Assembly (NCBI GenBank): GCA_021776245.1
Contig: JAJFGF010000050.1
Coordinates: forward strand, 1 to 64,000
Direction: 5' to 3'
DNA from: Hyphococcus sp.
GTDB lineage: Bacteria > Pseudomonadota > Alphaproteobacteria > Caulobacterales > Parvularculaceae
Length of the DNA: 64,000 nt
The number at the start of each line of letters is the position of its first letter. The first letter of the stretch is position 1. The notes below the pieces were generated by a model, which saw only the letters and a list, made by a program, of their open reading frames with translations, made no database searches and had not been told where the DNA came from. This document shows positions 1-64,000 of the stretch, one piece after another. A program made the position numbers and the translations under genes.

Positions 1-105
1 AGGCAAGCCGGAAAACCACACAAACTCGCCGCCATCGCTGTCGTCAGGCACATCATTGAAACCATCAACGCCATGTTACGCGACGGCAAAATGTTCTATG
101 CATGA
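1..105 (+). CDS. IS110-family transposase, C-terminal end (cut by window edge)
   Basis: Frame 1 is open from the first base and ends in TGA at 103-105, giving 34 residues. The stretch AGKPHKLAAIAVVRHII followed by NAMLRDGK closely resembles the usual C-terminus of IS110/IS116-type DEDD transposases, which end in a basic helix and an NAMLRDG-like motif. These enzymes move circular intermediates with a Holliday-junction-like mechanism and, in IS110 itself, a bridge RNA. Only the tail is visible, so it cannot be told whether the gene is intact. Its place next to an integrase-bearing element fits a mobile region. Confidence 0.7.
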   Translation, partial: RQAGKPHKLAAIAVVRHIIETINAMLRDGKMFYA

Positions 106-479
106 CACAGTTGCTGAGGTGCGAGGCGCATCTGCGTGTCGATTGGTTCCCACCCAATCGACCCTCGAAGGATGGCCGACAGCGCACCCCAATCGCACCA
201 TCACCTCATCGCCCTCAACTTTAATGTCGTAAAGGCGCACTTTTTTGAGCATCTGACAGGCGCTGGCGCCGCTTGCGCGCGGACGCGTGAGCCGTTTGTT
301 TGCTCCGCGCCGCGCGCTGCGCGTTCATCCAATTCTTCCTGCGCAACTGTTACGCCGTATGGTATATATCTATAGGTGGTACTCTGACGGCGCCATAAGG
401 GAGCCAAAACAAGCCCTGACGAGTACGCTGGCGACACGCAAACATTTCAAATTTCATTTCCCGGTACGCTAGCGGCACA
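106..479. other. Gene-free stretch after the transposase end
   Basis: There is no convincing gene in these 374 bases. A 7-bp inverted repeat, CGATTGG/CCAATCG at 140-160 with a 7-nt loop, could form a hairpin. If the upstream insertion sequence is intact, its right end and any noncoding (bridge-RNA type) sequence would lie here or just upstream. The short frames in this stretch show no recognisable protein. Confidence 0.4.
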
Positions 480-935
480 CTACGCAGCTTTGCGCGCCGT
501 CTCGGTACCGCGTTCTGAATTTTTCGATGCGTCCGCTATGCGTTCGCATTGCCAATGCTTCCAGGTATTGCGCGCCTGGATTTCCGGCCGGGGCAAATCC
601 TGCTTTTCACAAGTGACGGCCCATGTCGCCGCTTTGCGCCCATACCAGTTACCGGGCGAAGTGTTGAATATGAAGCCCTTCGCTTCAAGTTCGCGAAACG
701 CGCGCGCTGCCGTTGATTTCGACATCCGCAACATGCCCGCACATTCGCCAAGGCTGACGCTTAAATCGCCGTTGTTGTGGCCATTGAACCGACAGCGCAG
801 TTCGATAAAGACCTTCAATGCTGAACCGCTAAGAGAGCGGAATGCCGCCGACCTCGCCATTTGATAGTAAAGTTTGAAGAATTGGCCGCCCCCGCTGGAG
901 CGGCCTTTCCTGTTCACGCGTGAGCCTTTTCCCAT
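480..935 (-). CDS. Helix-turn-helix protein of mobile element
   Basis: A 151-residue protein. It has a basic N-terminus (MGKGSRVNRKGRSSGG) and a central winged-helix segment of roughly residues 30-95, in which LRMSKSTAARAFRELEAKGF is the recognition-helix part, much like replication-initiation or GntR-like HTH modules. Proteins of this layout are common in alphaproteobacterial integrative elements. The start ATG overlaps the stop of the upstream gene (TGATG at 937-933), so the two are probably translationally coupled. It is the last gene of a three-gene leftward set. The role is inferred: plasmid/element replication or transcription control. Confidence 0.7.
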   Translation of the reverse strand: MGKGSRVNRKGRSSGGGQFFKLYYQMARSAAFRSLSGSALKVFIELRCRFNGHNNGDLSVSLGECAGMLRMSKSTAARAFRELEAKGFIFNTSPGNWYGRKAATWAVTCEKQDLPRPEIQARNTWKHWQCERIADASKNSERGTETARKAA

Positions 936-1225
936 CAGGCTGCGTCCCGGTCCGCGATCCGCAGCGGCGAGCGTAAGACATATCGCGCATGGGTGCCTGG
1001 AAACGGTCCGCCATGGCTTTCGGTGATGGTCTCAATGTCAATTCCATCACGACGCAGCACCCAAACATAGTGGCTCCATCTTGGGCCGGGCGCGTCAATC
1101 GGCGTACAGCCGCATTCGCCCGCGTTGATCAGGGCGCGTAACGCCCATGCAATGCGTCCAACATAGCGGTAGCAGTGTCCATCCGCGTCTATTGCGGTCA
1201 ATGGAGGGTAATGACTAGCGCGCAT
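935..1225 (-). CDS. Small winged-helix domain protein
   Basis: A 96-residue protein. Segment YRYVGRIAWALRALINAGE near residues 19-37 looks like the first helices of a winged-helix domain, and the C-terminal part (VWVLRRDGIDIETITE, GTHARYVLRSP) gives the alternating pattern of a wing. Such short winged-helix proteins sit beside the HTH protein in alphaproteobacterial elements. Its start overlaps the 3' end of the upstream Cys-motif gene by 11 nt and its stop overlaps the next start, so the three genes form one transcription unit. Function unknown; DNA binding is inferred. Confidence 0.65.
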   Translation of the reverse strand: MRASHYPPLTAIDADGHCYRYVGRIAWALRALINAGECGCTPIDAPGPRWSHYVWVLRRDGIDIETITESHGGPFPGTHARYVLRSPLRIADRDAA

Positions 1226-1445
1226 TTCTCTCCCCTCTCGCTGCGGTTAAGTTTTCACGGGCGCACATTTTTTGTTTTTTGGTGGCTGGAGCCCGAAACG
1301 GATTTCGGCCCATCCTGAAGGGAAACAGCGCGCAGAGAGCCGACGGGCATTCCGCAACAGCCAGTGCGCTGCCGCCACAACAAGCGAGGCAATGACGGCG
1401 TAACACTTTGAGCGGATTGCGCTTTGCGGGACTAACTTGTCTCAT
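1215..1445 (-). CDS. Small Cys-motif (zinc-ribbon-like) mobile-element protein
   Basis: A 76-residue protein using the ATG at 1445, preceded by a GGGGGG run about 5 nt upstream; a longer start at 1487 is possible. The core runs RRHCLACCGGSALAVAEC, then CALFPFRMGRNPF. This is the C-x2-C(C)...C-x4-C pattern with a final [LF][WYF]P[YF]R.G.NP box seen in short proteins carried by phages and integrative elements, where it probably binds zinc. Function is unknown. It leads the operon with the winged-helix and HTH genes. Confidence 0.65.
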   Translation of the reverse strand: MRQVSPAKRNPLKVLRRHCLACCGGSALAVAECPSALCALFPFRMGRNPFRAPATKKQKMCARENLTAARGERNAR

Positions 1446-1631
1446 TCGCACCCCCCATCCGAAGGGGCGCCAAAGGCTAATTCGCAAATCATGCGGGCAT
1501 ACGGCCCATTTATGCCGAATCGCTTTTGCAATTCGAAAAGACGCAATGCGGCGGCGCCGTTATTTTTAGACAAGGGGGTATTGTTCCCGCGATGCGGGTT
1601 ATGTAGGTCTGTCATTTGTAGGTTCTTTCTT

Positions 1632-1667
1632 GGGCTTTACCGTCGCAAGCGGTGAAGCCCATTTTTT
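1632..1667 (+). terminator. Hairpin with T-run (plus strand)
   Basis: GGGCTTTACCG (1632-1642) pairs with CGGTGAAGCCC (1650-1660), giving 11 bp with one G-T pair and a 7-nt loop. It is followed directly by ATTTTTT, a textbook intrinsic terminator for transcripts running rightward. No rightward gene is recognised before it, so it may end a small RNA or read-through from the element. On the minus strand the same hairpin lies just after the excisionase stop but lacks a U-run. Confidence 0.6.
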
Positions 1668-1881
1668 ATGCGGCTAAATGTTCAGACGTGCTGCAACGCA
1701 GATTGGCGGCAACGTATTCGTCAAGGTCACGTTTACGATAACGAACAGCGACGCCGATTCGACTGAAAGGAATTGCGGGCACACCACTAACCCGCGCTTT
1801 TGCGAGGAATGATGCGCTTACACCAAGGTAACGCGCCGCCTGTTCCGTTGTTAGAAGTCTTTGTTCGTCGGTTGACGTCAT
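1666..1881 (-). CDS. AlpA-like excisionase / MerR-type HTH protein
   Basis: A 71-residue protein with the standard layout of the HTH_17 excisionase family: LLTTEQAARYLGVSASFLAKAR (helix-turn-helix), then PAIPFSRIGVAVRYRKRDLDEYVA (wing and closing helix). AGGAG lies about 10 nt before the ATG. Such proteins act with tyrosine integrases as recombination directionality factors or as activators of the integrase gene. The integrase at 4785-5975 on the same strand is the natural partner. Which of the two roles applies cannot be read from the sequence. Confidence 0.8.
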   Translation of the reverse strand: MTSTDEQRLLTTEQAARYLGVSASFLAKARVSGVPAIPFSRIGVAVRYRKRDLDEYVAANLRCSTSEHLAA

Positions 1882-2014
1882 TTTGTGTGTATCTCCTGCT
1901 TAGCCCCGGGTAGCGCCGGGTCGCCGGAGAAAGCATAGGTGCCAAATGCCACCCGATTGAAGGGACAAATGAGGACATGTCACTAGTGTCCACATTTGGC
2001 CGCCAACGACTTAT

Positions 2015-3103
2015 TCAGTCGCCCTTCAATTCCTTTAGAGCGCGGCGAATCGTTCGTTGGCTGGGCTGCGCACCAAGATTATTCTTGGATATATAGTCGA
2101 TGATTTGATCAGCAATTCCTTTGTCAATCGAACTTGGAAGCGCGTTTCCATAGACAGCGGTAATAGCGATTTTGCATGGATCACGTTTGTGCGCGGGCTT
2201 TTTCGACGACTGACGCCCAGGCGCTTTCATCTCAACAGATTGATATATTTGCACGCAGTCCTTTCCTGCGAAAACATCGTCTCCATCAAATTGGCCGGTC
2301 GCTAATATTTGATGGCAATGTTCAGTTGCCCAGAGGTTTTTTGGAATTTCCATCATGCGCCCAGTATTCTGGAGGACAGCACACCTAAAACTACCCGCAT
2401 GCGCTTCCTCTCTAAACCAGCTCACAATATGGTCAATGCGTTTCTGGCAAGCGAAAAACTCCAAATATTGAGGACGTTGCTGTTTTCGAATTGGCGCTTC
2501 AAGCTTTTCCAGTTCCTCACATGAGAGGAAAATTGTTTCGCCATTGACAATAGGAAGCTCATACTTGTCGCGTTGGAAAATTTCATCAACAACTTCTTGC
2601 GATGGACGTTTCTCCGCTCTTTCAAAGAGCGCCCGAGCTTCTTCATCTGCTAGTCGCAACCAAGCGCTCACCGATACGTCGAGTTGTTGCCCTAAGGAAA
2701 GGCGTATTTCATTTGTGCGCTTTCTCTGCGCTGCAGCCAGAATCTCTACGGCCGCGCAAATCCTGCCTCGACGAAGCAGGTGCGCCCTGCGGTCATCAGA
2801 CCAAAGCGCACGAGCATAGATCTTTGGTATGTGAGGACCGGGAATAAGGGTTGTAAATATTTTTGCGGCGTCTTCCCATTTCGCGCCATGACGTTCGACA
2901 AGTATTTTGTCGAATGCTCCAACAACTTTCCAATTAAGCGCATCCAGGTAAGAGTCATATCTAACTTCATCCTGAATTTGCCGAAGGTCCTCCTTATCCC
3001 AACCTTCAAACGCTATTTTTCCTAGGGAATGAAGAGCGCTGTGAAGCCCTACCATTTGCTTTGGTTGAAATTGTTTCAAGCTCCCTCCGCAGGGCGTCCG
3101 CAT
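2015..3103 (-). CDS. Hypothetical element-borne protein (362 aa)
   Basis: No family is recognised. The protein is soluble, rich in charged residues and mostly helical in look, with no signal peptide or membrane segment. The last 45 residues (DKGIADQIIDYISKNNLG...SQRTIRRALKELKGD) look like a small helix-turn-helix, so it may bind DNA. Its base composition is visibly more AT-rich than the housekeeping genes further right, as expected of acquired cargo. It lies between the excisionase and integrase genes. Replication, regulation or defence roles are all possible. Confidence 0.6.
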   Translation of the reverse strand: MRTPCGGSLKQFQPKQMVGLHSALHSLGKIAFEGWDKEDLRQIQDEVRYDSYLDALNWKVVGAFDKILVERHGAKWEDAAKIFTTLIPGPHIPKIYARALWSDDRRAHLLRRGRICAAVEILAAAQRKRTNEIRLSLGQQLDVSVSAWLRLADEEARALFERAEKRPSQEVVDEIFQRDKYELPIVNGETIFLSCEELEKLEAPIRKQQRPQYLEFFACQKRIDHIVSWFREEAHAGSFRCAVLQNTGRMMEIPKNLWATEHCHQILATGQFDGDDVFAGKDCVQIYQSVEMKAPGRQSSKKPAHKRDPCKIAITAVYGNALPSSIDKGIADQIIDYISKNNLGAQPSQRTIRRALKELKGD

Positions 3104-3440
3104 TCCTAAATGGCGCGGCGGCTCCGATGCGGTGCGGAGTTTTCAGCGGCCAAACCTAGCCGCGCCAAATTTCAATATAAGGAGCATTTTGATCGCGGCA
3201 ATTCCGCAATTGCACAATTTGTATGCACATGATGCTAAACTCTATTATTGAAGGGAATTGTTACAGCGATCCCGCCCGTAATATCCTCTGCGATTGTTGA
3301 TGCTTCCGAATCGGCGGCAGCGAGGAGGGGAATCTCCGCCCGCTTCAGAGACTACGCCAGCGGCCCGTTGCTATGCGGAGTTTTCCGCGCTGGAGCTGCA
3401 TGGTACACTATGTTTCACTGAGTCCACTAAGGCCCCGACG
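3104..3440. other. Intergenic region of the element
   Basis: This stretch separates two divergently placed genes. A short direct repeat TGCGGAGTTTTC occurs near 3134 and again near 3374. The sequence around 3160-3260 is AT-rich and may hold promoters for either side. No gene was recognised here. Confidence 0.4.
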
Positions 3441-3590
3441 ATGACCGAAAAGCCGCCGCTCAAACCCAGCCCTGATGGCGGAGCGTTCGTCACTGAAAAA
3501 GCTGCAAAGGATTTTGAGCGCGTCTATGAGCGCCAAACCGGAAGGCGTTGGGATGCCGATCACGCGAACGACAACGACACAAACCACTAA
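3441..3590 (+). CDS. Small hypothetical protein (49 aa)
   Basis: ATG at 3441 opens a 49-residue frame beginning MTEKPPLKPSPDGGAFVTEK and ending ...DHANDNDTNH. It is polar, with a central amphipathic helix (KAAKDFERVYERQTGRR). A longer frame runs back to 3294, but its extra residues look noncoding. The composition of the 49-aa part resembles real short proteins of alphaproteobacteria. No function can be given. Confidence 0.45.
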   Translation: MTEKPPLKPSPDGGAFVTEKAAKDFERVYERQTGRRWDADHANDNDTNH

Positions 3591-3760
3591 GAACCAATTT
3601 TGCCGGGCAACGACGACGGGTCATATTCTCTCCCAGGCTCTGATCCTGAGTTGACGACCAGTCCGGCGCAAATCTGTTTCACCGTATCACATTTGGATGC
3701 ATCTGGGATACTGCTGCAACGTAGCCACATTTTTGTGGTTGCCTAAAAACAAGACCATAA

Positions 3761-4645
3761 CTACCTCAAGGCGAGGTAAACCGCGGCAGCCAAGCAAAGC
3801 AGTGCAAGTCCAAATAAAATAAATATTGCTGGACGCCAACTCGAATAAATGACGTCAAACATTACTCCCTTTTCCCGCGCCTTCATTGTTGCTTCCACGT
3901 TGCTTGCCATCTTTCGATCAGCGAAGAAGCCATAGATTGCAAGTACCCACGTGTAAAAAAAACCTACAACGAATGAGATGCCAACAAAGTTTATTAGAAC
4001 AGTAGACAGAATGCCCACGCCATTTCGTGCTATTTCTATATTGGAGAAATTCCAAATCACAGCCTCGAACGTGATCTCCTCAACAAATTTTTCTACTACA
4101 AGGCGCAGGAATACTAATCCGGACACGTTTTCCAGCCCGCTGCTCAGGAACGTGTTTGGCGAAAGTCTATGAATGTAGAATATCGCGCTAGAAACTGACC
4201 CAATCGAAAATAAAAATCTGTAAAGCGGATACGCAAAGGCGTATTTCCAAAAATCGTAAAGCGGATTTGCTCGCTTGAAAATATTGACTTCGGTCCATAG
4301 CCGGTCATTTGTAGTCGAGGAGATGTCAGGACGTTCCGCATAGCTTTGCAATTGGCTCATCTGCCAAAGCGCAAGTGATCCCAAAGCTGAGTAAATCAAC
4401 GATATTAAGAGGAGTACAATGTCAGCCCAAGGAGGTGTTGAGTGAAATGTCAGAGCAAATACACTCGCCAAACCAATAGCGACTAAGATTTTTGACGAAA
4501 TGCGAGCAAATTCCTTGAACACATCAAGCGCTCCACGCACACATTGTTGACCAATGTACTGGGCATTAACAGCAACCCATAGCTGATAGGATACACAGAA
4601 GGCCCGCCGTTCGTCAATTAATCTGCAACATGCATTCCAATGCAA
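3761..4645 (-). CDS. Hypothetical multi-pass membrane protein
   Basis: Up to 294 residues with about five hydrophobic segments: residues 50-66, 74-96, around 142-160, a longer one near 209-240, and a C-terminal one at about 272-293. The longest frame begins at TTG (4645) and has no ATG for about 90 residues. GTG at 4522, preceded by GGAG, is a plausible real start that would give 253 residues. No family is recognised. AT-richer than the chromosome-like genes and placed beside the integrase, it is likely element cargo. Two-domain sensor or defence effector roles are speculation. Confidence 0.55.
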   Translation of the reverse strand: MHWNACCRLIDERRAFCVSYQLWVAVNAQYIGQQCVRGALDVFKEFARISSKILVAIGLASVFALTFHSTPPWADIVLLLISLIYSALGSLALWQMSQLQSYAERPDISSTTNDRLWTEVNIFKRANPLYDFWKYAFAYPLYRFLFSIGSVSSAIFYIHRLSPNTFLSSGLENVSGLVFLRLVVEKFVEEITFEAVIWNFSNIEIARNGVGILSTVLINFVGISFVVGFFYTWVLAIYGFFADRKMASNVEATMKAREKGVMFDVIYSSWRPAIFILFGLALLCLAAAVYLALR

Positions 4646-4784
4646 CTATACATCGATCCACTCTACGAGGTTGCCACTTTTCTAATGCGACATTCGATCG
4701 GGATACAGAGATTGGCAACAATGGGCCAAAAACTGACGGTCGGGCCACGTCTTCCTCCCGCGGAATCGCTCGAACAGCAGCCGT

Positions 4785-5975
4785 CTAGCCGCGCTTTCGC
4801 TTCAGCTGAATCACTTCGCCGCCGTGCCCGTCAAGATTGGCTGCTATGGCCTCTGCAATCGAGTCCGCCGCTACAATACGCGGATCATCAGCTAAATGGG
4901 CGTAACGATGCGTTGTCTGCGGCTGAGAATGGCCGAGCAAAGAACCAATGAGGGGGAGCGACATACCGCCCGCCGCCGCAACACTTGCAAATGAATGTCG
5001 CAAATCATGAAGCCGCACATCGTCAATCAAAGCCGCTTTGCGGGTACGCCGCCAAGGCTTTTGAAGATTGACGAGATGCGCGCCTTCTTTACGACCGCAA
5101 ATCACAAATGGGTTTTGTTCTTGTTTTGGCAGCGTCGAAAGCAACTTGAGCGCGGGCGCGGACAGTGCGATTGTTTTTGCGCCCGTCTTTGAATCCAGCA
5201 ATCGGATCAATCGCGCCTCAATATCCACATGCTCCCAACGCAACGTCAGGATTTCCGACAGGCGCGCGCCTGTGAACAACAGCAGCCGGATTGCAGCAAT
5301 TTCATAGGGCCGCTTGCCGGCCCGTTCGACCACACGCAGTACCCGACCAAGACGGCTCAACTCTCTTACCGAAAGAAACCGCTCGCGCGGCGTCTCTTTG
5401 AATTTTTCGACATGCGCTGTCGGATTGGATCCGTCTGGACGAACGCCCCATGCCTCAGCCTTTTTGAACATATGAGCCAAGAGAGCGCGGCAACGATTGG
5501 CTGCGTAAGGCGTCGTCTTCATGCTCGTGTGAAATCTCGCTATATCGGCCCGCGTGATATCCTTGAGGCGAAGGCGCCCAATCGCTGGGAGAATATGATT
5601 TTTTAGATTTCCCTCATCATCGATCACCGATGATGGCTTTTTGTGGACGCGCGCATAATCAGCAAGGTAGCGCCCCGAAAAACTCTTGAGGGACTCTGCG
5701 TCGCGATCCTGGGTGCGCTCAAGCGCCGGGTCGCGCCCCTCCTCAATCCGGCCAAGCAATCGGCGCGCTTCCCGGCGCGCTGATTCCGGCGTCCAGGGGG
5801 CGCCGTGGCGCCCTATTGTAAGCCAACGCTGGACGCCTGCGCGACGGTATTTCAAGACATAGCTTTTAGCGCCGCTTTTCGAAGTGCGCAGACCGAAGCC
5901 GGGAATCTCACCATCCCAAATAGTCTGATTAGGTTTCGCTGCTTCTACGCGGCGTTTTGTCAATCTCGCTGGCAT
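4785..5975 (-). CDS. Tyrosine-type site-specific integrase
   Basis: A 396-residue integrase of the DUF4102/P4-like class. Residues 1-90 form the arm-binding domain (LTKRRVEAAKPNQTIWDGEIPGFGLR in pieces), about 95-190 the SAM-like core-binding domain, and 200-380 the catalytic domain. Active-site residues are all visible: Arg238 (TGARLSE), Lys263, His323/Arg326 (LHDLRHSF), His349 (LGHSQ) and Tyr358 (THRYAHL). It would integrate and excise the element between attP and a tRNA gene. The gene starts 175 bp from a tRNA-Asn 3' fragment at 6150-6196, the probable attachment site. It looks intact and active. Confidence 0.95.
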   Translation of the reverse strand: MPARLTKRRVEAAKPNQTIWDGEIPGFGLRTSKSGAKSYVLKYRRAGVQRWLTIGRHGAPWTPESARREARRLLGRIEEGRDPALERTQDRDAESLKSFSGRYLADYARVHKKPSSVIDDEGNLKNHILPAIGRLRLKDITRADIARFHTSMKTTPYAANRCRALLAHMFKKAEAWGVRPDGSNPTAHVEKFKETPRERFLSVRELSRLGRVLRVVERAGKRPYEIAAIRLLLFTGARLSEILTLRWEHVDIEARLIRLLDSKTGAKTIALSAPALKLLSTLPKQEQNPFVICGRKEGAHLVNLQKPWRRTRKAALIDDVRLHDLRHSFASVAAAGGMSLPLIGSLLGHSQPQTTHRYAHLADDPRIVAADSIAEAIAANLDGHGGEVIQLKRKRG

Positions 5976-6149
5976 GGGCTCACCTTTGGTCCGGCTGGTA
6001 GCAAGTTCATGGTTTGAACTTTTGAGCTACCACCATGCTACCACTTGGGAAGCATCGCCCGGAACGTCAATCCATCGAAAGGCTATATTTTACAGCTATT
6101 TATCCACAGAGAGGAATGACTGGAAATCGCTGTCTATCGCTGAACTTGA

Positions 6150-6196
6150 GACTGTTAATCAGCGGGTCACTGGTTCGAGTCCAGTTCGGGGAGCCA
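6150..6196 (+). repeat. attL/attR-type site: 3' fragment of tRNA-Asn(GTT)
   Basis: The 47 bases hold an anticodon loop CTGTTAA (anticodon GTT), the 3' half of the anticodon stem (TCAGC), a variable loop, a perfect T arm (ACTGG / TTCGAGT / CCAGT), the 3' acceptor strand TCGGGGA, discriminator G and CCA. The matching 5' acceptor strand TCCCCGA and a D arm are absent upstream, so this is not a working tRNA. A 3' tRNA fragment next to an integrase gene is the classic footprint of integration into a tRNA gene; the intact copy should lie at the other end of the element, probably left of the window. Confidence 0.8.
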
Positions 6197-6302
6197 CAAA
6201 AGTCTCGCAATAGATTCAATAGTTTAGCGGCCAAAAAAATCGGCCCCATTGTTACTTTCGAACTTTTTTGCGCTTTTCAGGACGTTTGAACCGACCGGTT
6301 CA
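6197..6302 (+). repeat. Diverged repeat of tRNA-Asn downstream sequence (copy 1)
   Basis: The 68 bases after GGGGAGCCA here align without gaps to the 68 bases after GGGGAGCCA at 8066-8074, with 43 matches by eye, including the last block CTTTCGAACT. Similarity seems to go on to an AACCGA(C/G)CGGTT block near 6290. This means the two spots share an origin, probably the chromosomal sequence following the tRNA gene. No gene lies here. Confidence 0.55.
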
Positions 6303-6314
6303 TGAAACTGTGTG

Positions 6315-7574
6315 TCAGGGAACGCCTTGCTGAAGTGATCCCGCACGGATTTTTATCAGGTCGGCGATTTCTTTAACGGCGTTTCTATCAGACGCGGATT
6401 CCATAACCTCGGTTTGCGTATTGCCGATCAATTCGTGCACCGCGCTTATTAGCTCCTTGGCGCGCGTTCTGATGAAACGAAGCGCAAGTCCTGTCTCGTC
6501 AGCGAATTTGTCCCAATCACTCGATTTCAATTCTTCCAACGTGTGGCGCTTGGCAATCTTCATTGCCAGACGCGGCGACAATTCTGGGTAATATACCGTC
6601 GACAGAAGATCATATAGCGGCGCTAGTTCAATGGCGCCGTTCTCCCGATATAGCAGGCTGAAATTTTTCGCATGTGCATCGGCATTGCCAATGATCAGGT
6701 TAAAAATCGCTGCATCGAAGAGTTTCAAAACTTCAACCGCTGGCCGCGACGCCGTGCGGCGCAGCAACTCAAAACAATCGCGAAAGACGGGACCGCCTTC
6801 GGCGGCGTATTTCCGGTCCGACGTGAATCCAAGCGCTTGGCAAAAATCTTCCTGGTGCAGTCGGCGCAAGACGCTGTCATCGCCGCGAATGCGGTCGTAA
6901 CGCTCGACGAGGAGGAAGGCGCGGTTCCCGGCGCGCCTGATTTCAACGTCGGCGACGGACAGGCCGATGTTCTTCGCAAGCTGCATCGCGAAGGCTTCGT
7001 TCTCGGTGGTGCCGGCAAAGCGTTCGATGGGCGGTTTCAGAATATGGCTCGTCGCTTCTCCCGGCGCCGGCAATGCGATCTCGCCGTTGACGAGGACAAC
7101 GGGAATTTTCGACTGTGCGCCGGCGAGCGACAAGCGCAAGCCTTCCCGTCCCGCGAGAAACGGCCTCTTCGGCAATTCATTAAGCAGTTCGACGAGCGCG
7201 TTGTCGCCTAAGGGTGCGTTTTGTCGGGCGGAAGTCGGCGCCGGCGGCACCTCCCCTTCCGGCCAGATCGTCAGTGCCCCGGCGACCTCACCGCCAAGCT
7301 CATTTAGGAGTTTGAATTCGTTGCTGTGCGAGACGCCGAGCGCACCGGCGACAGCGATGCGCTGGCTTTCTTCCGGCAATAACCCTTCAAAAAACGGACG
7401 ACATTCACGCCGGCTAAACGACTCTTCTCGTTTTGGCAGAGAGAATGACAGAGCCGGCTTTTCAGCATCGACGAGCCAGTTCGGCGCATACGCAAAGCCC
7501 ATTTCGCCGTGACGGTCGACGGTCAGGGCACCAACGATTTCGCCAGACCACCAGACATTCAGGGTCTTGCTCAT
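6315..7574 (-). CDS. hipA: HipA-type serine/threonine kinase toxin
   Basis: A 419-residue HipA-family protein. The N-terminal subdomain (residues 1-110) contains the family block CRPFFEGLLPEESQRIAVA and GGEVAGALTIWPEG. The kinase part carries a P-loop-like LRLSLAGAQSKIPVV, the catalytic GNADAHAKNFSLLY and the Mg-binding LAPLYDLLSTVYY. HipA phosphorylates an aminoacyl-tRNA synthetase (GltX in E. coli) and thereby triggers growth arrest and persistence; the substrate here may differ. ATG overlaps the hipB stop as TGATG, giving the usual antitoxin-first coupling. Length is close to E. coli HipA (440). It sits between two attachment-like repeats, so was probably acquired. Confidence 0.93.
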   Translation of the reverse strand: MSKTLNVWWSGEIVGALTVDRHGEMGFAYAPNWLVDAEKPALSFSLPKREESFSRRECRPFFEGLLPEESQRIAVAGALGVSHSNEFKLLNELGGEVAGALTIWPEGEVPPAPTSARQNAPLGDNALVELLNELPKRPFLAGREGLRLSLAGAQSKIPVVLVNGEIALPAPGEATSHILKPPIERFAGTTENEAFAMQLAKNIGLSVADVEIRRAGNRAFLLVERYDRIRGDDSVLRRLHQEDFCQALGFTSDRKYAAEGGPVFRDCFELLRRTASRPAVEVLKLFDAAIFNLIIGNADAHAKNFSLLYRENGAIELAPLYDLLSTVYYPELSPRLAMKIAKRHTLEELKSSDWDKFADETGLALRFIRTRAKELISAVHELIGNTQTEVMESASDRNAVKEIADLIKIRAGSLQQGVP

Positions 7575-7786
7575 CAGCCGCCCCCGTCAGGTCCGATAAT
7601 TTCGATATTGCAGCCGAGGGCGTTCAGGACCGCCAGCGTCTTACCGAGTTGCGCGGTCTCTTTGCCGGCCTCCAATTCAATGAGAAAGCGCAGGCCGACG
7701 CCAGCGGCGCCGGCAAGTTGGTCCTGACGTAGGCCTTGGCGTTTACGCAATTTGCGTATTGTTATTCCGATCTGTTCTGGCGTCAT
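7574..7786 (-). CDS. hipB: HipB-like antitoxin, Cro/C1 HTH
   Basis: A 70-residue protein, almost entirely one XRE-type HTH: IRKLRKRQGLRQDQLAGAAGVGLRFLIELEAGKETAQLGKTLAVLNALG. The C-terminal tail IEIIGPDGGG is short, as in compact HipB homologues. It should bind the palindromes upstream of its own start (7792-7905), repress the operon and neutralise HipA. Its stop overlaps the hipA start. Confidence 0.9.
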   Translation of the reverse strand: MTPEQIGITIRKLRKRQGLRQDQLAGAAGVGLRFLIELEAGKETAQLGKTLAVLNALGCNIEIIGPDGGG

Positions 7787-7789
7787 AAA

Positions 7790-7907
7790 ACATTCCCGAA
7801 CGGGAATATAGAGGCCGAAATACCGAAAATCAAGAAAAATATTCCTGAACGGGAATAGTAGATATTTCGCGGGTCAAAAGCACAAAAATATTACCGATCG
7901 GGAATAT
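7790..7907 (-). promoter_or_regulatory. hipBA operator region with three palindromes
   Basis: Three copies of a 16-bp palindrome, ATTCCCGAACGGGAAT (7792-7807), ATTCCTGAACGGGAAT (7841-7856) and ATTACCGATCGGGAAT (7890-7905), each followed by A, start at exactly 49-bp steps. The first copy lies 5 bp before the hipB ATG. HipB of E. coli binds several regularly placed palindromes of a TATCC-N8-GGATA type; these have the same layout with a different core. They are very likely HipB operators covering the promoter. Confidence 0.8.
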
Positions 7908-7994
7908 AGGGTCCGCACCGCTCGCCGACAGCAATACGAATGACTTTCATGTCGGGAACGCTCGACGGTTGCAAAAAGTGTGGCTTACGAAGCG

Positions 7995-8074
7995 CTCATT
8001 TCCTGCAACATAGCCCGAAATTCGGCCTTTGGTGCCTGACAAAAAGTTCGATATGTGTTCACGAAGGGGAGCCA
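7995..8074 (+). repeat. 80-nt direct repeat, left copy, ending GGGGAGCCA
   Basis: It aligns without gaps to 18297-18376 with 67 identical bases of 80, and most differences are transitions. It contains a near-palindrome CCCGAAATTCGG, the block GCCTGACA, then AGTTCGAT and the terminal TTCACGAAGGGGAGCCA. The last nine bases equal the end of the tRNA-Asn fragment at 6188-6196. It may be an attachment site or a small repeat element. It does not fold as a tRNA, since the bases around the T-loop-like TTCGATA do not pair. Confidence 0.65.
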
Positions 8075-8175
8075 TTGAAATCTTACAACCATTTCAATGG
8101 GTTGACGGCTAAAATACTGAGGCCATTATTCACTTTCGAACTGTTTCAAAGGTGATAACCGAGCGGTTTTCGACG
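8075..8175 (+). repeat. Diverged repeat of tRNA-Asn downstream sequence (copy 2)
   Basis: This is the partner of 6197-6302 (about 63% identity over the first 68 ungapped bases). The part TTGACGGC near 8100 also recurs after the right 80-nt repeat (near 18397), so all three GGGGAGCCA sites share some following sequence. No gene is seen between here and 8290. Confidence 0.5.
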
Positions 8176-8290
8176 GCTACTGTTTGGTGTTATCAGGTGG
8201 GTTTGCCGACCGTCGGCACTCGTGTTGGACTTTATCAACCTAGGCCGATCGGTCGACGGAGCAATTCGCATGTTGTTGGTCCAGCGCGGT

Positions 8291-8722
8291 TTAATGTTTC
8301 GTTGAACCAAAAGACACCGCTTGTGCGGCCCAACCATTAAACGTCACGAGCAAGAGTACGCCCATAATGTGCCAGGACGTCGGCGAGCCGGTCTGTGCGG
8401 CGAGTTCTTCCGCTGTGATTGCCGCGATGATGAAAGCCGCGGCCAGCGAGATCGCGAGTACCGATCCGGCGCCGCGCATACCTTGCCGAAGCGAAGTCGC
8501 CGTCACGAAGAGAGATAAGACCCCCAAGCCTAGTGAAGAACCGCCAACGAGGTTCATCAACGCGAAGTAGAGCGGACGAATCGCCTCTTGCGCCTCTTCC
8601 GGCACAGCTGCCGCATGAAACCATAAAAGCGTATCGACGGTCATGTAGGTAAAGCCGAACCAGAGAAGAAAAACTGAAACTGCTGTAAAAAGCAGAACTG
8701 ATATCCATCGCAAAATCATCAT
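8291..8722 (-). CDS. Four-helix membrane protein, unknown
   Basis: A 143-residue protein with four hydrophobic segments at about residues 4-26, 49-72, 83-105 and 117-137, separated by short charged loops. The layout resembles small DUF4345-like membrane proteins but no specific motif fixes that. Its start overlaps the stop of the HTH gene by 4 nt (ATGA), making it the last gene of the MFS-bdhA-patatin-HTH operon. Function unknown; it may be controlled by the adjacent regulator. Confidence 0.75.
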   Translation of the reverse strand: MMILRWISVLLFTAVSVFLLWFGFTYMTVDTLLWFHAAAVPEEAQEAIRPLYFALMNLVGGSSLGLGVLSLFVTATSLRQGMRGAGSVLAISLAAAFIIAAITAEELAAQTGSPTSWHIMGVLLLVTFNGWAAQAVSFGSTKH

Positions 8723-8994
8723 AACGCCTGTTCTGTCATACTTCGATTGACCAATGCGCCGGCTTGGATTGCATTATCGGTAAAGAATGCGGCTATCGGA
8801 ATGCCGAAAACCTTGGCGAAAGCGTAGAGTTTCGCCGCCGCTATTTCATCAGCACCGTTTTCGTACCGCATCACCTGCTTGCTAGATTCACCGATGATGG
8901 CGCCGAGCTCCATGCAAGACAAACCGGAAAGGGTCCTGTGAAGCCAAGTGTTTTTGGCGATCAGATACCGTATATTCGTAGGCGACGACGGCAT
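8719..8994 (-). CDS. XRE-family HTH transcriptional regulator
   Basis: A 91-residue protein with a single HTH_3 domain. GLSCMELGAIIGESSKQVMRYENG is the HTH and AAKLYAFAKVFGIPIAAFFTD the closing helices. It follows the patatin gene by 2 bp and overlaps the membrane-protein gene, so it is cotranscribed with the hydroxybutyrate genes and could autoregulate the operon. The ligand, if any, is not visible. Confidence 0.85.
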   Translation of the reverse strand: MPSSPTNIRYLIAKNTWLHRTLSGLSCMELGAIIGESSKQVMRYENGADEIAAAKLYAFAKVFGIPIAAFFTDNAIQAGALVNRSMTEQAL

Positions 8995-8996
8995 AG

Positions 8997-10181
8997 TCAG
9001 GCGCTTTTCTTGCCGCTTTTGTCTTCATTGGTGGCGGGTTTGGGCGGGTTGGCGCGGCTCGCCGTAGCTTTCTCTTGTCTCGCCGGATCATTTCGAAATA
9101 TCGCCTCGCGGTCGATTCTAAATCCGTCGAGCGCGTCTTCCTCGCACATGAAGAGGCGACGAATATTGAGGGAGGATCGTTCGCCAACATCGTCAAAGTG
9201 TTCTAAAAGCCACGCATCAGTAACAGCTCTGCCCTTCTCGAACAGCATTTCTATGAACGCATGCTCGGCGTTCATCTTTGATGACGCACCCAAGGAAGAC
9301 AAGGTCTCTTCGTCTTCGATCATATGCGCATGAACGCGCCGATACCCTGTTCCCTCAAGCCGGCCCTGATCGAGCAAGCGCGTAACAAAATCTACAGCGC
9401 GCAATTCGCGCAGGAGCGAAGCGTTAAACGTAATCTCGTTTAAGCGATTGAGTATATCGCGCGCCGATGTCGGCACGCCCGCACGCGTAAAAGGATTAAT
9501 CTGTACAATGATGACATCGTCAGCAGGAGAATGATCGAACAGCGGCCATAAAGGCGGATTGCCCATATAGCCGCCGTCCCAATAGGGTACGCCGTCGATT
9601 TCGACAGCCCGGAAGATGTGCGGCAGACAGGCGGAGGCCATAATGTGATCGGCTGTCAACTCTTTATGATTGAAGACTTGCGTACGGCCTGTCTCAACAT
9701 TCGTCGCAGAAATAAAAAGCTGAACTGCGCAGGAACGCACCCGTTCAAAGTCGATGACTTCCATAACCAAGTCGCGCAGCGGATTGAGCTTGAAAGGATT
9801 GAGATCGTATGGGCTCGCGAGCCGAGAAATCAGATCGAACATTATATAAGACGGTGAATTGTCGAGGCTCCAGCCTCCTCGCGCCACGTCGAAGACAGTC
9901 CTTCGCAGCGGGCTGGCGCGCGCCGCATCGCAAACGGCGTCCCAAAAGCCTCGAAGTGCTGCGCGTGCTTCGTCCCGACATCCTTCAGCTAATCCATCAG
10001 CCAACGCCACGGCGTTCATAGCGCCGGCGGAGGCGCCGGTAATAGCCGATATTTCGATTCTCTCATCCTCCAGCAACCGATCGAGGACACCCCAGCTGAA
10101 AGCGCCGTGCGCGCCGCCGCCCTGAAGCGCCAGATTAATCCTTTTAATTTTCATGCCCGCTTCACGTTTTGGCGCCATCAT
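8997..10181 (-). CDS. Patatin-like phospholipase with DUF3734-type C-terminus
   Basis: A 394-residue patatin. The oxyanion-hole motif GGGAHG (21-26), nucleophile motif GASAG (Ser51) and Asp in DGG (202-204) complete the Ser-Asp dyad. The region after about residue 290 matches the DUF3734 extension seen in alphaproteobacterial patatins. ATG at 10181 is chosen because AGGAGG lies 5-8 nt upstream; the frame runs open to 10439 without support. It lies 11 bp after 3-hydroxybutyrate dehydrogenase, a recurrent pairing in alphaproteobacteria, suggesting action on polyhydroxybutyrate or granule lipids. That role is inference; the enzyme class is well supported. Confidence 0.92.
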   Translation of the reverse strand: MMAPKREAGMKIKRINLALQGGGAHGAFSWGVLDRLLEDERIEISAITGASAGAMNAVALADGLAEGCRDEARAALRGFWDAVCDAARASPLRRTVFDVARGGWSLDNSPSYIMFDLISRLASPYDLNPFKLNPLRDLVMEVIDFERVRSCAVQLFISATNVETGRTQVFNHKELTADHIMASACLPHIFRAVEIDGVPYWDGGYMGNPPLWPLFDHSPADDVIIVQINPFTRAGVPTSARDILNRLNEITFNASLLRELRAVDFVTRLLDQGRLEGTGYRRVHAHMIEDEETLSSLGASSKMNAEHAFIEMLFEKGRAVTDAWLLEHFDDVGERSSLNIRRLFMCEEDALDGFRIDREAIFRNDPARQEKATASRANPPKPATNEDKSGKKSA

Positions 10182-10192
10182 ACGACTCCTCC

Positions 10193-11026
10193 TTAATGGG
10201 CGGTCCAGCCGCCATCTACTGGCAACGCCGCACCAGTAATCTGGGCGGCCGCGTCGCTGCACAGGAAGGTTGCGAGGGCGCCGAGTTGCTCTGTTGTTAC
10301 GAATTCTTTTGTCGCCTGGGCGGCGAGAAGCACGTCCCGAACAACCTCCTGTTCCGAAATGCCGCGCGCTTTCGCTGTATCTGGAATTTGCTTCTCGACA
10401 AGGGGCGTCAATACATATCCAGGGCAAATCGCGTTGCAAGTCACTCCGAATTCGGCGCCTTCAAGGCCGATCGTTTTCGTCAAACCAAGCATGCCGTGCT
10501 TGGCGGCGACGTACGCTGATTTATATGGCGATGCGACAAGGCCGTGAGCGGATGCGACATTTATGATGCGACCCCAACCGCGTTCCTTCATGCCGCCAAA
10601 GAGCTGCCGTGCTAGGTGGAATGCGCTTGACAAATTGATTGCAAGAATAGCATCCCATTTTTCCGCAGGAAATTCTTCAAGTGGCGATACGTGCTGAATG
10701 CCAGCGTTGTTCACCAAGATATCGATATCGCCAAAATTTGCAGTCGCAAGATTAATTAGGTGGGAGATATCGTCCTGTCTTGTAAGGTCCGCATCACTGT
10801 ATTCAATGGTTACATTAAAGCGCTCCGCCAATTCCATGCGGAGCTTGTCGATCTCAATGACGTCGCCAAATCCATTTATAATAACGTTGGCGCCCGCTTC
10901 AGCAAGCGCCGTCGCAATGCCCAAACCAATACCGCTTGTGGATCCCGTAACAATGGCGTTCTTCCCGACAAGACAACGAAACTCTTTGGTGGAATTCATA
11001 TTTCCCTTCCCATCCATTTTGGTCAT
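10193..11026 (-). CDS. bdhA: 3-hydroxybutyrate dehydrogenase (SDR)
   Basis: A classical short-chain dehydrogenase of 277 residues. It has the NAD-binding TGSTSGIG near the N-terminus, NNAGIQHVSPLEEFP, catalytic Ser in NVASAHGL, and YVAAKHG (Tyr-x3-Lys). NNAGIQHV..EEFP and SAYVAAKHGMLGLTK together are typical of D-3-hydroxybutyrate dehydrogenase, which interconverts 3-hydroxybutyrate and acetoacetate in ketone-body/PHB use. ATG at 11026 overlaps the MFS stop (ATGA), supporting this start; an inner ATG at 10999 would remove nine residues. Context with patatin and the nearby phasin supports a PHB role. Confidence 0.9.
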   Translation of the reverse strand: MTKMDGKGNMNSTKEFRCLVGKNAIVTGSTSGIGLGIATALAEAGANVIINGFGDVIEIDKLRMELAERFNVTIEYSDADLTRQDDISHLINLATANFGDIDILVNNAGIQHVSPLEEFPAEKWDAILAINLSSAFHLARQLFGGMKERGWGRIINVASAHGLVASPYKSAYVAAKHGMLGLTKTIGLEGAEFGVTCNAICPGYVLTPLVEKQIPDTAKARGISEQEVVRDVLLAAQATKEFVTTEQLGALATFLCSDAAAQITGAALPVDGGWTAH

Positions 11027-12294
11027 CTCAATCCGTTACCCGGGACAGGCGCGCCGCGCCGCCCTGTCAGGTAACGTCCAAGTCCCGCTGCAAACAAAAG
11101 CGCAATCGCTGTCGACGCTACGACGGCGCTCCAGCCTAATCGATTGAACAAGACGCCATTGACAATGCTGCCGGCGAGTCCGCCCAGATAATAGCTACCG
11201 AGATAAAGACCGCTCGCTGAGGTGCGATCACCAAGCGCCGCACGACCGACATAAGCGGTCGCCACCGCTTGCGCGAAAAAAAGACCGATGGCGATTAACG
11301 CAAGGCCAACAGCGACAATCCAGAGAACGCCGATTGTCAGCAATGCCAGCCCCGCTGCTGATATGCCAAGCGCGAGCCAATAGATCGGCCGGACGCCGAA
11401 CGAAGTTGCTACGACGCCGGCGAACGGCGTCGTTATCATCGAGGGCAGGAATACAAAGTAAACAAGTCCCAGCGTTGCGGCGCTGAGTGCAAAGGGAGAA
11501 GCTGCGAGCATGAAATTGACATATGTGAAAATGCCAATGAAGGCGAAGAGGATAAGGAATCCGATTGCAAAGCAAGCCGCGAGCGGCGGATTTCCAAGAT
11601 GCGACACCCAGCTCTCGCGCATTTCCCGCAGCGTGGCGGGCGCTATTCCCATTGTTGTCCGCGGCTTTGCGTCAGTGAAGCTAATAAAGGCGAGAATGGC
11701 GCCGACAAGATTCAAAGCGGCGAACACGTAGAAATTGATCGCCAAACCGGCGGCGTCAACAACCGAGGCAGCGAGCAATCGGCCTATAAAATTGCTAGCT
11801 ACGTTGCCGGTAATGTAAGCCGCCATAGCGCCGGCGGCCTGCGTCGCGGTGCACTCCTCAGCGAGATAGGCCATGGTCAGCGTGAACGCCGTCGCCATCA
11901 AAACGCCCTGCGCAACGCGGAGTAGTGCAAAACTTGTCAAGTCAGTGCTATGCGCAAGCAGCAATGTCGGTAACGATAGGAGCGCCAGACTGATCCATAC
12001 GCCAGCTCTCCTGTTGAGTTTTTTGTTAATCAGAGCAACGCACAGACCCGCAAAGGCCATGCCGAAAGTCGATGCATTTACGGCGGATCCCATCGCGCCG
12101 GGACTTACTGAATAGCGCCCCGCAAGCGTCGGCAGAATCGCCTGCGCCGCGAAAAGATCGACTAACGTCAAAAAACTGATCAGCCCGATGACGAATGCGC
12201 GTTTGAGATCGCCGCGCTCAGTATCGTCTGTCGCCGTACCGGGGCCGGTTGTGCGCTTCAACCTATGTTCATTGAGGAAGTTAGCTTCGTTCAA
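11023..12294 (-). CDS. MFS transporter, YnfM/arabinose-efflux type
   Basis: A 423-residue major facilitator protein with about 12 hydrophobic segments beginning near residue 34 (AFVIGLISFLTLVDLFAAQ). The frame must start at a non-ATG codon: TTG at 12294, with another TTG nine codons on. Family-typical blocks include FGMAFAGLCVALINKKLNRR (loop 2-3 motif, degenerate) and RVAQGVLMATAFTLTMAYLAEE. It leads the operon with bdhA and patatin, so a hydroxy acid or a related small acid is a reasonable substrate guess only. Confidence 0.85.
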   Translation of the reverse strand: MNEANFLNEHRLKRTTGPGTATDDTERGDLKRAFVIGLISFLTLVDLFAAQAILPTLAGRYSVSPGAMGSAVNASTFGMAFAGLCVALINKKLNRRAGVWISLALLSLPTLLLAHSTDLTSFALLRVAQGVLMATAFTLTMAYLAEECTATQAAGAMAAYITGNVASNFIGRLLAASVVDAAGLAINFYVFAALNLVGAILAFISFTDAKPRTTMGIAPATLREMRESWVSHLGNPPLAACFAIGFLILFAFIGIFTYVNFMLAASPFALSAATLGLVYFVFLPSMITTPFAGVVATSFGVRPIYWLALGISAAGLALLTIGVLWIVAVGLALIAIGLFFAQAVATAYVGRAALGDRTSASGLYLGSYYLGGLAGSIVNGVLFNRLGWSAVVASTAIALLFAAGLGRYLTGRRGAPVPGNGLR

Positions 12295-12439
12295 TCTATT
12301 AATCCCGCGCGAGCAATATTTCAGACATCTTCAGCGGCATACGCGGACCCGATTGTCTCAAAGGGGAGAGTGGCGGCAATTAGGCCCGCGCAGGGCGTCG
12401 GCGCGCAGGAAAACTGTCGTTGACGCGCCGGGGGGCAGG

Positions 12440-12904
12440 TTAGTCGTGCTTGACGTCGGCTGCGATCAATACAGCAGTGACCTCGCGATTATTGCGCCAC
12501 CAGTGAGAAATCCCCCCGGCCTCATTGGAAACGTCACCTGCCTGATGTTCGATCGATTCCGCGCAATCGCTGCGATACTCCGTCATGGCGCCGACAATCA
12601 CCATGATGAGCGCTGGCCGGTCCACATGACTGTGCCAGGGAACGACGCCGCCCGGCGCGACCGAAAGCTGCCGCAAACGAAGACGGCGATCTTTTAGACC
12701 TTTAATTTCCTTTTCGAGATCGACAGCAGAGAGTTCCGTATCGACAACGCCTGAGGCTTCGGTTTCGCCGCTTGTCCGCGCATCTGCGGTCTGGGCTCCT
12801 TCCGGACATTGGCCGGCGTATGCTGCAGAGGACAATGTGAATATTCCGGCTGACATCAGTGCGGCAATGGTATTGCCAGGGAGTGATTTCAAAATGGACT
12901 TCAT
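12440..12904 (-). CDS. Secreted cupin-domain protein
   Basis: A 154-residue protein. A signal peptide with an AYAG-like cleavage site ends near residue 30 (SAGIFTLSSAAYAG). The mature part has one cupin fold at about residues 78-150: PGGVVPWHSHVDRP holds two metal-ligand histidines, and GDVSNEAGGISHWWRNN contains the third. It probably binds a metal in the periplasm. Substrate unknown. It is separate from the bdhA operon and is transcribed the same way. Confidence 0.8.
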   Translation of the reverse strand: MKSILKSLPGNTIAALMSAGIFTLSSAAYAGQCPEGAQTADARTSGETEASGVVDTELSAVDLEKEIKGLKDRRLRLRQLSVAPGGVVPWHSHVDRPALIMVIVGAMTEYRSDCAESIEHQAGDVSNEAGGISHWWRNNREVTAVLIAADVKHD

Positions 12905-12970
12905 ATGCGTATCTCCTTGTTAATTAGATTGTTGTCAGCGTCGACTAGGCCGTCTCGGACGAGCCCGCAT

Positions 12971-13432
12971 CTAACGCTTCACACCACCGGTCGACTTTGC
13001 CGGCTTCGCTGGCGCTGACGCGACGGCTTCTTCAGTCGCCTCAATCATGTTTTCGAGACGGCCGCGCGTGAGATCAAAAGCCATGTCGCTCACTTCAGAA
13101 GCGGCCTCGACGGCAACTTTTAATTGCTCAACAGCGTGCTTCATGGCGAATACACCATATTTCCTCTGGAGCTCTGAAAGATCGCTTAGGTCTTTCACGC
13201 CCTGCGCGCCCTGAACGATCGAGGTCATTTCATCGAAAGCCTCTTGGACGGCTGTCGTATGCCGCGCAAACAAGGTCTGGGTACAGCGCGCTACAGATTG
13301 GTTGAGTTTTCCGAAAAGATCCGCATTTGAACGAAATTCATCCATAACCCGGCTCATCGGAGCCATTTGCGCATCCATTACCGACTTAACGACTTTTACC
13401 GCAGCCTCCGACATGTCTTCTGATTTACTCAT
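12971..13432 (-). CDS. Phasin family protein
   Basis: A 153-residue, almost fully helical protein starting at ATG 13432 (a GTG at 13525 gives a longer frame). The core SVARCTQTLFARHTTAVQEAFDEM, the long amphipathic helices after it, and the Ala/Pro/Lys tail fit the phasin_2 family that coats polyhydroxyalkanoate granules. It lies near bdhA and a patatin, so three parts of PHB turnover sit within 4 kb. It shows no membrane segment. Confidence 0.85.
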   Translation of the reverse strand: MSKSEDMSEAAVKVVKSVMDAQMAPMSRVMDEFRSNADLFGKLNQSVARCTQTLFARHTTAVQEAFDEMTSIVQGAQGVKDLSDLSELQRKYGVFAMKHAVEQLKVAVEAASEVSDMAFDLTRGRLENMIEATEEAVASAPAKPAKSTGGVKR

Positions 13433-13625
13433 GACAATAATCCGCCCTTTGAGTTGGCCGAGCGCGACGTGACAATTGTATTGCCACTCTGCCGCCAGTT
13501 TTTTGATGAGAGAAGCCGCCGACACTCAAGACACACTTCACCAGATGCCCCTCCATGGGGACACTAAAACGTATCAATTTAAAGATCAGAGCAAGATTGC
13601 GTGAAGATTCTGGCGTTTCTCTGTA

Positions 13626-14783
13626 TTATTTGCCGCTTTGAGGCATGTCGGGCAGGCGAATCCAGATTGCCGTCATCCCATCGCGCGACCGGGCGCCGAC
13701 TGTGCCGCCATGCGCCTCGGCTAGCTCTTTTACAATAGCCAACCCGAGGCCGGCGCCGCCATCAGACTCCCTCTCCGGCGTCTTGGCGCGATAAAAGCGA
13801 TCGAATATATACGGAATATCACTGGACGGAATCTCAGAACCCATATTCTCGCAAGCCAACTCTAAGTGACGGCCTGCTTTCCGGGATATAATTTTGATTG
13901 CAGTGGAGTCTTCGGAATAACGAATGGCATTTTGGACAAGATTGCGAATGATGCGGAGTAGCTTTTCCCGATCTGCCTTCACCGTCTTCGCGTCTGCCTC
14001 GACGTTAATTTTCAAGTGAAGGTGTTTGCGATTAAATTCCGGCGCGAATATCGTTGACGCGTCCCTTACAAGCTGTTCGACATCAATCTTCTCAAACGAA
14101 ATCTTTACTTTCGATGCATCAACGATTGCCAATTGATGAAGGTCTTCGACAAGTCGTACAAGGCGCCTGATCTCTCCTTCAAGCATCGAAAAAACGTCAT
14201 CAGTGACCTCGATAACGCCATCGCGTAACCCTTCCAGGTAGCCGCGCAGGTTTGTGAGCGGCGTCAATAAATCATGAGCCAAGTTCGACACCATCTGCCG
14301 ACGGAGTGTTTCAAGACCTTCCAACTTTTCCGCCATCTTATTTTGCGCAGCCCCCAACATCCGTATTTCGCACCTCGGCGGCATGTTCGATATGTTTATC
14401 CTGGCGGAAAAATCGCCGCTAGTGATACGTTCAATCAGGGTGGTCATCTCACGTAGCGGCTTCAGAATGTTGGAAAGCAATAACGCGCTTACGGCGATCG
14501 CAAGCAGAACGGCGCCGCCGCCAACCCGGAGAAAAGCAAAACGAAGAGAATCCATAAACATCTGATGGGCAATCGTGGCCTCCACCCCGTACCGCGTCGC
14601 CAATTCGGCGCCAAAGCCTTCGGAGAGATGGTTAGAGATGATCCATATCGCAAGTATTGTGCCCATTAGCACGAATACTGTCGCATAAATGAGTTGCATG
14701 AGCAGGGGCGGCCGAAACACACGCAGTGTTTTTATTGCTAATCGCCGAAACGAGGAGACATTCGCATCATTCGGTTCCGTCAT
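13626..14783 (-). CDS. Membrane sensor histidine kinase (BaeS-like)
   Basis: A 385-residue kinase. TM1 lies at about residues 25-47, a short periplasmic loop follows, then TM2 at about 88-112, and then HAMP (LKPLREMTTLIERITSGDFSAR). The phosphoacceptor is His in NLAHDLLTP, the N box is RNLVQNAIRYS, and the G boxes are IFDRFYRA and GGAGLGLAIVKELAEAHGG. The ATG at 14783 is chosen for GGGAGGGAG 6 nt upstream; the frame continues to 14813. It overlaps the regulator gene by 17 nt. The short sensor loop and AHDLLTP box resemble BaeS-type envelope-stress kinases. Confidence 0.9.
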   Translation of the reverse strand: MTEPNDANVSSFRRLAIKTLRVFRPPLLMQLIYATVFVLMGTILAIWIISNHLSEGFGAELATRYGVEATIAHQMFMDSLRFAFLRVGGGAVLLAIAVSALLLSNILKPLREMTTLIERITSGDFSARINISNMPPRCEIRMLGAAQNKMAEKLEGLETLRRQMVSNLAHDLLTPLTNLRGYLEGLRDGVIEVTDDVFSMLEGEIRRLVRLVEDLHQLAIVDASKVKISFEKIDVEQLVRDASTIFAPEFNRKHLHLKINVEADAKTVKADREKLLRIIRNLVQNAIRYSEDSTAIKIISRKAGRHLELACENMGSEIPSSDIPYIFDRFYRAKTPERESDGGAGLGLAIVKELAEAHGGTVGARSRDGMTAIWIRLPDMPQSGK

Positions 14784-15510
14784 TAATAACTCCCTCCCTT
14801 TTTCTGACGCCATCGCGAAACTTGTATCCGATGCCGCGCACGGTCAGCACAAACTGCGGCGAAGAGGGGTCAGCCTCAACCTTCCGACGCAAGTTCCCAA
14901 CATGAACGTCGACAATGCGATCGACGACCTCTGCGCCGTCGTCATGCAATTGATCAAGCAAATCATTACGGCTGAAGACGCGTCCGGGTGACGACATTAG
15001 CGCATAAAGTATTCGAAACTCCGAAAGTGTCAGGGCTACGGATATCCCATCTTTCGTAACTTCCGCTCGTTCTGCTGAAACTGTGAGTCCGTCGCACTCT
15101 AGTTCCATTGCTCCGAAGATTCGCGTTCCGTCAGATGAGCGTCTCAAGACAGCCTTCACACGCTCCACGACTTCTCGAGGGCTAAATGGCTTCACGATGT
15201 AATCGTCTGCCCCCATGCGCAGGCCCGCAATTTTGTCCGCTTCCTCGATTTGCGCGGTCAGAATAATGATTGGCACACTGGACGTTTGGCGAACCTGGCG
15301 GCAGAAATCCCATCCGTCCATTGTCGGCAATCGAATGTCGAGTATAACCAGCGCGGGTTTAGATTTCTTGAGCTCATCAAACCCCTTCCGTCCGTCGCAA
15401 TGACTTATGACTTCAAACCCGTCGCGTTCGAGATAGGCGCGCAACAGAGCTGCGACATTGTTGTCGTCTTCGACGATGAGAATCGTATCCAACTTGCCGG
15501 AAGCACTCAT
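14767..15510 (-). CDS. OmpR-family response regulator (BaeR-like)
   Basis: A 247-residue regulator: receiver domain at 9-120 with acidic pocket (VEDDN), phospho-Asp in LVILDIRLPTMDGW and Lys in DYIVKPFSPREVVERV, then a winged-helix output domain (residues 150-235) with LTLSEFRILYALMSSPGRVFSR in pieces and VDVHVGNLRRKVE. It is the first gene of the two-component operon and partners the kinase downstream. It is divergent from the Rieske/ferric-reductase-like operon, a plausible target. Confidence 0.93.
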   Translation of the reverse strand: MSASGKLDTILIVEDDNNVAALLRAYLERDGFEVISHCDGRKGFDELKKSKPALVILDIRLPTMDGWDFCRQVRQTSSVPIIILTAQIEEADKIAGLRMGADDYIVKPFSPREVVERVKAVLRRSSDGTRIFGAMELECDGLTVSAERAEVTKDGISVALTLSEFRILYALMSSPGRVFSRNDLLDQLHDDGAEVVDRIVDVHVGNLRRKVEADPSSPQFVLTVRGIGYKFRDGVRKREGVINDGTE

Positions 15511-15873
15511 ATGCAGCCTGTAAGTAGGTAAATTAGGATCATTTTGTGAACCGTAGGCCTAAACCAGAGAATCGCGACCTTCATGCCGCAATCGATCGAT
15601 GTCGGCCAGCGCGCAATTCCGAAACTCATGCTTTACGCGAGTACGGTTGAACGGCAACGGCCTAGCCTAGTGTTTATGCCTCTCCCGAAGCTTCGTGGAA
15701 AGTGAGAACTTTTCAAAGCACACGATCAATGGCAATATTTTGGCGCGGGCAAAGCGCTGCGACTAGTTGAAAGTGTGTTCCGGTTCGGATTTTAAAGATT
15801 GTGTAAAGATGAACTTCGCAACGATCAAGCTATCGACAACAATGGCGCTGGTAAGCGAGAGGGGGCAGCCGCA
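15511..15873. promoter_or_regulatory. Divergent promoter region between regulator and redox operon
   Basis: This 363-bp gap separates two divergent operons and must hold both promoters. A clear operator repeat was not found by eye. GAGAGGGG about 10 nt before the GTG at 15874 looks like a ribosome-binding site for the first membrane peptide. No RNA gene is evident. Confidence 0.45.
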
Positions 15874-16101
15874 GTGGAATCGCTGATCGAACAGTTTGTT
15901 TTTGCGCTGGCGGTCTATATTGCGATTGGGATTGTTGTCGGTCTTGTTTTCCTCGCATTTTTCATATCACGGCTCGACGAAGCCGCCTCTGGCGCAAGCC
16001 TGTTTTTTAGACCAATGATATTTCTTGGTTGTGTGGCGATCTGGCCGTTTGTCGTGGCGCGCATATTGAGCCGCGGCAAGATCAATGAGCAGGAGGAATA
16101 G
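15874..16101 (+). CDS. Small two-helix membrane protein of redox operon
   Basis: A GTG start at 15874 (purine-rich RBS upstream) gives 75 residues; the frame is open further upstream without a good start. Two hydrophobic helices at about residues 8-31 (ALAVYIAIGIVVGLVFLAFF) and 45-64 (FRPMIFLGCVAIWPFVVARI) end in a basic-acidic tail. It is followed after 4 bp by another tiny membrane protein and then the Rieske fusion, so probably a subunit or assembly factor. Family unknown. Confidence 0.65.
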   Translation: MESLIEQFVFALAVYIAIGIVVGLVFLAFFISRLDEAASGASLFFRPMIFLGCVAIWPFVVARILSRGKINEQEE

Positions 16102-16105
16102 ACCT

Positions 16106-16237
16106 TTGAAACGTCCTCACCGACGCGCTCATTTCCTGATCTGGCTGCTACTGACACCGTTGATCGTCATTGCAACAATTATCCGTCTTATATCAACGCC
16201 CGCCAGAACCAGTGACGAACCTCGACGCGGTTCCTGA
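16106..16237 (+). CDS. 43-aa single-helix membrane peptide
   Basis: TTG at 16106, preceded by AGGAGG about 8 nt before it, opens a 43-residue frame: a basic head (KRPHRRAH), one hydrophobic helix (FLIWLLLTPLIVIATIIRLI) and a polar tail ending DEPRRGS. The basic head predicts the N-terminus in the cytoplasm. It fits tightly between the 75-aa gene and the Rieske fusion gene. It is likely a genuine small subunit; no family is recognised. Confidence 0.6.
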   Translation: MKRPHRRAHFLIWLLLTPLIVIATIIRLISTPARTSDEPRRGS

Positions 16238-16267
16238 CAACGCGGCGAACTGAAAGCACGCTCCGCA

Positions 16268-17335
16268 ATGGGACATAAATATCAAGCGGTCCAGTGGAAT
16301 AGGACAAAGATCATATACGATATCGTGCTGTTGCTGGCCGTCTTGTTGTTCGTCGGGATATTCATGGCGGTTGGCGCCCGCGTCTATCCAAGCGGCCATA
16401 CCGCTCATCCGGTAATCCTGCTAATTCGCGCTTTTGGCGTAGTTGCTTTTGCTCTCTTGACGCTAACGCTAATGATCGGACCGTTGGCGCGCTTGACGCC
16501 GCGTTTCCGGCCGTTTCTCTATAACCGTCGTCATCTCGGCGTGCTGGTTTTTTTGCTCGCGGCAATCCATTTTGCGCTGACGCTGGTCTGGTATCACGGC
16601 GGGGGACCACTCAATCCATTCGTCTCGCTGTTCGTCAGCAATCCACTTTATGATTCAATACCAGGGTTTCCATTCGAGTCGCTGGGATTTGTCGCGTTCC
16701 TGGTTCTCCTTATGATGGCATCAACCAGCCACGATTTCTGGCTGAATAATCTGACGGCGCCAGTGTGGAAAGCGCTGCACATGCTTGTCTATCCAGCCTA
16801 TGGGCTGCTTGTCCTGCATATCGTGCTGGGCGCGTTGCTAACTGAAAAATCGATTGTCTATCCAATCATGACCGGGACATCGTTTCTCGCTGTTGCCTCG
16901 CTTCACCTGGGCGCAGGTATGCGCGAGTGGGTTGCGGACAACGGCATGAAATCGCTCCGTGCGAAAGGGTGGGTCGATATTTGTGCGCCGATGGATATTT
17001 CGGACAACCGCGCTGTCATCGCACCCCTGCCAAAAGGCGACCGCGTCGCAGTATTTCGTAATGGCGACAAAATTTTCGCGGTCACGAATGCCTGCCGACA
17101 CCAAAACGGGCCGTTAGGCGAAGGCCGGATTATTGACGGCTGCATCACTTGTCCGTGGCATGGCTGGCAATATCGGCCGGAAGACGGCGTCTCGCCTCCG
17201 CCCTACACCGAAAAAATCGCCACTTACAATGTCAGGATCGAAGCGGGGCGCGTTCTTCTTGATCCCAATCCGAATGCGCCGGGTACGCGCGTTGTGCCAG
17301 CCCGCATAACGGAGCATCAGGAGCAAATGCCATGA
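16268..17335 (+). CDS. Ferric-reductase-like membrane domain fused to Rieske domain
   Basis: A 355-residue protein. The N-terminal 220 residues have six or seven hydrophobic helices with the MsrQ/FRE-type signature YNRRHLGVLVFLLAAIH and a second histidine set, KALHMLVYPAYGLLVLH, which would ligate b-type haem. Residues 235-340 form a Rieske domain with CRHQNGPLG and CPWHGW (C-x-H...C-x2-H) ligating a 2Fe-2S cluster. The fusion should pass electrons between a [2Fe-2S] centre and membrane haem. It overlaps the next gene by 4 nt. Electron donor and acceptor are unknown. Confidence 0.88.
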   Translation: MGHKYQAVQWNRTKIIYDIVLLLAVLLFVGIFMAVGARVYPSGHTAHPVILLIRAFGVVAFALLTLTLMIGPLARLTPRFRPFLYNRRHLGVLVFLLAAIHFALTLVWYHGGGPLNPFVSLFVSNPLYDSIPGFPFESLGFVAFLVLLMMASTSHDFWLNNLTAPVWKALHMLVYPAYGLLVLHIVLGALLTEKSIVYPIMTGTSFLAVASLHLGAGMREWVADNGMKSLRAKGWVDICAPMDISDNRAVIAPLPKGDRVAVFRNGDKIFAVTNACRHQNGPLGEGRIIDGCITCPWHGWQYRPEDGVSPPPYTEKIATYNVRIEAGRVLLDPNPNAPGTRVVPARITEHQEQMP

Positions 17336-18129
17336 GTCTTTCAAAAGGCGTGATTGATCCCTCCTCCGACAACCCACATGAAATGTTCGTCGGTTACCTG
17401 CCGACGCCCACAGTGGATCGCCGGTTTCTTCTTGCCGCCTTGCCGCTGGGCGTCGCCGCGCTTACCGAAGCGAGCTGGCTTGTTGCAAGCAAACTGCAAG
17501 ATCCCGGCGCTGGCGAATGGCGCACAGGCGAAATCCATCAAATTACCGGCGGACTGGTCACACATCCCTATCCGATGATCCGCACGCCAGCGTTCGATGC
17601 GCCCTACGGCGTTCGCACCGCATTGCTCGTCGCCACAGGAAAATGCAATTCGTCGCTCTCCGTGGGTAATGACAAATCAAGACCCATGACTGCGTCAGGA
17701 GTCCTCATCCAGCGGAAAGACAGGCAAATGCTGGAGGTTCCGCCATTTTCTGAAGATTGGCTGACGCCAGCAAATGTCGTGCTGCCTAGGGAAGTGACAA
17801 ACCCGAGTGAGGAAAGGTTGGGCGCGCACAAGCTCGCCGGGCAAATCATGGATTCAAAGTGCTTCTTCGGCGTCATGCGTCCCGGTCGCGGCAAGACGCA
17901 CAAAGCCTGCGCCAGTCTGTGTATCCGCGGCGGGATCCCTCCTAGCTTTTGGGCGCGGGACCGCGCTGGGGGCGAACGCGTGCTATTGTTGACGGACGAA
18001 TTTGGAGGTCCCGTACCGAAGGAGATTCTCCCTTACGTCGCCGATCCGGTCGAGGCCGAAGGCGAGATCGTCCGAATTGGCGATTTGCTTGAATTTCGCG
18101 TTGCCATGAATTCAATCCAGCGCCTTTGA
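17332..18129 (+). CDS. Membrane-anchored Cys-motif protein of Rieske operon
   Basis: A 265-residue protein overlapping the Rieske fusion gene (ATGA). After a 28-residue head, DRRFLLAALPLGVAALTEASW is a single hydrophobic helix; the bulk should be outside the membrane. Near residue 175 the motif KCFFGVMRPGRGKTHKAC continues ASLCIRGG with three cysteines, a pattern that looks conserved and could hold a metal or be redox-active. Family function not known to me. Strict coupling suggests it is the substrate-side partner of the haem/Rieske protein. Confidence 0.7.
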   Translation: MSLSKGVIDPSSDNPHEMFVGYLPTPTVDRRFLLAALPLGVAALTEASWLVASKLQDPGAGEWRTGEIHQITGGLVTHPYPMIRTPAFDAPYGVRTALLVATGKCNSSLSVGNDKSRPMTASGVLIQRKDRQMLEVPPFSEDWLTPANVVLPREVTNPSEERLGAHKLAGQIMDSKCFFGVMRPGRGKTHKACASLCIRGGIPPSFWARDRAGGERVLLLTDEFGGPVPKEILPYVADPVEAEGEIVRIGDLLEFRVAMNSIQRL

Positions 18130-18519
18130 GAATTGCGTTCCAAAACCACGTACTATAATTGCTGCTTCCCTGTGAACGATACGAAAAAACTGTCAGCAGA
18201 GCGAAGGCTGAATTTATGGCGCCGACTAAGGGCGAAGCGCAAAGCGTATTGCGTAAACAACTGATTAATCTAAATATTTCAGGTCAATTTTATAATCTCA
18301 TTTCCCGTAGGACAGCCCGAAATTCGGGTTTCGGCGCCTGACACAAAGTTCGATACGCATTCACGAAGGGGAGCCATTCTGGAGCAAAATGGGGTTTGAC
18401 GGCGCAACGTCGCGTTGAGCGTCCATAAATCCTAATAAATCAGAAACCACTTTCCGACAAATTCGATCCGCCCATACACAGCTGCAAGTGCTGGTCAGTG
18501 TGGAAGAAGGAATTGGCTC
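18130..18519. other. Intergenic region with right 80-nt repeat and GT2 promoter
   Basis: This holds the right copy of the 80-nt repeat (18297-18376) and, after it, sequence related to that following the left copy (GGTTTGACGGCG). A piece resembling the dispersed palindrome family (AGAAACCACTTTCCGA) lies near 18443. The promoter of the glycosyltransferase operon should lie in the last 100 bases. No gene found. Confidence 0.5.
18297..18376 (+). repeat. 80-nt direct repeat, right copy, ending GGGGAGCCA
   Basis: It is 67/80 identical, ungapped, to 7995-8074. In this copy the inner hairpin is longer (CCCGAAATTCGGG). The two copies bound a 10.2-kb block carrying hydroxybutyrate, phasin, two-component and redox genes. 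Same orientation, as expected of direct repeats left by integration or of a dispersed element. Confidence 0.65.
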
Positions 18520-19533
18520 ATGACAGCAACCAGCCATGGGGGCGACAGACCAGCTGTGTCGGCAGTTGTTCCATGCTTCAACGAAGCGAAAAACCTGTTT
18601 CTGCTATATCGGCGACTGGCCAAAGTCCTGAAACAGGAGACCGGCAATCATTACGAAATCGTTCTGGTTGATGACGGTTCAAAGGACGAAACCTGGCCGC
18701 ACATGCTGGAGATTGCCAAACGCGACGTCAATGTGGTCGCCGTGCGGCTGAGCCGCAATCATGGGCATCAGCTGGCGTTGTCCGCCGGGCTAAAGCTTTG
18801 CACCGGTGACCGTATCCTGATTATCGACGCCGATCTTCAAGACCCGCCGGAACTTCTGGCTGACATGATGGCGTTGATGGATAACGGCGCCCAAATTGTG
18901 TACGGCCAGCGCCGCCGCCGCGCGGGCGAGACCTGGTTCAAAAGAAAAAGCGCAGCTCTTTATTACTTTTTGCTTGAACGCCTCGCCGATATCGCCATTC
19001 CGCGCGATACCGGGGACTTTCGGCTCATGAGTCGTCGTGCGCTGGATTTGCTTCTTGCCATGCCCGAACAACAGCGGTTCATCCGGGGAATGGTTGCATG
19101 GGTCGGTCTTGATCAGCGCCCGCTGCTTTACGATCGCCACCCGCGCCATGCCGGCGAAACAAAATACACGCTCGTCAAAATGATTGGATTCGCGATATCC
19201 GGAATCACCAGCTTTTCCGTCACGCCTTTGCGCATCGCAGCGGCGCTCGGCGTCTTTGTCTCCATTCTGGCGGTGCTGTCGCTGGGCCACACTATTTTCA
19301 GCTGGCTGTTTCTCGACACGGTTTCCGGCTGGACATCGGTGATGACCGGCATGCTTGTGTTGAGTGGCGTGCAGCTTTTGGTGTTGGGAATCATCGGCGA
19401 ATATCTCGGCCGCGTCTATGTTGAGGTGAAGAAACGACCCTTATTCCTCATTGATACGATCGTCAGAAACGGCGACGCGAGCGCGGTCCAGACAGCGGAA
19501 ATCCAGCATCATGCGGCCGAGGCCGTCGCATGA
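18520..19533 (+). CDS. GT2 glycosyltransferase, GtrB/DPM1-like
   Basis: A 337-residue polyprenyl-phosphate glycosyltransferase. The GT-A domain has VVPCFNEAKNL, LVDDGSKDETW and IIDADLQDPPELL (the metal-binding DxD-like motif); QQRFIRGM follows near residue 190. Two C-terminal membrane helices lie at about 240-262 and 275-300. Enzymes of this class load a sugar from a nucleotide donor onto undecaprenyl phosphate at the cytoplasmic face. With the GtrA-like flippase two genes downstream this forms a GtrAB-type system. It overlaps the methyltransferase gene by 4 nt. Confidence 0.9.
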   Translation: MTATSHGGDRPAVSAVVPCFNEAKNLFLLYRRLAKVLKQETGNHYEIVLVDDGSKDETWPHMLEIAKRDVNVVAVRLSRNHGHQLALSAGLKLCTGDRILIIDADLQDPPELLADMMALMDNGAQIVYGQRRRRAGETWFKRKSAALYYFLLERLADIAIPRDTGDFRLMSRRALDLLLAMPEQQRFIRGMVAWVGLDQRPLLYDRHPRHAGETKYTLVKMIGFAISGITSFSVTPLRIAAALGVFVSILAVLSLGHTIFSWLFLDTVSGWTSVMTGMLVLSGVQLLVLGIIGEYLGRVYVEVKKRPLFLIDTIVRNGDASAVQTAEIQHHAAEAVA

Positions 19534-20312
19534 CAGATTATGATCACATTTATCCTTCTAAATTTTACGAATATATTTCTTATGGAGCCAGTCGATCTGC
19601 CGACACTGTCGTCAAGATTTTGGCCGGACTGTTGACGCCCGCGCCGACAAGCGCTGCAGATTTCGGTTGCGGCGGCGGAATCTGGACAAAAGCGTTGAGC
19701 GAAGTGCTGGGTGTCCAGGATATCGTTGGGCTGGACGGGGCCTATGTGGACACAAATGCGCTCGCTATTCCCCGATCCTGTTTTAGGGCATGCGATTTAT
19801 CAAAACCGTTTGATCTTGGCCGAAAATTTGATCTCGCGATTTCATTGGAAGTAGCTGAACATTTGCCGCGCGCCAGCGCAGCGGATTTCGTCGCCTCTAT
19901 TGCCGCACATAGCGACCTGGTGTTGTTTTCCGCCGCGGTTCCCGGTCAGGGCGGCGAACATCACGTCAACGAACAGCCGCTGGAATTTTGGCGTGAAGCT
20001 TTTGCACTACATGGCTATGCAGCACTCGACCCGGTGCGGCCTCTGTTGCTTGGTCGCGCGGAAGTGGAACCATGGTACCGTTATAATATCCTTTTATATG
20101 CGCGCCCTGCTGCGTTCGACCGCCTGCCAGCCGTCGTGCAATCAACGCGTATCGCGCCGGGAGAAAGTATTCACAATTATTCGCCGATAATCTGGCGGTT
20201 ACGATGCGCGATATTGCAGCATTTACCGCAATCCATCATTGATCGCATTGCCAACGCAAAGCATTTTGCGACGCGATTAATTCGCAGACATCCAGCGCAT
20301 GACTATTCTTGA
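19530..20312 (+). CDS. Class I SAM-dependent methyltransferase
   Basis: A 260-residue methyltransferase. AADFGCGGGIWTKAL is the SAM-binding motif I, DLAISLEVAEHLP (motif II/post-I) follows near residue 110, and the rest is a Rossmann-type fold of the Methyltransf_11/23 kind. Placed between the GtrB-like and GtrA-like genes with overlaps on both sides (4 and 14 nt), it may methylate the lipid-linked sugar or glycan. Target is inferred from context only. Confidence 0.85.
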   Translation: MTDYDHIYPSKFYEYISYGASRSADTVVKILAGLLTPAPTSAADFGCGGGIWTKALSEVLGVQDIVGLDGAYVDTNALAIPRSCFRACDLSKPFDLGRKFDLAISLEVAEHLPRASAADFVASIAAHSDLVLFSAAVPGQGGEHHVNEQPLEFWREAFALHGYAALDPVRPLLLGRAEVEPWYRYNILLYARPAAFDRLPAVVQSTRIAPGESIHNYSPIIWRLRCAILQHLPQSIIDRIANAKHFATRLIRRHPAHDYS

Positions 20313-20829
20313 TCGACTGCGGTTCGAGCGCACCATAGCATCGGGCGATAATCCAAAATCACCCGATACTACAAAATCCCTGGCAGTTGCGTCTGTTGAT
20401 CGAAAAACCGGATTCCACATTTTCGACCGGCGCCCCCTGTCAGGCATTGTGATTAACGACGAGATGAGCGCCCTGATTCGCTTTGCCGTCATCGGCGCGC
20501 TGACGGCGCTCATCTATCTCGGCACATATCTTATTTTGCGCGCCGGCACAGATCTACACGCCGCGATCGATTCGATCATCGCCTATGCAGCGGCGATTGC
20601 ATTTCAGTATGTCGGCCATGCTCGATATACGTTTCGAAAACAACTCGCCAGCCGGACGCAGCTTTTTCGATTCCTGATCAATAACGCCATTGGTTGCGCC
20701 GTCGCGGCAATTATCATGAGCGTCGCGCCGGCCCTGCTTGTGATTTCAGAGTTCCAGACCGGGCTCATCGTTATCGCAACGCTTCCCCTGTACAACTGGA
20801 TCATGATGCGGTTCTGGGTCTATCGTTAG
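20299..20829 (+). CDS. GtrA-family membrane protein
   Basis: A 176-residue protein whose GtrA domain occupies residues 55-176: four helices beginning LIRFAVIGALTALIYLGTYLIL, with the family motif YVGHARYTFRK after helix 2 and a terminal WIMMRFWVYR. GtrA proteins are thought to move polyprenyl-phosphate sugars across the inner membrane. The 55-residue N-terminal extension is polar and unusual; MTILDRLRF overlaps the methyltransferase end, and a later start near the domain is possible. Confidence 0.87.
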   Translation: MTILDRLRFERTIASGDNPKSPDTTKSLAVASVDRKTGFHIFDRRPLSGIVINDEMSALIRFAVIGALTALIYLGTYLILRAGTDLHAAIDSIIAYAAAIAFQYVGHARYTFRKQLASRTQLFRFLINNAIGCAVAAIIMSVAPALLVISEFQTGLIVIATLPLYNWIMMRFWVYR

Positions 20830-20872
20830 CGCATTTCCGAAAAAGTGAACCGCGGTTTATCGGAAATGCGCT
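20828..20872. repeat. 13-bp perfect inverted repeat at convergent gene ends
   Basis: AGCGCATTTCCGA (20828-20840) and TCGGAAATGCGCT (20860-20872) are exact inverses with a 19-nt loop containing AAAGTGAACCGCGGTTTA. It begins inside the gtrA-like stop codon and lies before the end of the convergent membrane gene. It belongs to the palindrome family also seen at 29621-29732, which is scattered through many alphaproteobacterial genomes. It could serve as a two-way terminator. Confidence 0.7.
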
Positions 20873-20886
20873 GGACTAACGCAGAT

Positions 20887-22527
20887 TTAACGTTCGCAGG
20901 TTTCCGCACATATTTCATAAAGTCCGTAGATGTCACCCTGCGCCACAAGGCGAACCGGCAACAGGGATTCAAGCGCCGCAGGCGGCTGCGTGATAATCAG
21001 AATATGGGTGAATTTCTCGCGCCAGCCGCTCCAGTAAATGGCTCCAATCTGATTTCGCCATTCATTCATATTGGCGGCGGTCTCAGGATCGCGCAATACG
21101 CTCAGTTTTAACGGTTTTGCCTGCGGATGCGCATTTGCCAGCCATTCATCACGCAAGCGAACCATATGTACGCCCTGAAACAGCGACGGCACAAACGCTT
21201 GCCGTGTGATAATGAGATGCGAGGGCATGTGCCAGCGCCGCGGGACGTCCACTTCGCTTCCATTGACCGGAAGGACGCGCGCGCCGACGGGGAGGCTTTT
21301 TGTCACTTCGATCAGTTCCGCGAATTCGGCTTCGTGAACAGACGCCTCACGGCCGATCTTTATTCCCTCGCCAATCAGCAGAAGCGCCGCAAAAACCGCG
21401 ATAACGCTTTGGTGTTGTCTGTTAAAATCCCGCCATCGTATAGCAGGAATGATAAGCGCCAGAGTCATGATTGGTATACGCGCATGTACAAACCAAACTC
21501 CAATGAATTGCACCGGAGCCAGCAGGGACAGGATAACCAACGCTGCAATCGGTCCGATGATAACCGGCGATATCCGGATTTTTTGCCGAATCACCAGCCA
21601 CGCTGCTCCGGCAAACAAACCCAGGGCAATGACCGCAATGCCTAACCCCCCTTCGCCCGGCGCGTTTATTCCACCGCTTGTCAGCCAAAGGAGCGACTGA
21701 AGTCGCAAAAGGGCGCTGCCAAAAGTAGTGCCGGAGCCGTGAGCCGGCTCGGATGAAAACACTGAGAACAAGAAATGAAGAACAGGCGGCAAAAACGCCG
21801 CTGCCGCAACGAAACAACTCATCAACACCTGTCGCAGCGCACTTCGCCATTCGGCGCATAATCGATATAATTCGCGCCCCCCGACTGCCGCCGCAAAACA
21901 GGCGAAGACAAACACATGCCCAATATATAACAGCGCTGCGGCCAAACCCATCGCAAGCAGTCTTACCGCGGCATTCCAACGCTCGGAGGCAAGCCATAGT
22001 GAAATGGCATGCAACGCAAACGGCAGCGTAAAGAAAAAGTTCTCAAAGCCCCAAAATACAAGGCCATTATAGGCAATTGTGGCGCCAAGAAGCGGCCATG
22101 CGCTCCATTCCCGCCAGATAACACGGTGTAAAACCATCAATGCGGCCAGGAAATTGACAAGCGAAAAACCGAGCACCAGCCGGCCCGCAAGATAAGGATC
22201 GAGCGGTTTTGGAAAAACAAGCAGAATTAAATCGACGGCGCTATTGGGCACTAGCGTGAATTCGACTTCCCAATAGGCGCTTATCGCGGGCAGCAGTGAG
22301 TTGGCGACGATGAAATGCCGCGCAAAGTGATTGGGGGAATCGATAAAGGGCAATACTGAATAATGCGCGACGGGAAAAAGCAGGCATAAGGACGCCGCAA
22401 TGAATAGTGAGAGCGGGCGCCCTGCATAGCGCCGCGCTTCGACAAGAAATTTACCGCCGAGATAGGGAAAAGCCTCGCCAATCATCGCGTAATCGTGAGC
22501 GCTAATCCTTAACATTCGGTCACGCAA
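20887..22527 (-). CDS. Large polytopic membrane protein, possible glycosyltransferase
   Basis: Up to 546 residues (TTG 22527; ATG at 22515 gives 542). About 11 hydrophobic helices fill residues 38-390; a soluble C-terminal region of about 150 residues follows. After helix 1, SPNHFARHFIV places acidic and His residues in the first periplasmic loop, as in GT-C enzymes that use polyprenyl-phosphate sugars, but the classic motif is not clear. Convergent to the GtrB/methyltransferase/GtrA operon, it is a natural candidate for the transfer step. Function remains inferred. Confidence 0.65.
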   Translation of the reverse strand: MRDRMLRISAHDYAMIGEAFPYLGGKFLVEARRYAGRPLSLFIAASLCLLFPVAHYSVLPFIDSPNHFARHFIVANSLLPAISAYWEVEFTLVPNSAVDLILLVFPKPLDPYLAGRLVLGFSLVNFLAALMVLHRVIWREWSAWPLLGATIAYNGLVFWGFENFFFTLPFALHAISLWLASERWNAAVRLLAMGLAAALLYIGHVFVFACFAAAVGGRELYRLCAEWRSALRQVLMSCFVAAAAFLPPVLHFLFSVFSSEPAHGSGTTFGSALLRLQSLLWLTSGGINAPGEGGLGIAVIALGLFAGAAWLVIRQKIRISPVIIGPIAALVILSLLAPVQFIGVWFVHARIPIMTLALIIPAIRWRDFNRQHQSVIAVFAALLLIGEGIKIGREASVHEAEFAELIEVTKSLPVGARVLPVNGSEVDVPRRWHMPSHLIITRQAFVPSLFQGVHMVRLRDEWLANAHPQAKPLKLSVLRDPETAANMNEWRNQIGAIYWSGWREKFTHILIITQPPAALESLLPVRLVAQGDIYGLYEICAETCER

Positions 22528-23060
22528 TCCGGCTGCGCGCGCCGCAAACTCTCAAAACGGCCTGTGCGATTTCGCCCTCTGGCCGAATGTTTTCAGGCCA
22601 GCGAAGATCGTACGGTCGCAGCCGGCAATATGATCAAGGGCGTAATCGAAAACCGACGACCAGCCAGGGCGTGGCGGTGCGGCAGGCGGCTGAAGAAAAT
22701 AAGCACGAGACACTTGGCGATCATGCGTTCCAATCGAACCACTAGCGAAGGATAAAAGCCGGCAACCCGGCGTAGCCGCCAATTTCGCAGGTTTCCGCGC
22801 AACTTCTCTGTTGTGTCAAGTTTCGGCGCCAGGTTTGACGAAATATTGGTGGCGGAAGCAGGATCACAGTAACAGGAAACCGGTTCCCGCCGCTTTGACG
22901 CGTAAAGTTTCGTCCTCCTTACCGACCGTTTTACAGCAATCCATAACGCAATGGCCAAATCCGCTGGCGATACGCCGCCAGCAATACGCTTTTGCCAAGG
23001 CGAATGGACGCGGCAGCCCTAACATGGCAAAACCCGCCTCCCGCAATCCAGGGCGCAACA
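22528..23060. other. 533-bp intergenic region
   Basis: No gene can be supported. Short frames on both strands have poor composition and no family resemblance. A small hairpin GCCGG/CCGGC lies near 22758-22771. Promoters for the leftward membrane gene and the rightward ABC operon must be here. The length is unusual for this gene-dense window, so decayed sequence is possible. Confidence 0.4.
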
Positions 23061-23993
23061 ATGAACGCAATCATCGACATTGAGGGTCTGACCAAAATTT
23101 ATGCAGGCGGGGTCGTCGCCCTCAAACCCGTTGACCTTGAAGTACGCAAGGGCGAAATCCTGGCGCTGCTCGGTCCCAATGGCGCGGGCAAGACAACGCT
23201 GATCAGTATTGTATGCGGCCTCGTCACGCCCACATCGGGGGTTATCAAAGTCGCCGGCCATGACATTGTGCGCGATTATCGCGCGGCGCGCACGCGCATT
23301 GGCCTCGTTCCCCAGGAACTTCATACGGACGCGTTTGAGGCCGTGATCTCTTCGGTGCGGTTCAGCCGCGGCTTGTTTGGCAAGCCGCGCGACGATGCAT
23401 TCCTCGAAAAGCTCCTCAAAGATCTTTCCCTGTGGGACAAACGCGACGCCAAAATCATGGAGCTTTCCGGCGGCATGAAACGCCGGGTGATGATCGCCAA
23501 AGCTTTAAGCCATGAGCCTGACATTCTTTTCCTTGATGAACCCACCGCCGGCGTCGATGTGGAACTGCGCCGGGACATGTGGGCGATGGTGCGCGCCATG
23601 CGCGCGCGCGGCGTGACGATTGTTTTGACAACGCACTATATCGAGGAAGCCGAAGAAATGGCCGACCGGGTCGGCGTCATCTCAAAAGGCAACCTTATCG
23701 TTGTCGATGAAACCGCAGCTTTGATGAAAAAGCTCGGCCGCCGCACGCTGGTCCTGACGCTCGCCGAACCGCTGAGCGCTGCGCCAGACGAACTCGCCCA
23801 GTGGAACTTGAATCTGCGCGATGACGGCCATGAACTTGTCTATGATTTCGACGCCAATGCAGAAGCGTCCGGCGTGCCGTCGCTGTTGCGGCGCCTCAGC
23901 GATCTTGGCATCGGCTTTAAAGATCTCAACACCAGCCAGAGCTCCCTCGAAGATATATTTGTCGGGCTCGTCAACCAGGCGGATGCGACATGA
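23061..23993 (+). CDS. ABC exporter ATP-binding subunit (YadG-like)
   Basis: A 310-residue ATPase starting at ATG 23061. Walker [13 protein letters not shown]-loop VPQELHTD, signature [16 protein letters not shown], Walker [13 protein letters not shown], and switch His in [15 protein letters not shown] are all intact. The C-terminal 80 residues are the small extension usual in ABC-2 exporters. Length and pairing match E. coli YadG-YadH, whose substrate is unknown. It overlaps the permease gene by 4 nt. Confidence 0.9.
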
Positions 23994-24757
23994 TTAAAAA
24001 CATCCACGGCATCGCCGCGATTTACCGGTTTGAAATGGCGCGGTTCGGGCGCACCTTCTGGACCAGCCTGATCATGCCGGTGATCACAACGTCGCTTTAT
24101 TTCATCGTGTTCGGCTCCGCCATTGGCAGCCGCATGAGCGAAATCGGCGGCGTTCCCTATGGCGCCTTCATTGTGCCCGGCCTGATGATGTTGTCGATGT
24201 TGACAGAGAGTATTTCGAACGCTTCATTCGGCATCTATATGCCGAAATGGGCGGGCACGATCTATGAACTGCTGTCGGCGCCGATCTCTCCCCTTGAAAC
24301 GGTTATTGCCTATGTGGGGGCGGCTGCAACAAAATCAGTCCTGATCGGGCTGATCATACTGTTGACGGCGAACCTTTTTGTCGATGTTCAAATTGCGCAT
24401 CCCGCATTGATGGTGGTTTTTCTCGTCACCATCGCCACAACCTTTTGCCTGTTCGGATTTGCCGTCGGCATATGGGCGAAGAGTTTCGAACAGCTGCAGG
24501 CAATTCCGATGCTGGTGGTCTACCCGCTGACATTTCTCGGCGGCGCCTTTTACGCGCTGGAAATGCTGCCGCCCTTCTGGCGCCAGGTGACGCTGTTTAA
24601 CCCGCTGGTTTATCTGATCAGCGGCTTTCGCTGGACTTTTTTTGGCGAGGGGGACGTTTCAATCGGTGTCAGTATCGGAGCGACGCTGTTGTTCCTGACG
24701 CTTTGCCTCACCGCTATATTCTGGATGTTCCGTACGGGCTTCAGGCTGAAAACGTGA
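23990..24757 (+). CDS. ABC-2 type permease (YadH-like)
   Basis: A 255-residue ABC-2 membrane subunit with six hydrophobic segments. [27 protein letters not shown] and the C-terminal [20 protein letters not shown] are characteristic of the ABC2_membrane family (drug, lipid or polysaccharide export). It is translated from a start overlapping the ATPase stop. Substrate cannot be deduced. Confidence 0.88.
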
Positions 24758-24772
24758 AGTAAACCGCAAAGC

Positions 24773-25189
24773 TCAACATGCGCTTTTCTCGCTCAGGATG
24801 ACGACGAGGCGATAGATCGCTGCATCATTGATTTCTCCGACAACAGGCCAGCTTTCAGAGCGCTCGAATGCCTTTATCGCCTGTTCAGTCTTTGTCCCAG
24901 GCTGGCCGTCGATCTCACCAATCTCATAGCCGAGCGCCTTTAGTGCTGTTTGCGCCGACAGAATCTTTTCTGCACTCGGCGGCAAATTGCCGGACGGAGA
25001 ATTGTTGAGCGCCGCGCTTGACGGGTCGGCAGAAGACCCGTCGTGGCAATGATAATCACCGGTTTTGCGATTGTTATGACACCCTTGCGCATTCAGCCCG
25101 CCGGGATGAGCATTTGCGCGTTGGCCAGGAAGCGCCGCAATACCCAGCCCCAACCCGGCAACCAAGAATTTTCGCCTCAACTTTTGCAT
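24773..25189 (-). CDS. Secreted YHYH plus peptidoglycan-binding domain protein
   Basis: A 138-residue protein. The signal peptide ends about residue 27 (KFLVAGLGLGIAALPGQRANA). Residues 28-50 hold the YHYH-type motif HPGGLNAQGCHNNRKTGDYH followed by CH, with two Cys and several His residues. Residues 75-130 form a PG_binding_1 repeat (LSAQTALKALGYEIGEIDG...KTEQAIKAFERS). The layout suggests a periplasmic, wall-associated metal or redox protein. It converges with the ABC operon. Confidence 0.85.
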   Translation of the reverse strand: MQKLRRKFLVAGLGLGIAALPGQRANAHPGGLNAQGCHNNRKTGDYHCHDGSSADPSSAALNNSPSGNLPPSAEKILSAQTALKALGYEIGEIDGQPGTKTEQAIKAFERSESWPVVGEINDAAIYRLVVILSEKSAC

Positions 25190-25384
25190 CGCCCGCTCCC
25201 GTTTGTTCGCGCCTCAAATGAAACGCTGACATTTAAAGAAAAGCAAAACACCACCATTTCAAATCATTTAAGCAATGCTTTTGCCGCTGTGCAAGCGACC
25301 GCATATGTATCTGTACTTATTGACGTACATTGCCCTTGCCCCGCACTGACGGCGGCAAAATTTCGCGGACGCAATGCGCGCCCA

Positions 25385-26821
25385 TCAACTCCCCGCGCCG
25401 CAATCCAGGCAGCGGGGCAATGGGCGCTCGCCCATCTCAAGAGCGAAATTCAAATTGCGCAAGGCGGTTCTAACACCCTCTTCAATGACAGGATGATAGA
25501 ATGGCCGCTCGAGCATTTCGGTCACTGTGAGATTTGACTGGCAGGACCAGGCAAGCAAATGCGCGAGATGCTCTGCGCGCGGCCCAATCATCTCTGCCCC
25601 GAGGAAGTTGCCGGTATTGCGCTCGCCATAAACGCGCAACAGGCCTTTGTTCACCAGCATCACCCGCGCCCGCCCTTGATCGCTCCAGTCAAGTTCGCCG
25701 GTTTCAAATTCTACGCCCGCATCGGTAAGTTCCCGATGGGTATGACCCACCATCATGATCTGCGGATCAGTAAAGATCACGCCGATGGGCGCGCTCTTTT
25801 TAAAACGCCGGATTTCCGGAAAATGCGCCGCGTTGTAACCGGCGATAAAGCCTTCGTCCGCCGCTTCGTGCAGCAACGGAAAGCGGTTATTTGCATCGCC
25901 GGCGATGAAAATATGGCTGTCGCCGCAGCGGCTGTTAAAGAGATCGTGAACGGGAACGCCGCGCGCATCCAATTCGAGCGATGTATTTTCCAAACCCAAT
26001 TGATCCACATTCGGCCGGCGGCCCGTCGCCGCAAGGGCGTAATCAAATTTTGCCGTCTTTGTGGAACCGCCGTCGACATAATCGATTTCGACGCCGTCGC
26101 CATTATTGGCGCGGCGCGTCACCTCGGCATGGGGATGAAACTCAAACTCATTTGAAAAAATATCACAGGCAGCGGCTATTACTTTTTGATCGGTCAATGG
26201 GCCGACCAGATGGTCGCGCCCAAAAAGCGCGACGCGCACGCCAAGCCGATGCAGGGCCTGCCCCAGCTCCAGACCGATGACCCCGGCGCCAAACACAGCA
26301 ACGGATTGCGGCAGACTATCCCATGAGAAAATATCGTCATTGATGATCAAGCGATCGCCGAACGCTTTCAGCGGCGGAATGATATTCGAGCGAGAGCCCG
26401 TGGCGATGACAATACGCTCGGCGGTGACCTCAAGATCGTCGCCAATTTGCAAGATGTGGTCCGACTTGAACTTTGCATATCCCTTGACGCGATGGTCTTG
26501 CGGCCAGTTTTCAACATCCTCGACAACGAAACCGACAAAGCGGTCGCGCTCTGCGCGCACCCGCCGCATCACCGCCGCGCCGTCAATTTCCAGCGGCGCA
26601 TAATGAACGCCGAACTGACGGCTATGGGCGCCATGATGGGCGGCCTCCGCAGCGGCAATCAATAATTTTGACGGCATGCAGCCAACCCGCGCGCAGGTCG
26701 TGCCGTAGTCGCCGCCCTCGATAAGCAAAACCGAGTCGGTCTTGCGCGCCGCTTCGCGATAGCTGCGCATGCCGGCGCTGCCGGCGCCGATGATGGCGAT
26801 TTCGACATTTCGCTTTTTCAT
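25385..26821 (-). CDS. Dihydrolipoyl dehydrogenase-like flavoprotein disulfide reductase
   Basis: A 478-residue class I pyridine nucleotide-disulfide oxidoreductase; ATG 26821 has GGAG 6 nt upstream. It shows the FAD motif GAGSAGMRS, redox-active disulfide TTCARVGCMPSK, NAD(P) motif FGAGVIGLELGQAL, second FAD motif HIFIAGDANNRFPLLHEA and C-terminal FYHPVIEEG, where the active-site His-Glu appears as HP...E. It resembles the stand-alone Lpd3-type enzymes not tied to 2-oxoacid complexes. No E1/E2 genes are adjacent. It is divergent from the lactate dehydrogenase gene, so a role in lactate/redox metabolism is a guess. Confidence 0.85.
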   Translation of the reverse strand: MKKRNVEIAIIGAGSAGMRSYREAARKTDSVLLIEGGDYGTTCARVGCMPSKLLIAAAEAAHHGAHSRQFGVHYAPLEIDGAAVMRRVRAERDRFVGFVVEDVENWPQDHRVKGYAKFKSDHILQIGDDLEVTAERIVIATGSRSNIIPPLKAFGDRLIINDDIFSWDSLPQSVAVFGAGVIGLELGQALHRLGVRVALFGRDHLVGPLTDQKVIAAACDIFSNEFEFHPHAEVTRRANNGDGVEIDYVDGGSTKTAKFDYALAATGRRPNVDQLGLENTSLELDARGVPVHDLFNSRCGDSHIFIAGDANNRFPLLHEAADEGFIAGYNAAHFPEIRRFKKSAPIGVIFTDPQIMMVGHTHRELTDAGVEFETGELDWSDQGRARVMLVNKGLLRVYGERNTGNFLGAEMIGPRAEHLAHLLAWSCQSNLTVTEMLERPFYHPVIEEGVRTALRNLNFALEMGERPLPRCLDCGAGS

Positions 26822-27073
26822 AAGTTTCTCCATCATAACCGCAAATCACGGTGTCATCCCGGTGATTTTTTAAATTCCGCGGAGCCCGTGGTCGCGGTAT
26901 CTCTTTACGCGATATCTGTTTTACATAAACCAGGAGCCCGGTTTTCGGATTCCGCATCCGCAACGACCGGCACCGGGTTTCGCAGAAAGATGCATCGATT
27001 TGACCACAAAACCGGAACCTGTAAAGCCATACCTGGAAAACAATTGCGTTTATCGGGACTGAGGAAGGGCCGC

Positions 27074-28246
27074 ATGATCCGCCGGTTAGCCGATTGCAAT
27101 AATGTCAGCGATTTGCGCGCACTCGCCAAACGGCGGCTGCCGGGGCCGATCTTTCATTATATCGACGGCGCCGCCGATGACGAAGTCACCTATCGGCGCA
27201 ATACGGAAGCCTTCGACGATTGCGATCTTGTGCCCAACATTCTGGCGGGCGTCGATGACATCGATATGTCGGTGACGGTGATGGGGCAAACGCTCGCCAT
27301 GCCGGTCTTTTGTTCGCCGACGGCGTTGCAACGGCTGTTTCATCATGATGGCGAGCGCGCGGTCGCAAGGGCGGCGGAAAAATTCGGAACCATGTTTGGC
27401 GTTTCATCGCTCAGTACTGTGTCCCTCGCCGAGATTGGCGCTATGACGGCAACGCCGAAAATGTTTCAATTTTATTTTCACAAAGACCGCGGCCTCAATG
27501 GGTCAATGGTTGCGCGCGCGAAAGCGGCAAAGTTCGATATTCTCGCATTGACCGTGGACACCATCACCGGCGGCAATCGCGAACGCGATCTCAGAACCGG
27601 GTTTACGTCGCCGCCGCGTTTGACGTTGCAAAGCCTGTTAAGTTTTGCCGCGCATCCGGTATGGGCGTTCAACTATCTGAGCGGTCCAAAATTCGAACTC
27701 GCGGAACTCAAAGATTATTTGCGGGAAGGATCAAATGACGCCATTTCCATCGGCGAATATTTCACGACGATGCTCGATCAGACGATGGATTGGCGCGATG
27801 CGGAAGCCTTGCGCGCAGATTGGGGCGGTCCATTTTGCCTAAAGGGCGTGATGAGCGTCGGCGATGCAAAAAAGGCTGTTGATATCGGCGCGACGGCGAT
27901 CATGGTTTCAAATCACGGCGGACGGCAGCTTGACGGATCGCGCGCGCCCTTTGACCAGATTGCTGAAATCGCCGATGCCGTAGGCGATCGGATTGAAATT
28001 ATTCTTGATGGCGGCATCCGGCGCGGCACGCATATTTTAAAAGCCCTCGCAGCGGGCGCCAAAGCCTGTTCCGGCGGACGGCTTTATCTTTATGCGCTGG
28101 CGGCTGCGGGACAGCCGGGCGTTGAAAAAGCGCTTGGCAATTTGCGCGAAGAAATCGAACGGGACATGAGGTTGATGGGCGTGAGGAGCCTATCTCAGCT
28201 AAACCGGGACATGTTGCGCTGCCATGCGCGCGTTAGAGGGAAATAA
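27074..28246 (+). CDS. lldD: FMN-dependent L-lactate dehydrogenase / alpha-hydroxyacid oxidase
   Basis: A 390-residue protein starting at ATG 27074 with GAGGAAGG just upstream; the frame extends to 26888 without support. FMN_dh features: FHYIDGAADDE at the start, PVFCSPTALQRLFHHDGE, LTVDTITGGNRERDLRTGF (the family's typical T-x-D..GxRxRDxR block), catalytic His/Arg in VSNHGGRQLDGS, and DGGIRRGTHILKAL for phosphate binding. It oxidises L-lactate or a similar 2-hydroxyacid at the membrane face or in the cytosol. Symbol given by best fit; substrate is not certain. Confidence 0.85.
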   Translation: MIRRLADCNNVSDLRALAKRRLPGPIFHYIDGAADDEVTYRRNTEAFDDCDLVPNILAGVDDIDMSVTVMGQTLAMPVFCSPTALQRLFHHDGERAVARAAEKFGTMFGVSSLSTVSLAEIGAMTATPKMFQFYFHKDRGLNGSMVARAKAAKFDILALTVDTITGGNRERDLRTGFTSPPRLTLQSLLSFAAHPVWAFNYLSGPKFELAELKDYLREGSNDAISIGEYFTTMLDQTMDWRDAEALRADWGGPFCLKGVMSVGDAKKAVDIGATAIMVSNHGGRQLDGSRAPFDQIAEIADAVGDRIEIILDGGIRRGTHILKALAAGAKACSGGRLYLYALAAAGQPGVEKALGNLREEIERDMRLMGVRSLSQLNRDMLRCHARVRGK

Positions 28247-28277
28247 GCCGCATTTCCGAAATCCGAAGCGGCTTTTT
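28244..28277 (+). terminator. Intrinsic terminator after lldD
   Basis: AGCCGC (28245-28250) pairs with GCGGCT (28267-28272) across a loop holding ATTTCCGAAATCC, and is followed by TTTT. The inner loop (TTTCCGAAA) is itself palindromic and related to the dispersed repeats. The convergent PilZ gene ends at 28276, so one structure may serve both genes. Confidence 0.65.
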
Positions 28278-28650
28278 AAAACGGCTGCGTCATCGACGGC
28301 GCCCGTTGCCAACTCATCATCCGATAGGAAAGACCATATTCATTCCGGTCGCGCCAAACCACGCGCGCTGAATGGCTGACCTTGGTCTGGTCGAACCGCA
28401 ATACAACGATATCCGGCAGGTCAAAATTGCCGTCGAGTGCGACGCGGGCGCCCTTGGCGTTAACATCGAGCACGACACAGCGAACGGATGCGCCCCGCCC
28501 GGTAAAAACCTTGGCGGGCTTGAAAACCGGCTCACGGTCCTCCCAGCGCTTGCGCTCATTGCATTTCGCGCGCGACTCCGGGCTGAGGCCCGACGGCTCG
28601 TCGCTGATCAATTTCAAGCGCTGATCAAAATTATTCTTGTCATTGGCCAT
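28276..28650 (-). CDS. PilZ domain protein
   Basis: A 124-residue protein starting at MANDKNN (28650); the frame continues to 28698. The PilZ domain fills about residues 45-118. RWEDR fits the R-x3-R part, and DVNAKGARVAL stands for the usual D/N-x-S-x2-G, with Asn in place of Ser. ARVVWRDRNEYGLSY closes the barrel. Cyclic-di-GMP binding is therefore likely but weakened by the changed Ser. A diguanylate cyclase is encoded at 37467-38531. Confidence 0.8.
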   Translation of the reverse strand: MANDKNNFDQRLKLISDEPSGLSPESRAKCNERKRWEDREPVFKPAKVFTGRGASVRCVVLDVNAKGARVALDGNFDLPDIVVLRFDQTKVSHSARVVWRDRNEYGLSYRMMSWQRAPSMTQPF

Positions 28651-28833
28651 AGCAGCGCAATCCTGAATCGGTCTTACAGATGCCGCCAGACCTAGCATGG
28701 AACCTATAACAAAATTTTAGAGCGCTGAAAAAATATTGAGCACGCGGTTATGAAAACTAACGATCGGTTTATGAATTAGATAAAAAGCCATATTACGCCC
28801 CAGCGCAATCGAGCGAAAATAGGCGGCGCCCAC

Positions 28834-29199
28834 CTACCCCATCTGTTTGACAAGCGTCCTTGGCGCAATCGCGCGATAGCTTTGCTCGATCCATTCGCGA
28901 AACATCTCAGGGTCAGCCTTGTCTTTTGCGGCGCAGCGCACTGTCACCCAGCCCGAGCGCCCAAGGCCATAGCCTGCAGGTTCAACGTAAGGAAGCGTTG
29001 CGGCCATCTCTGCTGACACCGGAAGCTTTACTGTCATAGAAAACATGCCGGCGCTGTCCTTGTGCCCGCCAAGGAAAACAAAGGTTTTTTTACGCACCTT
29101 GATTGCAATATGTTCCCACGGATTATCCTCATGGGCTTCAGGAAATGTCAGCGCATATCGGCGCATTTTTTCCTGCAATTGGGTCATTTTTTTCGACAT
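28834..29199 (-). CDS. MmcQ/YjbR family protein
   Basis: A 121-residue protein of the double-wing YjbR fold: LTFPEAHEDNPWEHIAIKVRKKTFVFLGG, FSMTVKLPVS, PAGYGLGRSGWVTVR and a C-terminal helix WIEQSYRAIAPRTLVKQM. The family is CyaY-like in fold and thought to bind DNA, with no settled cellular role. Single-gene unit between PilZ and tRNA-Tyr. Confidence 0.88.
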   Translation of the reverse strand: MSKKMTQLQEKMRRYALTFPEAHEDNPWEHIAIKVRKKTFVFLGGHKDSAGMFSMTVKLPVSAEMAATLPYVEPAGYGLGRSGWVTVRCAAKDKADPEMFREWIEQSYRAIAPRTLVKQMG

Positions 29200-29292
29200 G
29201 CGTAATAATTAGCAGGCTCCTGATTGCCGCCACAATGGTCACGTTCATCTTTGCCAACGGTTTTGGCCCCTGCCGGGGCATTCTTCGCCTTC

Positions 29293-29313
29293 AAAAGGTC
29301 CACCGGACCTTTT
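29293..29313. terminator. Hairpin downstream of tRNA-Tyr
   Basis: AAAAGGTCC (29293-29301) and GGACCTTTT (29305-29313) form a 9-bp perfect stem with a 3-nt loop. It lies 98 bp past the 3' end of tRNA-Tyr and could end its transcript. Another small stem, GCCCCTGCCGGGGC, is just beyond at about 29266-29279. Confidence 0.55.
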
Positions 29314-29410
29314 GATCTTGCAGGCGCAAGACCGGATCGGCAGCCGCAGTGAATTTGATTGGCGCAAGATTTTTTCGAGCTGCGTTCGCTCCGCAAACGG
29401 TCTCGAAAAA

Positions 29411-29496
29411 TGGTGGAGGGGGATGGATTCGAACCATCGTACGCCGAAGCGGCCAGATTTACAGTCTGGTGGATTTAACCACTCTCCCACCCCTCC
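29411..29496 (-). tRNA. tRNA-Tyr (GTA)
   Basis: Reading leftward from 29496: acceptor GGAGGGG, D arm with GGGAGAGTGGTTAAA, anticodon arm CCAGA-CTGTAAA-TCTGG (anticodon GTA), a long variable arm (CCGCTTCGGCG), T arm GATGG-TTCGAAT-CCATC, acceptor CCCCTCC, discriminator A and encoded CCA. The long variable arm and GTA anticodon are diagnostic of bacterial tRNA-Tyr. Confidence 0.97.
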
Positions 29497-29620
29497 ACGA
29501 GGCCCGGCGCAGTCTTTCGCGCACGAGAACCGGGCGGCAGCCGAGCCGGCCCAAATCGGAAGAACGGCGTCTATAGCCTCGCCGCTGGAGGATCGCAACC
29601 GCTTAGAGGGCGCGGCAGCC

Positions 29621-29732
29621 AGCGCATTTCCGGAAAAGTGTGGAGCGGTTTTCCAACCAGAAATGTGCAAACCATTTTAATCGGGGCGTTTCCGGACGAT
29701 AAACCGGGAACCACTTTATCTCGGAAACGCCC
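29621..29732. repeat. Two dispersed palindromic repeats before rlmB
   Basis: Copy A (29621-29668): AGCGCATTTCCGGAAAAGTG with a partial inverse GGTTTTCCAACCAGAAATGTGC. Copy B (29684-29732): GGGCGTTTCCGGA and TCTCGGAAACGCCC around a core CCGGGAACCACTTT, which is the inverse of AAAGTGG-type cores. They match the repeat family common in Rhizobiales and relatives, and the palindrome at 20828. Their position just upstream of rlmB may matter for its transcript. Confidence 0.65.
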
Positions 29733-29779
29733 GGCGTTTTCCAGTTTCGCTGGAACCCTAAACCCGCTAACCCAGCGCC

Positions 29780-30598
29780 ATGGCGAAGAAACCCAAAAAC
29801 ACGGGCCCCAAGGACGATAAAAGGACCGGCCCAAAAGCGAGCGGGAAAACCGGCAGCCCTCGCGGGGATGGGCCTGCCCGCCTTTGGCTTTATGGCCGCC
29901 ATGCGGTTGCAGCGGCGCTCGCCAATCCCGAGCGCCGGGTGCGGCGTGTGCTCGCGACCAGGAACGCCGCCGACTGGCTGGCCGAACGCGGCGGCCTGCT
30001 GGAAAATATCGGCGCGCAGAAATTCGAGGATACAAAACCGGACGCGATTGACCGCGCCCTGCCCTCTGGCGCTGTGCATCAAGGTCTCGCCGCCGAGGTT
30101 TTTGACCTGCCGCGCATGCGCCTGAAGGAGGCCTGTGCGCCGGATGATGAAGCAAGACCCGTTATCGTGCTCGACCAGATTACTGACCCCCAAAATATCG
30201 GCGCGATTTTTCGCAGCGCGGCAGCCTTTGGCGCGCGCGCTATTGTGGTGCAAGACCGGCGTACGCCGCCATTGTCCGGCGCGCTGGCAAAAGCCGCGGC
30301 CGGGGCCATTGAAACGGTTCCTTGCGTGCCGGTTGTCAATATCGCGCGCGCACTCGAAGCGCTTCAGGGGCTTGGATATTTTTGCGCAGGCCTTGCGGGC
30401 GAAGCCGACAAATCGGTCGCCGACGCGCCAAAGAAAATGCCGATTGCCCTTGTCCTTGGCGCGGAAGGCGCAGGTCTGCGCCAGCTGGTCGCAGCGACTT
30501 GCGATGCGCTGGTCCGCATACCCATTGCCCCGTCGATGGAAAGCCTCAATGTGTCTACGGCGGCGGCGGTCGCGCTTTATGAGTTGACGCGCAAATAG
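29780..30598 (+). CDS. rlmB: 23S rRNA (guanosine-2'-O-)-methyltransferase RlmB
   Basis: A 272-residue SpoU/TrmH-type methyltransferase. After a basic, disordered 30-residue head, LWLYGRHAVAAALANPERRVRRVL is the substrate-binding domain. The SPOUT domain has motif 1 DPQNIGAIFRSAAAFGARA, motif 2 ALVLGAEGAGLRQLV and motif 3 MESLNVSTAAAVALYEL. RlmB methylates G2251 of 23S rRNA; some close paralogues act on tRNA, so the rRNA target is by family fit. Confidence 0.88.
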   Translation: MAKKPKNTGPKDDKRTGPKASGKTGSPRGDGPARLWLYGRHAVAAALANPERRVRRVLATRNAADWLAERGGLLENIGAQKFEDTKPDAIDRALPSGAVHQGLAAEVFDLPRMRLKEACAPDDEARPVIVLDQITDPQNIGAIFRSAAAFGARAIVVQDRRTPPLSGALAKAAAGAIETVPCVPVVNIARALEALQGLGYFCAGLAGEADKSVADAPKKMPIALVLGAEGAGLRQLVAATCDALVRIPIAPSMESLNVSTAAAVALYELTRK

Positions 30599-30607
30599 GA
30601 GGCGGCA

Positions 30608-30970
30608 ATGACAGCTGAGATGAACGAGGGAGGGTGTCGCTGCGGCGCCGTTCGTTTCGGCGCGCGGGGTGCGCCTCGCCTTGTTGCAAATTGCCATTGC
30701 CGTGACTGCAGACGCGCAACCGGCAGCGCTTTTGCGACATTCGCCGATTATGAAAGAGATCAGGTGACGTTCAAAACGCCGCCAACATCATATTCATCGA
30801 GCCAGGGCGCCGAACGCTTGTTTTGCGAACATTGCGGATCGCCGATCGCTTTTCGCAGCGACGCTTCGCCCGACGAGATCAACATCCATATCGGCGCGTT
30901 TGACCACCCGGAAAAGTTCCGACCATCAGAAGAATGCCATCAGGAAAACGCTTTATGGCCGACGACATAA
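30608..30970 (+). CDS. GFA-family protein (CENP-V/Gfa), first copy
   Basis: A 120-residue zinc protein. GGCRCGAVRFGARG, NCHCRDCRRATGSAF and ERLFCEHCGSPIAFRSD supply the seven conserved Cys of the GFA fold, once linked to glutathione-dependent formaldehyde activation. The start ATG at 30608 lies 9 bp after rlmB; GGAGG is just upstream. Its 3' end overlaps the second GFA gene in another frame. Confidence 0.88.
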   Translation: MTAEMNEGGCRCGAVRFGARGAPRLVANCHCRDCRRATGSAFATFADYERDQVTFKTPPTSYSSSQGAERLFCEHCGSPIAFRSDASPDEINIHIGAFDHPEKFRPSEECHQENALWPTT

Positions 30971-31338
30971 ACCATCAAGGCGGATGCCAGTGCGGCGCAG
31001 TACGATTTGAAGTTTCCGGCGCGCCGAAATTTGTTTCCAACTGTCATTGTCATTCCTGCCGCAAGGCGACAGGCGCGGCGTTTTCGACCTGGGTCGGGTT
31101 TAAAGACGACAATGTCCGTTGGCTGACGCGCGAACCTTCGTTTCATGCAAGTTCGGAGGACGTCCGGCGCGGATTTTGCGCTGCCTGCGGCACGCCGCTG
31201 ACCTATGCCGGAGATCAATGGGCTGGAGAAACGCATTTTCTGATCGGCGTTTTCGAGGATCCAACAGGCCTCACGCCGCGTAGTGAGGTCTTTACCGAAG
31301 ACGCGCTTCCCTGGGCGCTGTCTCGAAAGGAAAATTAA
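30955..31338 (+). CDS. GFA-family protein, second copy
   Basis: A 127-residue paralogue starting at MADDINHQGG (30955); the frame is open to 30934. GGCQCGAVRFEVSG, NCHCHSCRKATGAAF and GFCAACGTPLTY are conserved. It is clearly a tandem duplicate of the preceding gene, overlapping it by 16 nt, and its stop overlaps the next SDR start by 1 nt (TAATG). Substrate unknown. Confidence 0.88.
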   Translation: MADDINHQGGCQCGAVRFEVSGAPKFVSNCHCHSCRKATGAAFSTWVGFKDDNVRWLTREPSFHASSEDVRRGFCAACGTPLTYAGDQWAGETHFLIGVFEDPTGLTPRSEVFTEDALPWALSRKEN

Positions 31339-32207
31339 TGCCAAGCGAGCAACAAACCGCTCTCGTTACCGGCGTTTCCACCGGCATCGGCCGCGCCATC
31401 GCCCAATCGCTGACAGACGCGGGCTGGCGGGTCTTTGGCAGCGTCCGCAAAACTGCCGACGGCGTGACTGCGAAAGAGGCGTTGGGCGCGAATTTCTCGC
31501 CGCTCATTTTCGACGTGACCGACCGCGGCGCAGTGATGAAAAGCGCTGAAAGCGTACGCGAAGCGCTTGACGGGACGACATTAAACGCACTCGTCAATAA
31601 TGCCGGCATCGCTATAGGGGGGCCTTTGCGTTACCTGCCGCCGCAAGAACTGACGCAACAGCTCGATGTCAATTTATTTGGCGTTCTGCACGTAACGCAG
31701 GCCTTTTTGCCAATGCTCGGCGCGGACAAGTCCTTTGATGGCCCGCCGGGGCGTATCATCAATATGAGTTCTGTCGCCGGTAAAATCGCATCGCCAATGA
31801 TGGGTCCCTATGCGATTTCAAAGCACGCGCTGGAGGCCTTTTCAGAAAGCCTGCGCCGGGAATTGATGATGCATGGTATTGACGTGATCATTGTCGCGCC
31901 GGGCGCTATTAAAACGCCGATCTGGGCGAAAGCAGACGAGCTCAACGCGGAACAATATAAAGGCACCGAATATTACGATGTCGTTGTCGGCATGCGCAGT
32001 TTCATGCAGGACTATGGCGCGAGCGGCCTGCCCGCTGAAGACATCGGAAAGCTGGTCTTAAAAATCGTTTCCGGAAAAACTCGAAAGACGCGCTATGCAG
32101 TTCTTCGCAAAAAGTTTTCGATGTGGACGCTGCCCAATCTTCTACCCAAACGCCTGGTTGACAAATTCATCGCCAAACGCTTTGGCTTACCGGCATCGCC
32201 GAAGTGA
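31338..32207 (+). CDS. Short-chain dehydrogenase/reductase
   Basis: A 289-residue SDR: cofactor motif TGVSTGIGRAIAQ, NNAGIAIGGPLRY, catalytic Ser in NMSSVAGKI, YAISKHALEAF (Tyr-x3-Lys), and PGAIKTPIW. The C-terminal extension (KTRYAVLRKKFSMWTLPNLLPKRLVDKFI) is hydrophobic-basic and resembles retinol/11-beta-hydroxysteroid-type SDRs. It is coupled to the GFA gene before and the HAD gene after. Substrate unknown. Confidence 0.87.
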   Translation: MPSEQQTALVTGVSTGIGRAIAQSLTDAGWRVFGSVRKTADGVTAKEALGANFSPLIFDVTDRGAVMKSAESVREALDGTTLNALVNNAGIAIGGPLRYLPPQELTQQLDVNLFGVLHVTQAFLPMLGADKSFDGPPGRIINMSSVAGKIASPMMGPYAISKHALEAFSESLRRELMMHGIDVIIVAPGAIKTPIWAKADELNAEQYKGTEYYDVVVGMRSFMQDYGASGLPAEDIGKLVLKIVSGKTRKTRYAVLRKKFSMWTLPNLLPKRLVDKFIAKRFGLPASPK

Positions 32208-32860
32208 CGTCTGTGCGCATGAAAGCGGTCATTTTCGATTTCGGCGGGGTTTTTACAACATCGCCCGTTGAAAATTTCGCTGTCTTCGAACGCCAGCATG
32301 GTTTGCCTGCGCGGTTCATTGGCGGCGTCATTAAAAATAATCACCATGCTAACGCCTGGGCGCAGTTTGAGCGTGCGGATATTTCCATCGAAGAATTTGA
32401 CGGGCTATTTGCGAAAGAAACCAAAGAGGCTGGATTTGAAATCTCCGGCAAGACGCTGGTCTCACTTCTGGCGCTGACCTTGCGGCCGGAAATGGTCGCC
32501 GCATTGCGCCGTGTGAAAACCGCCGGCTACAAGACCGGCTGTATCACCAATAATTTGCCGCAATTTGACAGCACAGCGATACTTGCGGAGACGGGGAAAG
32601 CAGCGGAAGCGCAGGAAATATTGTCGCTCTTTGACCATGTGATTGAATCATCGAAGGCGGGCGTTCGAAAGCCAGAGCGGCGCATTTATGAAATGATGTG
32701 TGAAGCGCTGGATGTCGCGCCAGGATTTTGCGTCTTTCTTGACGATCTCGGCATCAATCTCAAACCCGCCAGGGCCATGGGCATGACAACAATCAAGGCG
32801 CCTCTCGGCGATGTGACGCCAGCAATTGCAGAACTTGATGCGTTGCTTGACCTTACCTGA
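32204..32860 (+). CDS. HAD-IA hydrolase, ACAD10/epoxide-hydrolase-N type
   Basis: A 218-residue phosphatase-like protein. Motif I VIFDFGGVFTTSP has the family's D-F-G-G; the second Asp of DxD is replaced by Gly, as in sEH N-terminal and ACAD10-like members. Motif II appears in GCITNNLP and motif III/IV in KAGVRKPERRIYE and FLDDLGINLKPARAMG. GTG at 32204 overlaps the SDR stop; ATG at 32219 is an alternative. The absence of the second Asp questions ordinary phosphatase activity. The gene precedes an acyl-CoA dehydrogenase-like gene, echoing the ACAD10 fusion. Confidence 0.85.
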   Translation: MTSVRMKAVIFDFGGVFTTSPVENFAVFERQHGLPARFIGGVIKNNHHANAWAQFERADISIEEFDGLFAKETKEAGFEISGKTLVSLLALTLRPEMVAALRRVKTAGYKTGCITNNLPQFDSTAILAETGKAAEAQEILSLFDHVIESSKAGVRKPERRIYEMMCEALDVAPGFCVFLDDLGINLKPARAMGMTTIKAPLGDVTPAIAELDALLDLT

Positions 32861-32934
32861 TCGCTGCTTGAAATCATTGCGGCAGGGCCAGCAGCGGCGC
32901 AAAATTCAACGGTAAAACCGCCGGAGCCAATAAG

Positions 32935-34587
32935 ATGACCCATTTCCGACCCAGCGCCGATCTTGAAACCCACGAGGTCGCAAACCAGCCGCCGCCTTTT
33001 GAGGATGCGAACATCTTCGAGACCGATGCGGCGCTGAAAACAACCGTCGAAAAAAATGGCGGCGCGAGCCATGCAAAACATCTCTCAGATTTCGGCGCCC
33101 GTTGCGGATCGGCGGAAGTGATTGAATGGAGCCGTCAGGCCAACAGGAATCCGCCGCAACTGAAGTCCTTTGATCGCTACGGGCATCGCCTTGATGAAGT
33201 CGAGTTTCATCCCGCCTATCACGCGCTCATGGATCTCGGTCTTTCCGCTGGCGTTTCTTCAGCCGCCTGGACCGCAAAAAAGGCCGGTCATGTTTTGCAC
33301 TCGGCGTTGATCTATCAGATGGGCCAGGCCGATGGCGGCGTCTGCTGTCCCATGTCGATGACCTATGCAGTGGTACCCGCCCTGCGCCACGCGCCGGAGA
33401 TCGCCAAGGAATGGGAACCGCGCGTGACGACGCCGGACTATGACCAGCGGTTCGTTCCGGCAAATGAAAAACGCGCGGCGACCATGGGCATGGCGATGAC
33501 GGAAAAACAGGGCGGCTCCGATATTCGCGCCAACACAACGCGTGCAGACCATGTTGGCGGCGACGAATATGAGCTGACCGGGCACAAATGGTTTTGCTCC
33601 GCGCCCATGTGCGATGCGTTTTTGACGCTTGCGCAAACTGGCGCCGGGATTACCTGTTTTCTGGTGCCGCGCTGGCGTCCCGATGGAACACGCAATGCGA
33701 TGCACATCATGCGGCTGAAGGATAAACTCGGCGACCGGTCAAATGCGTCCTCGGAAATTGAATATCACGGGGCCTACGCCCGCATTGTCGGCGAAGAAGG
33801 CCGCGGCGTTCGAACCATTATCGATATGGTCAGCTTGACCCGCCTCGATTGCCTTGTGGGGTCTGCGGGCGGCATGCGCGCATCACTGGCGCAAGCCCTG
33901 TGGCACGCTGAACATCGAACTGCGTTTCAGAAAAAACTGGTGGACCAACCGGCAATGGCGATGGTGCTTGCCGATCTTGCGCTGGAAACGGAGGCCGCAA
34001 CTGCCCTTGCTTTTCGCATCGCCGGCGCCTTCGACCAGGCGGGCGCCAATCAGCGCGAAGCTGCGTTCATGCGCCTCGCAACGCCGATCGCCAAATACTG
34101 GATCTGTAAACGCCAGCCGGGCGTTGCCTATGAAGCGCTTGAATGTCTTGGCGGCGCCGGCTTTGTCGAAGAAAGCCCGATGCCGCGACTTTATCGCACC
34201 GCGCCGTTGAATGCGATCTGGGAAGGCTCCGGCAATGTCATTGCGCTCGATATTTTACGGGCGATCGCCCGCGAACCAGAAAGCCTTGACGCGGTGCGCG
34301 AAGAAATTACTGCTGCTAAGGGCGCGAACGCGCATCTCGACCGGCATATTGAACTGCTGGAAAAATGGTTTGATCCCGGCGTATTAAGCGAGACAACCGC
34401 ACGCGCCTTCGCCGAAGATATGGCGCTCGCTTTGCAAGCCGCCGCCCTGCGCCGGACAGCGCCGGATTATATGTTTGACGGATTTTGCAATGCGCGCCTT
34501 GATGCTGACAATAAATCCTTCGTCTATGGCGCGGTCACCGCAAAAATTGACGCCGCAAAAATTATAGAACGCGCGGCGCCGCACTAG
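32935..34587 (+). CDS. aidB: AidB-like acyl-CoA dehydrogenase
   Basis: A 550-residue protein matching AidB in length and landmarks: N-terminal NQPPPFEDANIFETDAAL (AidB-specific start), CCPMSMTYAVVPALR, MAMTEKQGGSDIRANTT, the FAD-domain block GHKWFCSAPMCDAFLTLAQ and LECLGGAGFVEESPMPRLYR...IWEGSGNV. AidB binds DNA and FAD and is part of the Ada response to alkylation, though its catalytic role is unsettled. No Ada gene is in this window. Preceded by SDR and HAD genes, 74 bp upstream. Confidence 0.92.
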   Translation: MTHFRPSADLETHEVANQPPPFEDANIFETDAALKTTVEKNGGASHAKHLSDFGARCGSAEVIEWSRQANRNPPQLKSFDRYGHRLDEVEFHPAYHALMDLGLSAGVSSAAWTAKKAGHVLHSALIYQMGQADGGVCCPMSMTYAVVPALRHAPEIAKEWEPRVTTPDYDQRFVPANEKRAATMGMAMTEKQGGSDIRANTTRADHVGGDEYELTGHKWFCSAPMCDAFLTLAQTGAGITCFLVPRWRPDGTRNAMHIMRLKDKLGDRSNASSEIEYHGAYARIVGEEGRGVRTIIDMVSLTRLDCLVGSAGGMRASLAQALWHAEHRTAFQKKLVDQPAMAMVLADLALETEAATALAFRIAGAFDQAGANQREAAFMRLATPIAKYWICKRQPGVAYEALECLGGAGFVEESPMPRLYRTAPLNAIWEGSGNVIALDILRAIAREPESLDAVREEITAAKGANAHLDRHIELLEKWFDPGVLSETTARAFAEDMALALQAAALRRTAPDYMFDGFCNARLDADNKSFVYGAVTAKIDAAKIIERAAPH

Positions 34588-34614
34588 TCCGCGGCGGGCA
34601 TTGTCATACCTGCT

Positions 34615-35196
34615 CTACTCGTCTTCAAAACCCCAGGGCGGCGGCGGCGGCGCTATTGGCGCGGTCAAATCGAATTCAACGCGAAAGAACCGGTTTTCCC
34701 GCGACAGCTCATAGGCAAACATATCGTCTGTAATTTCCATGGCCCAAACATTGGTAACTGACGCTGTCAGGTCCTCGCGAGTGAAGAGATCGATCGAAAA
34801 CTGATCCACTGGAAATTCAACCCGGGTCGCCGAAGTGATCTCGGCGCTGTCGCCGCCATATTGCGTGACCGCATCCTCTGATCCGTCTTCATGGCGGTGA
34901 TCATGCTTGAGGCGCAAGCCGTCTTCGGTGCGCGTAATGACCCAGGTTCTTGAACGGTTCTCGCCCACATGCAGGGGGACGCGGATTTCACCCGGCGCGC
35001 ATTCGCGGACATGCATGACAAGGCGTTCACCGGCAAATGCCGCATCGCTTTCGTCAGTAGAAACGAGCGCGCCCTCAAAAGCCTTGCCGCAATGCACAGC
35101 GAGCTCTGTCATGAATGTGTCGGCCGGAGTCGGCGCCGTTTCGCCGGAGCAGGCCACAAGGAATAGCGCCGCTGCGGCGCAGATAAGCTGTTTCAT
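34615..35196 (-). CDS. Hypothetical lipoprotein
   Basis: A 193-residue protein with a lipobox: LICAAAALFLVAC, so Cys16 would be acylated. The mature part contains one central acidic/His patch (HDHRHEDGSED) and ends with a proline-rich APPPPPWGFEDE tail. No known domain recognised. It follows the SFPD-repeat gene by 21 bp on the same strand, probably in one operon. Confidence 0.75.
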   Translation of the reverse strand: MKQLICAAAALFLVACSGETAPTPADTFMTELAVHCGKAFEGALVSTDESDAAFAGERLVMHVRECAPGEIRVPLHVGENRSRTWVITRTEDGLRLKHDHRHEDGSEDAVTQYGGDSAEITSATRVEFPVDQFSIDLFTREDLTASVTNVWAMEITDDMFAYELSRENRFFRVEFDLTAPIAPPPPPWGFEDE

Positions 35197-35217
35197 CCAA
35201 ATACCTTTTTTTGAAAA

Positions 35218-35574
35218 TCAGGGAATTCCGGGAAAACTGGTGACCATCTTGATCTTGAGGTCCGGGAAGCTCGTCACATATTGAACCTTCACATCGGGGA
35301 AACTCTCGACCAGCATCCACTGCCCGCATTTGTCCGGAAAGCTGGTGACGATCTCCACATGAAGGTCGGCGAAACTGTCAACGATCTGAATTTTGATGTC
35401 GGGGAAACTCTCAACGATTTGAATATTCCCATAGAGAGGAAATCCGTCATAGGCGCAGCTGTCTTTGTTGAACCCTTTTGCGCTCTTATCCTGAGCGGCA
35501 GCCGGCATCGCGCCTGCGGCCAACAAGGTCAATGAAACGGCAAACCCGCCAATTACTGAAGATTGCCTGATCAT
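35218..35574 (-). CDS. Secreted protein with six 11-residue SFPD repeats
   Basis: A 118-residue protein. Signal peptide ends about residue 27 (GAMPAAA-QDK). From residue 50 to the end lie six tandem units of about 11 residues with consensus K-[IV]-[QEK]-x-V-x-S-F-P-D-[ILV]; unit 3 has an insertion (KCGQW). Alternating polar/hydrophobic residues followed by a SFPD turn suggest a small beta-solenoid or stacked-sheet fold. Two Cys (40 and 83) could form a disulfide. Function unknown. It is the first gene of a pair with the lipoprotein. Confidence 0.8.
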   Translation of the reverse strand: MIRQSSVIGGFAVSLTLLAAGAMPAAAQDKSAKGFNKDSCAYDGFPLYGNIQIVESFPDIKIQIVDSFADLHVEIVTSFPDKCGQWMLVESFPDVKVQYVTSFPDLKIKMVTSFPGIP

Positions 35575-35906
35575 TTGGTGATTTTAGGCCACAGAGCCGA
35601 ACTTCGCCACCGTGAATCCGGCGAAATTATTGACATCATATCCAAAGGCGCCTACTTGCCACTCAGCAATGCTGCGATGCAGCGCGCGCAACCGGCCCCA
35701 AGCCGCTCCCGGCGACCAAAGGGCCCCACGATAAGACGCAGCGCCAGAGACCGCATCTCCCCCCGCATTGCGATGATTGACGCATCGTTTCCTTCAGGCG
35801 GAAGAGCGGGGCGTTTTTAGAAAATGCACCGCCGATGCGATCGCCAGACACTCTTTCGACCACAAACTGTCGAGCTGCGCCTGGCCCAAAACCCTACGGA
35901 GACTAA
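35575..35906. other. Intergenic region before the DEAD-box helicase gene
   Basis: These 332 bases lie between divergent genes. An 85-codon frame (35563-35820) lacks protein-like composition and was not accepted. GGAGAC about 5 nt before the helicase ATG at 35907 is its ribosome-binding site. The long leader may be regulatory, as often for RhlE-type helicases, but no known RNA motif was recognised. Confidence 0.4.
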
Positions 35907-37319
35907 ATGTCGTTTGCTGATCTCGGCCTTGAGCCGAAACTTCTCGATGCTATTGAAAGCTCGGGCTACAAGACCCCTACCCCGATTCAGATCGAAGCCA
36001 TTCCACCGGCGCTTGCCGGCCGCGATGTTCTGGGCATCGCCCAGACCGGTACGGGCAAGACTGCGTCTTTCACCCTCCCGATGATCCAGCGCCTTGCCAA
36101 AGGCCGGGCCCGGGCGCGCATGCCGCGCACGCTGGTCCTCGCGCCGACGCGGGAACTTGCAGCGCAGGTTGCAGAAAACTTCAAAAAATACGGCGCCAAG
36201 CACAAGCTCACCATGGCGCGTTTTATTGGCGGCGTTTCCTTTGGCGATCAGGATGCAAAACTCACCCGCGGCGTTGACGTTCTGGTGGCGACACCTGGCC
36301 GCCTGCTCGATCATTTTGAGCGCGGGCGGTTGTTGCTGAACGGCATCGAAGTCATGGTCGTCGATGAAGCCGACCGCATGCTCGACATGGGCTTCATTCC
36401 CGATATTGAGCGCATTTTTAAACTGACGCCGATGACGCGCCAGACTTTGTTCTTTTCAGCCACCATGCCGCCGGAAATCCAGCGCATTACCGATCAGTTC
36501 CTGCATAATCCTGTGCGCGTGGAAGTCGCCAAGCCAGCGACCGCCGCTGAGACCATCAAGCAACGCATCGTCCGCGTTCCGTCCAAAGATGACAAAACAA
36601 AACGCGGCGCTTTGCGCGAACTTATTGGCCACAAAGACGTCAAAAACGGCATCATTTTTTGCAACCGCAAGTCAACGGTCGATGTTGTCGCCAAATCGCT
36701 GCAAAAACACGGCTTTAACGCCCGGCCGATCCATGGCGATCTGGCCCAGGCGTTCCGCACCGAAACGCTCGACAAATTCCGCTCCGGCGAAATTCAGTTT
36801 CTTGTCGCCTCGGACGTTGCTGCGCGCGGGCTCGATATTCCTGCGGTCAGCCATGTCTTCAATTATGACACGCCAATCCATTCCGATGACTATGTTCACC
36901 GCATTGGCCGCACCGGTCGCGCCGGCCTTGAAGGCGCGGCGATGATGCTCGTGACCCCTGCCGACGGCAAATATTTGGACGCCATATTAAAAACCATCGG
37001 CGCTGAAGAGATTGAAGCGCTCGATTTTTCCGCATTCTTTCAAGCCGCTCCGGCGCGGGACGAAAAACGCCGTCCGCGGCGGTCACGACCCGCGAAAACG
37101 GAAGCCCAAAAGGAAAAACGGCCCGAAAAATCCGCAGCTTCCGAGGATCAACCGGAAGGTGTTGCGGACGAGCAACCGGCTGCCGCCGCGGATGATCACG
37201 AAACAATGCCACGCCAGCGCCCTGCGCGGACGCGCCAGCGACGTGAGAACAAGTCCGAATCGACAATTGGACTTGGCGATCATGTTCCCGACTTCATGAC
37301 GCGCGGTATCGCCGGTTAA
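35907..37319 (+). CDS. DEAD-box RNA helicase, RhlE-like
   Basis: A 470-residue helicase. The Q motif is PTPIQIEAIPPAL; motif I AQTGTGKT, Ia APTRELAAQ, II VDEADRML, III FSATMP, V VASDVAARGLDIP and VI HRIGRTGRAG follow. After residue 385 comes a basic, disordered tail with R/K/P/E-rich segments. Such enzymes remodel RNA in ribosome assembly, decay and cold adaptation. The ending (GLGDHVPDFMTRGI) after the tail looks like a small conserved tip. RhlE subgroup by overall look. Confidence 0.9.
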   Translation: MSFADLGLEPKLLDAIESSGYKTPTPIQIEAIPPALAGRDVLGIAQTGTGKTASFTLPMIQRLAKGRARARMPRTLVLAPTRELAAQVAENFKKYGAKHKLTMARFIGGVSFGDQDAKLTRGVDVLVATPGRLLDHFERGRLLLNGIEVMVVDEADRMLDMGFIPDIERIFKLTPMTRQTLFFSATMPPEIQRITDQFLHNPVRVEVAKPATAAETIKQRIVRVPSKDDKTKRGALRELIGHKDVKNGIIFCNRKSTVDVVAKSLQKHGFNARPIHGDLAQAFRTETLDKFRSGEIQFLVASDVAARGLDIPAVSHVFNYDTPIHSDDYVHRIGRTGRAGLEGAAMMLVTPADGKYLDAILKTIGAEEIEALDFSAFFQAAPARDEKRRPRRSRPAKTEAQKEKRPEKSAASEDQPEGVADEQPAAAADDHETMPRQRPARTRQRRENKSESTIGLGDHVPDFMTRGIAG

Positions 37320-37466
37320 TTATTTTTTTACGTCGGTTCCCAAATTATTGACGACGTCAGCAATTCGCCGCGCCATTTAGGTTTTCCTTTACACGATCGT
37401 CCTAATGTTCCCGGCAAGTGAACGCCCCGAGACCATTGGGGGGCGGTCGGATATTGGGAACAGTTC

Positions 37467-38531
37467 ATGACGGTGGGCGTCGAATCAACACACAGGATGG
37501 CCGAACTCACGCTGGCTGCGTTGAAGAAAATCGGCCTGCCTGCAACACCAACAAACTATGAAATTTGGTATGCGCATGCAGAAGGCAAAAACCCTGCATT
37601 GTCCCGCGACATCCAAAAGGTCATGGACGGGTTTGGAAAAGTGTCTCAAGCGGATGCTGAAAAACTCCACCAGACCCATATTCAGCATGCCGATTTGTCC
37701 CGGGACGTCGTTGATCTTGTCACGCGCTTCCAGGAAGAGGTGACGGACCTTTACGACGTCATTGAACGAACCGGTGAATACGCCGTAGGGCACAACGAAG
37801 CCCTTGACGGACTGTCCGATCAGCTGCGCCAGACCACAAGAGAATTCCCGGCTGTCGGAAAGCTGCTCGAAGGCATGGTGACTGTCGCCAAGGACATGCA
37901 CTCGCAAAACGAACAGCTGGAAACGCGCCTGGCGGACTCGGTCACGGAAATTCATACGCTGCAGCGCAATGTTGAATACATTCAGGCCGAAGCGATGAAA
38001 GACCCGCTGACGGGCATCGCCAATCGCGCCATGTTTGACCGGTCGCTGGAACGCTTTGTCGGTGAAGCCGTCGAAAAAGGCGAAGCGCTGGCGCTTGTGA
38101 TGGCTGATGTGGATCACTTTAAGAATTTTAACGACAAATGGGGTCATCAGACCGGCGATCAGGTGTTGCGCCTTGTCGCCGAAGTGATGAACGCCAATGT
38201 CAAAGGTCAGGATCTGCTGGCGCGTTATGGCGGCGAAGAGTTTGCGATCATCCTTCCCGGGACGAGCCTTGAAAACGCCCAGATGCTCGCCGACAGGATT
38301 CGCCGCGCGGTCGAATCGAGGCGCCTGCGGCGGCGGCGGACCGATGAAAATCTCGGCGTAATTACGATGTCCATGGGAATTTCAGCGCACCGGGCGCCCG
38401 ACACAATCGAAACTATCATCGAGCGCGCCGATCAATGCCTTTACGCCGCGAAAGAAAGCGGACGAAATCAGGTCATTACCGAAGATGTTCTGAAGGCAAA
38501 GCGAAGTGAGCCCAGCGCCAAAGCTGGATAA
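37467..38531 (+). CDS. Diguanylate cyclase with GGDEF domain
   Basis: A 354-residue protein with no membrane segment. Residues 1-165 are helical, with a probable coiled coil before the GGDEF domain (165-335), which contains DPLTGIANRAMFD, the active site ARYGGEEFAIILPG and a YAAKESGRNQV end. The signature GGEEF is intact, so it should make c-di-GMP. The inhibitory I-site (R-x2-D five residues before) reads K-G-Q-D, lacking the Arg, so product inhibition may be weak. The N-terminal part resembles the helical sensor of alphaproteobacterial cytosolic cyclases. Confidence 0.9.
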   Translation: MTVGVESTHRMAELTLAALKKIGLPATPTNYEIWYAHAEGKNPALSRDIQKVMDGFGKVSQADAEKLHQTHIQHADLSRDVVDLVTRFQEEVTDLYDVIERTGEYAVGHNEALDGLSDQLRQTTREFPAVGKLLEGMVTVAKDMHSQNEQLETRLADSVTEIHTLQRNVEYIQAEAMKDPLTGIANRAMFDRSLERFVGEAVEKGEALALVMADVDHFKNFNDKWGHQTGDQVLRLVAEVMNANVKGQDLLARYGGEEFAIILPGTSLENAQMLADRIRRAVESRRLRRRRTDENLGVITMSMGISAHRAPDTIETIIERADQCLYAAKESGRNQVITEDVLKAKRSEPSAKAG

Positions 38532-38540
38532 AGCCCATAA

Positions 38541-39110
38541 TTAAGCGTTGAGATCTTCCACCAGCAAACTGAACCGGTCGTGGCCCCAATATTTTACGCC
38601 ATCGCGCACCGCGAAGGGTACGCCAAAAACGCCGTCCTCTTCGATTAACGCCCGGTGTTTCTTCATCGCCTTGCCCACACTCAATGCGCTTTGAGCAGCA
38701 TCAACGGCGTCGGCGCGCCACCCAATATTCTCAGCGCATTCCTCAAGGACATCGAGTTCAGAAATATTCTTGCCCTCACCCCAGCGCGCATCGGAAACAG
38801 CAAGCGCAAACGCCATGCCGAAACCGTCATGCGCGGCTGCAATGGCTGCTTTGTATGACGGCGCCAGATCGACCTCAAAAGGGTCTGGACGAGAAATCGG
38901 CAAACCCATGCGCATGGTCATGCGTGGTGCATCCTGCAAATAATACTCGAGCTTTGGCTTGCTGGCGACGGGATCGCTGAAGGGAACGCCGTCAGGCGGA
39001 CCGGTAAAGGGAATCAACACTACATCGAGGCCGGCGCGTTCGATAATGTGCAGGCCAAGGCGCGAATAGGGGCTGCGGAAGGAATGATAAACGCGAATTT
39101 CGGACATCAT
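38541..39110 (-). CDS. 2-hydroxychromene-2-carboxylate isomerase-like (DsbA fold)
   Basis: A 189-residue thioredoxin-fold protein of the HCCA-isomerase/kappa-GST group. YHSFRSPYSRLG holds the active-site Ser in place of DsbA cysteines, and the C-terminal GVFGVPFAVRDGVKYWGHDRF is the family's cis-Pro block. Such proteins use glutathione in aromatic degradation or detoxification. No ring-degradation genes lie nearby, so the substrate is open. Confidence 0.85.
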   Translation of the reverse strand: MMSEIRVYHSFRSPYSRLGLHIIERAGLDVVLIPFTGPPDGVPFSDPVASKPKLEYYLQDAPRMTMRMGLPISRPDPFEVDLAPSYKAAIAAAHDGFGMAFALAVSDARWGEGKNISELDVLEECAENIGWRADAVDAAQSALSVGKAMKKHRALIEEDGVFGVPFAVRDGVKYWGHDRFSLLVEDLNA

Positions 39111-39211
39111 TGACGCCTTTTTTGCTTTGGCGGTTTCGTATATCAGCCGGATTTGCCCGGCAACAGAATTAAACTATCCTGCCCGCCACAATTTCTGAGG
39201 CCAGTCCCATT

Positions 39212-40282
39212 GTGACAATTCCGCCTTCAGGCAAGGAAAGCACAGGCGCCAATCGCTTTGACGCCTTGCGCCTTGCCTTTGCATCCTTTGTCGTCGTCTA
39301 TCACATCGTTGCGCTCGCGGCGCTCGATGTCGCCGGCGGCATTGAACTTGCCGCCAGTCATTTCGCCGATCTCGGCGTCAAGGGATTCTTCGTTATTTCC
39401 GGCGCGCTTGTTTTCGGATCCTTTCAGCGCAGCGCGGATCTTCGCGTCTATTTTTCAAAACGCGTCCGGCGGCTTTTGCCTGCCTATATTGTCATCGTCA
39501 CATTGCCGACCGTCGCAGCCGCTATTCTTACACTGATAAACGGCGCCTCCCCCAGCGACCTTTCCTCAATCACCGCCTATTTCGGCGCTAACATTATTTT
39601 TCTCAATTTTCTTCACCCCGAGCTCCCGGGATTTTTCGACGCCAATCGCTTCGAGGCCGTTAATGGCGCGTTATGGACCATAAAGATCGAAGTGATGTTT
39701 TATGCAGTTCTACCGCTGATTGGCGTCATCATCGCGCGGTTGAAAAAGGACCGCGCATTATATTTTCTTCTGTTTTTGTACATCGCCGGCGAATTCTGGC
39801 GCATAATTTTTTTATCGCTCGCCGACACCAGCGGCGTTGAACTATTAACGCAAGTCGCGCGACAATTGCCTGGCCAGATGGCGTATTTTGCATCCGGCGT
39901 CGCATTATGGATTTTGCGCAAGGATCTTCAGATACACATTGATCGCGCTGGCGTTGTTGGCGCCGCCCTGGTCGCATTTTCGATGGCGCCTTATCTCGAT
40001 GTCTTGCGCCCGGCGGGGATCGCCGCCCTTATCGCCTTTGCCGCCTGGGCGCCGGGGCCGAAAATGACCGTCACACGATGGGGCGATCTAAGCTATGGCG
40101 TATATATCACGCATTTCCCCATCATTCAGATATTGATCGCCTTTGGCGTGTTTGAACTGTCGCCAATATTGGGCGTTGCGCTTGCTGTCAGTTTCGTATT
40201 TCTGTCAGCGCTTGCAATGTGGCGCTGGATCGAGCGCCCATGGTTGCGCAAAGACAGTCATTACAGAAAAGGTGCGGTGTAA
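39212..40282 (+). CDS. Acyltransferase-3 family membrane protein (OafA-like)
   Basis: A 356-residue integral membrane acyltransferase starting at GTG 39212. FDALRLAFASFVVVYHI carries the conserved Arg and His of the family; GVKGFFVISGALVFGSFQRSADLRVYFSKR in pieces, then about ten helices, ending with YGVYITHFPIIQ and a WIERPWLRK tail. Enzymes of this type O-acylate surface sugars or lipids. Single-gene unit. A terminator-like stem follows at 40297. Confidence 0.88.
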   Translation: MTIPPSGKESTGANRFDALRLAFASFVVVYHIVALAALDVAGGIELAASHFADLGVKGFFVISGALVFGSFQRSADLRVYFSKRVRRLLPAYIVIVTLPTVAAAILTLINGASPSDLSSITAYFGANIIFLNFLHPELPGFFDANRFEAVNGALWTIKIEVMFYAVLPLIGVIIARLKKDRALYFLLFLYIAGEFWRIIFLSLADTSGVELLTQVARQLPGQMAYFASGVALWILRKDLQIHIDRAGVVGAALVAFSMAPYLDVLRPAGIAALIAFAAWAPGPKMTVTRWGDLSYGVYITHFPIIQILIAFGVFELSPILGVALAVSFVFLSALAMWRWIERPWLRKDSHYRKGAV

Positions 40283-40296
40283 CGCCAGCGATAGCA

Positions 40297-40325
40297 CTGA
40301 CTGATCCGGAGAGTCAGCTTTTTCG
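40297..40325 (+). terminator. Stem with T-run after acyltransferase gene
   Basis: CTGACT (40297-40302) pairs with AGTCAG (40312-40317) around a 9-nt loop, followed by CTTTTTCG. It overlaps the last codons of the convergent tfoX-like gene. The stem is short, so terminator strength is uncertain. Confidence 0.5.
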
Positions 40326-40709
40326 TTTCGCCGGATTCTTCGCCGTTTTCTTTTTCGTTTTTTTCTTCTTCGGTGGTTTTTTCGCGCGGCGCGCGGCGCC
40401 AAGCGCCAGTTCGGTCCAGCGCGTCAGTTCATCATTGTCGTCATAAATATCTTCCGGCGCATTGTAATAAGACATGGTTCCGGATTTGCCATTGTCGAAT
40501 TCAACCTTGAAAGGCTCAAGACCCGCAGCTTCGAATTCCGCCCGCGTGACGTCATCGACTTTCATCCACACGCCCTCATCGCCGGTGATTGCGAAAATCG
40601 CCCCGTCGCAATATATGCCGGCGCCGCCAAACATCTTGCGGATGGTAATAACGCCGAACGGTGCAAAAAGGTCTTTGAGATAGTCGAGATAGGTGGACGA
40701 CGGCGCCAT
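40314..40709 (-). CDS. TfoX N-terminal domain protein
   Basis: A 131-residue protein. Residues 1-95 fit the TfoX/Sxy N-terminal domain: YLDYLKDLFAPFGVITIRKMFGGAGIY, then FAITGDEGVWMKVDD and GTMSYYNAPEDIYDD. The final 30 residues are almost all Lys/Pro/Arg, suiting nucleic-acid contact. Sxy/TfoX governs competence genes with CRP in gammaproteobacteria; the short alphaproteobacterial forms have no proven role. Its start immediately follows sufA (adjacent bases), so it rides on the suf operon. Confidence 0.85.
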   Translation of the reverse strand: MAPSSTYLDYLKDLFAPFGVITIRKMFGGAGIYCDGAIFAITGDEGVWMKVDDVTRAEFEAAGLEPFKVEFDNGKSGTMSYYNAPEDIYDDNDELTRWTELALGAARRAKKPPKKKKTKKKTAKNPAKRKS

Positions 40710-41075
40710 TTATGCGTCAAGTTTTTGCGGCACAATCGTCACGCTTTCACCGCAGCCGCAGGCATCTGTCTGGTTTGGATTATTGAAGACAAAACGCTGG
40801 GAGAGTTTTTCCGTCACAAAATCGACTTGCGTGCCGATGAGAAACAGGATCGCCTTTGGATCGATCATGATCTGTATGCCGTTTTCCTCAACGACTTCAT
40901 CAAGGGGGCCGGCTTCCGTTGCGTAATCCATGGTGTATTCCATGCCGGCGCAGCCGCCATTTTTAACGCCGATTCTGACGCCGATGAAATTTTCGTCTGC
41001 GTCAGCCATAATTTCATTCATGCGCGCCGCGGCGGCGTCGCTTAAAGTCACTACTTTTGGTCTTGGTCTTCTCAT
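40710..41075 (-). CDS. sufA: A-type Fe-S carrier SufA
   Basis: A 121-residue HesB/IscA-type carrier. VTLSDAAAARMNEIMAD, GVKNGGCAGMEY and ACGCGESVTI hold the three cysteines that bind the Fe-S cluster. It accepts clusters from the SufBCD scaffold and hands them to apoproteins. It overlaps the small exported protein gene by 4 nt and is near the end of the suf operon. Confidence 0.92.
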   Translation of the reverse strand: MRRPRPKVVTLSDAAAARMNEIMADADENFIGVRIGVKNGGCAGMEYTMDYATEAGPLDEVVEENGIQIMIDPKAILFLIGTQVDFVTEKLSQRFVFNNPNQTDACGCGESVTIVPQKLDA

Positions 41076-41392
41076 TGTTCAATCTCTTTTAATGGTTTGC
41101 AAAACACAGTTTCCTCAAATGAAATGCCGCTTGATTGTGGCCTGCAAACCTTTCGGTATTCTGTATAGTCCATTGTCCCACGCGCGCATACCAATTCATA
41201 TTGGCCAGTCAATTCCTGCCGATAGGCGACCATACGTTCGAAATGCAGCAACAGCGCTTGGATATGCGCAGCAGATTGCGCACAGGCGGCGCCTTCGACG
41301 ATCGACAATTTAAACTGAGCCTGCGATGGCGACGCCGCCGCAAAAAGTAACAGACCTGAAAAAATAAAAACCCTAAACATTTTCAAAGCCAC
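41072..41392 (-). CDS. Small exported protein within suf operon
   Basis: A 106-residue protein with a signal peptide (RVFIFSGLLLFAAASPSQAQ). The mature part is about 80 residues with four Cys (ACAQS, LVCARG, RKVCRP, VFCKP), likely two disulfides in the periplasm. No family recognised. It overlaps sufT by 10 nt and sufA by 4 nt, so it is bound into the operon although its product should leave the cytoplasm. That is odd for an Fe-S assembly cluster. Confidence 0.7.
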   Translation of the reverse strand: MALKMFRVFIFSGLLLFAAASPSQAQFKLSIVEGAACAQSAAHIQALLLHFERMVAYRQELTGQYELVCARGTMDYTEYRKVCRPQSSGISFEETVFCKPLKEIEQ

Positions 41393-41787
41393 CCTAATTC
41401 GAGTTTCGCCTCATCGGACATTTTTTCCGGCGTCCAGGGCGGTTCGAACGTCATAGCCACTTTCACGTCTTCGACGCCGTCAACGCCGCGCACCGCGCTT
41501 TCAACCCAACCTGGCATGTCCTCAGCCACCGGACAGCCCGGCGCAGTCAACGTCATATCCACGGTCAACAGACGGTCGTCATCAAGATCGACCTTATAGA
41601 TGAGGCCGAGTTCATAAATATCAACCGGGATTTCAGGATCATAAACGGTTTTAAGCGCGCGAATAATGTCTGCTGTGATGCGCTCCAGCTCGGTATCCGG
41701 AATAGATGCGGCGCCCGACGTCTCGGCTTGCGGCGTTTCCACCGGTTCGCTTGCGCCCAGATCAATAATATCTCGTTCTTCGTCCAT
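41383..41787 (-). CDS. sufT: SufT / MIP18 (DUF59) Fe-S maturation factor
   Basis: A 134-residue protein with a 30-residue acidic head and a DUF59 domain: ADIIRALKTVYDPEIPVDIYELGLIY, TVDMTLTAPGCPVAEDMPG (the conserved Cys), and VAMTFEPPWTPEKMSDEAKLELG at the end. This is the SufT/PaaD-like family that helps mature Fe-S proteins and is usual in alphaproteobacterial suf operons. It follows sufS by 8 bp. Confidence 0.9.
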   Translation of the reverse strand: MDEERDIIDLGASEPVETPQAETSGAASIPDTELERITADIIRALKTVYDPEIPVDIYELGLIYKVDLDDDRLLTVDMTLTAPGCPVAEDMPGWVESAVRGVDGVEDVKVAMTFEPPWTPEKMSDEAKLELGWL

Positions 41788-41795
41788 AGGTTTTC

Positions 41796-43064
41796 TCAGC
41801 TTAACATTTGATGGGTTTTCAACAGCCCTGCGATCAGAGCGTCGATGTCTTCATGGGTGTTATAGGCGGCGAATGACGCGCGCGACGTCGCGGTCACGCC
41901 AAGATGTTTCATCAAAGGCTGCGCACAATGATGACCGGCGCGCACGGCGACGCCAGTCCGGTCGAGTATCGCTGACACGTCATGGGGATGCGCGCCCTCA
42001 ACGGCGAAGGCGATGATCGGCGCCTTACCGGCCGCACGGCCGTAAACACGCACGAAATTTAGTTTCGCCAGCTCTTCCAGCACATGATCTTTAAGCCGCG
42101 TTTCGTGGGCGGCAATCGCGTCAACGCCTTTGCTTTCCATCCAGCGCAGCGCAGCGCCCAGCCCAAGGGCTTCAAGGATCGGCGGCGTTCCCGCTTCAAA
42201 CCGATGCGGCGGATCGTTATAAGTCACGTGTTCGGTCGTCACCATGTCGATCATTTCACCGCCGCCTTTAAAGGGCGGCAATGCTTCAAGGGCGGCTTTC
42301 TTCCCGTAGAGAACGCCAATACCGGTGGGACCGTATAATTTGTGCCCGGTCATCACATAAAAATCGCAATCAAGATCGCGCACATCAACGCGGCCATGAA
42401 CGCCCGCCTGACAACCATCGAAGAGTATTTTGGCGCCATGGTCGTGGGCAATCGCCGTCAGTTCCCGCGCCGGCGTCAGCGCGCCCAATACATTCGACAT
42501 ATGCGAAATCGCGACAAGTTTTGTGCGGGCCGAAAACAACGCGCGATAGACTTCAAGATCGATCTCGCCGTCTTCGGAAACGTCCAGCCATTTCAGAACG
42601 GCGCCTTTTCGCTCACGCAACAGATGCCAGGGGACGATATTGGAATGGTGTTCCATCAGCGACAATATGATTTCATCGCCTTCTTTAATGTCTCCGGCGC
42701 CCATTGCGTAGGAAACAAGATTGAACGCGTCAGTGCCGCCGGTTGTAAAAATAATCTCATCGGGCGATCCCGCATTGAGGAACCGCGCTACGGTCTTTCG
42801 GGCGTCTTCAAACGCCGTTGTCGCTTCATTTGAAAGAAGATGGAGGCCTCGATGCACATTCGCATAGGAATGCTCCATCGCATGGCTCATTGCGTCAATC
42901 ACCGCGCGCGGTTTTTGCGCTGACGCCGCGCTGTCGAGATAGGCCAGCGGCTTGCCATAGGCTTCGCGCTTGAGGATTGGAAATTCCTCACGCAGCGCTG
43001 CAACATCGAGTGGCGATAATGGCGCTTTTTTCAACGGATCCGCACTCATACCGCCTCCAGCCAT
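41796..43064 (-). CDS. sufS: Cysteine desulfurase SufS
   Basis: A 422-residue PLP enzyme of group II. REAYGKPLAYLDSAASAQKP is the N-terminal signature, YVMTGHKLYGPTGIGVLYG carries the PLP Lys, and RAGHHCAQPLM has the catalytic Cys. It removes sulfur from cysteine as persulfide for the SufBCD scaffold. The usual partner SufE/SufU is not in this window. It overlaps sufD by 19 nt. Confidence 0.95.
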   Translation of the reverse strand: MAGGGMSADPLKKAPLSPLDVAALREEFPILKREAYGKPLAYLDSAASAQKPRAVIDAMSHAMEHSYANVHRGLHLLSNEATTAFEDARKTVARFLNAGSPDEIIFTTGGTDAFNLVSYAMGAGDIKEGDEIILSLMEHHSNIVPWHLLRERKGAVLKWLDVSEDGEIDLEVYRALFSARTKLVAISHMSNVLGALTPARELTAIAHDHGAKILFDGCQAGVHGRVDVRDLDCDFYVMTGHKLYGPTGIGVLYGKKAALEALPPFKGGGEMIDMVTTEHVTYNDPPHRFEAGTPPILEALGLGAALRWMESKGVDAIAAHETRLKDHVLEELAKLNFVRVYGRAAGKAPIIAFAVEGAHPHDVSAILDRTGVAVRAGHHCAQPLMKHLGVTATSRASFAAYNTHEDIDALIAGLLKTHQMLS

Positions 43065-44281
43065 TGATTGACGCGAGCGCCGAAAATGTTGCGCACGCCG
43101 TCATCAGGAATTCCGTCAATTACCTCGCCGACAAACGCTTCAATCAACAGCGCCCGCGCGCAATGCTCGTCAAGCCCGCGTTGACGCAGATAAAAAAGCG
43201 CATCGTCATCAAGCGCGCCCGACGTCGAGCCATGGGCGCATTCAACATCATCGGCGTAAATTTCAAGCTCCGGCTTGTGATTTGCCTCGGCCATATCCGA
43301 TAGCAGGAGGGCATTCGCAGTCATTTTCGCATCTGTTTTTTGCGCCGTGCGCTCGACCAGAAACTTCCCTTGAAAAATGTTGCGTCCTCGATCGCGCACA
43401 ACGCCCTTGTGAAGCTGGCGCGTCGTACATTCTTCACCCTGATGGCCGACAATGGTCGTGAAATCAGAATGACGCTCATCCGAAAGCAGTGATGCACTGG
43501 CAATTCTACTCTCGCTGCCGTCGCTTGGATAAAGCATATGGGTTTCGTGGCGGCAAAGCGCACCGCCGGTTGAGAGACTGGTCTGTTTGAATTTCGCCGA
43601 CCGGCTCATCATCACGCCGCAAAAGGCGTGCGTAATCATCTCGGCGCCCGCATTCTGCAGCAGATAACGTTCGACCTGTGCGCCCTCACGCACGCCAAGA
43701 TGAAACAGCGTCGAATAATAGGCGCCGGCGCCTTCAAAGCTTTCGATGATTGTGAGGCGGCTTTCTTCCTCTGCTCGAGCCAGAGTCTGTGAAAATACCG
43801 GCGTCGAACCTGAATTAATATGCCGGATCAAAACCGGACGCACTAACTCTACGCCCTGAAGGACTCTGATCCCCAGCGCCTTGCGCGTCATCGCCACATT
43901 AAGCGCTGCGATTGCATGATCATCCATATGCGGCGATGCGCCAACAGGATCTATGATGCCATATTCTATCCCTTCAACCGCATCATTTCCCGGCACGATA
44001 ATCCGTCCATCGACGATCCGGATTTCGATCGGATTGAGGCCTGCAAAATCCGACGGCGCGATGGCGACGGCGCCAGCCCTGTCGTTCGCCGGCTGAAGCC
44101 GGCGCAGGGCTGCGTTAAAGTCGGACCACTTCCAGCCCTCAACGCGGCGATTTGGAAAGCCATGTTTTTGAAATCGCTCAAAGGCGGCGGCCTGCGCCTC
44201 GCTGGTCTGCGACCGCGCAGCGAATGCCGCCCGCAGACCGGTTTCCAATGGCGATGGGTTTATGAGGGGGGTTGAACTCAT
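43046..44281 (-). CDS. sufD: Fe-S cluster scaffold subunit SufD
   Basis: A 411-residue SufD with the C-terminal beta-helix core and typical block CAHGSTSGALDDDALFYLRQRGL, where the Cys and His are conserved near the SufB interface, plus ARALLIEAFVGEVID. It forms SufBC2D with SufB and SufC and assists iron entry. The start is 6 bp after sufC. Confidence 0.93.
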   Translation of the reverse strand: MSSTPLINPSPLETGLRAAFAARSQTSEAQAAAFERFQKHGFPNRRVEGWKWSDFNAALRRLQPANDRAGAVAIAPSDFAGLNPIEIRIVDGRIIVPGNDAVEGIEYGIIDPVGASPHMDDHAIAALNVAMTRKALGIRVLQGVELVRPVLIRHINSGSTPVFSQTLARAEEESRLTIIESFEGAGAYYSTLFHLGVREGAQVERYLLQNAGAEMITHAFCGVMMSRSAKFKQTSLSTGGALCRHETHMLYPSDGSESRIASASLLSDERHSDFTTIVGHQGEECTTRQLHKGVVRDRGRNIFQGKFLVERTAQKTDAKMTANALLLSDMAEANHKPELEIYADDVECAHGSTSGALDDDALFYLRQRGLDEHCARALLIEAFVGEVIDGIPDDGVRNIFGARVNQWLEAV

Positions 44282-44287
44282 TTTGTC

Positions 44288-45034
44288 TTACGCCGCCTCA
44301 ATAAACTGGTCATAGCCGGAGCGCTCAAGTTCCGCCGCAAGTTCCGGGCCGCCGGATTTGACGATCCGCCCGTCCGCAAGCACATGCACAGCATCCGGTT
44401 TGATATAATCCAGCAGACGCTGATAATGCGTGATCACGAGAAAGCCGCGCGACGGATCGCGCAATTCGTTGACGACATCACCAACCATTTTCAGCGCATC
44501 AATATCGAGGCCGGAATCAGTTTCATCCATGATTGCAAAGCGCGGCTCGAACATGACAAGCTGCAACATTTCCATGCGCTTTTTCTCACCGCCGGAAAAT
44601 CCCACATTAAACGGGCGCTTGATTTTGGCGTCGTTAAGTCCGACGAGCTTTGCTTTTGCCCGGATTGATTTTAGAAAATCCGCCGCTGAAATCTCTTCTT
44701 CGCTGCGCGCCTTTCGTTGCGCGTTCATGGCGGTGCGGATAAAATTCATGGTTTGAACGCCGGGAATTTCTATGGGGTGCTGAAATGAGAGAAAAAGCCC
44801 TTTTGCGGCGCGTTCATTTGGATCAAGCGCAAGCAGATTATCGCCGTCAAGCGTCACGCCCCCTGAAAGAACCTCATAGGCGTCGCGCCCGGCGATCGTG
44901 TGCGACAATGTTGATTTGCCGGAACCGTTCGGCCCCATAATGGCGTGCACTTCGCCTGCAGGCACTTCCAGCGTCAGCCCTTTAAGGATTTCGGCGCCGT
45001 CAACGGCGACATGAAGATCTTCAATTTTCAGCAT
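44288..45034 (-). CDS. sufC: Fe-S assembly ATPase SufC
   Basis: A 248-residue ABC-type ATPase starting at MLKIEDLHVAV (45034), with AAGGAAATAAGA upstream; the frame is open to 45058. Walker A GPNGSGKSTLSH, signature NVGFSGGEKKRMEMLQ, Walker B FAIMDETDSGLDID, and VITHYQRLL for the switch His are all intact. It powers conformational change in SufBCD. It starts 2 bp beyond the ridA-like gene end. Confidence 0.95.
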   Translation of the reverse strand: MLKIEDLHVAVDGAEILKGLTLEVPAGEVHAIMGPNGSGKSTLSHTIAGRDAYEVLSGGVTLDGDNLLALDPNERAAKGLFLSFQHPIEIPGVQTMNFIRTAMNAQRKARSEEEISAADFLKSIRAKAKLVGLNDAKIKRPFNVGFSGGEKKRMEMLQLVMFEPRFAIMDETDSGLDIDALKMVGDVVNELRDPSRGFLVITHYQRLLDYIKPDAVHVLADGRIVKSGGPELAAELERSGYDQFIEAA

Positions 45035-45036
45035 TC

Positions 45037-45480
45037 TTATTTCCTTATCGCCAGGCATTCAATTTCAACGGCGGCGCCAAGCGCCAGACCGTCAGCCCCG
45101 AGTGTAGAGCGCGCCGGCTTATCGCCTGGAAAAGCAGCGGCGTAAGCGGCATTCATTTCGCCATAACTCGCCATGTCATCGAGAAAGACTGTGCATTTAA
45201 CGATGTCTGCGAGATTCGCGTCGTGACGCGCCAGCGTCGCCCGATAATTTTCGAAAATCTGCGTCGTCTCAGCGCCGACGCCACCTTCAACCAAATCCAT
45301 ACTGCCGGGAGCGCGGCCGATCACCCCGGAAAGATAGATGGTATCGCCGACGACAACAGCAGATGAAAATGGCAGATCGCCCGACAGTGACGGGTCGCGG
45401 TCAAATTCGCGCGGCGCAGGTTCCGCGCCGCATGCGGCAAGACCAAACAACATGCCGGCAATCATCGATGACTTCATCAT
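45037..45480 (-). CDS. RidA family protein with lipoprotein signal
   Basis: A 147-residue protein. The N-terminus SSMIAGMLFGLAACGAEP is a lipoprotein signal with Cys17 as the lipidated residue; the Rid fold follows (residues 35-147): VVVGDTIYLSGVIGR, TTQIFENYRATLARHDANLADIVKCTVFLDDM and RSTLGADGLALGAAVEIECLA. The Arg used by active Rid deaminases is present (ARSTLG). Rid proteins normally clear reactive enamines in the cytosol, so an envelope form is noteworthy. It lies between cupin and sufC genes. Confidence 0.85.
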   Translation of the reverse strand: MMKSSMIAGMLFGLAACGAEPAPREFDRDPSLSGDLPFSSAVVVGDTIYLSGVIGRAPGSMDLVEGGVGAETTQIFENYRATLARHDANLADIVKCTVFLDDMASYGEMNAAYAAAFPGDKPARSTLGADGLALGAAVEIECLAIRK

Positions 45481-45830
45481 TCCGCCGCCCCTTTTGGTTC
45501 GATGATCACATAGATCGTGGTCGTATCGCCGGTATTTAACGCTTCATGCCATTCAACGCCGTCGCTCCACCAGGTCGCGCCGGCGGGCGTCGGCTGTTCG
45601 CGGGTTCCGTTCTTGTCGGTAATCTGCATCACGCCGCCTTCGACGATGTAGCCCCAATGAGGCGGATGATAGTGGCGTTCATGGCCGACGCCCGGTGCAA
45701 ATGTACAACGCGCGGCGCGCATCTCTTGGTTTTCAAACAAAAGGTCGCAAACCTTCTCGCCTTCCCAGCCCGCGTCAATCGGATTGAGAAGCGTAACGGC
45801 TTGCAGCAACAACATCGATTCAATGATCAC
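45477..45830 (-). CDS. Small cupin-domain protein (suf insert, second cupin)
   Basis: A 117-residue single cupin starting at GTG 45830 (or ATG five codons on). GVGHERHYHPPHWGYIVEGG gives the metal ligands His-His-(Glu) in the form H-x-H-P-P-H-W-G, and VEWHEALNTGD the last His. The hydrophobic first residues are too short for a clear signal peptide. It overlaps the RidA gene by 4 nt. Substrate unknown; the pairing with another cupin and RidA suggests a small-molecule detoxification or modification step. Confidence 0.8.
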   Translation of the reverse strand: MIIESMLLLQAVTLLNPIDAGWEGEKVCDLLFENQEMRAARCTFAPGVGHERHYHPPHWGYIVEGGVMQITDKNGTREQPTPAGATWWSDGVEWHEALNTGDTTTIYVIIEPKGAAE

Positions 45831-45845
45831 GACCTAATCCTCATC

Positions 45846-46361
45846 TCAATCATCCTCGCCGTCGAAATAACCGATCGACATGTCAGTACGGCCAATGAAT
45901 CGGATACGCGCGGATTGTGGGTTGCCTTTTTCGCTCTGCGAATAGACCAGGAATTTTCCTGAATCCGGATATTCCACCACATCCGGTTCACCGATGGTTG
46001 AGATCGCCAGATACTTTAAGATCTTGTCGCCAGTATTGATGATCTGGTGGGCGCGCTCCGGCCCACCCGTCGGCGCAGCAAGAACGTCGCCTGCCCGGAT
46101 CGAATATTTCTCTTCTCCGAAGCGATATTCGCCGCTGCCCTCAATCACATAAAACATCTCTTCAAGTTCATGATGCACATGAAACGGAAAGGCGATTTTT
46201 CCAGGCTCGACGACGGTTATCATGGCGCCGAGTTTTTCCGCGCCGATCACAGGTCCGATACGGCCAAGTCTTGCTTTAAACTTGCCATTGGGGCTTGCGA
46301 AATCCATCAATTTGACGGCGTCAATATTCGTTACCGGATTGGCAATTTTTTCCGCGCTCAT
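45846..46361 (-). CDS. Cupin-domain protein (suf insert, first cupin)
   Basis: A 171-residue cytosolic cupin. [48 protein letters not shown] read in pieces is a full cupin motif 1 and 2 with His-x-His-His, Glu and final His. The end ([27 protein letters not shown]) is a feature of cupins with a small C-terminal extension. Its start overlaps the sufB stop by 4 nt, so it is tightly coupled to sufB. Function unknown. Confidence 0.85.
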
Positions 46362-47839
46362 CCGACGCTCCCTTCCAGGCTGACGCTCACAAGCTTTTGC
46401 GCTTCAACGGCAAATTCCATGGGTAATTCCTGCAGGACTTCCTTACAAAAGCCGTTGACGAGGAGCGCGACAGCTTCTTCTTCGGACAATCCCCGTTGCT
46501 GGCAATAAAACAGTTGATCTTCGGAAAGGCGCGACGTTGTTGCTTCATGCTCGAGAACCGCTGAAGCGTTCTTACTCTCCACATATGGCACCGTATGAGC
46601 GCCGCATTGATTGCCAATCAATAATGAATCGCATTGGGTAAAGTTCCGCGCAGAAGATGATTTGCGGTGAACGCTGACAAGGCCGCGATAAGTCGAATTT
46701 GATTTTCCCGCCGAAATCCCTTTGGCAATGATCCGCGATTTCGTGTTCTTGCCCAGATGGATCATTTTGGTGCCGGTGTCGGCCTGCTGATGATTGTTGG
46801 TGATGGCGATCGAATAAAACTCACCCTGGCTGTTGTCGCCTTTCAAAATGCATGACGGATATTTCCAGGTCACCGCCGAGCCGGTTTCAACCTGCGTCCA
46901 CGACACTTTCGAATTGACGCCGCGGCAATCGGCGCGTTTGGTGACAAAATTATAAATCCCGCCCTTGCCGTCCTTGTCGCCGGGATACCAGTTCTGAACT
47001 GTGGAATATTTAATCTCGGCATCATCCTCGATAATGAGTTCCACCACCGCCGCGTGCAGCTGGTTTTCATCACGCATGGGCGCCGTGCAACCTTCAAGAT
47101 AGGAAACATAAGAGCCCGGCGCGGCAATAATCAGCGTCCGCTCAAACTGACCGGTATTGGCTTCATTGATGCGAAAATAAGTCGAAAGCTCCATAGGGCA
47201 GCGAACGCCTTCGGGCACATAAACAAAAGTCCCGTCGGAGAAGACTGCAGAATTCAGGGTTGCAAAGAAATTGTCGGACGTCGGGACGACTGTGCCGAGA
47301 TATTTTTTGACGAGCTCAGAGTGCTCCCGCACCGCCTCCGAAATAGACATGAAAATAACGCCGGCTTTGGCGAGCTCTGCGCGAAATGTCGTCGCAACAG
47401 AGACGCTGTCGAACACCGCATCCACCGCAACCTTTGGCGCGCCTTCAACACCCAACAGAACTTCCGCTTCTTTTAAGGGAATGCCGAGTTTTTCAAAATC
47501 CGCAAGAATTTCCGGCGGCACATCGTCGATCGACTCGTATTTCGCGCCGGTTTTGGGTTCCGCGTAATAATAAGCGTCCTGATAATCTATTTCCGGATAG
47601 TTCACCATCGCCCATGTGGGCTCGGTCATGGTGAGCCAGCGCCTGAACGCGTCGAGCCGCCATTCAAGCAACCATTCCGGCTCTTCTTTTTTGGTGGAGA
47701 TATAACGAATGGTTTCTTCCGTCAGGCCTTTCGGCGCCTTTTCAGATTCAATATCCGTCGTGAACCCATATTTATAGGTTTCGAGCGATTTTGCCGTCTC
47801 GACAGTTTCTTTGCTGATGTTTTCTTTAACTTCGGACAT
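46358..47839 (-). CDS. sufB: Fe-S cluster scaffold subunit SufB
   Basis: A 493-residue SufB. It shows [18 protein letters not shown], the central [42 protein letters not shown] (conserved Cys), [30 protein letters not shown], and the C-terminal [35 protein letters not shown], all in pieces. It is the cluster scaffold and starts directly after the desulfurase stop (adjacent). Confidence 0.96.
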
Positions 47840-48979
47840 CTACGCCGCCCTCGCCTTGATGCGCCCGTAGGCTTTCGGCCATTCACGGATGAAAGCATCG
47901 GCGTCTTCCCGGGTCGAATTCCACCCGAGCGATACGCGGATCGATGTGGTTGCTTCTTCTTCGCTCGCGCCCATGGCGGTCAAAACATGGCTTGGATTTG
48001 ATTTGCCTGAAGAACACGCTGAGCCGGCTGAAACGGCAATGCCCGCAAGATCCATACTCATCAATTGCGTGGCGCCGGAAAATGCAGGCGCCGACAGACA
48101 AAGCGTTCCCGGCAGGCGTTCGGCTTCGCCGCCCCAGACGCGCGCGCCCGCATTTATCACCGCCGCCTGCATTTCATTGCGCAGCCGCGCGATTTCTTCA
48201 GCACGCGCAAGACTTTCTTTTGCCATTGCGCAAGCCTTGCCGAGCCCGGCAATGCCCGGCGTGTTCGTTGTACTGGCGCGGCGGTTCATTTCCTGACCGC
48301 CGCCGCGCAAGACCGGATCGAGCGGCAGATTGGGGCCGGCAATCACAGCGCCGACGCCGAGCGGCCCGCCGAATTTGTGACCGGTAAACGACATGATGTC
48401 AGCGCCGGACATGACAAAATTGACCGGGACTTTACCGACCGCTTGCGCAGCATCGCAAAACAAAAGCCCGCTAAATTCATGAGTGATCGCGGCGGCCTCG
48501 GCGATCGGCTGAATGACGCCCGTCTCATTATTGGCGAACATCAGACACACCAGAAACGGTCCGCTCTCACCCGCCTGATAACGATGCAAGCGCTCACGCA
48601 ACAGGTCGAGATCAATCACGCCGGCGCTCGTCACTGGTAAGATTTCAATTGCAGCGCCTGTCGTTTCCGCATTCGCTGTAACAGCGGGATGCTCGAACGC
48701 GCTGATATAGATGCGCTTTATTCCATGCGCCTTTACAGCGCCGTGCAGCACATAATGGATCGACTCTGTACCGCTGCTGGTAAAAACAACGCCATTGACC
48801 GGCGCGTTAACAAGGCTGCGGATTTCTTCCCGCGCATCCTCAACAATTTTATGAGCGCGTCGCCCTTCTTCATGTACGGACAAAGCGTTACCGTCCATCG
48901 CCATCGCCGCCGAAACAGCATCGATCACTTCGGGGCGCACGGGCGCAGTTGCGTTATGGTCAAGATAGTGTCGCGTCAT
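47840..48979 (-). CDS. Second cysteine desulfurase (NifS/IscS type)
   Basis: A 379-residue PLP enzyme of group I: HYLDHNATAPVRPEVID start, FTGHKFGGPLGVGA with the PLP Lys, and SAGSACSSGKSNPSHVL with the catalytic Cys on a long loop. It differs in class from the group II SufS encoded downstream, so this operon has two sulfur donors. It overlaps iscR by 4 nt. Close to IscS in type, though shorter at the C-terminus. Confidence 0.92.
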   Translation of the reverse strand: MTRHYLDHNATAPVRPEVIDAVSAAMAMDGNALSVHEEGRRAHKIVEDAREEIRSLVNAPVNGVVFTSSGTESIHYVLHGAVKAHGIKRIYISAFEHPAVTANAETTGAAIEILPVTSAGVIDLDLLRERLHRYQAGESGPFLVCLMFANNETGVIQPIAEAAAITHEFSGLLFCDAAQAVGKVPVNFVMSGADIMSFTGHKFGGPLGVGAVIAGPNLPLDPVLRGGGQEMNRRASTTNTPGIAGLGKACAMAKESLARAEEIARLRNEMQAAVINAGARVWGGEAERLPGTLCLSAPAFSGATQLMSMDLAGIAVSAGSACSSGKSNPSHVLTAMGASEEEATTSIRVSLGWNSTREDADAFIREWPKAYGRIKARAA

Positions 48980-49452
48980 TCAGCCGCCCCTGAAAAATGC
49001 CGTTCGCTGCGATGGGGCGCATTGACCGCCGCCATGCCAAGAATGCGTTTTTCAATAATGTCCTCAAGACTGACCGCGTTTAGAAAAATGTCGATCTGCC
49101 GACCAAGCTCATCCCACAGATCGTGGGTCAGACAGCGCGCCGTCGTCCCCTGACAACCAATGCTTGAGCCCGTCGCGCAAGCTGTCGTCTTAATATGCTC
49201 GTCAACCGCTTCGACAATGTCAGCGATTCGAATGTGGGCTGGCGCGCTGGCCAGACGATAGCCGCCGGAAACGCCGCGCTCGCTTTTGACCAGCCCGGCG
49301 CGGCGAAGTTTGGCAAAAAGCTGTTCCAGATAGGAAAGCGATATGCCCTGCCGCAAAGCGACGTCGGAAAGCGCGACGGGCTCGTTGCTGCCTAAAGCCG
49401 CGATATCCGCCAGGGCGGCGACCGCATATCTGCCTTTTGTGGTGAGCTTCAC
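48976..49452 (-). CDS. iscR: IscR-type Rrf2 regulator
   Basis: A 158-residue Rrf2 protein using GTG 49452, preceded by GGGGAG 9 nt upstream, because the family starts at (M)KLTTKGRYAV; the frame is open to 49488. The HTH is VALRQGISLSYLEQLFAKLRRAGL, and SVRGVSGGYRLA-like GVSGGYRLASAP follows. Cys92, Cys100 and Cys107 with His110 parallel the 2Fe-2S ligands of E. coli IscR (C92, C98, C104, H107), with slightly wider spacing. It should sense cluster supply and repress the operon from the site at 49558-49586. Confidence 0.93.
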   Translation of the reverse strand: MKLTTKGRYAVAALADIAALGSNEPVALSDVALRQGISLSYLEQLFAKLRRAGLVKSERGVSGGYRLASAPAHIRIADIVEAVDEHIKTTACATGSSIGCQGTTARCLTHDLWDELGRQIDIFLNAVSLEDIIEKRILGMAAVNAPHRSERHFSGAAE

Positions 49453-49557
49453 TTTTACGGCTCCCCGTTGTTCAAAATAGCGCTTCAAATTAGCGCAATC
49501 GCTGGCGCCGCAGCGAAAACGTGCTATACGCGCCCGCCGAGCGACATCATTGCAGTT

Positions 49558-49586
49558 GAAATAAGAAATCCTACTAAATTCGTCAA
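49558..49586 (-). promoter_or_regulatory. Candidate iscR promoter with overlapping IscR-like site
   Basis: On the minus strand TTGACG (49586-49581), a 17-nt spacer, and TATTTC (49563-49558) make a fair sigma-70 promoter. The spacer reads AATTTAGTAGGATTTCT; TTGACGAATTTAGTAGGAT resembles the TGAC-N-AGT half-site layout of IscR type 1 sites. Binding would block RNA polymerase. Predicted by eye only; the start codon is about 105 bp downstream. Confidence 0.5.
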
Positions 49587-49712
49587 CATTAAATTCTTTG
49601 AGAATCGTTGGATTTCATAGATTTTATGACGAAATCGCCTGCACGAAGGTCAATAAAAAAGTAATTCGCTGGGGTTTATAGCGCCAGCGGCAACGCGTTG
49701 AAAAGGAAGTCG

Positions 49713-50387
49713 ATGCCTGAAGTCATATTCGCTGGCCCCGAAGGCCGCCTCGAAGGCCGTTATCAAAAGGGCAAGGGCGATACGCCGCCGGTCGCCCTCA
49801 TTCTCCACCCGCACCCCCTGTTTGGCGGCACCATGAACAACCGCGCGACCTACGAACTCTATCAAATGTTCGTCCGCCGCGGCTTTTCAACGATGCGGTT
49901 TAACTTTCGCGGCATCGGCCGCAGCCAGGGTGAATATGACCAGGGCCAGGGCGAGCTTGCGGATGCGGCGACAGCGCTTGATTATATGCAGCAAATGAAC
50001 CCGAATGCGCCATTTACCTGGGTCGCCGGGTTTTCGTTCGGATCGTGGATCGCGATGCAGCTATTGATGCGCCGGCCGGAGATCGTTGGATTTATCGCTG
50101 GATCAACGCCCGCCAATCTTTATGATTTTTCGTTCCTCGCGCCCTGTCCCTCGTCAGGGGTTGTTCTCCATGGCGAGCTCGACAAAATCTGTGTGCCGGA
50201 AGAAACCAGGGGCATGGTTGAACGCACTCGCACCCAGAGAGGCCGTAAAGTCGAATTTCAGGTCATTTCCGGCGCCGACCATTTTTTTGAGACGCATATG
50301 GACGAATTTCTCGAAGCCGCTGAAGCCTACCTTGATGCGCGTCTTGCTTACGAAAAGCCGGAAGGCAAATATCACGGCGAGCTATAA
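49713..50387 (+). CDS. Alpha/beta hydrolase
   Basis: A 224-residue protein starting at MPEVIFAGPEG (49713), with AAAGGAAG upstream. ALILHPHPLFGGTMNNR is the oxyanion block, nucleophile motif GFSFGSW, acid in HGELDKIC and His in SGADHFFE. FNFRGIGRSQGEYDQGQGEL between them is typical of the KANL3/Tex30-like or dienelactone hydrolase-like bacterial group. Substrate unknown. Divergent from the suf operon. Confidence 0.88.
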   Translation: MPEVIFAGPEGRLEGRYQKGKGDTPPVALILHPHPLFGGTMNNRATYELYQMFVRRGFSTMRFNFRGIGRSQGEYDQGQGELADAATALDYMQQMNPNAPFTWVAGFSFGSWIAMQLLMRRPEIVGFIAGSTPANLYDFSFLAPCPSSGVVLHGELDKICVPEETRGMVERTRTQRGRKVEFQVISGADHFFETHMDEFLEAAEAYLDARLAYEKPEGKYHGEL

Positions 50388-50534
50388 ATTCCTTACAACC
50401 TATGGTCGATTAACATTAATCGGCGCCGCCCTTTGGGCGGGCGTTTCAACCCGGCCCGGAAACGGCGCCGGGTTTGCTTTTGGCGCCTTAACTTTGCTTT
50501 GCAGCCCTTTTGACATAGACTATAGGCAAGGACC

Positions 50535-50888
50535 GTGGGGGACTCATTGTTTGACTTTATTTTAGATTTTGTGACCCAAAAACGGACACATCTTGAATCG
50601 AGCCTGCGTGGGGTAAACGGCTTTACTGGCCGTGGCGATATCACCTTTGCGGTCTGGCCGAATGGCAAACGCAAATTGGATGTCGCTTTGCGCGGCGTCG
50701 CCGGGCGGGTCGCGGAAGTCTACGCAAATGACACGCTGGCGGTGACAATCGATCTGGATGACGGGCGCGCCGGCCGGACGTTCTATACGAGGCGCGGCGA
50801 TGCAGTGCCATATTTGACCCAGGATATGCGTATCGACGTGCGCCAGAACGGCCAGGTCATATTAGAGGGCGCATTCACCATAGTTTGA
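50535..50888 (+). CDS. Hypothetical protein (117 aa)
   Basis: The frame starts at GTG 50535; TTG at 50547 has a better-spaced GGGGGA before it. The protein is largely beta in look (RKLDVALRGVAGRVAEVYANDTLAVTID) with no signal peptide or membrane helix. No family recognised. It is followed by a 46-aa membrane peptide on the same strand. Confidence 0.55.
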   Translation: MGDSLFDFILDFVTQKRTHLESSLRGVNGFTGRGDITFAVWPNGKRKLDVALRGVAGRVAEVYANDTLAVTIDLDDGRAGRTFYTRRGDAVPYLTQDMRIDVRQNGQVILEGAFTIV

Positions 50889-50983
50889 AGCGGAGGTGAT
50901 TTGACGGCAGCGGCGGCAAGACCCATTTTGCGCTTGGAAGCGAACCAAATCTTTGCCTGTTTTGCGGCAATGGAGGATTCCAG

Positions 50984-51124
50984 TTGGCCGAAGAAAACGA
51001 TGATGAAACGCCAGCGCACGATATTTCCGGGCGCAACACACGAAATGGCGGAATACTCGTGACGCTCGCTATTTTCGGCGCCGGCATTTTGCTTTTGATT
51101 GCGCTGTTATATTTCGCTTACTGA
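50984..51124 (+). CDS. 46-aa single-helix membrane peptide
   Basis: TTG at 50984 with GGAGG nine bases before it opens a 46-residue frame: an acidic, polar head (AEENDDETPAHDISGRN) and a C-terminal hydrophobic helix (GILVTLAIFGAGILLLIALLYFAY). It would be tail-anchored. The coding composition and RBS support it. It converges with accA. No known function. Confidence 0.6.
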   Translation: MAEENDDETPAHDISGRNTRNGGILVTLAIFGAGILLLIALLYFAY

Positions 51125-51144
51125 GTTTATTTTCAGTCCACGCT

Positions 51145-52116
51145 TTACGCCAAACCCTCGCGGCCAATGGCGAGAAATTTTTCACGGCGCTGTTTGCGCA
51201 ACTCATCCGGCGAAAGGGCCTCCAGCTCCTGGATGGCGGCCTCAACAGCATCGCCCAGGCGTTCGACGGTCAGTGCGACATCGCGATGGGCGCCGCCAAC
51301 CGGCTCCTGCACAATGGCGTCAATGACACCAAGATCGTGAAGATCCTGGGCCGATATTCTCATCGCTTCGGCAGCCTCCGGGGCTTTGTTTTCCCCCTTG
51401 CCGGCGGCGTCTTTCCACAGGATCGACGCACAACCCTCCGGTGAGATGACCGAATAAACTGAATGTTCCAGCATCAACACTTTATTGGCCGCCGCGAGCG
51501 CCACGGCGCCGCCGGACCCGCCCTCGCCGACGATCACCGACACAATCGGCGCGCCAAGCCCAAGACACTTTGCCGTGCAAGACGCAATGGCTTCAGCCTG
51601 ACCGCGCTCTTCGGCGCCGCGGCCCGGATAGGCGCCAGGCGTATCGACGAGGGTCACGACCGGCAGACCAAATCGCTCCGCCATATTCATCAGGCGCATC
51701 GCCTTGCGATAGCCTTCAGGTCGCGCCATGCCGAAATTATGCGCGACCCGGCTTGCCGTGTCGGCGCCTTTTTCGTGACCAATCAACATTATCGAGCGCC
51801 CCCGCAGACGCGCCGGACCGCCAAGGATCGCCGCATCTTCGCCAAAGGCGCGATCACCAGCGATAGGCGTAAAATCATCGACCAGCATGCTTACATAATT
51901 GGAAAAATGCGGCCGGCTGCTGTGACGCGCCACCTGCGCCTTTTGCCAGCGCGACAGTTTTGAATAGGCATCGGCAAGCAGATGATCCGCCTTGGTCTGT
52001 AATTTGTCGATTTCTTCCGCAACATTGACGCCGGTCTGACCGTCCATTTTGCGAAGGTCCTCAATCCGGCTCTCCAGCTCGGCAATCGGTTTTTCAAAAT
52101 CGAGATAAGTGCGCAT
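51145..52116 (-). CDS. accA: Acetyl-CoA carboxylase carboxyltransferase alpha subunit
   Basis: A 323-residue protein starting at [15 protein letters not shown] (52116), the standard start. Carboxyltransferase landmarks: DREGYRK-like [27 protein letters not shown] in pieces, [60 protein letters not shown]. It carboxylates acetyl-CoA with AccD in the first step of fatty acid synthesis. Other acc genes are not in this window. Confidence 0.96.
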
Positions 52117-52235
52117 TCTTATGTCCAATCCCATAGGCGTGACGGTTGATATCGGCAGTTTAGTTTGATTTCAAACCTCAAAGCGAAATGCGAGGTTCAA
52201 AAAACGGCGTCCGGGGCCGCATCAGGCTTTTCAGC

Positions 52236-53198
52236 CTAGTCTGGTTTTTCCTGCTTTTTCGCTAATGGATGCTTTGAAAACACCAGATCGCGTAAACGAT
52301 CCTGCGCCACATGCGTGTAGATCTGAGTCGTCGTAATATCTGCATGACCAAGCATTTGCTGAACGCTGCGCAAGTCAGCGCCGCCTTCCAGAAGATGCGT
52401 AGCAAAAGCATGCCGCATTACATGTGGCGAGACTTTTGCGGGCGAAATTCCCGCAGCGATCGCAAGATCTTTGAGCATTTGCGCAAAGCGGGCTGTCGTG
52501 ATGTGACCGGCTTTGCCGCGTGACGGAAACATCCATGGCGACGAAGCGGAGGCATTTTTCTTGTTGAGAAAGGTGTCTCGCGCCCCAAGATAAGCACTTA
52601 CCGCTTCGATCGCCTTGCCTGTGAGCGGCGCGAGCCGTTCCTTGCCGCCTTTGCCGCGTATGATCACGAGCCGGTCGCCCGCGCGAACAGCGCCTAACGG
52701 CAGCGTAACCAGCTCGGAAACGCGCAATCCCGCTGAATAGATAATCTCCAGCATTGCCTGCATGCGCAACCCAGCCGCGCCGTCAATTCCCTCCGCCGCC
52801 GCAAAGAGCGCATCGACCTCTTTGCCGGTCAGCACTTTTGGCAAAGGCCGTTTGGTGCGCGGTCGCTCAATTGACGCGGAGGGATTATCCGCGCGGTAGC
52901 CCTCTGTATAAAGAAATTGATAAAACTGCCGCAGGGCCGATACTTTCAATGCTGCTGTCGAGGCTGCCAACCCAGCCGCTTCAAGCGCTGCAAGCCAGGC
53001 AGCGATATCTTCTCCGCCCGCAGTTTCAAGCGTCTCATTTCGATCTTTACAAAAAGCGGCAAAACGCCCGAGATCGCGACCATAATTTTTCAACGTATTG
53101 GCGGCCGCAGCGCGCTCAACCGCCATCATTTCAAGAAAAGCGTCCAGTAGTCGGATATTTGCATCCGTCGATGTTTTCGCAAGCTTGCGCGCTGTCAT
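52236..53198 (-). CDS. xerD: Tyrosine recombinase XerD
   Basis: A 320-residue Xer recombinase: N-terminal SAM-like domain (LLDAFLEMMAVERAAAANTLKNYGRDL), catalytic domain with Arg in YSAGLRVSELVTLPL, Lys in RGKGGKERLAPL, His-x2-Arg in SPHVMRHAFATHLLEGG, His in MLGHADITTTQIYTHV and Tyr in the same block. It resolves chromosome dimers at dif with XerC. Its start overlaps the upstream 589-aa gene by 4 nt. No dif-like site was identified in the window. Confidence 0.94.
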   Translation of the reverse strand: MTARKLAKTSTDANIRLLDAFLEMMAVERAAAANTLKNYGRDLGRFAAFCKDRNETLETAGGEDIAAWLAALEAAGLAASTAALKVSALRQFYQFLYTEGYRADNPSASIERPRTKRPLPKVLTGKEVDALFAAAEGIDGAAGLRMQAMLEIIYSAGLRVSELVTLPLGAVRAGDRLVIIRGKGGKERLAPLTGKAIEAVSAYLGARDTFLNKKNASASSPWMFPSRGKAGHITTARFAQMLKDLAIAAGISPAKVSPHVMRHAFATHLLEGGADLRSVQQMLGHADITTTQIYTHVAQDRLRDLVFSKHPLAKKQEKPD

Positions 53199-54964
53199 TG
53201 CCCGCTTTGCGGCTTCAACCGCGGCGTGATGCCGCCTGGTTCATCAGCCGATTGCTGCAGCCCCTGCGTCGATTCCGATTCTGACGCTGGAGACAACACG
53301 CCGACTGCGGGCGGTGCAAACATCGCCGACCAGGCATGTTCGAAATCGTGACGGCGGCGCAGGGCGCCGAGCCCCGCCGCACTTAGCGTCTTGTTGATCA
53401 CGACGGCTTCAATCTCGCCGCCGGCGACAGAGCCATTGGAAGCGGCAAGCGCTGCAAGTCCCGCCTGCCCCGCTTTCTCATCGCCTACGGCGTCGAAAGC
53501 CGCTTCGAGGATCCGGGCCATCGTTGCAGCCTCTGTATGTCCTTTTGCGGCGGGAATATAAGACGGCTCCTCGGATAACAGGGATACGCCCGCGCCGCGC
53601 GCAATGCGGGCCGCGGACTGTGGATCGAGAACAGCCAGCAGATTGACGTGCTCAATAAACGCCATCGCTTGCGGTTCCGGCAGGGCGGCGACGCTTTCAT
53701 TGGCGCCGATCATCGCCGAAAGCCATTGGCTCGCCCCAATGCTGTCGCCAACCGCCATTCGCGCCATTGCAAATTTCGTCGCTTCTGCTGGCGAAAGAAT
53801 GACGCCCTCAAGGGATGCAATTTCATCTGCGTAAAGAATAGAAAGCGCATAAGCGCGGTGAAAACTATCTGCCAGCCCCAGGGAAAGGGCGATCCGTTGC
53901 GCTTTGTCCCGGATAAATTCCGGCGCCGTCATTTCCTGAATGGATTGAAACAGTAACGCGTCCATTAGCGGATCGCTGGCGCGGTCGCGAGCGATGGCTG
54001 GCGCATTGCCGATCTCGGCGATCTCAAAAGAGGCGCTGCGAATAATTCCACCAAGGATGCTTGCGTCCATGACGCCCATGGCAACGGCCCGTTCGGCCGC
54101 AGCAATTCGCGTTGCCGTCGCCAGTGTCTCGTCACGCGCCGCAGCGACAAGGACGCCGCCATCAGCATTCGCAAGCGAGCTTGGCCCAATTGGCGCGCCG
54201 AACGACTTTCCGATTGCATATTGCAGGGCTGTTTCGATCGGCAGCTGGGTTTTCGGCGCGATACCAGCCGCTGCGGCGCTCAGATGTTGGTCATCAATTG
54301 TCAAAACGGCGCCTCGTTCACGCAGAATTTTCAGCGTCAAATCGGCGGCGTCGCGTTCGCCTGACCGGGCGTAACAAAATACCCGCAATTTCACCCAGAA
54401 AATTTCATCGCGACCGGAGGAGAGACCGGCGCTGCGCCGGCACGCGGCGGCTGCATCATTGGTCAACAAATCAATGACGGCAGCGGCTTGTGCGGTCCAG
54501 GCGTCATCGCGTGCGGCGCTTGCAATACTCGCCACCGTGCGCGCTTCGTCAACAAATCCGGCGCGCGCCAGCGCCAGCAGTTTTTTACCGCCAAGCGACG
54601 GAGGCGCCCCATCAGGTCCGGCGCCCGGCGACAAAAGCGTTCGCTTCATCGCTTCGCCAAGACTTGGCGCAGCGGGACGCGAAGGCGCTTCGCCAAGCAA
54701 GAAATCAAGTTTTTGCGGATCACTGCCGCGCCAGAGCGTTGTCGGCAACGCGCCGCCGGCGCGGTCCAGCGTACCCGTTGAAAATGCATCGGTGGCGAGC
54801 GGCGCAGTTTCTACAGTTTCCGGCAGCGCAACCTGCGCTAACGCAGCGGTGATCACGGCGCCGGAACAAAGCCCGAAAAATGTAGCGGCAATTCCAACTT
54901 TTCCGCGACGACCATCGGCGCGCCGCTTGGTGCGGCGGCGAGATCGAATATTCTTACTGACCAT
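53195..54964 (-). CDS. Large hypothetical exported or membrane-anchored protein
   Basis: A 589-residue protein. After a basic head (KNIRSRRRTKRRADGRRGK), residues 25-44 (IAATFFGLCSGAVITAALAQV) form a signal or anchor. The rest is Ala-rich and helical with repeating short helices, like a TPR/solenoid-type periplasmic scaffold; no catalytic motif is seen. It overlaps the 40-aa peptide gene before (11 nt) and xerD after. Conserved placement by aroK/xerD is likely in related species, but function unknown. Confidence 0.75.
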   Translation of the reverse strand: MVSKNIRSRRRTKRRADGRRGKVGIAATFFGLCSGAVITAALAQVALPETVETAPLATDAFSTGTLDRAGGALPTTLWRGSDPQKLDFLLGEAPSRPAAPSLGEAMKRTLLSPGAGPDGAPPSLGGKKLLALARAGFVDEARTVASIASAARDDAWTAQAAAVIDLLTNDAAAACRRSAGLSSGRDEIFWVKLRVFCYARSGERDAADLTLKILRERGAVLTIDDQHLSAAAAGIAPKTQLPIETALQYAIGKSFGAPIGPSSLANADGGVLVAAARDETLATATRIAAAERAVAMGVMDASILGGIIRSASFEIAEIGNAPAIARDRASDPLMDALLFQSIQEMTAPEFIRDKAQRIALSLGLADSFHRAYALSILYADEIASLEGVILSPAEATKFAMARMAVGDSIGASQWLSAMIGANESVAALPEPQAMAFIEHVNLLAVLDPQSAARIARGAGVSLLSEEPSYIPAAKGHTEAATMARILEAAFDAVGDEKAGQAGLAALAASNGSVAGGEIEAVVINKTLSAAGLGALRRRHDFEHAWSAMFAPPAVGVLSPASESESTQGLQQSADEPGGITPRLKPQSGQ

Positions 54965-55076
54965 CGAGCGCTTCCACTTCGATTGTGTGGGTTTGCGGCT
55001 CTACCATCTGACCGTAAACAAAAAGACCCGCCAGCACGGCCAGCACAATAATCATTATAATTAGAACAAAACGCAC
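54954..55076 (-). CDS. 40-aa membrane peptide upstream of 589-aa gene
   Basis: GTG at 55076 with AAGGAG upstream gives 40 residues: one hydrophobic helix (FVLIIMIIVLAVLAGLFVYG) then QMVEPQTHTIEVEALDGQ. Its last codons overlap the start of the 589-aa gene by 11 nt, indicating translational coupling. The form helix + GQMVEP.T..IEVEA looks conserved. Function unknown. Confidence 0.65.
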   Translation of the reverse strand: MRFVLIIMIIVLAVLAGLFVYGQMVEPQTHTIEVEALDGQ

Positions 55077-55223
55077 GCCGCCGCTCCTTAATCACGCCCG
55101 AACACCACGCCGTCAGCCAAGCACACCCTATGATCGAGGCCAAGCCCCTCGATAAAGCCGCCGCCTCCGGAAATGGCGGCCCTGTCTAGCGCTGACGCCC
55201 GCTCTCCACTACATCTAGCCGCC

Positions 55224-55823
55224 ATGACGCGATCCCGCAAATTTCCTGATTTTCAGTGCGACCGGGCGGTCGTGATGGTGGGGATGATGGGCGCTGGCAA
55301 AACCACTGTGGGCCGCCGGCTAGCCCCGCGCATCGGCGTGCCGTTTTTTGATGCGGACAACGAGATTGAGCGGGCGGCCGGGATGTCTGTAACAGAATTG
55401 TTCCGGCGCCATGGCGAAACGAGCTTTCGCCAGGGTGAAGCCAAAGTAATCGAGCGGCTTTTGGACGGGACCCCGAGCGTCATCGCAACTGGAGGGGGAG
55501 CCTTGCTTGACGCCGAAACCAGGCGCCGCATTGCTGAAAAGGCCGTCTCGATCTGGATCAAAGCTGACATCGACACAATCGTTCGGCGCGCGTCACGGCG
55601 CGGCTCGCGGCCGCTTTTGAAAACAGGCGATCCCCACGAGATCATCAAAAAGCTTTTAAAAGAGCGCGAAGACTATTACGCGGCAGCAGACATCCACATC
55701 GACACGCAGCCCGGCCCACATATCAACACCGTCAATCTGATCATCGAGATGCTCGGCGATTATCTCGGCGTTGCGCCCGCTGACAAACCACGACATTCGG
55801 AATCCGGAAAAGGCGCCTCATGA
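55224..55823 (+). CDS. aroK: Shikimate kinase
   Basis: A 199-residue kinase from ATG 55224 (frame open to 55173). P-loop GMMGAGKTTVGRRLA, shikimate-binding FFDADNEIERAAGMSV, Arg in TSFRQGEAKVI, GGG of IATGGGALL and lid RGSRPLLK are all present. It phosphorylates shikimate at the 3-hydroxyl. It overlaps aroB by 4 nt. Confidence 0.95.
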   Translation: MTRSRKFPDFQCDRAVVMVGMMGAGKTTVGRRLAPRIGVPFFDADNEIERAAGMSVTELFRRHGETSFRQGEAKVIERLLDGTPSVIATGGGALLDAETRRRIAEKAVSIWIKADIDTIVRRASRRGSRPLLKTGDPHEIIKKLLKEREDYYAAADIHIDTQPGPHINTVNLIIEMLGDYLGVAPADKPRHSESGKGAS

Positions 55824-56938
55824 CGACTGAGATAGTCAGTTTGCCACTGGGCCCGCGGGCCTATGACATTCATATTGGTGAAGGCCTGCTGGAAGAGGCT
55901 GGCCCGTTACTGGCGCCGATGCTGCCGCGCTTGCGCGCGGTTGTTGTCACGGACGAAAATGTTTTTGCTGCGCAAGGCGCGCGGCTTGCGGCGGGTTTGG
56001 AAAAGGCGGCCATCAATGCGGATTTCATTAAACTGACGCCTGGAGAGGCGACAAAGTCATTTTCCGAGCTCGAAAAGCTGACCGGACAGCTCCTTGATCT
56101 CAACGTTGAGCGCAATGATCTTGTGATTGCCTTTGGCGGCGGCGTCATCGGCGATCTCACCGGATTTGCCAGCGCCATTTTGCGGCGAGGTTGCCGATTT
56201 GCACAGCTGCCGACCAGTTTGCTGGCCCAGGCGGACAGCGCCGTTGGCGGAAAAACCGCGATCAATGTGCGGCAGGGGAAAAATCTGATCGGCGCGTTTC
56301 ACCAGCCGGCAATCGTGCTGGCGGACATTACAGCCCTTGAAACATTGCCGCTGCGAGAGCTGCGGGCGGGTTATGCAGAGATTGTCAAATATGGACTGAT
56401 TGCCGATCGGGCGTTTTTTGAATGGCTTGAGACAACAGGCGAAGCGCTCCTGTCGAAAACCGGGGCCAGCGAACGCATTTATGCTGTTAAAAAATCCTGC
56501 GCAGCGAAAGCTGCAATTGTCGGCGCAGATGAGCGCGAAAAGGGAACGCGCGCACTGCTCAATCTCGGTCACACATTCGGTCACGCCCTTGAAGGCGCTT
56601 TTGGATTTTCGGATGCGCTGTTGCACGGCGAGGCGGTCGCCGCCGGCATGGCGCTCGCTTTTGATTTCTCGGCGTGGCAAGGACGGTGCAAAGCCGAAGA
56701 GGCGGCCCGTCTGCGGGCGCATCTGAAAAAATGCGGGCTGCCCGCCGGCATCGGCGATCTGCCGCCGTCCGGCAATCTCGCGCCTGAAGCGTTGATGAAA
56801 CTGATGATGCAAGACAAGAAAGTTGAAGCGGGCAAACTTACGCTCGTCCTTGCGAGCGCTATTGGTGATGCGATGATCGCCAAAGACGCCGACGCTTCGG
56901 AAATTATGGAATTTTTGAAAATTGCGACCGCCCGCTAG
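55820..56938 (+). CDS. aroB: 3-dehydroquinate synthase
   Basis: A 372-residue enzyme: NAD-binding FGGGVIGDLTGFASAILRRG, LPTSLLAQADSAVGGKTAIN, substrate/metal residues in LRAGYAEIVKYGLI, LNLGHTFGHALE and LLHGEAVAAGMALA. It turns DAHP into 3-dehydroquinate, the second shikimate-pathway step. It pairs with aroK in the common alphaproteobacterial order. Confidence 0.96.
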   Translation: MTTEIVSLPLGPRAYDIHIGEGLLEEAGPLLAPMLPRLRAVVVTDENVFAAQGARLAAGLEKAAINADFIKLTPGEATKSFSELEKLTGQLLDLNVERNDLVIAFGGGVIGDLTGFASAILRRGCRFAQLPTSLLAQADSAVGGKTAINVRQGKNLIGAFHQPAIVLADITALETLPLRELRAGYAEIVKYGLIADRAFFEWLETTGEALLSKTGASERIYAVKKSCAAKAAIVGADEREKGTRALLNLGHTFGHALEGAFGFSDALLHGEAVAAGMALAFDFSAWQGRCKAEEAARLRAHLKKCGLPAGIGDLPPSGNLAPEALMKLMMQDKKVEAGKLTLVLASAIGDAMIAKDADASEIMEFLKIATAR

Positions 56939-56956
56939 GCGCTGATGAGGCTGAAG

Positions 56957-58252
56957 ATGAGCGAATTTGATCCATCACTGTTACTCCCTATCGGGAGTAT
57001 CGCGTTCCTGTTGTTACTGTCCGCGTTTTTCTCCGGCTCGGAAACCGCGCTGACGGCGACGTCCAAGGCGCGTATGCACAAGCTGGAGACTGACGGCCAT
57101 CTCGGCGCGAGACGCGTCAATTTTTTGATCAAGGATCGCGAACGCCTGATCGGCGCCATTCTTTTAGGCAACAATATCGTCAACATTCTTGCCACATCGC
57201 TGGCGACCAGTATTTTAATTTCGATATTCGGTCCCAAAGGGATCGCAAACGTCATTGCGACGGTCGTTATGACCGTCTTAATTTTGGTTTTTGCTGAGGT
57301 GATGCCAAAATCCGCAGCAATTGCGCGGCCGGACGCTTTCGCCATGCTTGTTGCGCCGATTATGCGCTGGGTCGTTTTTGTCTTCGCGCCGATCACGCAC
57401 GTCGTCCAAATGATCGTCCGCGGCTTTTTACATACTTTCGGCCTCGACATCTCAAAGGACAGTGCGGTCCTTTCAGTGCACGATGAACTGCGCGGCGCTA
57501 TTGATCTTCATCACTATGAAGGGCGCGTAGACAAGGAAGCGCGCGACCTTATTCGCGGCGCATTGGAACTGGACGATCTGCGGGTTGAAGAGATCATGAT
57601 CCACCGCAAGTCAATCGAGATGCTTGATCTCGACCGCCCCAATGAAGCGGTCATCCAACAGGCGCTTAAGAGCGCACACACAAGATTGCCGCTCTATCGC
57701 CAGAACCAGGATGACATTATCGGCATCCTCCACGCCAAGGATTTGCTGCGCGCACTGTGGAACGCCGACGGCAATGCCGCGGATGTTGACTTTGAGGCGA
57801 TCGCACGGAAGTCTTATTTTGTTCCCGAGACCACGACATTGCAGGAGCAGCTCGACGCGTTTCGCGTAAAGCAAGAGCATTTTGCACTCGTCGTAGACGA
57901 ATATGGCGCGCTGATGGGTCTTGTCACCCTCGAAGACATTCTCGAGGAGATTGTCGGCGAAATCGAGGATGAATATGACAGCCCGGTCCAGGGCGTACGC
58001 CCGCAAGCTGACGGATCGCTAAGCGTCGATGGCGACGTAACCATTCGCGATCTCAATCGCGCTGCTGATTGGATCCTGCCTGACGAAGAAGCCGTGACTG
58101 TCGCCGGTCTCATTATCCATGAAACCCAGTGCATTCCCGATGTCGGTCAGACCTTTTCATTTCACGGGTTTCGTTTCAAAATTTTGCGCCGGCGCCGCAA
58201 CCAGATCACAGCTGTAAAAATCACGCCGATCGACGAAGCCATCGCGCAATAA
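56957..58252 (+). CDS. HlyC/CorC family transporter (CNNM + CBS)
   Basis: A 431-residue protein from ATG 56957 (GAGG upstream); ATG 56945 adds four residues. DUF21/CNNM membrane domain (residues 5-190) with LLLSAFFSGSETALTATSKARMH and LGNNIVNILATSLATS, two CBS domains (HRKSIEMLDLDRP; VDEYGALMGLVTLEDILEEIVGEIEDEYD) and a CorC_HlyC C-terminal domain. The family moves Mg2+/Co2+ or resists Mg stress. It follows aroB closely and probably shares the transcript. Confidence 0.92.
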   Translation: MSEFDPSLLLPIGSIAFLLLLSAFFSGSETALTATSKARMHKLETDGHLGARRVNFLIKDRERLIGAILLGNNIVNILATSLATSILISIFGPKGIANVIATVVMTVLILVFAEVMPKSAAIARPDAFAMLVAPIMRWVVFVFAPITHVVQMIVRGFLHTFGLDISKDSAVLSVHDELRGAIDLHHYEGRVDKEARDLIRGALELDDLRVEEIMIHRKSIEMLDLDRPNEAVIQQALKSAHTRLPLYRQNQDDIIGILHAKDLLRALWNADGNAADVDFEAIARKSYFVPETTTLQEQLDAFRVKQEHFALVVDEYGALMGLVTLEDILEEIVGEIEDEYDSPVQGVRPQADGSLSVDGDVTIRDLNRAADWILPDEEAVTVAGLIIHETQCIPDVGQTFSFHGFRFKILRRRRNQITAVKITPIDEAIAQ

Positions 58253-58291
58253 GCGCCGCAAAACAGGCAAACAAAAGAAAGCAACCTGATT

Positions 58292-59587
58292 ATGGCGCGC
58301 GCGCCCGGCAACAACGCCCTGTTATTTATCTTCATCACTGTCATGCTCAACATGATCGGCTTTGGTGTGATCATGCCGGTCATGCCGAAATTAATTATGG
58401 CGGTGACGGGCAAAGAATCAGTGGCGCACGCTGCGCAGTGGGGCGGATTTTTGTCTTTTGTCTACGCCATGATGCAATTCATCATGATGCCAATCGTCGG
58501 CGGGCTCTCGGACCGGTTTGGAAGGCGGCCGGTTATCCTGGCTTCTCTCGCCGCTTACTCCTTTGATTTTCTGATTATGGCGGTGGCGCCGGTAATCGGT
58601 CTCATCGTTGCGGCACGGCTGCTCGCGGGCGCTTTTGCGGCGACATTTTCAACCGCCAACGCCTATATTGCCGACATTTCGCCGCCGGAAAAACGCGCCG
58701 CGAATTTCGGGCTTATGGGCGCCGCATTTGGTCTCGGCTTCATAATTGGGCCAGGCATTGGCGGCATTCTTGGCGACGAATTCGGGCCGCGCGCGCCATT
58801 CTTTTTTGTTGCCGCCCTCGGCGCCACAAACTTTATCTATGGCTTTTTTGTTCTTCCTGAAACGCTGAAGATTGAGAATCGGCGGCGGTTTGAATTGAGG
58901 CGCGCCAATGCGCTCGGCAACTTTAGACAGTTTGCGCAATATCCCGTGATGCTGCCGATCGCCGGTGCGCTTTTTCTTTATCAACTGGCGCATTGGACGT
59001 TTCCGTCAGTCTGGTCCTATTTCGCCATCGAACGATTTCAATGGTCCGAAAAAAGCATTGGCTGGTCATTGATGTATGTCGGGCTCATGGCGGCAATCGT
59101 TCAGGGCGGACTGACCCGCATTATCATTCCAAAAATCGGCGAGCGCAAAGCGGCGCTAACAGGCGTTTCAATCGCCATCGCAACCTATATCGCATTTGCT
59201 TTCGCGAATGTGGGTTGGATGGTCTATGGGCTGATTACAATTTCAGCCCTGGCGGGCCTGACCATGCCGGCGCTCCAGGGGATTATGTCACGCACCATTC
59301 CCGCAAACGCCCAGGGGGAATTGCAGGGCGCTGTCGCCGCAATCGCCAGCCTGTCGATGATAATCGGCCCGCCATTGATGACGCAGATCTTTGCAGCGTT
59401 TTCCGCGCCAGAAGAGCGCTACGCGATCGGCAATATCACGATATTTGCGCGAGGCGTTGGCGTTTACCTGCCTGGCGCCCCATTTCTGCTTGCCGCCCTG
59501 TTGACGATGTTTGCGTTTATCCCGCTCATTATCGCCTTTCGCCGCGTTGCTCGGCCACGCGCCGAAGCGGCGTCGCCGTCGGCGTAA
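58292..59587 (+). CDS. MFS efflux transporter, Tet(A)-like
   Basis: A 431-residue, 12-helix major facilitator: IGFGVIMPVMPKLI start, loop 2-3 motif GGLSDRFGRRPVILAS, motif C-like GLGFIIGPGIGGILGDE and R in RLLAGAFAATFSTANAYIAD. The TCR/Tet group includes tetracycline pumps and many pumps with other substrates. No TetR-type repressor is adjacent, so antibiotic resistance should not be assumed. Confidence 0.88.
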   Translation: MARAPGNNALLFIFITVMLNMIGFGVIMPVMPKLIMAVTGKESVAHAAQWGGFLSFVYAMMQFIMMPIVGGLSDRFGRRPVILASLAAYSFDFLIMAVAPVIGLIVAARLLAGAFAATFSTANAYIADISPPEKRAANFGLMGAAFGLGFIIGPGIGGILGDEFGPRAPFFFVAALGATNFIYGFFVLPETLKIENRRRFELRRANALGNFRQFAQYPVMLPIAGALFLYQLAHWTFPSVWSYFAIERFQWSEKSIGWSLMYVGLMAAIVQGGLTRIIIPKIGERKAALTGVSIAIATYIAFAFANVGWMVYGLITISALAGLTMPALQGIMSRTIPANAQGELQGAVAAIASLSMIIGPPLMTQIFAAFSAPEERYAIGNITIFARGVGVYLPGAPFLLAALLTMFAFIPLIIAFRRVARPRAEAASPSA

Positions 59588-59710
59588 TTTAGATCATCTG
59601 GCGAATAAACGGAATCGCCCGATGATCTATTTTCTTGGCCGCGCGCCGGCCCGCGCGCATCTCCGCCTGATAATGCAATCAACGCAAGCCCGCGCGAAAC
59701 ATGCGCACAA

Positions 59711-60013
59711 TCAATCGCTGAATGTGGCGCGCTTTACGGATCGCAGGATCAGTTTCAGACGCTCATTGGCCCGCGCAATCGCCTTATCCAGTCCCGCGAG
59801 CGTCTCGGCGGCGCTCGTTGTATCGGCGTCGTTTGCTTCAAGCAGCCGTTTCGCATTTTTAAGTTCAGCTTCGATCACGCCGATTTTTGCCGGCGGCGCA
59901 GAACCAGCCTCCGCTTGCGGCGCCTTATCCGCCGTGCGGCGCTGCAACAGCCAGCCAATCAACACGCCGAAGAAAAACGCGAAAACCACAAAAATCCAGA
60001 TTTCGGCTGACAT
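59711..60013 (-). CDS. Small membrane-anchored coiled-coil protein
   Basis: A 100-residue protein. The N-terminal helix IWIFVVFAFFFGVLIGWLLQ is an anchor; residues 45-95 form a helix of alternating Ala/Leu/Glu/Lys, probably a coiled coil (VIEAELKNAKRLLEAND...TLAGLDKAIARANERLKLIL). Layout matches short LapA-like or envelope scaffold proteins but no family is certain. It follows infC at distance. Confidence 0.65.
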   Translation of the reverse strand: MSAEIWIFVVFAFFFGVLIGWLLQRRTADKAPQAEAGSAPPAKIGVIEAELKNAKRLLEANDADTTSAAETLAGLDKAIARANERLKLILRSVKRATFSD

Positions 60014-60129
60014 TTTTTACCCAGCCCTCGCTAACTCACGAACCTGACAATCAGGCCTTGCCAATATCGACACCATCGCATCCGCGGCGCCAATGACAAT
60101 CAAAATCCAAAAGTCTCGCCCAGAAAAGC

Positions 60130-60161
60130 AAAACCGCCTGCGCGATAACGCGGGCGGTTTT
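60130..60161 (-). terminator. Intrinsic terminator after infC
   Basis: AAAACCGCC (60130-60138) and GGCGGTTTT (60153-60161) form a 9-bp stem with a 14-nt loop that holds a further CGCG/CGCG pair. Reading leftward the stem is followed by a T-rich run (GCTTTTCTG). It lies 30 bp past the infC stop. Confidence 0.75.
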
Positions 60162-60190
60162 GTTCAAAATTCGCATAAAGGTTGCAGAAA

Positions 60191-60730
60191 TCAGCGTGGC
60201 GCCATCACCATCATGATCTGCCGACCTTCCATTTTCGGATATTGTTCGACTTTCGCGATCTCGTCAAAATCGTCCTGTACGCGCCGCAAGAGATCTGCGC
60301 CTCGGTCCTGATGCGCCATTTCCCGCCCGCGAAAACGTAAGGTCACTTTTACCTTGTCGCCTTCTTCAAAAAAGCGCTTCATCGCCCGGACCTTCACTTC
60401 ATAGTCATGGTCGTCGATATTCGGCCGCATCTTGATCTCTTTGATCTCAACGACTTTCTGCTTCTTTTTGGCTTCGGCTTTTTTCTTCTGCTGCTGATAC
60501 TTGTATTTTCCGTAGTCAAGGATCTTGCATACAGGCGGCTTTGTATTTGGCGAAACTTCCACCAGATCAAGGCCGGCTTCGACCGCAATCTGTCGGGCGT
60601 CTTCAGTGGCGACGACCCCGCGTTTTTCTCCAGTATGATCAATCAGGAGGACCTGCGGAACGGCAATATCTTCATTGACGCGCGGTCCATCGCTTTTTGA
60701 AGGCGGGGCGGCAAAGGGTCTGCGTGCTAT
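60191..60730 (-). CDS. infC: Translation initiation factor IF-3 (ATA start)
   Basis: 179 residues if read from ATA at 60730. The frame reads (I)[21 protein letters not shown], then [19 protein letters not shown] (IF-3 N-domain), a Lys-rich linker ([14 protein letters not shown]) and C-domain [16 protein letters not shown]...[23 protein letters not shown]. The nearest in-frame codons upstream are CCC AAG GAG GGA-like noninitiators back to a TAA, and no ATG/GTG/TTG exists before the conserved residues. GGAGAG lies 6 nt before ATA. Rare AUU/AUA-type starts let IF-3 repress its own translation. It checks start-codon fidelity on the 30S subunit. Confidence 0.9.
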
Positions 60731-60849
60731 GGGCTTCTCTCCATGGGTTGCTTACGAACAGATTTGTCTCAGATTTTCGGCGATAAACAGTTAACCTGTT
60801 TTCCGAAGATCAAAAGAGACGGCGGTATATAAGGGTTTCCCGACACTTA

Positions 60850-61830
60850 TCAACGGGCTTGTGCGGAAATGGGGCCGTCGGCCTGTGTCACAATGAGGCC
60901 CATATTCGAAAGGGTCCGCCAGATGAATTCCGGCTCGATTGCCCCAAGATCGTCAGCAGCAGTAAGCCTGACCACATGACGGCCCACCGGCGCCGCGGGC
61001 GGCGCATTGGCGTTTGCCGTCAATACGCCCTGGCAACCGACACTGACGGCCAGGTGCATTTCCGCCGCGTCATCGCTGACAAAAAACGCCGCTTCCTGCG
61101 CCAATGCGGCCAATTGAAGATGATCGGTTTTACCGGTGAGATCGACGAGCTGCGGCGCGTCATGGGCGATTTCATCGCCAAAATGATGCAGGCCTTTTGG
61201 CCCCGCCAGAACCGGCATGAAACCCGCTTGCGCCATCATATTTGCAAATTCCGCATAGCTGGACGCAGGCCATCGATGATTGAGATTTTCACCCGGGAGC
61301 AAAAGTCCGAATTGGCCCGATATACCGTACCATGATGGTTGCATATTGGCGCTGTCTTTACGCGTCGCCATTGCCCAACGGAAATCGGGCAGGCGGGCAG
61401 GCGCATCGAGCCCTGCGCCAGCGAGCATTTGGTCCAAATTCGGAAGATCCGTTGTGAATTTCGCCTTGCTGTTTTTCCTCGGCGCAGCCGTTGCTGAAAA
61501 CCATTTCGGACGAAACATCCCCATCGCTGCGTAAAGCTTGCGGCCGGCGTCATCCGCCGCCAGATCATAAATTCGTTCGAATTTCGATGATTTGAGCTGT
61601 TTGACAAACGCCTTGCGCGATTCAGCATCGCGCAGATTTGGCATCGCCGCGACCTGATCGAAATAGGGCGAGGTGCGCGCAACCCGCTGCAGGTCGGGCG
61701 CGGTCAAGAGACTAATTCTCGCTTTTGGATGGGACTGCCTGATGACGTCAAAGACCGGCTCAGCTGCAACAAAGGCAGCAAGCCCGTCCGTCTTGATCAC
61801 CAGAATATTTGTCTGTCTAAGCCCTAACAT
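60850..61830 (-). CDS. Glycosyltransferase family 9 (heptosyltransferase-like)
   Basis: A 326-residue GT-B protein from ATG 61830 (frame open to 61842). NILVIKTDGLAAFVAAEPVFDVIRQSHPKARI is the N-terminal heptosyltransferase-type fold, and FGLLLPGENLNHRWPASSYAEFANMM plus LVDLTGKTDHLQLAALAQEAAFFVSDDAAEMHLA match the donor-binding half (usual T-G-x-T-x-L, xxDxGPMH). The usual GPMH is changed to DAAEMH. It probably works in LPS core or another surface glycan; it is followed by a GT4 on the same strand. Confidence 0.82.
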   Translation of the reverse strand: MLGLRQTNILVIKTDGLAAFVAAEPVFDVIRQSHPKARISLLTAPDLQRVARTSPYFDQVAAMPNLRDAESRKAFVKQLKSSKFERIYDLAADDAGRKLYAAMGMFRPKWFSATAAPRKNSKAKFTTDLPNLDQMLAGAGLDAPARLPDFRWAMATRKDSANMQPSWYGISGQFGLLLPGENLNHRWPASSYAEFANMMAQAGFMPVLAGPKGLHHFGDEIAHDAPQLVDLTGKTDHLQLAALAQEAAFFVSDDAAEMHLAVSVGCQGVLTANANAPPAAPVGRHVVRLTAADDLGAIEPEFIWRTLSNMGLIVTQADGPISAQAR

Positions 61831-61860
61831 CCCGCCCCGCACTGATCTTTGTTTCCGGCA

Positions 61861-63057
61861 TCATGCCGCCGCCGGCCTTTTCCTGCCAACAAGCAACTTG
61901 CTGTATACCCGCAAGGTCGCATCACACATCGCGGCAGAAGAATAAACGCTTGTCGCCCGCGCCCTTCCATTTTCTCCCATGATCCGCCGTTCCTGCGGCG
62001 TCATGCGCCAAATCCGCTCAATCGCATCCGCCAGCGCTGCGGGATCGCCCGGCGTAACAAGAAATCCGGTTTCTCCATCTATAACCGTCTCGCAGGCGCC
62101 GCCGTGATTTGACGCAATCGCCGGCTTGCCCATGGCGCCCGCTTCTACGACCACACGACCAAACGCCTCCGGCCGCGTCGATGGCGCAATAACCACATCG
62201 GCCCAGCCATAGGCCGCAGGCATGTCGGCGCAATCGCCAACCAGATGGACCATGTCGCGAATCCCACGCTCATCAATCATTGCGCGCAAGGTCTCGTCAA
62301 AATCCCGGCGGCCCTGCGCGCCCCCACAAAAAACTAGCGTCAAACCGGTCATCTGACCAGTGTCGGAAGAGCTTTCCACCCGCGATTTCAATGTCGCCAC
62401 GGCGTCAATCGCCGTTTCATGGCCTTTCCAGGCCGTCAAGCGCGCCGGAAGCAGCACCTTGAATGCGTTTTTTTCCCCAGCGGCGCCCCATCCCGCGGCA
62501 ATATGGTTAATCCGCGCCTCACCGACAGTCGCCGGATCGAACACGCTCAAATCGGCGCCGCGGGGAATAACCTGGAGATGTTCCGGATCAACCTGGTTGG
62601 TGCGGGCAATTGCCGCCGCGGTGAAACGCGAATTGGCGATTATGCAATCGGCGCGCAGCATCGACGAGTTATACATGCGCTTGATTTGCCCAGAAGCCTC
62701 ATAGGCGCCGTGGTAGGTCGTTACGAAAGGAACGCCGATTTTCCGGGCGGCGGCAAGGGCGCTCCAGGCGGGCGCCCGCGAACGCGCGTGAATGAGCTCT
62801 ACGCCGCGCTCGGCGGCAAGGCGCGCCAAGCGCCCGCCATTGTTCCAAATGACCGCCGGATTTTTTGAGTGAACCGGCAGTTCAATGATTTCGCCGCCGA
62901 GTTTTTCGATCTCGGGCGCAAGGCGTCCGCCTGCAGTCGCCACCAGCGCCCGTCCGCCAGCGCCGACAATGGCGCCGGCGATCTCCATGGTGGAACGCTC
63001 GGCGCCGCCCGCATCAAGGCGGGGAACAATCTGTAAGATTGTATGATCAAAGCGCAT
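61861..63057 (-). CDS. Glycosyltransferase family 4
   Basis: A 398-residue GT-B enzyme. LQIVPRLDAGGAERSTMEIAGAIV is the acceptor domain; IPRGADLSVFDP, FKVLLPARLTAWKGHETAIDAVATL (the G-R-L-x-x-x-K-G block as ARLTAWKGHE) and PSTRPEAFGRVVVEAGAMGKPAIASNHGG (E-x7-E motif) form the donor site. It is the first gene of a two-gene set with the GT9 enzyme, likely building a lipopolysaccharide or exopolysaccharide sugar chain. Confidence 0.9.
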   Translation of the reverse strand: MRFDHTILQIVPRLDAGGAERSTMEIAGAIVGAGGRALVATAGGRLAPEIEKLGGEIIELPVHSKNPAVIWNNGGRLARLAAERGVELIHARSRAPAWSALAAARKIGVPFVTTYHGAYEASGQIKRMYNSSMLRADCIIANSRFTAAAIARTNQVDPEHLQVIPRGADLSVFDPATVGEARINHIAAGWGAAGEKNAFKVLLPARLTAWKGHETAIDAVATLKSRVESSSDTGQMTGLTLVFCGGAQGRRDFDETLRAMIDERGIRDMVHLVGDCADMPAAYGWADVVIAPSTRPEAFGRVVVEAGAMGKPAIASNHGGACETVIDGETGFLVTPGDPAALADAIERIWRMTPQERRIMGENGRARATSVYSSAAMCDATLRVYSKLLVGRKRPAAA

Positions 63058-63136
63058 AGACTATCGGCCGCCTCGTGTAAGTGAGCTATGACTATCATCG
63101 CACCCGCGGAAATGGCAGTCGGCCCAAGGCAAAAAA

Positions 63137-63898
63137 ATGCAGCACGAGCGTCAATTTATCGACGGGCCCAATGGACGCATCGCCTATAGCAAAAGCGACC
63201 GGAAAGACCCGGGCGCAGATACCGGCATCGTCTGGCTCGGCGGGTTCCGGTCAGACATGCTCGGCACCAAAGCCCAGTTTCTCGACAGATGGGCCAAACA
63301 GCGCGGATGCGCGTTTTTACGTTTCGATTATTCCGGCCATGGCGAATCTGACGGCAAGTTTGAAGATGGCTGTATTGGCGAATGGGCCGCAGACGCGCTG
63401 GCCGCCTTTGATGCGCTGACCGAAGGACCACAACTTCTGGTCGCATCGTCGATGGGGGCCTGGATTGCGACGCTGCTCGCGCGCCAGCGCCCGAGCCGCA
63501 TCGCCGCGATCATTTTTATCGCCCCCGCGCCGGATTTTACCGAAATGTTAATGTGGCCGTCCCTTTCCGCGCAGCAACGCGAGGCGATATTACGCGACGG
63601 CAGACTGGAACAACCGTCCGATTATGACGAACCGGAGATCATTACGCGCAAGCTGATAGAAGACGGACGCAAGCATCTTGTGATGAACGAGCCGATTCCA
63701 ATTTTCTGCCCGGTGCGCATCATACAAGGCATGGAGGACGACGCCGTCCCCTATGCGCATGCGCTGGGGTTCGCCAAATTGATCGATAGCGGGGATGTGG
63801 AAATAACGCTGACCAAAACCGGCGACCACCGCTTGTCGACACCGGCGGACCTGGAACGGCTTGCAGGGATTTTGGAAAAAACGCTTTTACCAAAATAA
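63137..63898 (+). CDS. Alpha/beta hydrolase, ABHD10-like
   Basis: A 253-residue hydrolase. GIVWLGGFRSDMLGTKAQFLDRWA, FLRFDYSGHGESDGKFEDGCIGEWAADALA, then VASSMGAWIATLLARQ with the nucleophile Ser in A-S-S-M-G (the first Gly of GxSxG is missing, as in ABHD10 and PPT-like enzymes), acid in IQGMEDDAVPYAHA and His in TKTGDHRLSTP. ABHD10 homologues cleave acyl-glucuronides or thioesters. Divergent from the glycosyltransferase pair. Confidence 0.85.
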   Translation: MQHERQFIDGPNGRIAYSKSDRKDPGADTGIVWLGGFRSDMLGTKAQFLDRWAKQRGCAFLRFDYSGHGESDGKFEDGCIGEWAADALAAFDALTEGPQLLVASSMGAWIATLLARQRPSRIAAIIFIAPAPDFTEMLMWPSLSAQQREAILRDGRLEQPSDYDEPEIITRKLIEDGRKHLVMNEPIPIFCPVRIIQGMEDDAVPYAHALGFAKLIDSGDVEITLTKTGDHRLSTPADLERLAGILEKTLLPK

Positions 63899-64000
63899 AA
63901 GTACGATCAGCAGCGGCGGATCGCTCTCATACATGTCCGGTAATTCTCCCTCTATCGGACACTGGCCATCCTTTATGCGCCAGGAATGTTTTGGCGCTGA
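63887..64000 (-). CDS. Possible C-terminal end of a leftward gene (cut by window)
   Basis: One minus-strand frame stays open from the window edge to TAA at 63889-63887, giving 37 residues that include WRIKDGQCPIEGELPDMYE and end in a hydrophobic LLIVLLFW. The end overlaps the hydrolase stop by 12 nt. The composition looks protein-like for the first 25 residues, but no family is recognised and chance is possible. Confidence 0.25.
   Translation of the reverse strand, partial: SAPKHSWRIKDGQCPIEGELPDMYESDPPLLIVLLFW

Follow-up and report, generated by a model that had tools for sequence, protein, structure and literature searches.

What do four tightly packed genes, at positions 15874-18129 of a 64,000-nucleotide stretch of DNA (hereafter the window), do together, and in which direction would electrons move through their products? 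A preliminary description had read the genes as coupled. All four open reading frames (ORFs) are present, and the intergenic gaps are +4 bp (p75/p43), +30 bp (p43/fusion) and -4 bp (fusion/p265), the last being a 4 bp overlap between the fusion and p265 genes.

The gene cluster and its membrane fusion

The features considered in this study are as follows.

8997-12904, minus strand: block of patatin, 3-hydroxybutyrate dehydrogenase, MFS and cupin genes (patatin and cupin named by eye)
13626-15510, minus strand: divergent histidine kinase and response regulator, a neighbor only and not a conserved part
15874-16101, plus strand: p75, 75 aa, GTG start, the first gene of the module (ORF list)
16106-16237, plus strand: p43, 43 aa, TTG start (ORF list)
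16268-17335, plus strand: FRD-Rieske fusion, 355 aa, ATG start (ORF list and Pfam)
16433-16810, plus strand: Ferric_reduct (PF01794) domain of the fusion (Pfam)
16970-17227, plus strand: Rieske domain of the fusion, dioxygenase-ferredoxin type (Pfam and Foldseek)
17332-18129, plus strand: p265, 265 aa, ATG start (ORF list)
17410-17493, plus strand: membrane helix of p265, residues 27-54, with DRRF at its start (AF2 model and residue counts)
17851-17940, plus strand: Cys3-His site of p265, D174 K176 C177 ... H190 .. C193 ... C197, G201, P203 (alignment)

When read by eye, p75 probably has two transmembrane (TM) helices, and p43, which starts with (L)KRPHRR, appears to be a single-TM protein whose N-terminus is probably cytosolic, as judged from the N-terminal charge in four family members. 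p43 had only a sub-threshold Pfam match, and p75 matched no Pfam or NCBIfam family.

As had been described before, the 355-aa protein carries a heme domain fused to a C-terminal Rieske domain. Ferric_reduct (PF01794; E 4.4e-15, 56.3 bits against a cut-off of 28) and Rieske (PF00355; E 4.6e-15, 55.7 bits against a cut-off of 20.3) both scored above their cut-offs, and the former match places the protein in the FRD superfamily. In an alignment of 57 of the 72 full-length fusions plus the window protein, the heme histidines H89, H101, H171 and H184 were invariant (58/58), with TM3 and TM5 contributing two each, which is the four-His pattern of NOX-like FRD proteins; the Rieske ligands C276, H278, C295 and H298 (i.e., CxH...CxxH) were invariant in the same 58 of 58 fusions. 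The fusion is predicted to contain a six-TM di-heme domain with an inner heme at H89/H171 and an outer heme at H101/H184, and its ligands suggest that hemes and a 2Fe-2S cluster are bound. The AF2 model of the fusion has a pLDDT of 89.5.

Hydropathy analysis of 30 aligned fusions yielded six helices, and the mean K+R content was 2.6, 4.6, 1.3 and 3.3 for loops 0, 2, 4 and 6, and 1.3, 0.5 and 0.8 for loops 1, 3 and 5. Because of the six helices and this positive-inside charge bias, an N-in/C-in topology with a cytosolic Rieske domain is predicted, which puts p265 on the predicted far side of the membrane from the Rieske domain. The path drawn in the preliminary description, from heme to 2Fe-2S to the anchored Cys protein, does not agree with these charges, and the order that we propose would reverse its order of heme and Rieske domain.

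The Rieske domain of the fusion matches soluble dioxygenase ferredoxins by sequence, and in Foldseek it resembled carbazole dioxygenase ferredoxin, with target-normalized TM of 0.81-0.89 for the top 12 matches. Extra disulfide cysteines are a feature of the Rieske subunits of bc1/b6f complexes. The ligand loops of the window protein are aligned as CRHQNG and CPWHG without an extra Cys, and assignment of the domain as a bc1/b6f Rieske subunit was rejected on these missing cysteines and on the charges that place the domain inside. Pfam reported neither an FAD/NADPH reductase domain nor an FMN-binding domain in the fusion, the C-terminus of which is the Rieske domain. The Ferric_reduct matches in the window genome are two fusions only (E up to 1e-3), and thus no MsrQ was found in this genome.

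The anchored protein p265 and its short relatives

No known role emerged for the 265-aa family: p265 matched no Pfam or NCBIfam family up to E 1, and no open-licence PMC paper was found to describe the gene set. PDB sequence searches with p265 and with a p265 profile gave chance matches only. The AF2 model of p265 (pLDDT 86.7) has one membrane helix (residues 27-54) and two beta-rich domains, and OB-fold proteins were its top Foldseek matches, weakly (best E 3.8e-4; TM 0.19 on the query). On this model, p265 is predicted to be an N-in anchor followed by two OB-like barrels outside the cytoplasm. An RR followed by an uncharged stretch was found near the N-terminus in 71 of 76 aligned rows and was absent in the other 5; this RR motif may point to Tat export of p265 in most members.

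The three-Cys motif noticed earlier in this anchored protein was located at residues 176-197 (KCFFGVMRPGRGKTHKACASLC). Residues C177, H190, C193 and C197 were found in 76/76 rows of the p265 alignment, which left out five incomplete rows and two Rhizobium rows, with an invariance that was partly built in by motif-pattern sampling. Loci that had been identified by searching with the whole protein or a profile carried the same four ligands. Among these, the two Rhizobium rows were taken directly from their coordinates, independently of the motif, and the other frames were extracted with a motif-demanding expression, which matched 8/8 short loci and 7/8 long loci; in the eighth long locus (L116), all four ligands are kept and DAQC replaces DSKC. 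The Cys3-His site of p265 is likely a redox or metal centre, presumably of metal or thiol nature.

The profile search also turned up short proteins with the C-terminal domain of p265 alone, eight of which (at L127-L129 and L131-L135) have the four ligands. They are ~150 aa long and probably exported. A SCO1/SenC gene lies within the same 3.3-kb locus in six of the eight, one of the eight loci has a separate Ferric_reduct gene, and several also encode a second unannotated Cys-bearing protein. The SCO1/SenC context is consistent with a metal or thiol site on the far side and does not reveal a function. A plasmid search with one short relative gave no match.

Recurrence of the module and its Rieske-fused neighbors

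Among 149 genomes, the window genome included, p265 (E up to 1e-3) and the fusion (E up to 1e-40) were each found in 46, and the two lists name exactly the same genomes. When 398 genomes spread over the phylum were sampled, seven, again counting the window genome, had the fusion, and those same seven had full-length p265; three further genomes had short p265 relatives only. These co-occurrence counts take genomes as independent and are uncorrected for shared ancestry. The linkage that had been seen in one stretch of DNA was also found elsewhere: when the window proteins were used in tblastn (E up to 1e-3), the fusion and p265 were adjacent in 30 of 31 loci, and the sole exception is cut by its own contig end. 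Relatives of p75 were found in at least 24, relatives of p43 in at least 20 and the whole four-gene set in at least 17 of the 31 loci, counts that are lower bounds because small proteins diverge fast. Given the identical genome sets and the adjacency in 30/31 loci, chance clustering was ruled out. The four-gene module is genuine and recurs in other bacteria.

Two peptide patterns derived from the Cys motif were used to collect loci, and the named ones are the best 80 of 104. These best 80 come from Marinicaulis, other Parvularculaceae, Hyphomonadaceae, Maricaulis, Henriciella, Asticcacaulis and others, and also from some metagenome bins labeled beta- or gammaproteobacterial. A p265 relative is also found on five Rhizobium plasmids; on the two examined, it is annotated as "hypothetical protein" and lies next to two small genes and to a gene annotated as "Rieske 2Fe-2S domain-containing protein."

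The divergent two-component system of the preliminary description is present, 363 bp from the module, but it does not belong to the conserved unit: of 65 loci, only one, that of the window itself, had relatives of it, and its candidacy as a conserved regulator was rejected. L043 and L090 had only generic kinases at 26-28% identity, and the regulatory pairs of L144 and L147 are other, DctB/DctD-like ones (by eye). The term BaeSR-like proved to be loose, with scores of 192.5 bits against a cut-off of 603 for BaeS and 209.5 against 380 for BaeR, and slightly higher scores for other models.

Frequent neighbors at other loci, which lay outside the view of the preliminary description, are two enzymes that each carry an N-terminal Rieske domain, i.e., a TPP enzyme (TPP-Rieske) and a glutamate-synthase-like protein (GltS-Rieske). 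Both are predicted to be cytosolic. Their sequences indicate that TPP-Rieske is of the pyruvate oxidase/acetolactate synthase kind (its best match was pyruvate oxidase, at 367.5 bits against a cut-off of 742) and that GltS-Rieske is related to the FMN domain of glutamate synthase. The GltS-like part retains the three cysteines that correspond in position to the 3Fe-4S ligands of GltS.

The window genome has a second copy of the module, on contig C27, with 62% identity in p265 and 73% in the fusion. There, the module is downstream of a relative of GltS-Rieske, a relative of TPP-Rieske is divergent and a Na+/H+ exchanger relative is downstream of the module; the enzyme domains were shown on L035 and L033, and the C27 genes were assigned as their relatives. 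Neither enzyme is near the window locus, which is a second, stand-alone copy of the module. In the p265 tree, the window copy groups as sister of a locus that has both enzymes (support 98/96), and its end branch is long (0.42 versus 0.11); it thus looks detached and faster-evolving. In a neighbor-block search of 94 partly overlapping loci, the patatin/3-hydroxybutyrate dehydrogenase/MFS/cupin block was also found beside the distant stand-alone copies L060, L077 and L084. The MFS gene of the window matches MFS_1, and the dehydrogenase matches PHB_DH (TIGR01963) at 367.7 bits against a cut-off of 307.05.

For 65 loci, the window among them, at least 4 kb of upstream sequence was present. A GltS-Rieske relative was found in 33 of these loci, a TPP-Rieske relative in 31 (33 matches minus two Rhizobium TPP enzymes that have no Rieske domain) and at least one of the two in 38; relatives were called by blastp to one reference each, over at least 60% of the reference length, and their Rieske domains were Pfam-confirmed in L035 only. 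Besides the window genome's own, the phylum sample contained six clusters, four of which (L144, L146, L147 and L148) had both enzymes and two of which (L145 and L149) had neither in 20 kb.

At the level of genomes, 27 of the 30 with a GltS-Rieske relative have the module (Fisher p 3e-14, uncorrected for ancestry). These 30 were chosen by E below 1e-100, with the Rieske part not confirmed genome by genome, since ordinary glutamate synthases also match, which brings the count at E up to 1e-30 to 138 of 149. Similarly, a TPP-Rieske relative (E up to 1e-120) occurs in 27 genomes, and 25 of these contain the module. Both enzymes were lacking at those cut-offs in 16 of the 46 module genomes, some of which are incomplete. 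Because these 16 genomes have neither, the membrane module appears to be the core and the enzymes its frequent clients; because the window locus also has none nearby, the two enzymes cannot be the only donors.

Several minor features accompany these clusters. An extra membrane protein of 85-96 aa is encoded between p265 and TPP-Rieske at L146:8778-9068 (where it had no Pfam match), L147:8116-8397 and L144:10113-10370. By eye, TRAP-type transporter genes lie near the full clusters L144, L146 and L147, and these neighbors, together with the DctB/DctD-like genes of L144 and L147, may point to an organic acid as a substrate.

Proposed electron export and its alternatives

We propose, with a probability of roughly 0.5, that the products of the four genes export electrons across the membrane. 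Electrons would enter at the fusion's Rieske domain, which is predicted to be cytosolic and is of the soluble-ferredoxin type; in the larger clusters, TPP-Rieske and GltS-Rieske, each with its own Rieske domain, would be soluble donors. An electron would then pass from the inner heme b (H89/H171) to the outer heme b (H101/H184) and exit on the far side to p265, whose Cys3-His site would receive it as a redox or metal centre. p75 and p43 would be small accessory subunits. More tentatively, the Rieske domain may be a common plug, through which thiamine and FMN enzymes dock on the Rieske socket of this wire and so reach the Cys3-His OB-barrel protein; as a joint and equally tentative part of this idea, the p265 family may carry a metal or a 2Fe-2S cluster, and some lineages, that of the window among them, may reuse the module with other partners.

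The proposed wire resembles SpNOX, in which the inner heme is bound by H69/H129 and the outer by H82/H142 (PMC11031084): both have six TM helices, in which two bis-His heme sites lie on the same helices and are spaced almost alike, and both have an electron-entry domain at a cytosolic C-terminus, which for the fusion is a prediction. In contrast to SpNOX, the entry domain of the fusion is a Rieske 2Fe-2S domain rather than an FAD/NADPH reductase, and the fusion has a dedicated far-side partner. The Rieske domain would thus stand where NOX-type wires have their flavoprotein entry domain. An FRD-Rieske architecture (model M4) is already on record (Zhang et al., 2013; PMC3591440), where it is also listed with FMN, whereas the window fusion has no FMN-binding match; in the available part of that paper, no partner, operon, topology or function was found for it. 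Flavinylation-associated MsrQ-like systems (PMC8238504; PMC11334425), as far as their available texts describe them, likewise use a PF01794 wire to extracytosolic proteins and differ from the window fusion, which lacks an FMN-binding domain. The word Rieske has 0 occurrences in the main texts of these two surveys, which therefore offer no precedent to lean on. In the open-licence PMC literature, neither the gene set nor the two Rieske-fused enzymes were found described, in line with the earlier statement that no characterised system has this set. FRD-Rieske proteins as a kind are thus known, while that literature yielded no account of the partner family, of the operon or of its linkage to the enzymes.

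A different use of the same wire would be metal handling, with Cu(II) or Fe(III) reduced on the outer side and p265 acting as a chaperone or receiver for the metal. Both ferric and cupric reductases are counted among the FRD proteins (PMC3591440), and the C-terminal domain of p265 is shared with the short proteins near SCO1/SenC (6/8). The SCO link, however, belongs to the loci of the short relatives and not to those of p265, and no metal transporter was recognized by eye among the gene clusters common to at least four loci, a lack that is qualified by an RND-type efflux pump gene (by eye) flanking the module in L055, L057, L080, L094 and L110. We regard metal handling as unlikely.

Repair of the MsrPQ (YedYZ) type, with p265 in place of MsrP as the periplasmic reductase of oxidized proteins, is a still weaker candidate. 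The logic of an FRD membrane heme protein serving an exported far-side partner is that of MsrQ and MsrP (PMC11031084), and the fusion matches the MsrQ model (NF003831) at 4.3e-11. That match, however, scores 42.7 bits against a cut-off of 130. In most short forms, including YedZ, the cytoplasm-proximal heme His are reported to be replaced by Arg (TM3) and Gln (TM5), with one His of the YedZ-type inner pair said to remain in some listings (PMC3591440), whereas H89 and H171 are invariant in the fusions, which keep all four heme His. Membership in MsrQ was rejected on these grounds, and the label MsrQ-like, given earlier, does not hold in its narrow sense. The window protein further differs in its fused Rieske domain, and its partner is a two-barrel Cys3-His protein rather than a molybdoenzyme, with no match in Pfam or NCBIfam; the only Oxidored_molyb match of the genome is on another contig, in a 429-aa frame.

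We give little credence to a miniature bc1, in which the anchored Cys protein would receive electrons from quinol or the cytosol via heme b and an outward-facing Rieske domain. The arrangement does recall bc1 logic in that a Rieske domain comes after a membrane heme protein, and there are membrane proteins whose Rieske domains are exported by Tat (PMC5449189). However, the six helices and strong positive-inside bias put the C-terminus of the fusion inside, its Rieske domain belongs with the soluble dioxygenase ferredoxins and no RR precedes the last helix of the window fusion.

Rieske-type ferredoxins usually supply electrons to enzymes, and a GltS-like enzyme could presumably run reductively, both of which would suit an inward flow from quinol or p265 through the hemes to the cytosolic Rieske domain and on to the GltS-like and TPP enzymes; this direction is nevertheless very improbable, as electrons moving from outside to inside would work against the membrane potential and the 16 module genomes without the enzymes would have no such acceptors.

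If electron export holds, this module would be a second prokaryotic FRD system with a definable job and defined partners, given that, according to a 2024 paper (PMC11031084), no prokaryotic FRD protein other than MsrQ has had its physiological function clearly identified. The anchored p265 family, which has no entry in Pfam or NCBIfam, is now linked to two Rieske-fused enzymes.

It should be noted that relatives of TPP-Rieske and GltS-Rieske travel together (L114:4001-7867; L150:3618-8677; L151) and share three haloarchaeal plasmids, for which no p265 match was reported; a TPP-Rieske relative is also found on a Mycobacteroides plasmid. Three copies of the fusion have one in-frame stop in the match (G021:C9:90129-91148, G053:C155:39039-40040 and G059:C271:1-960) and are possibly decaying copies.
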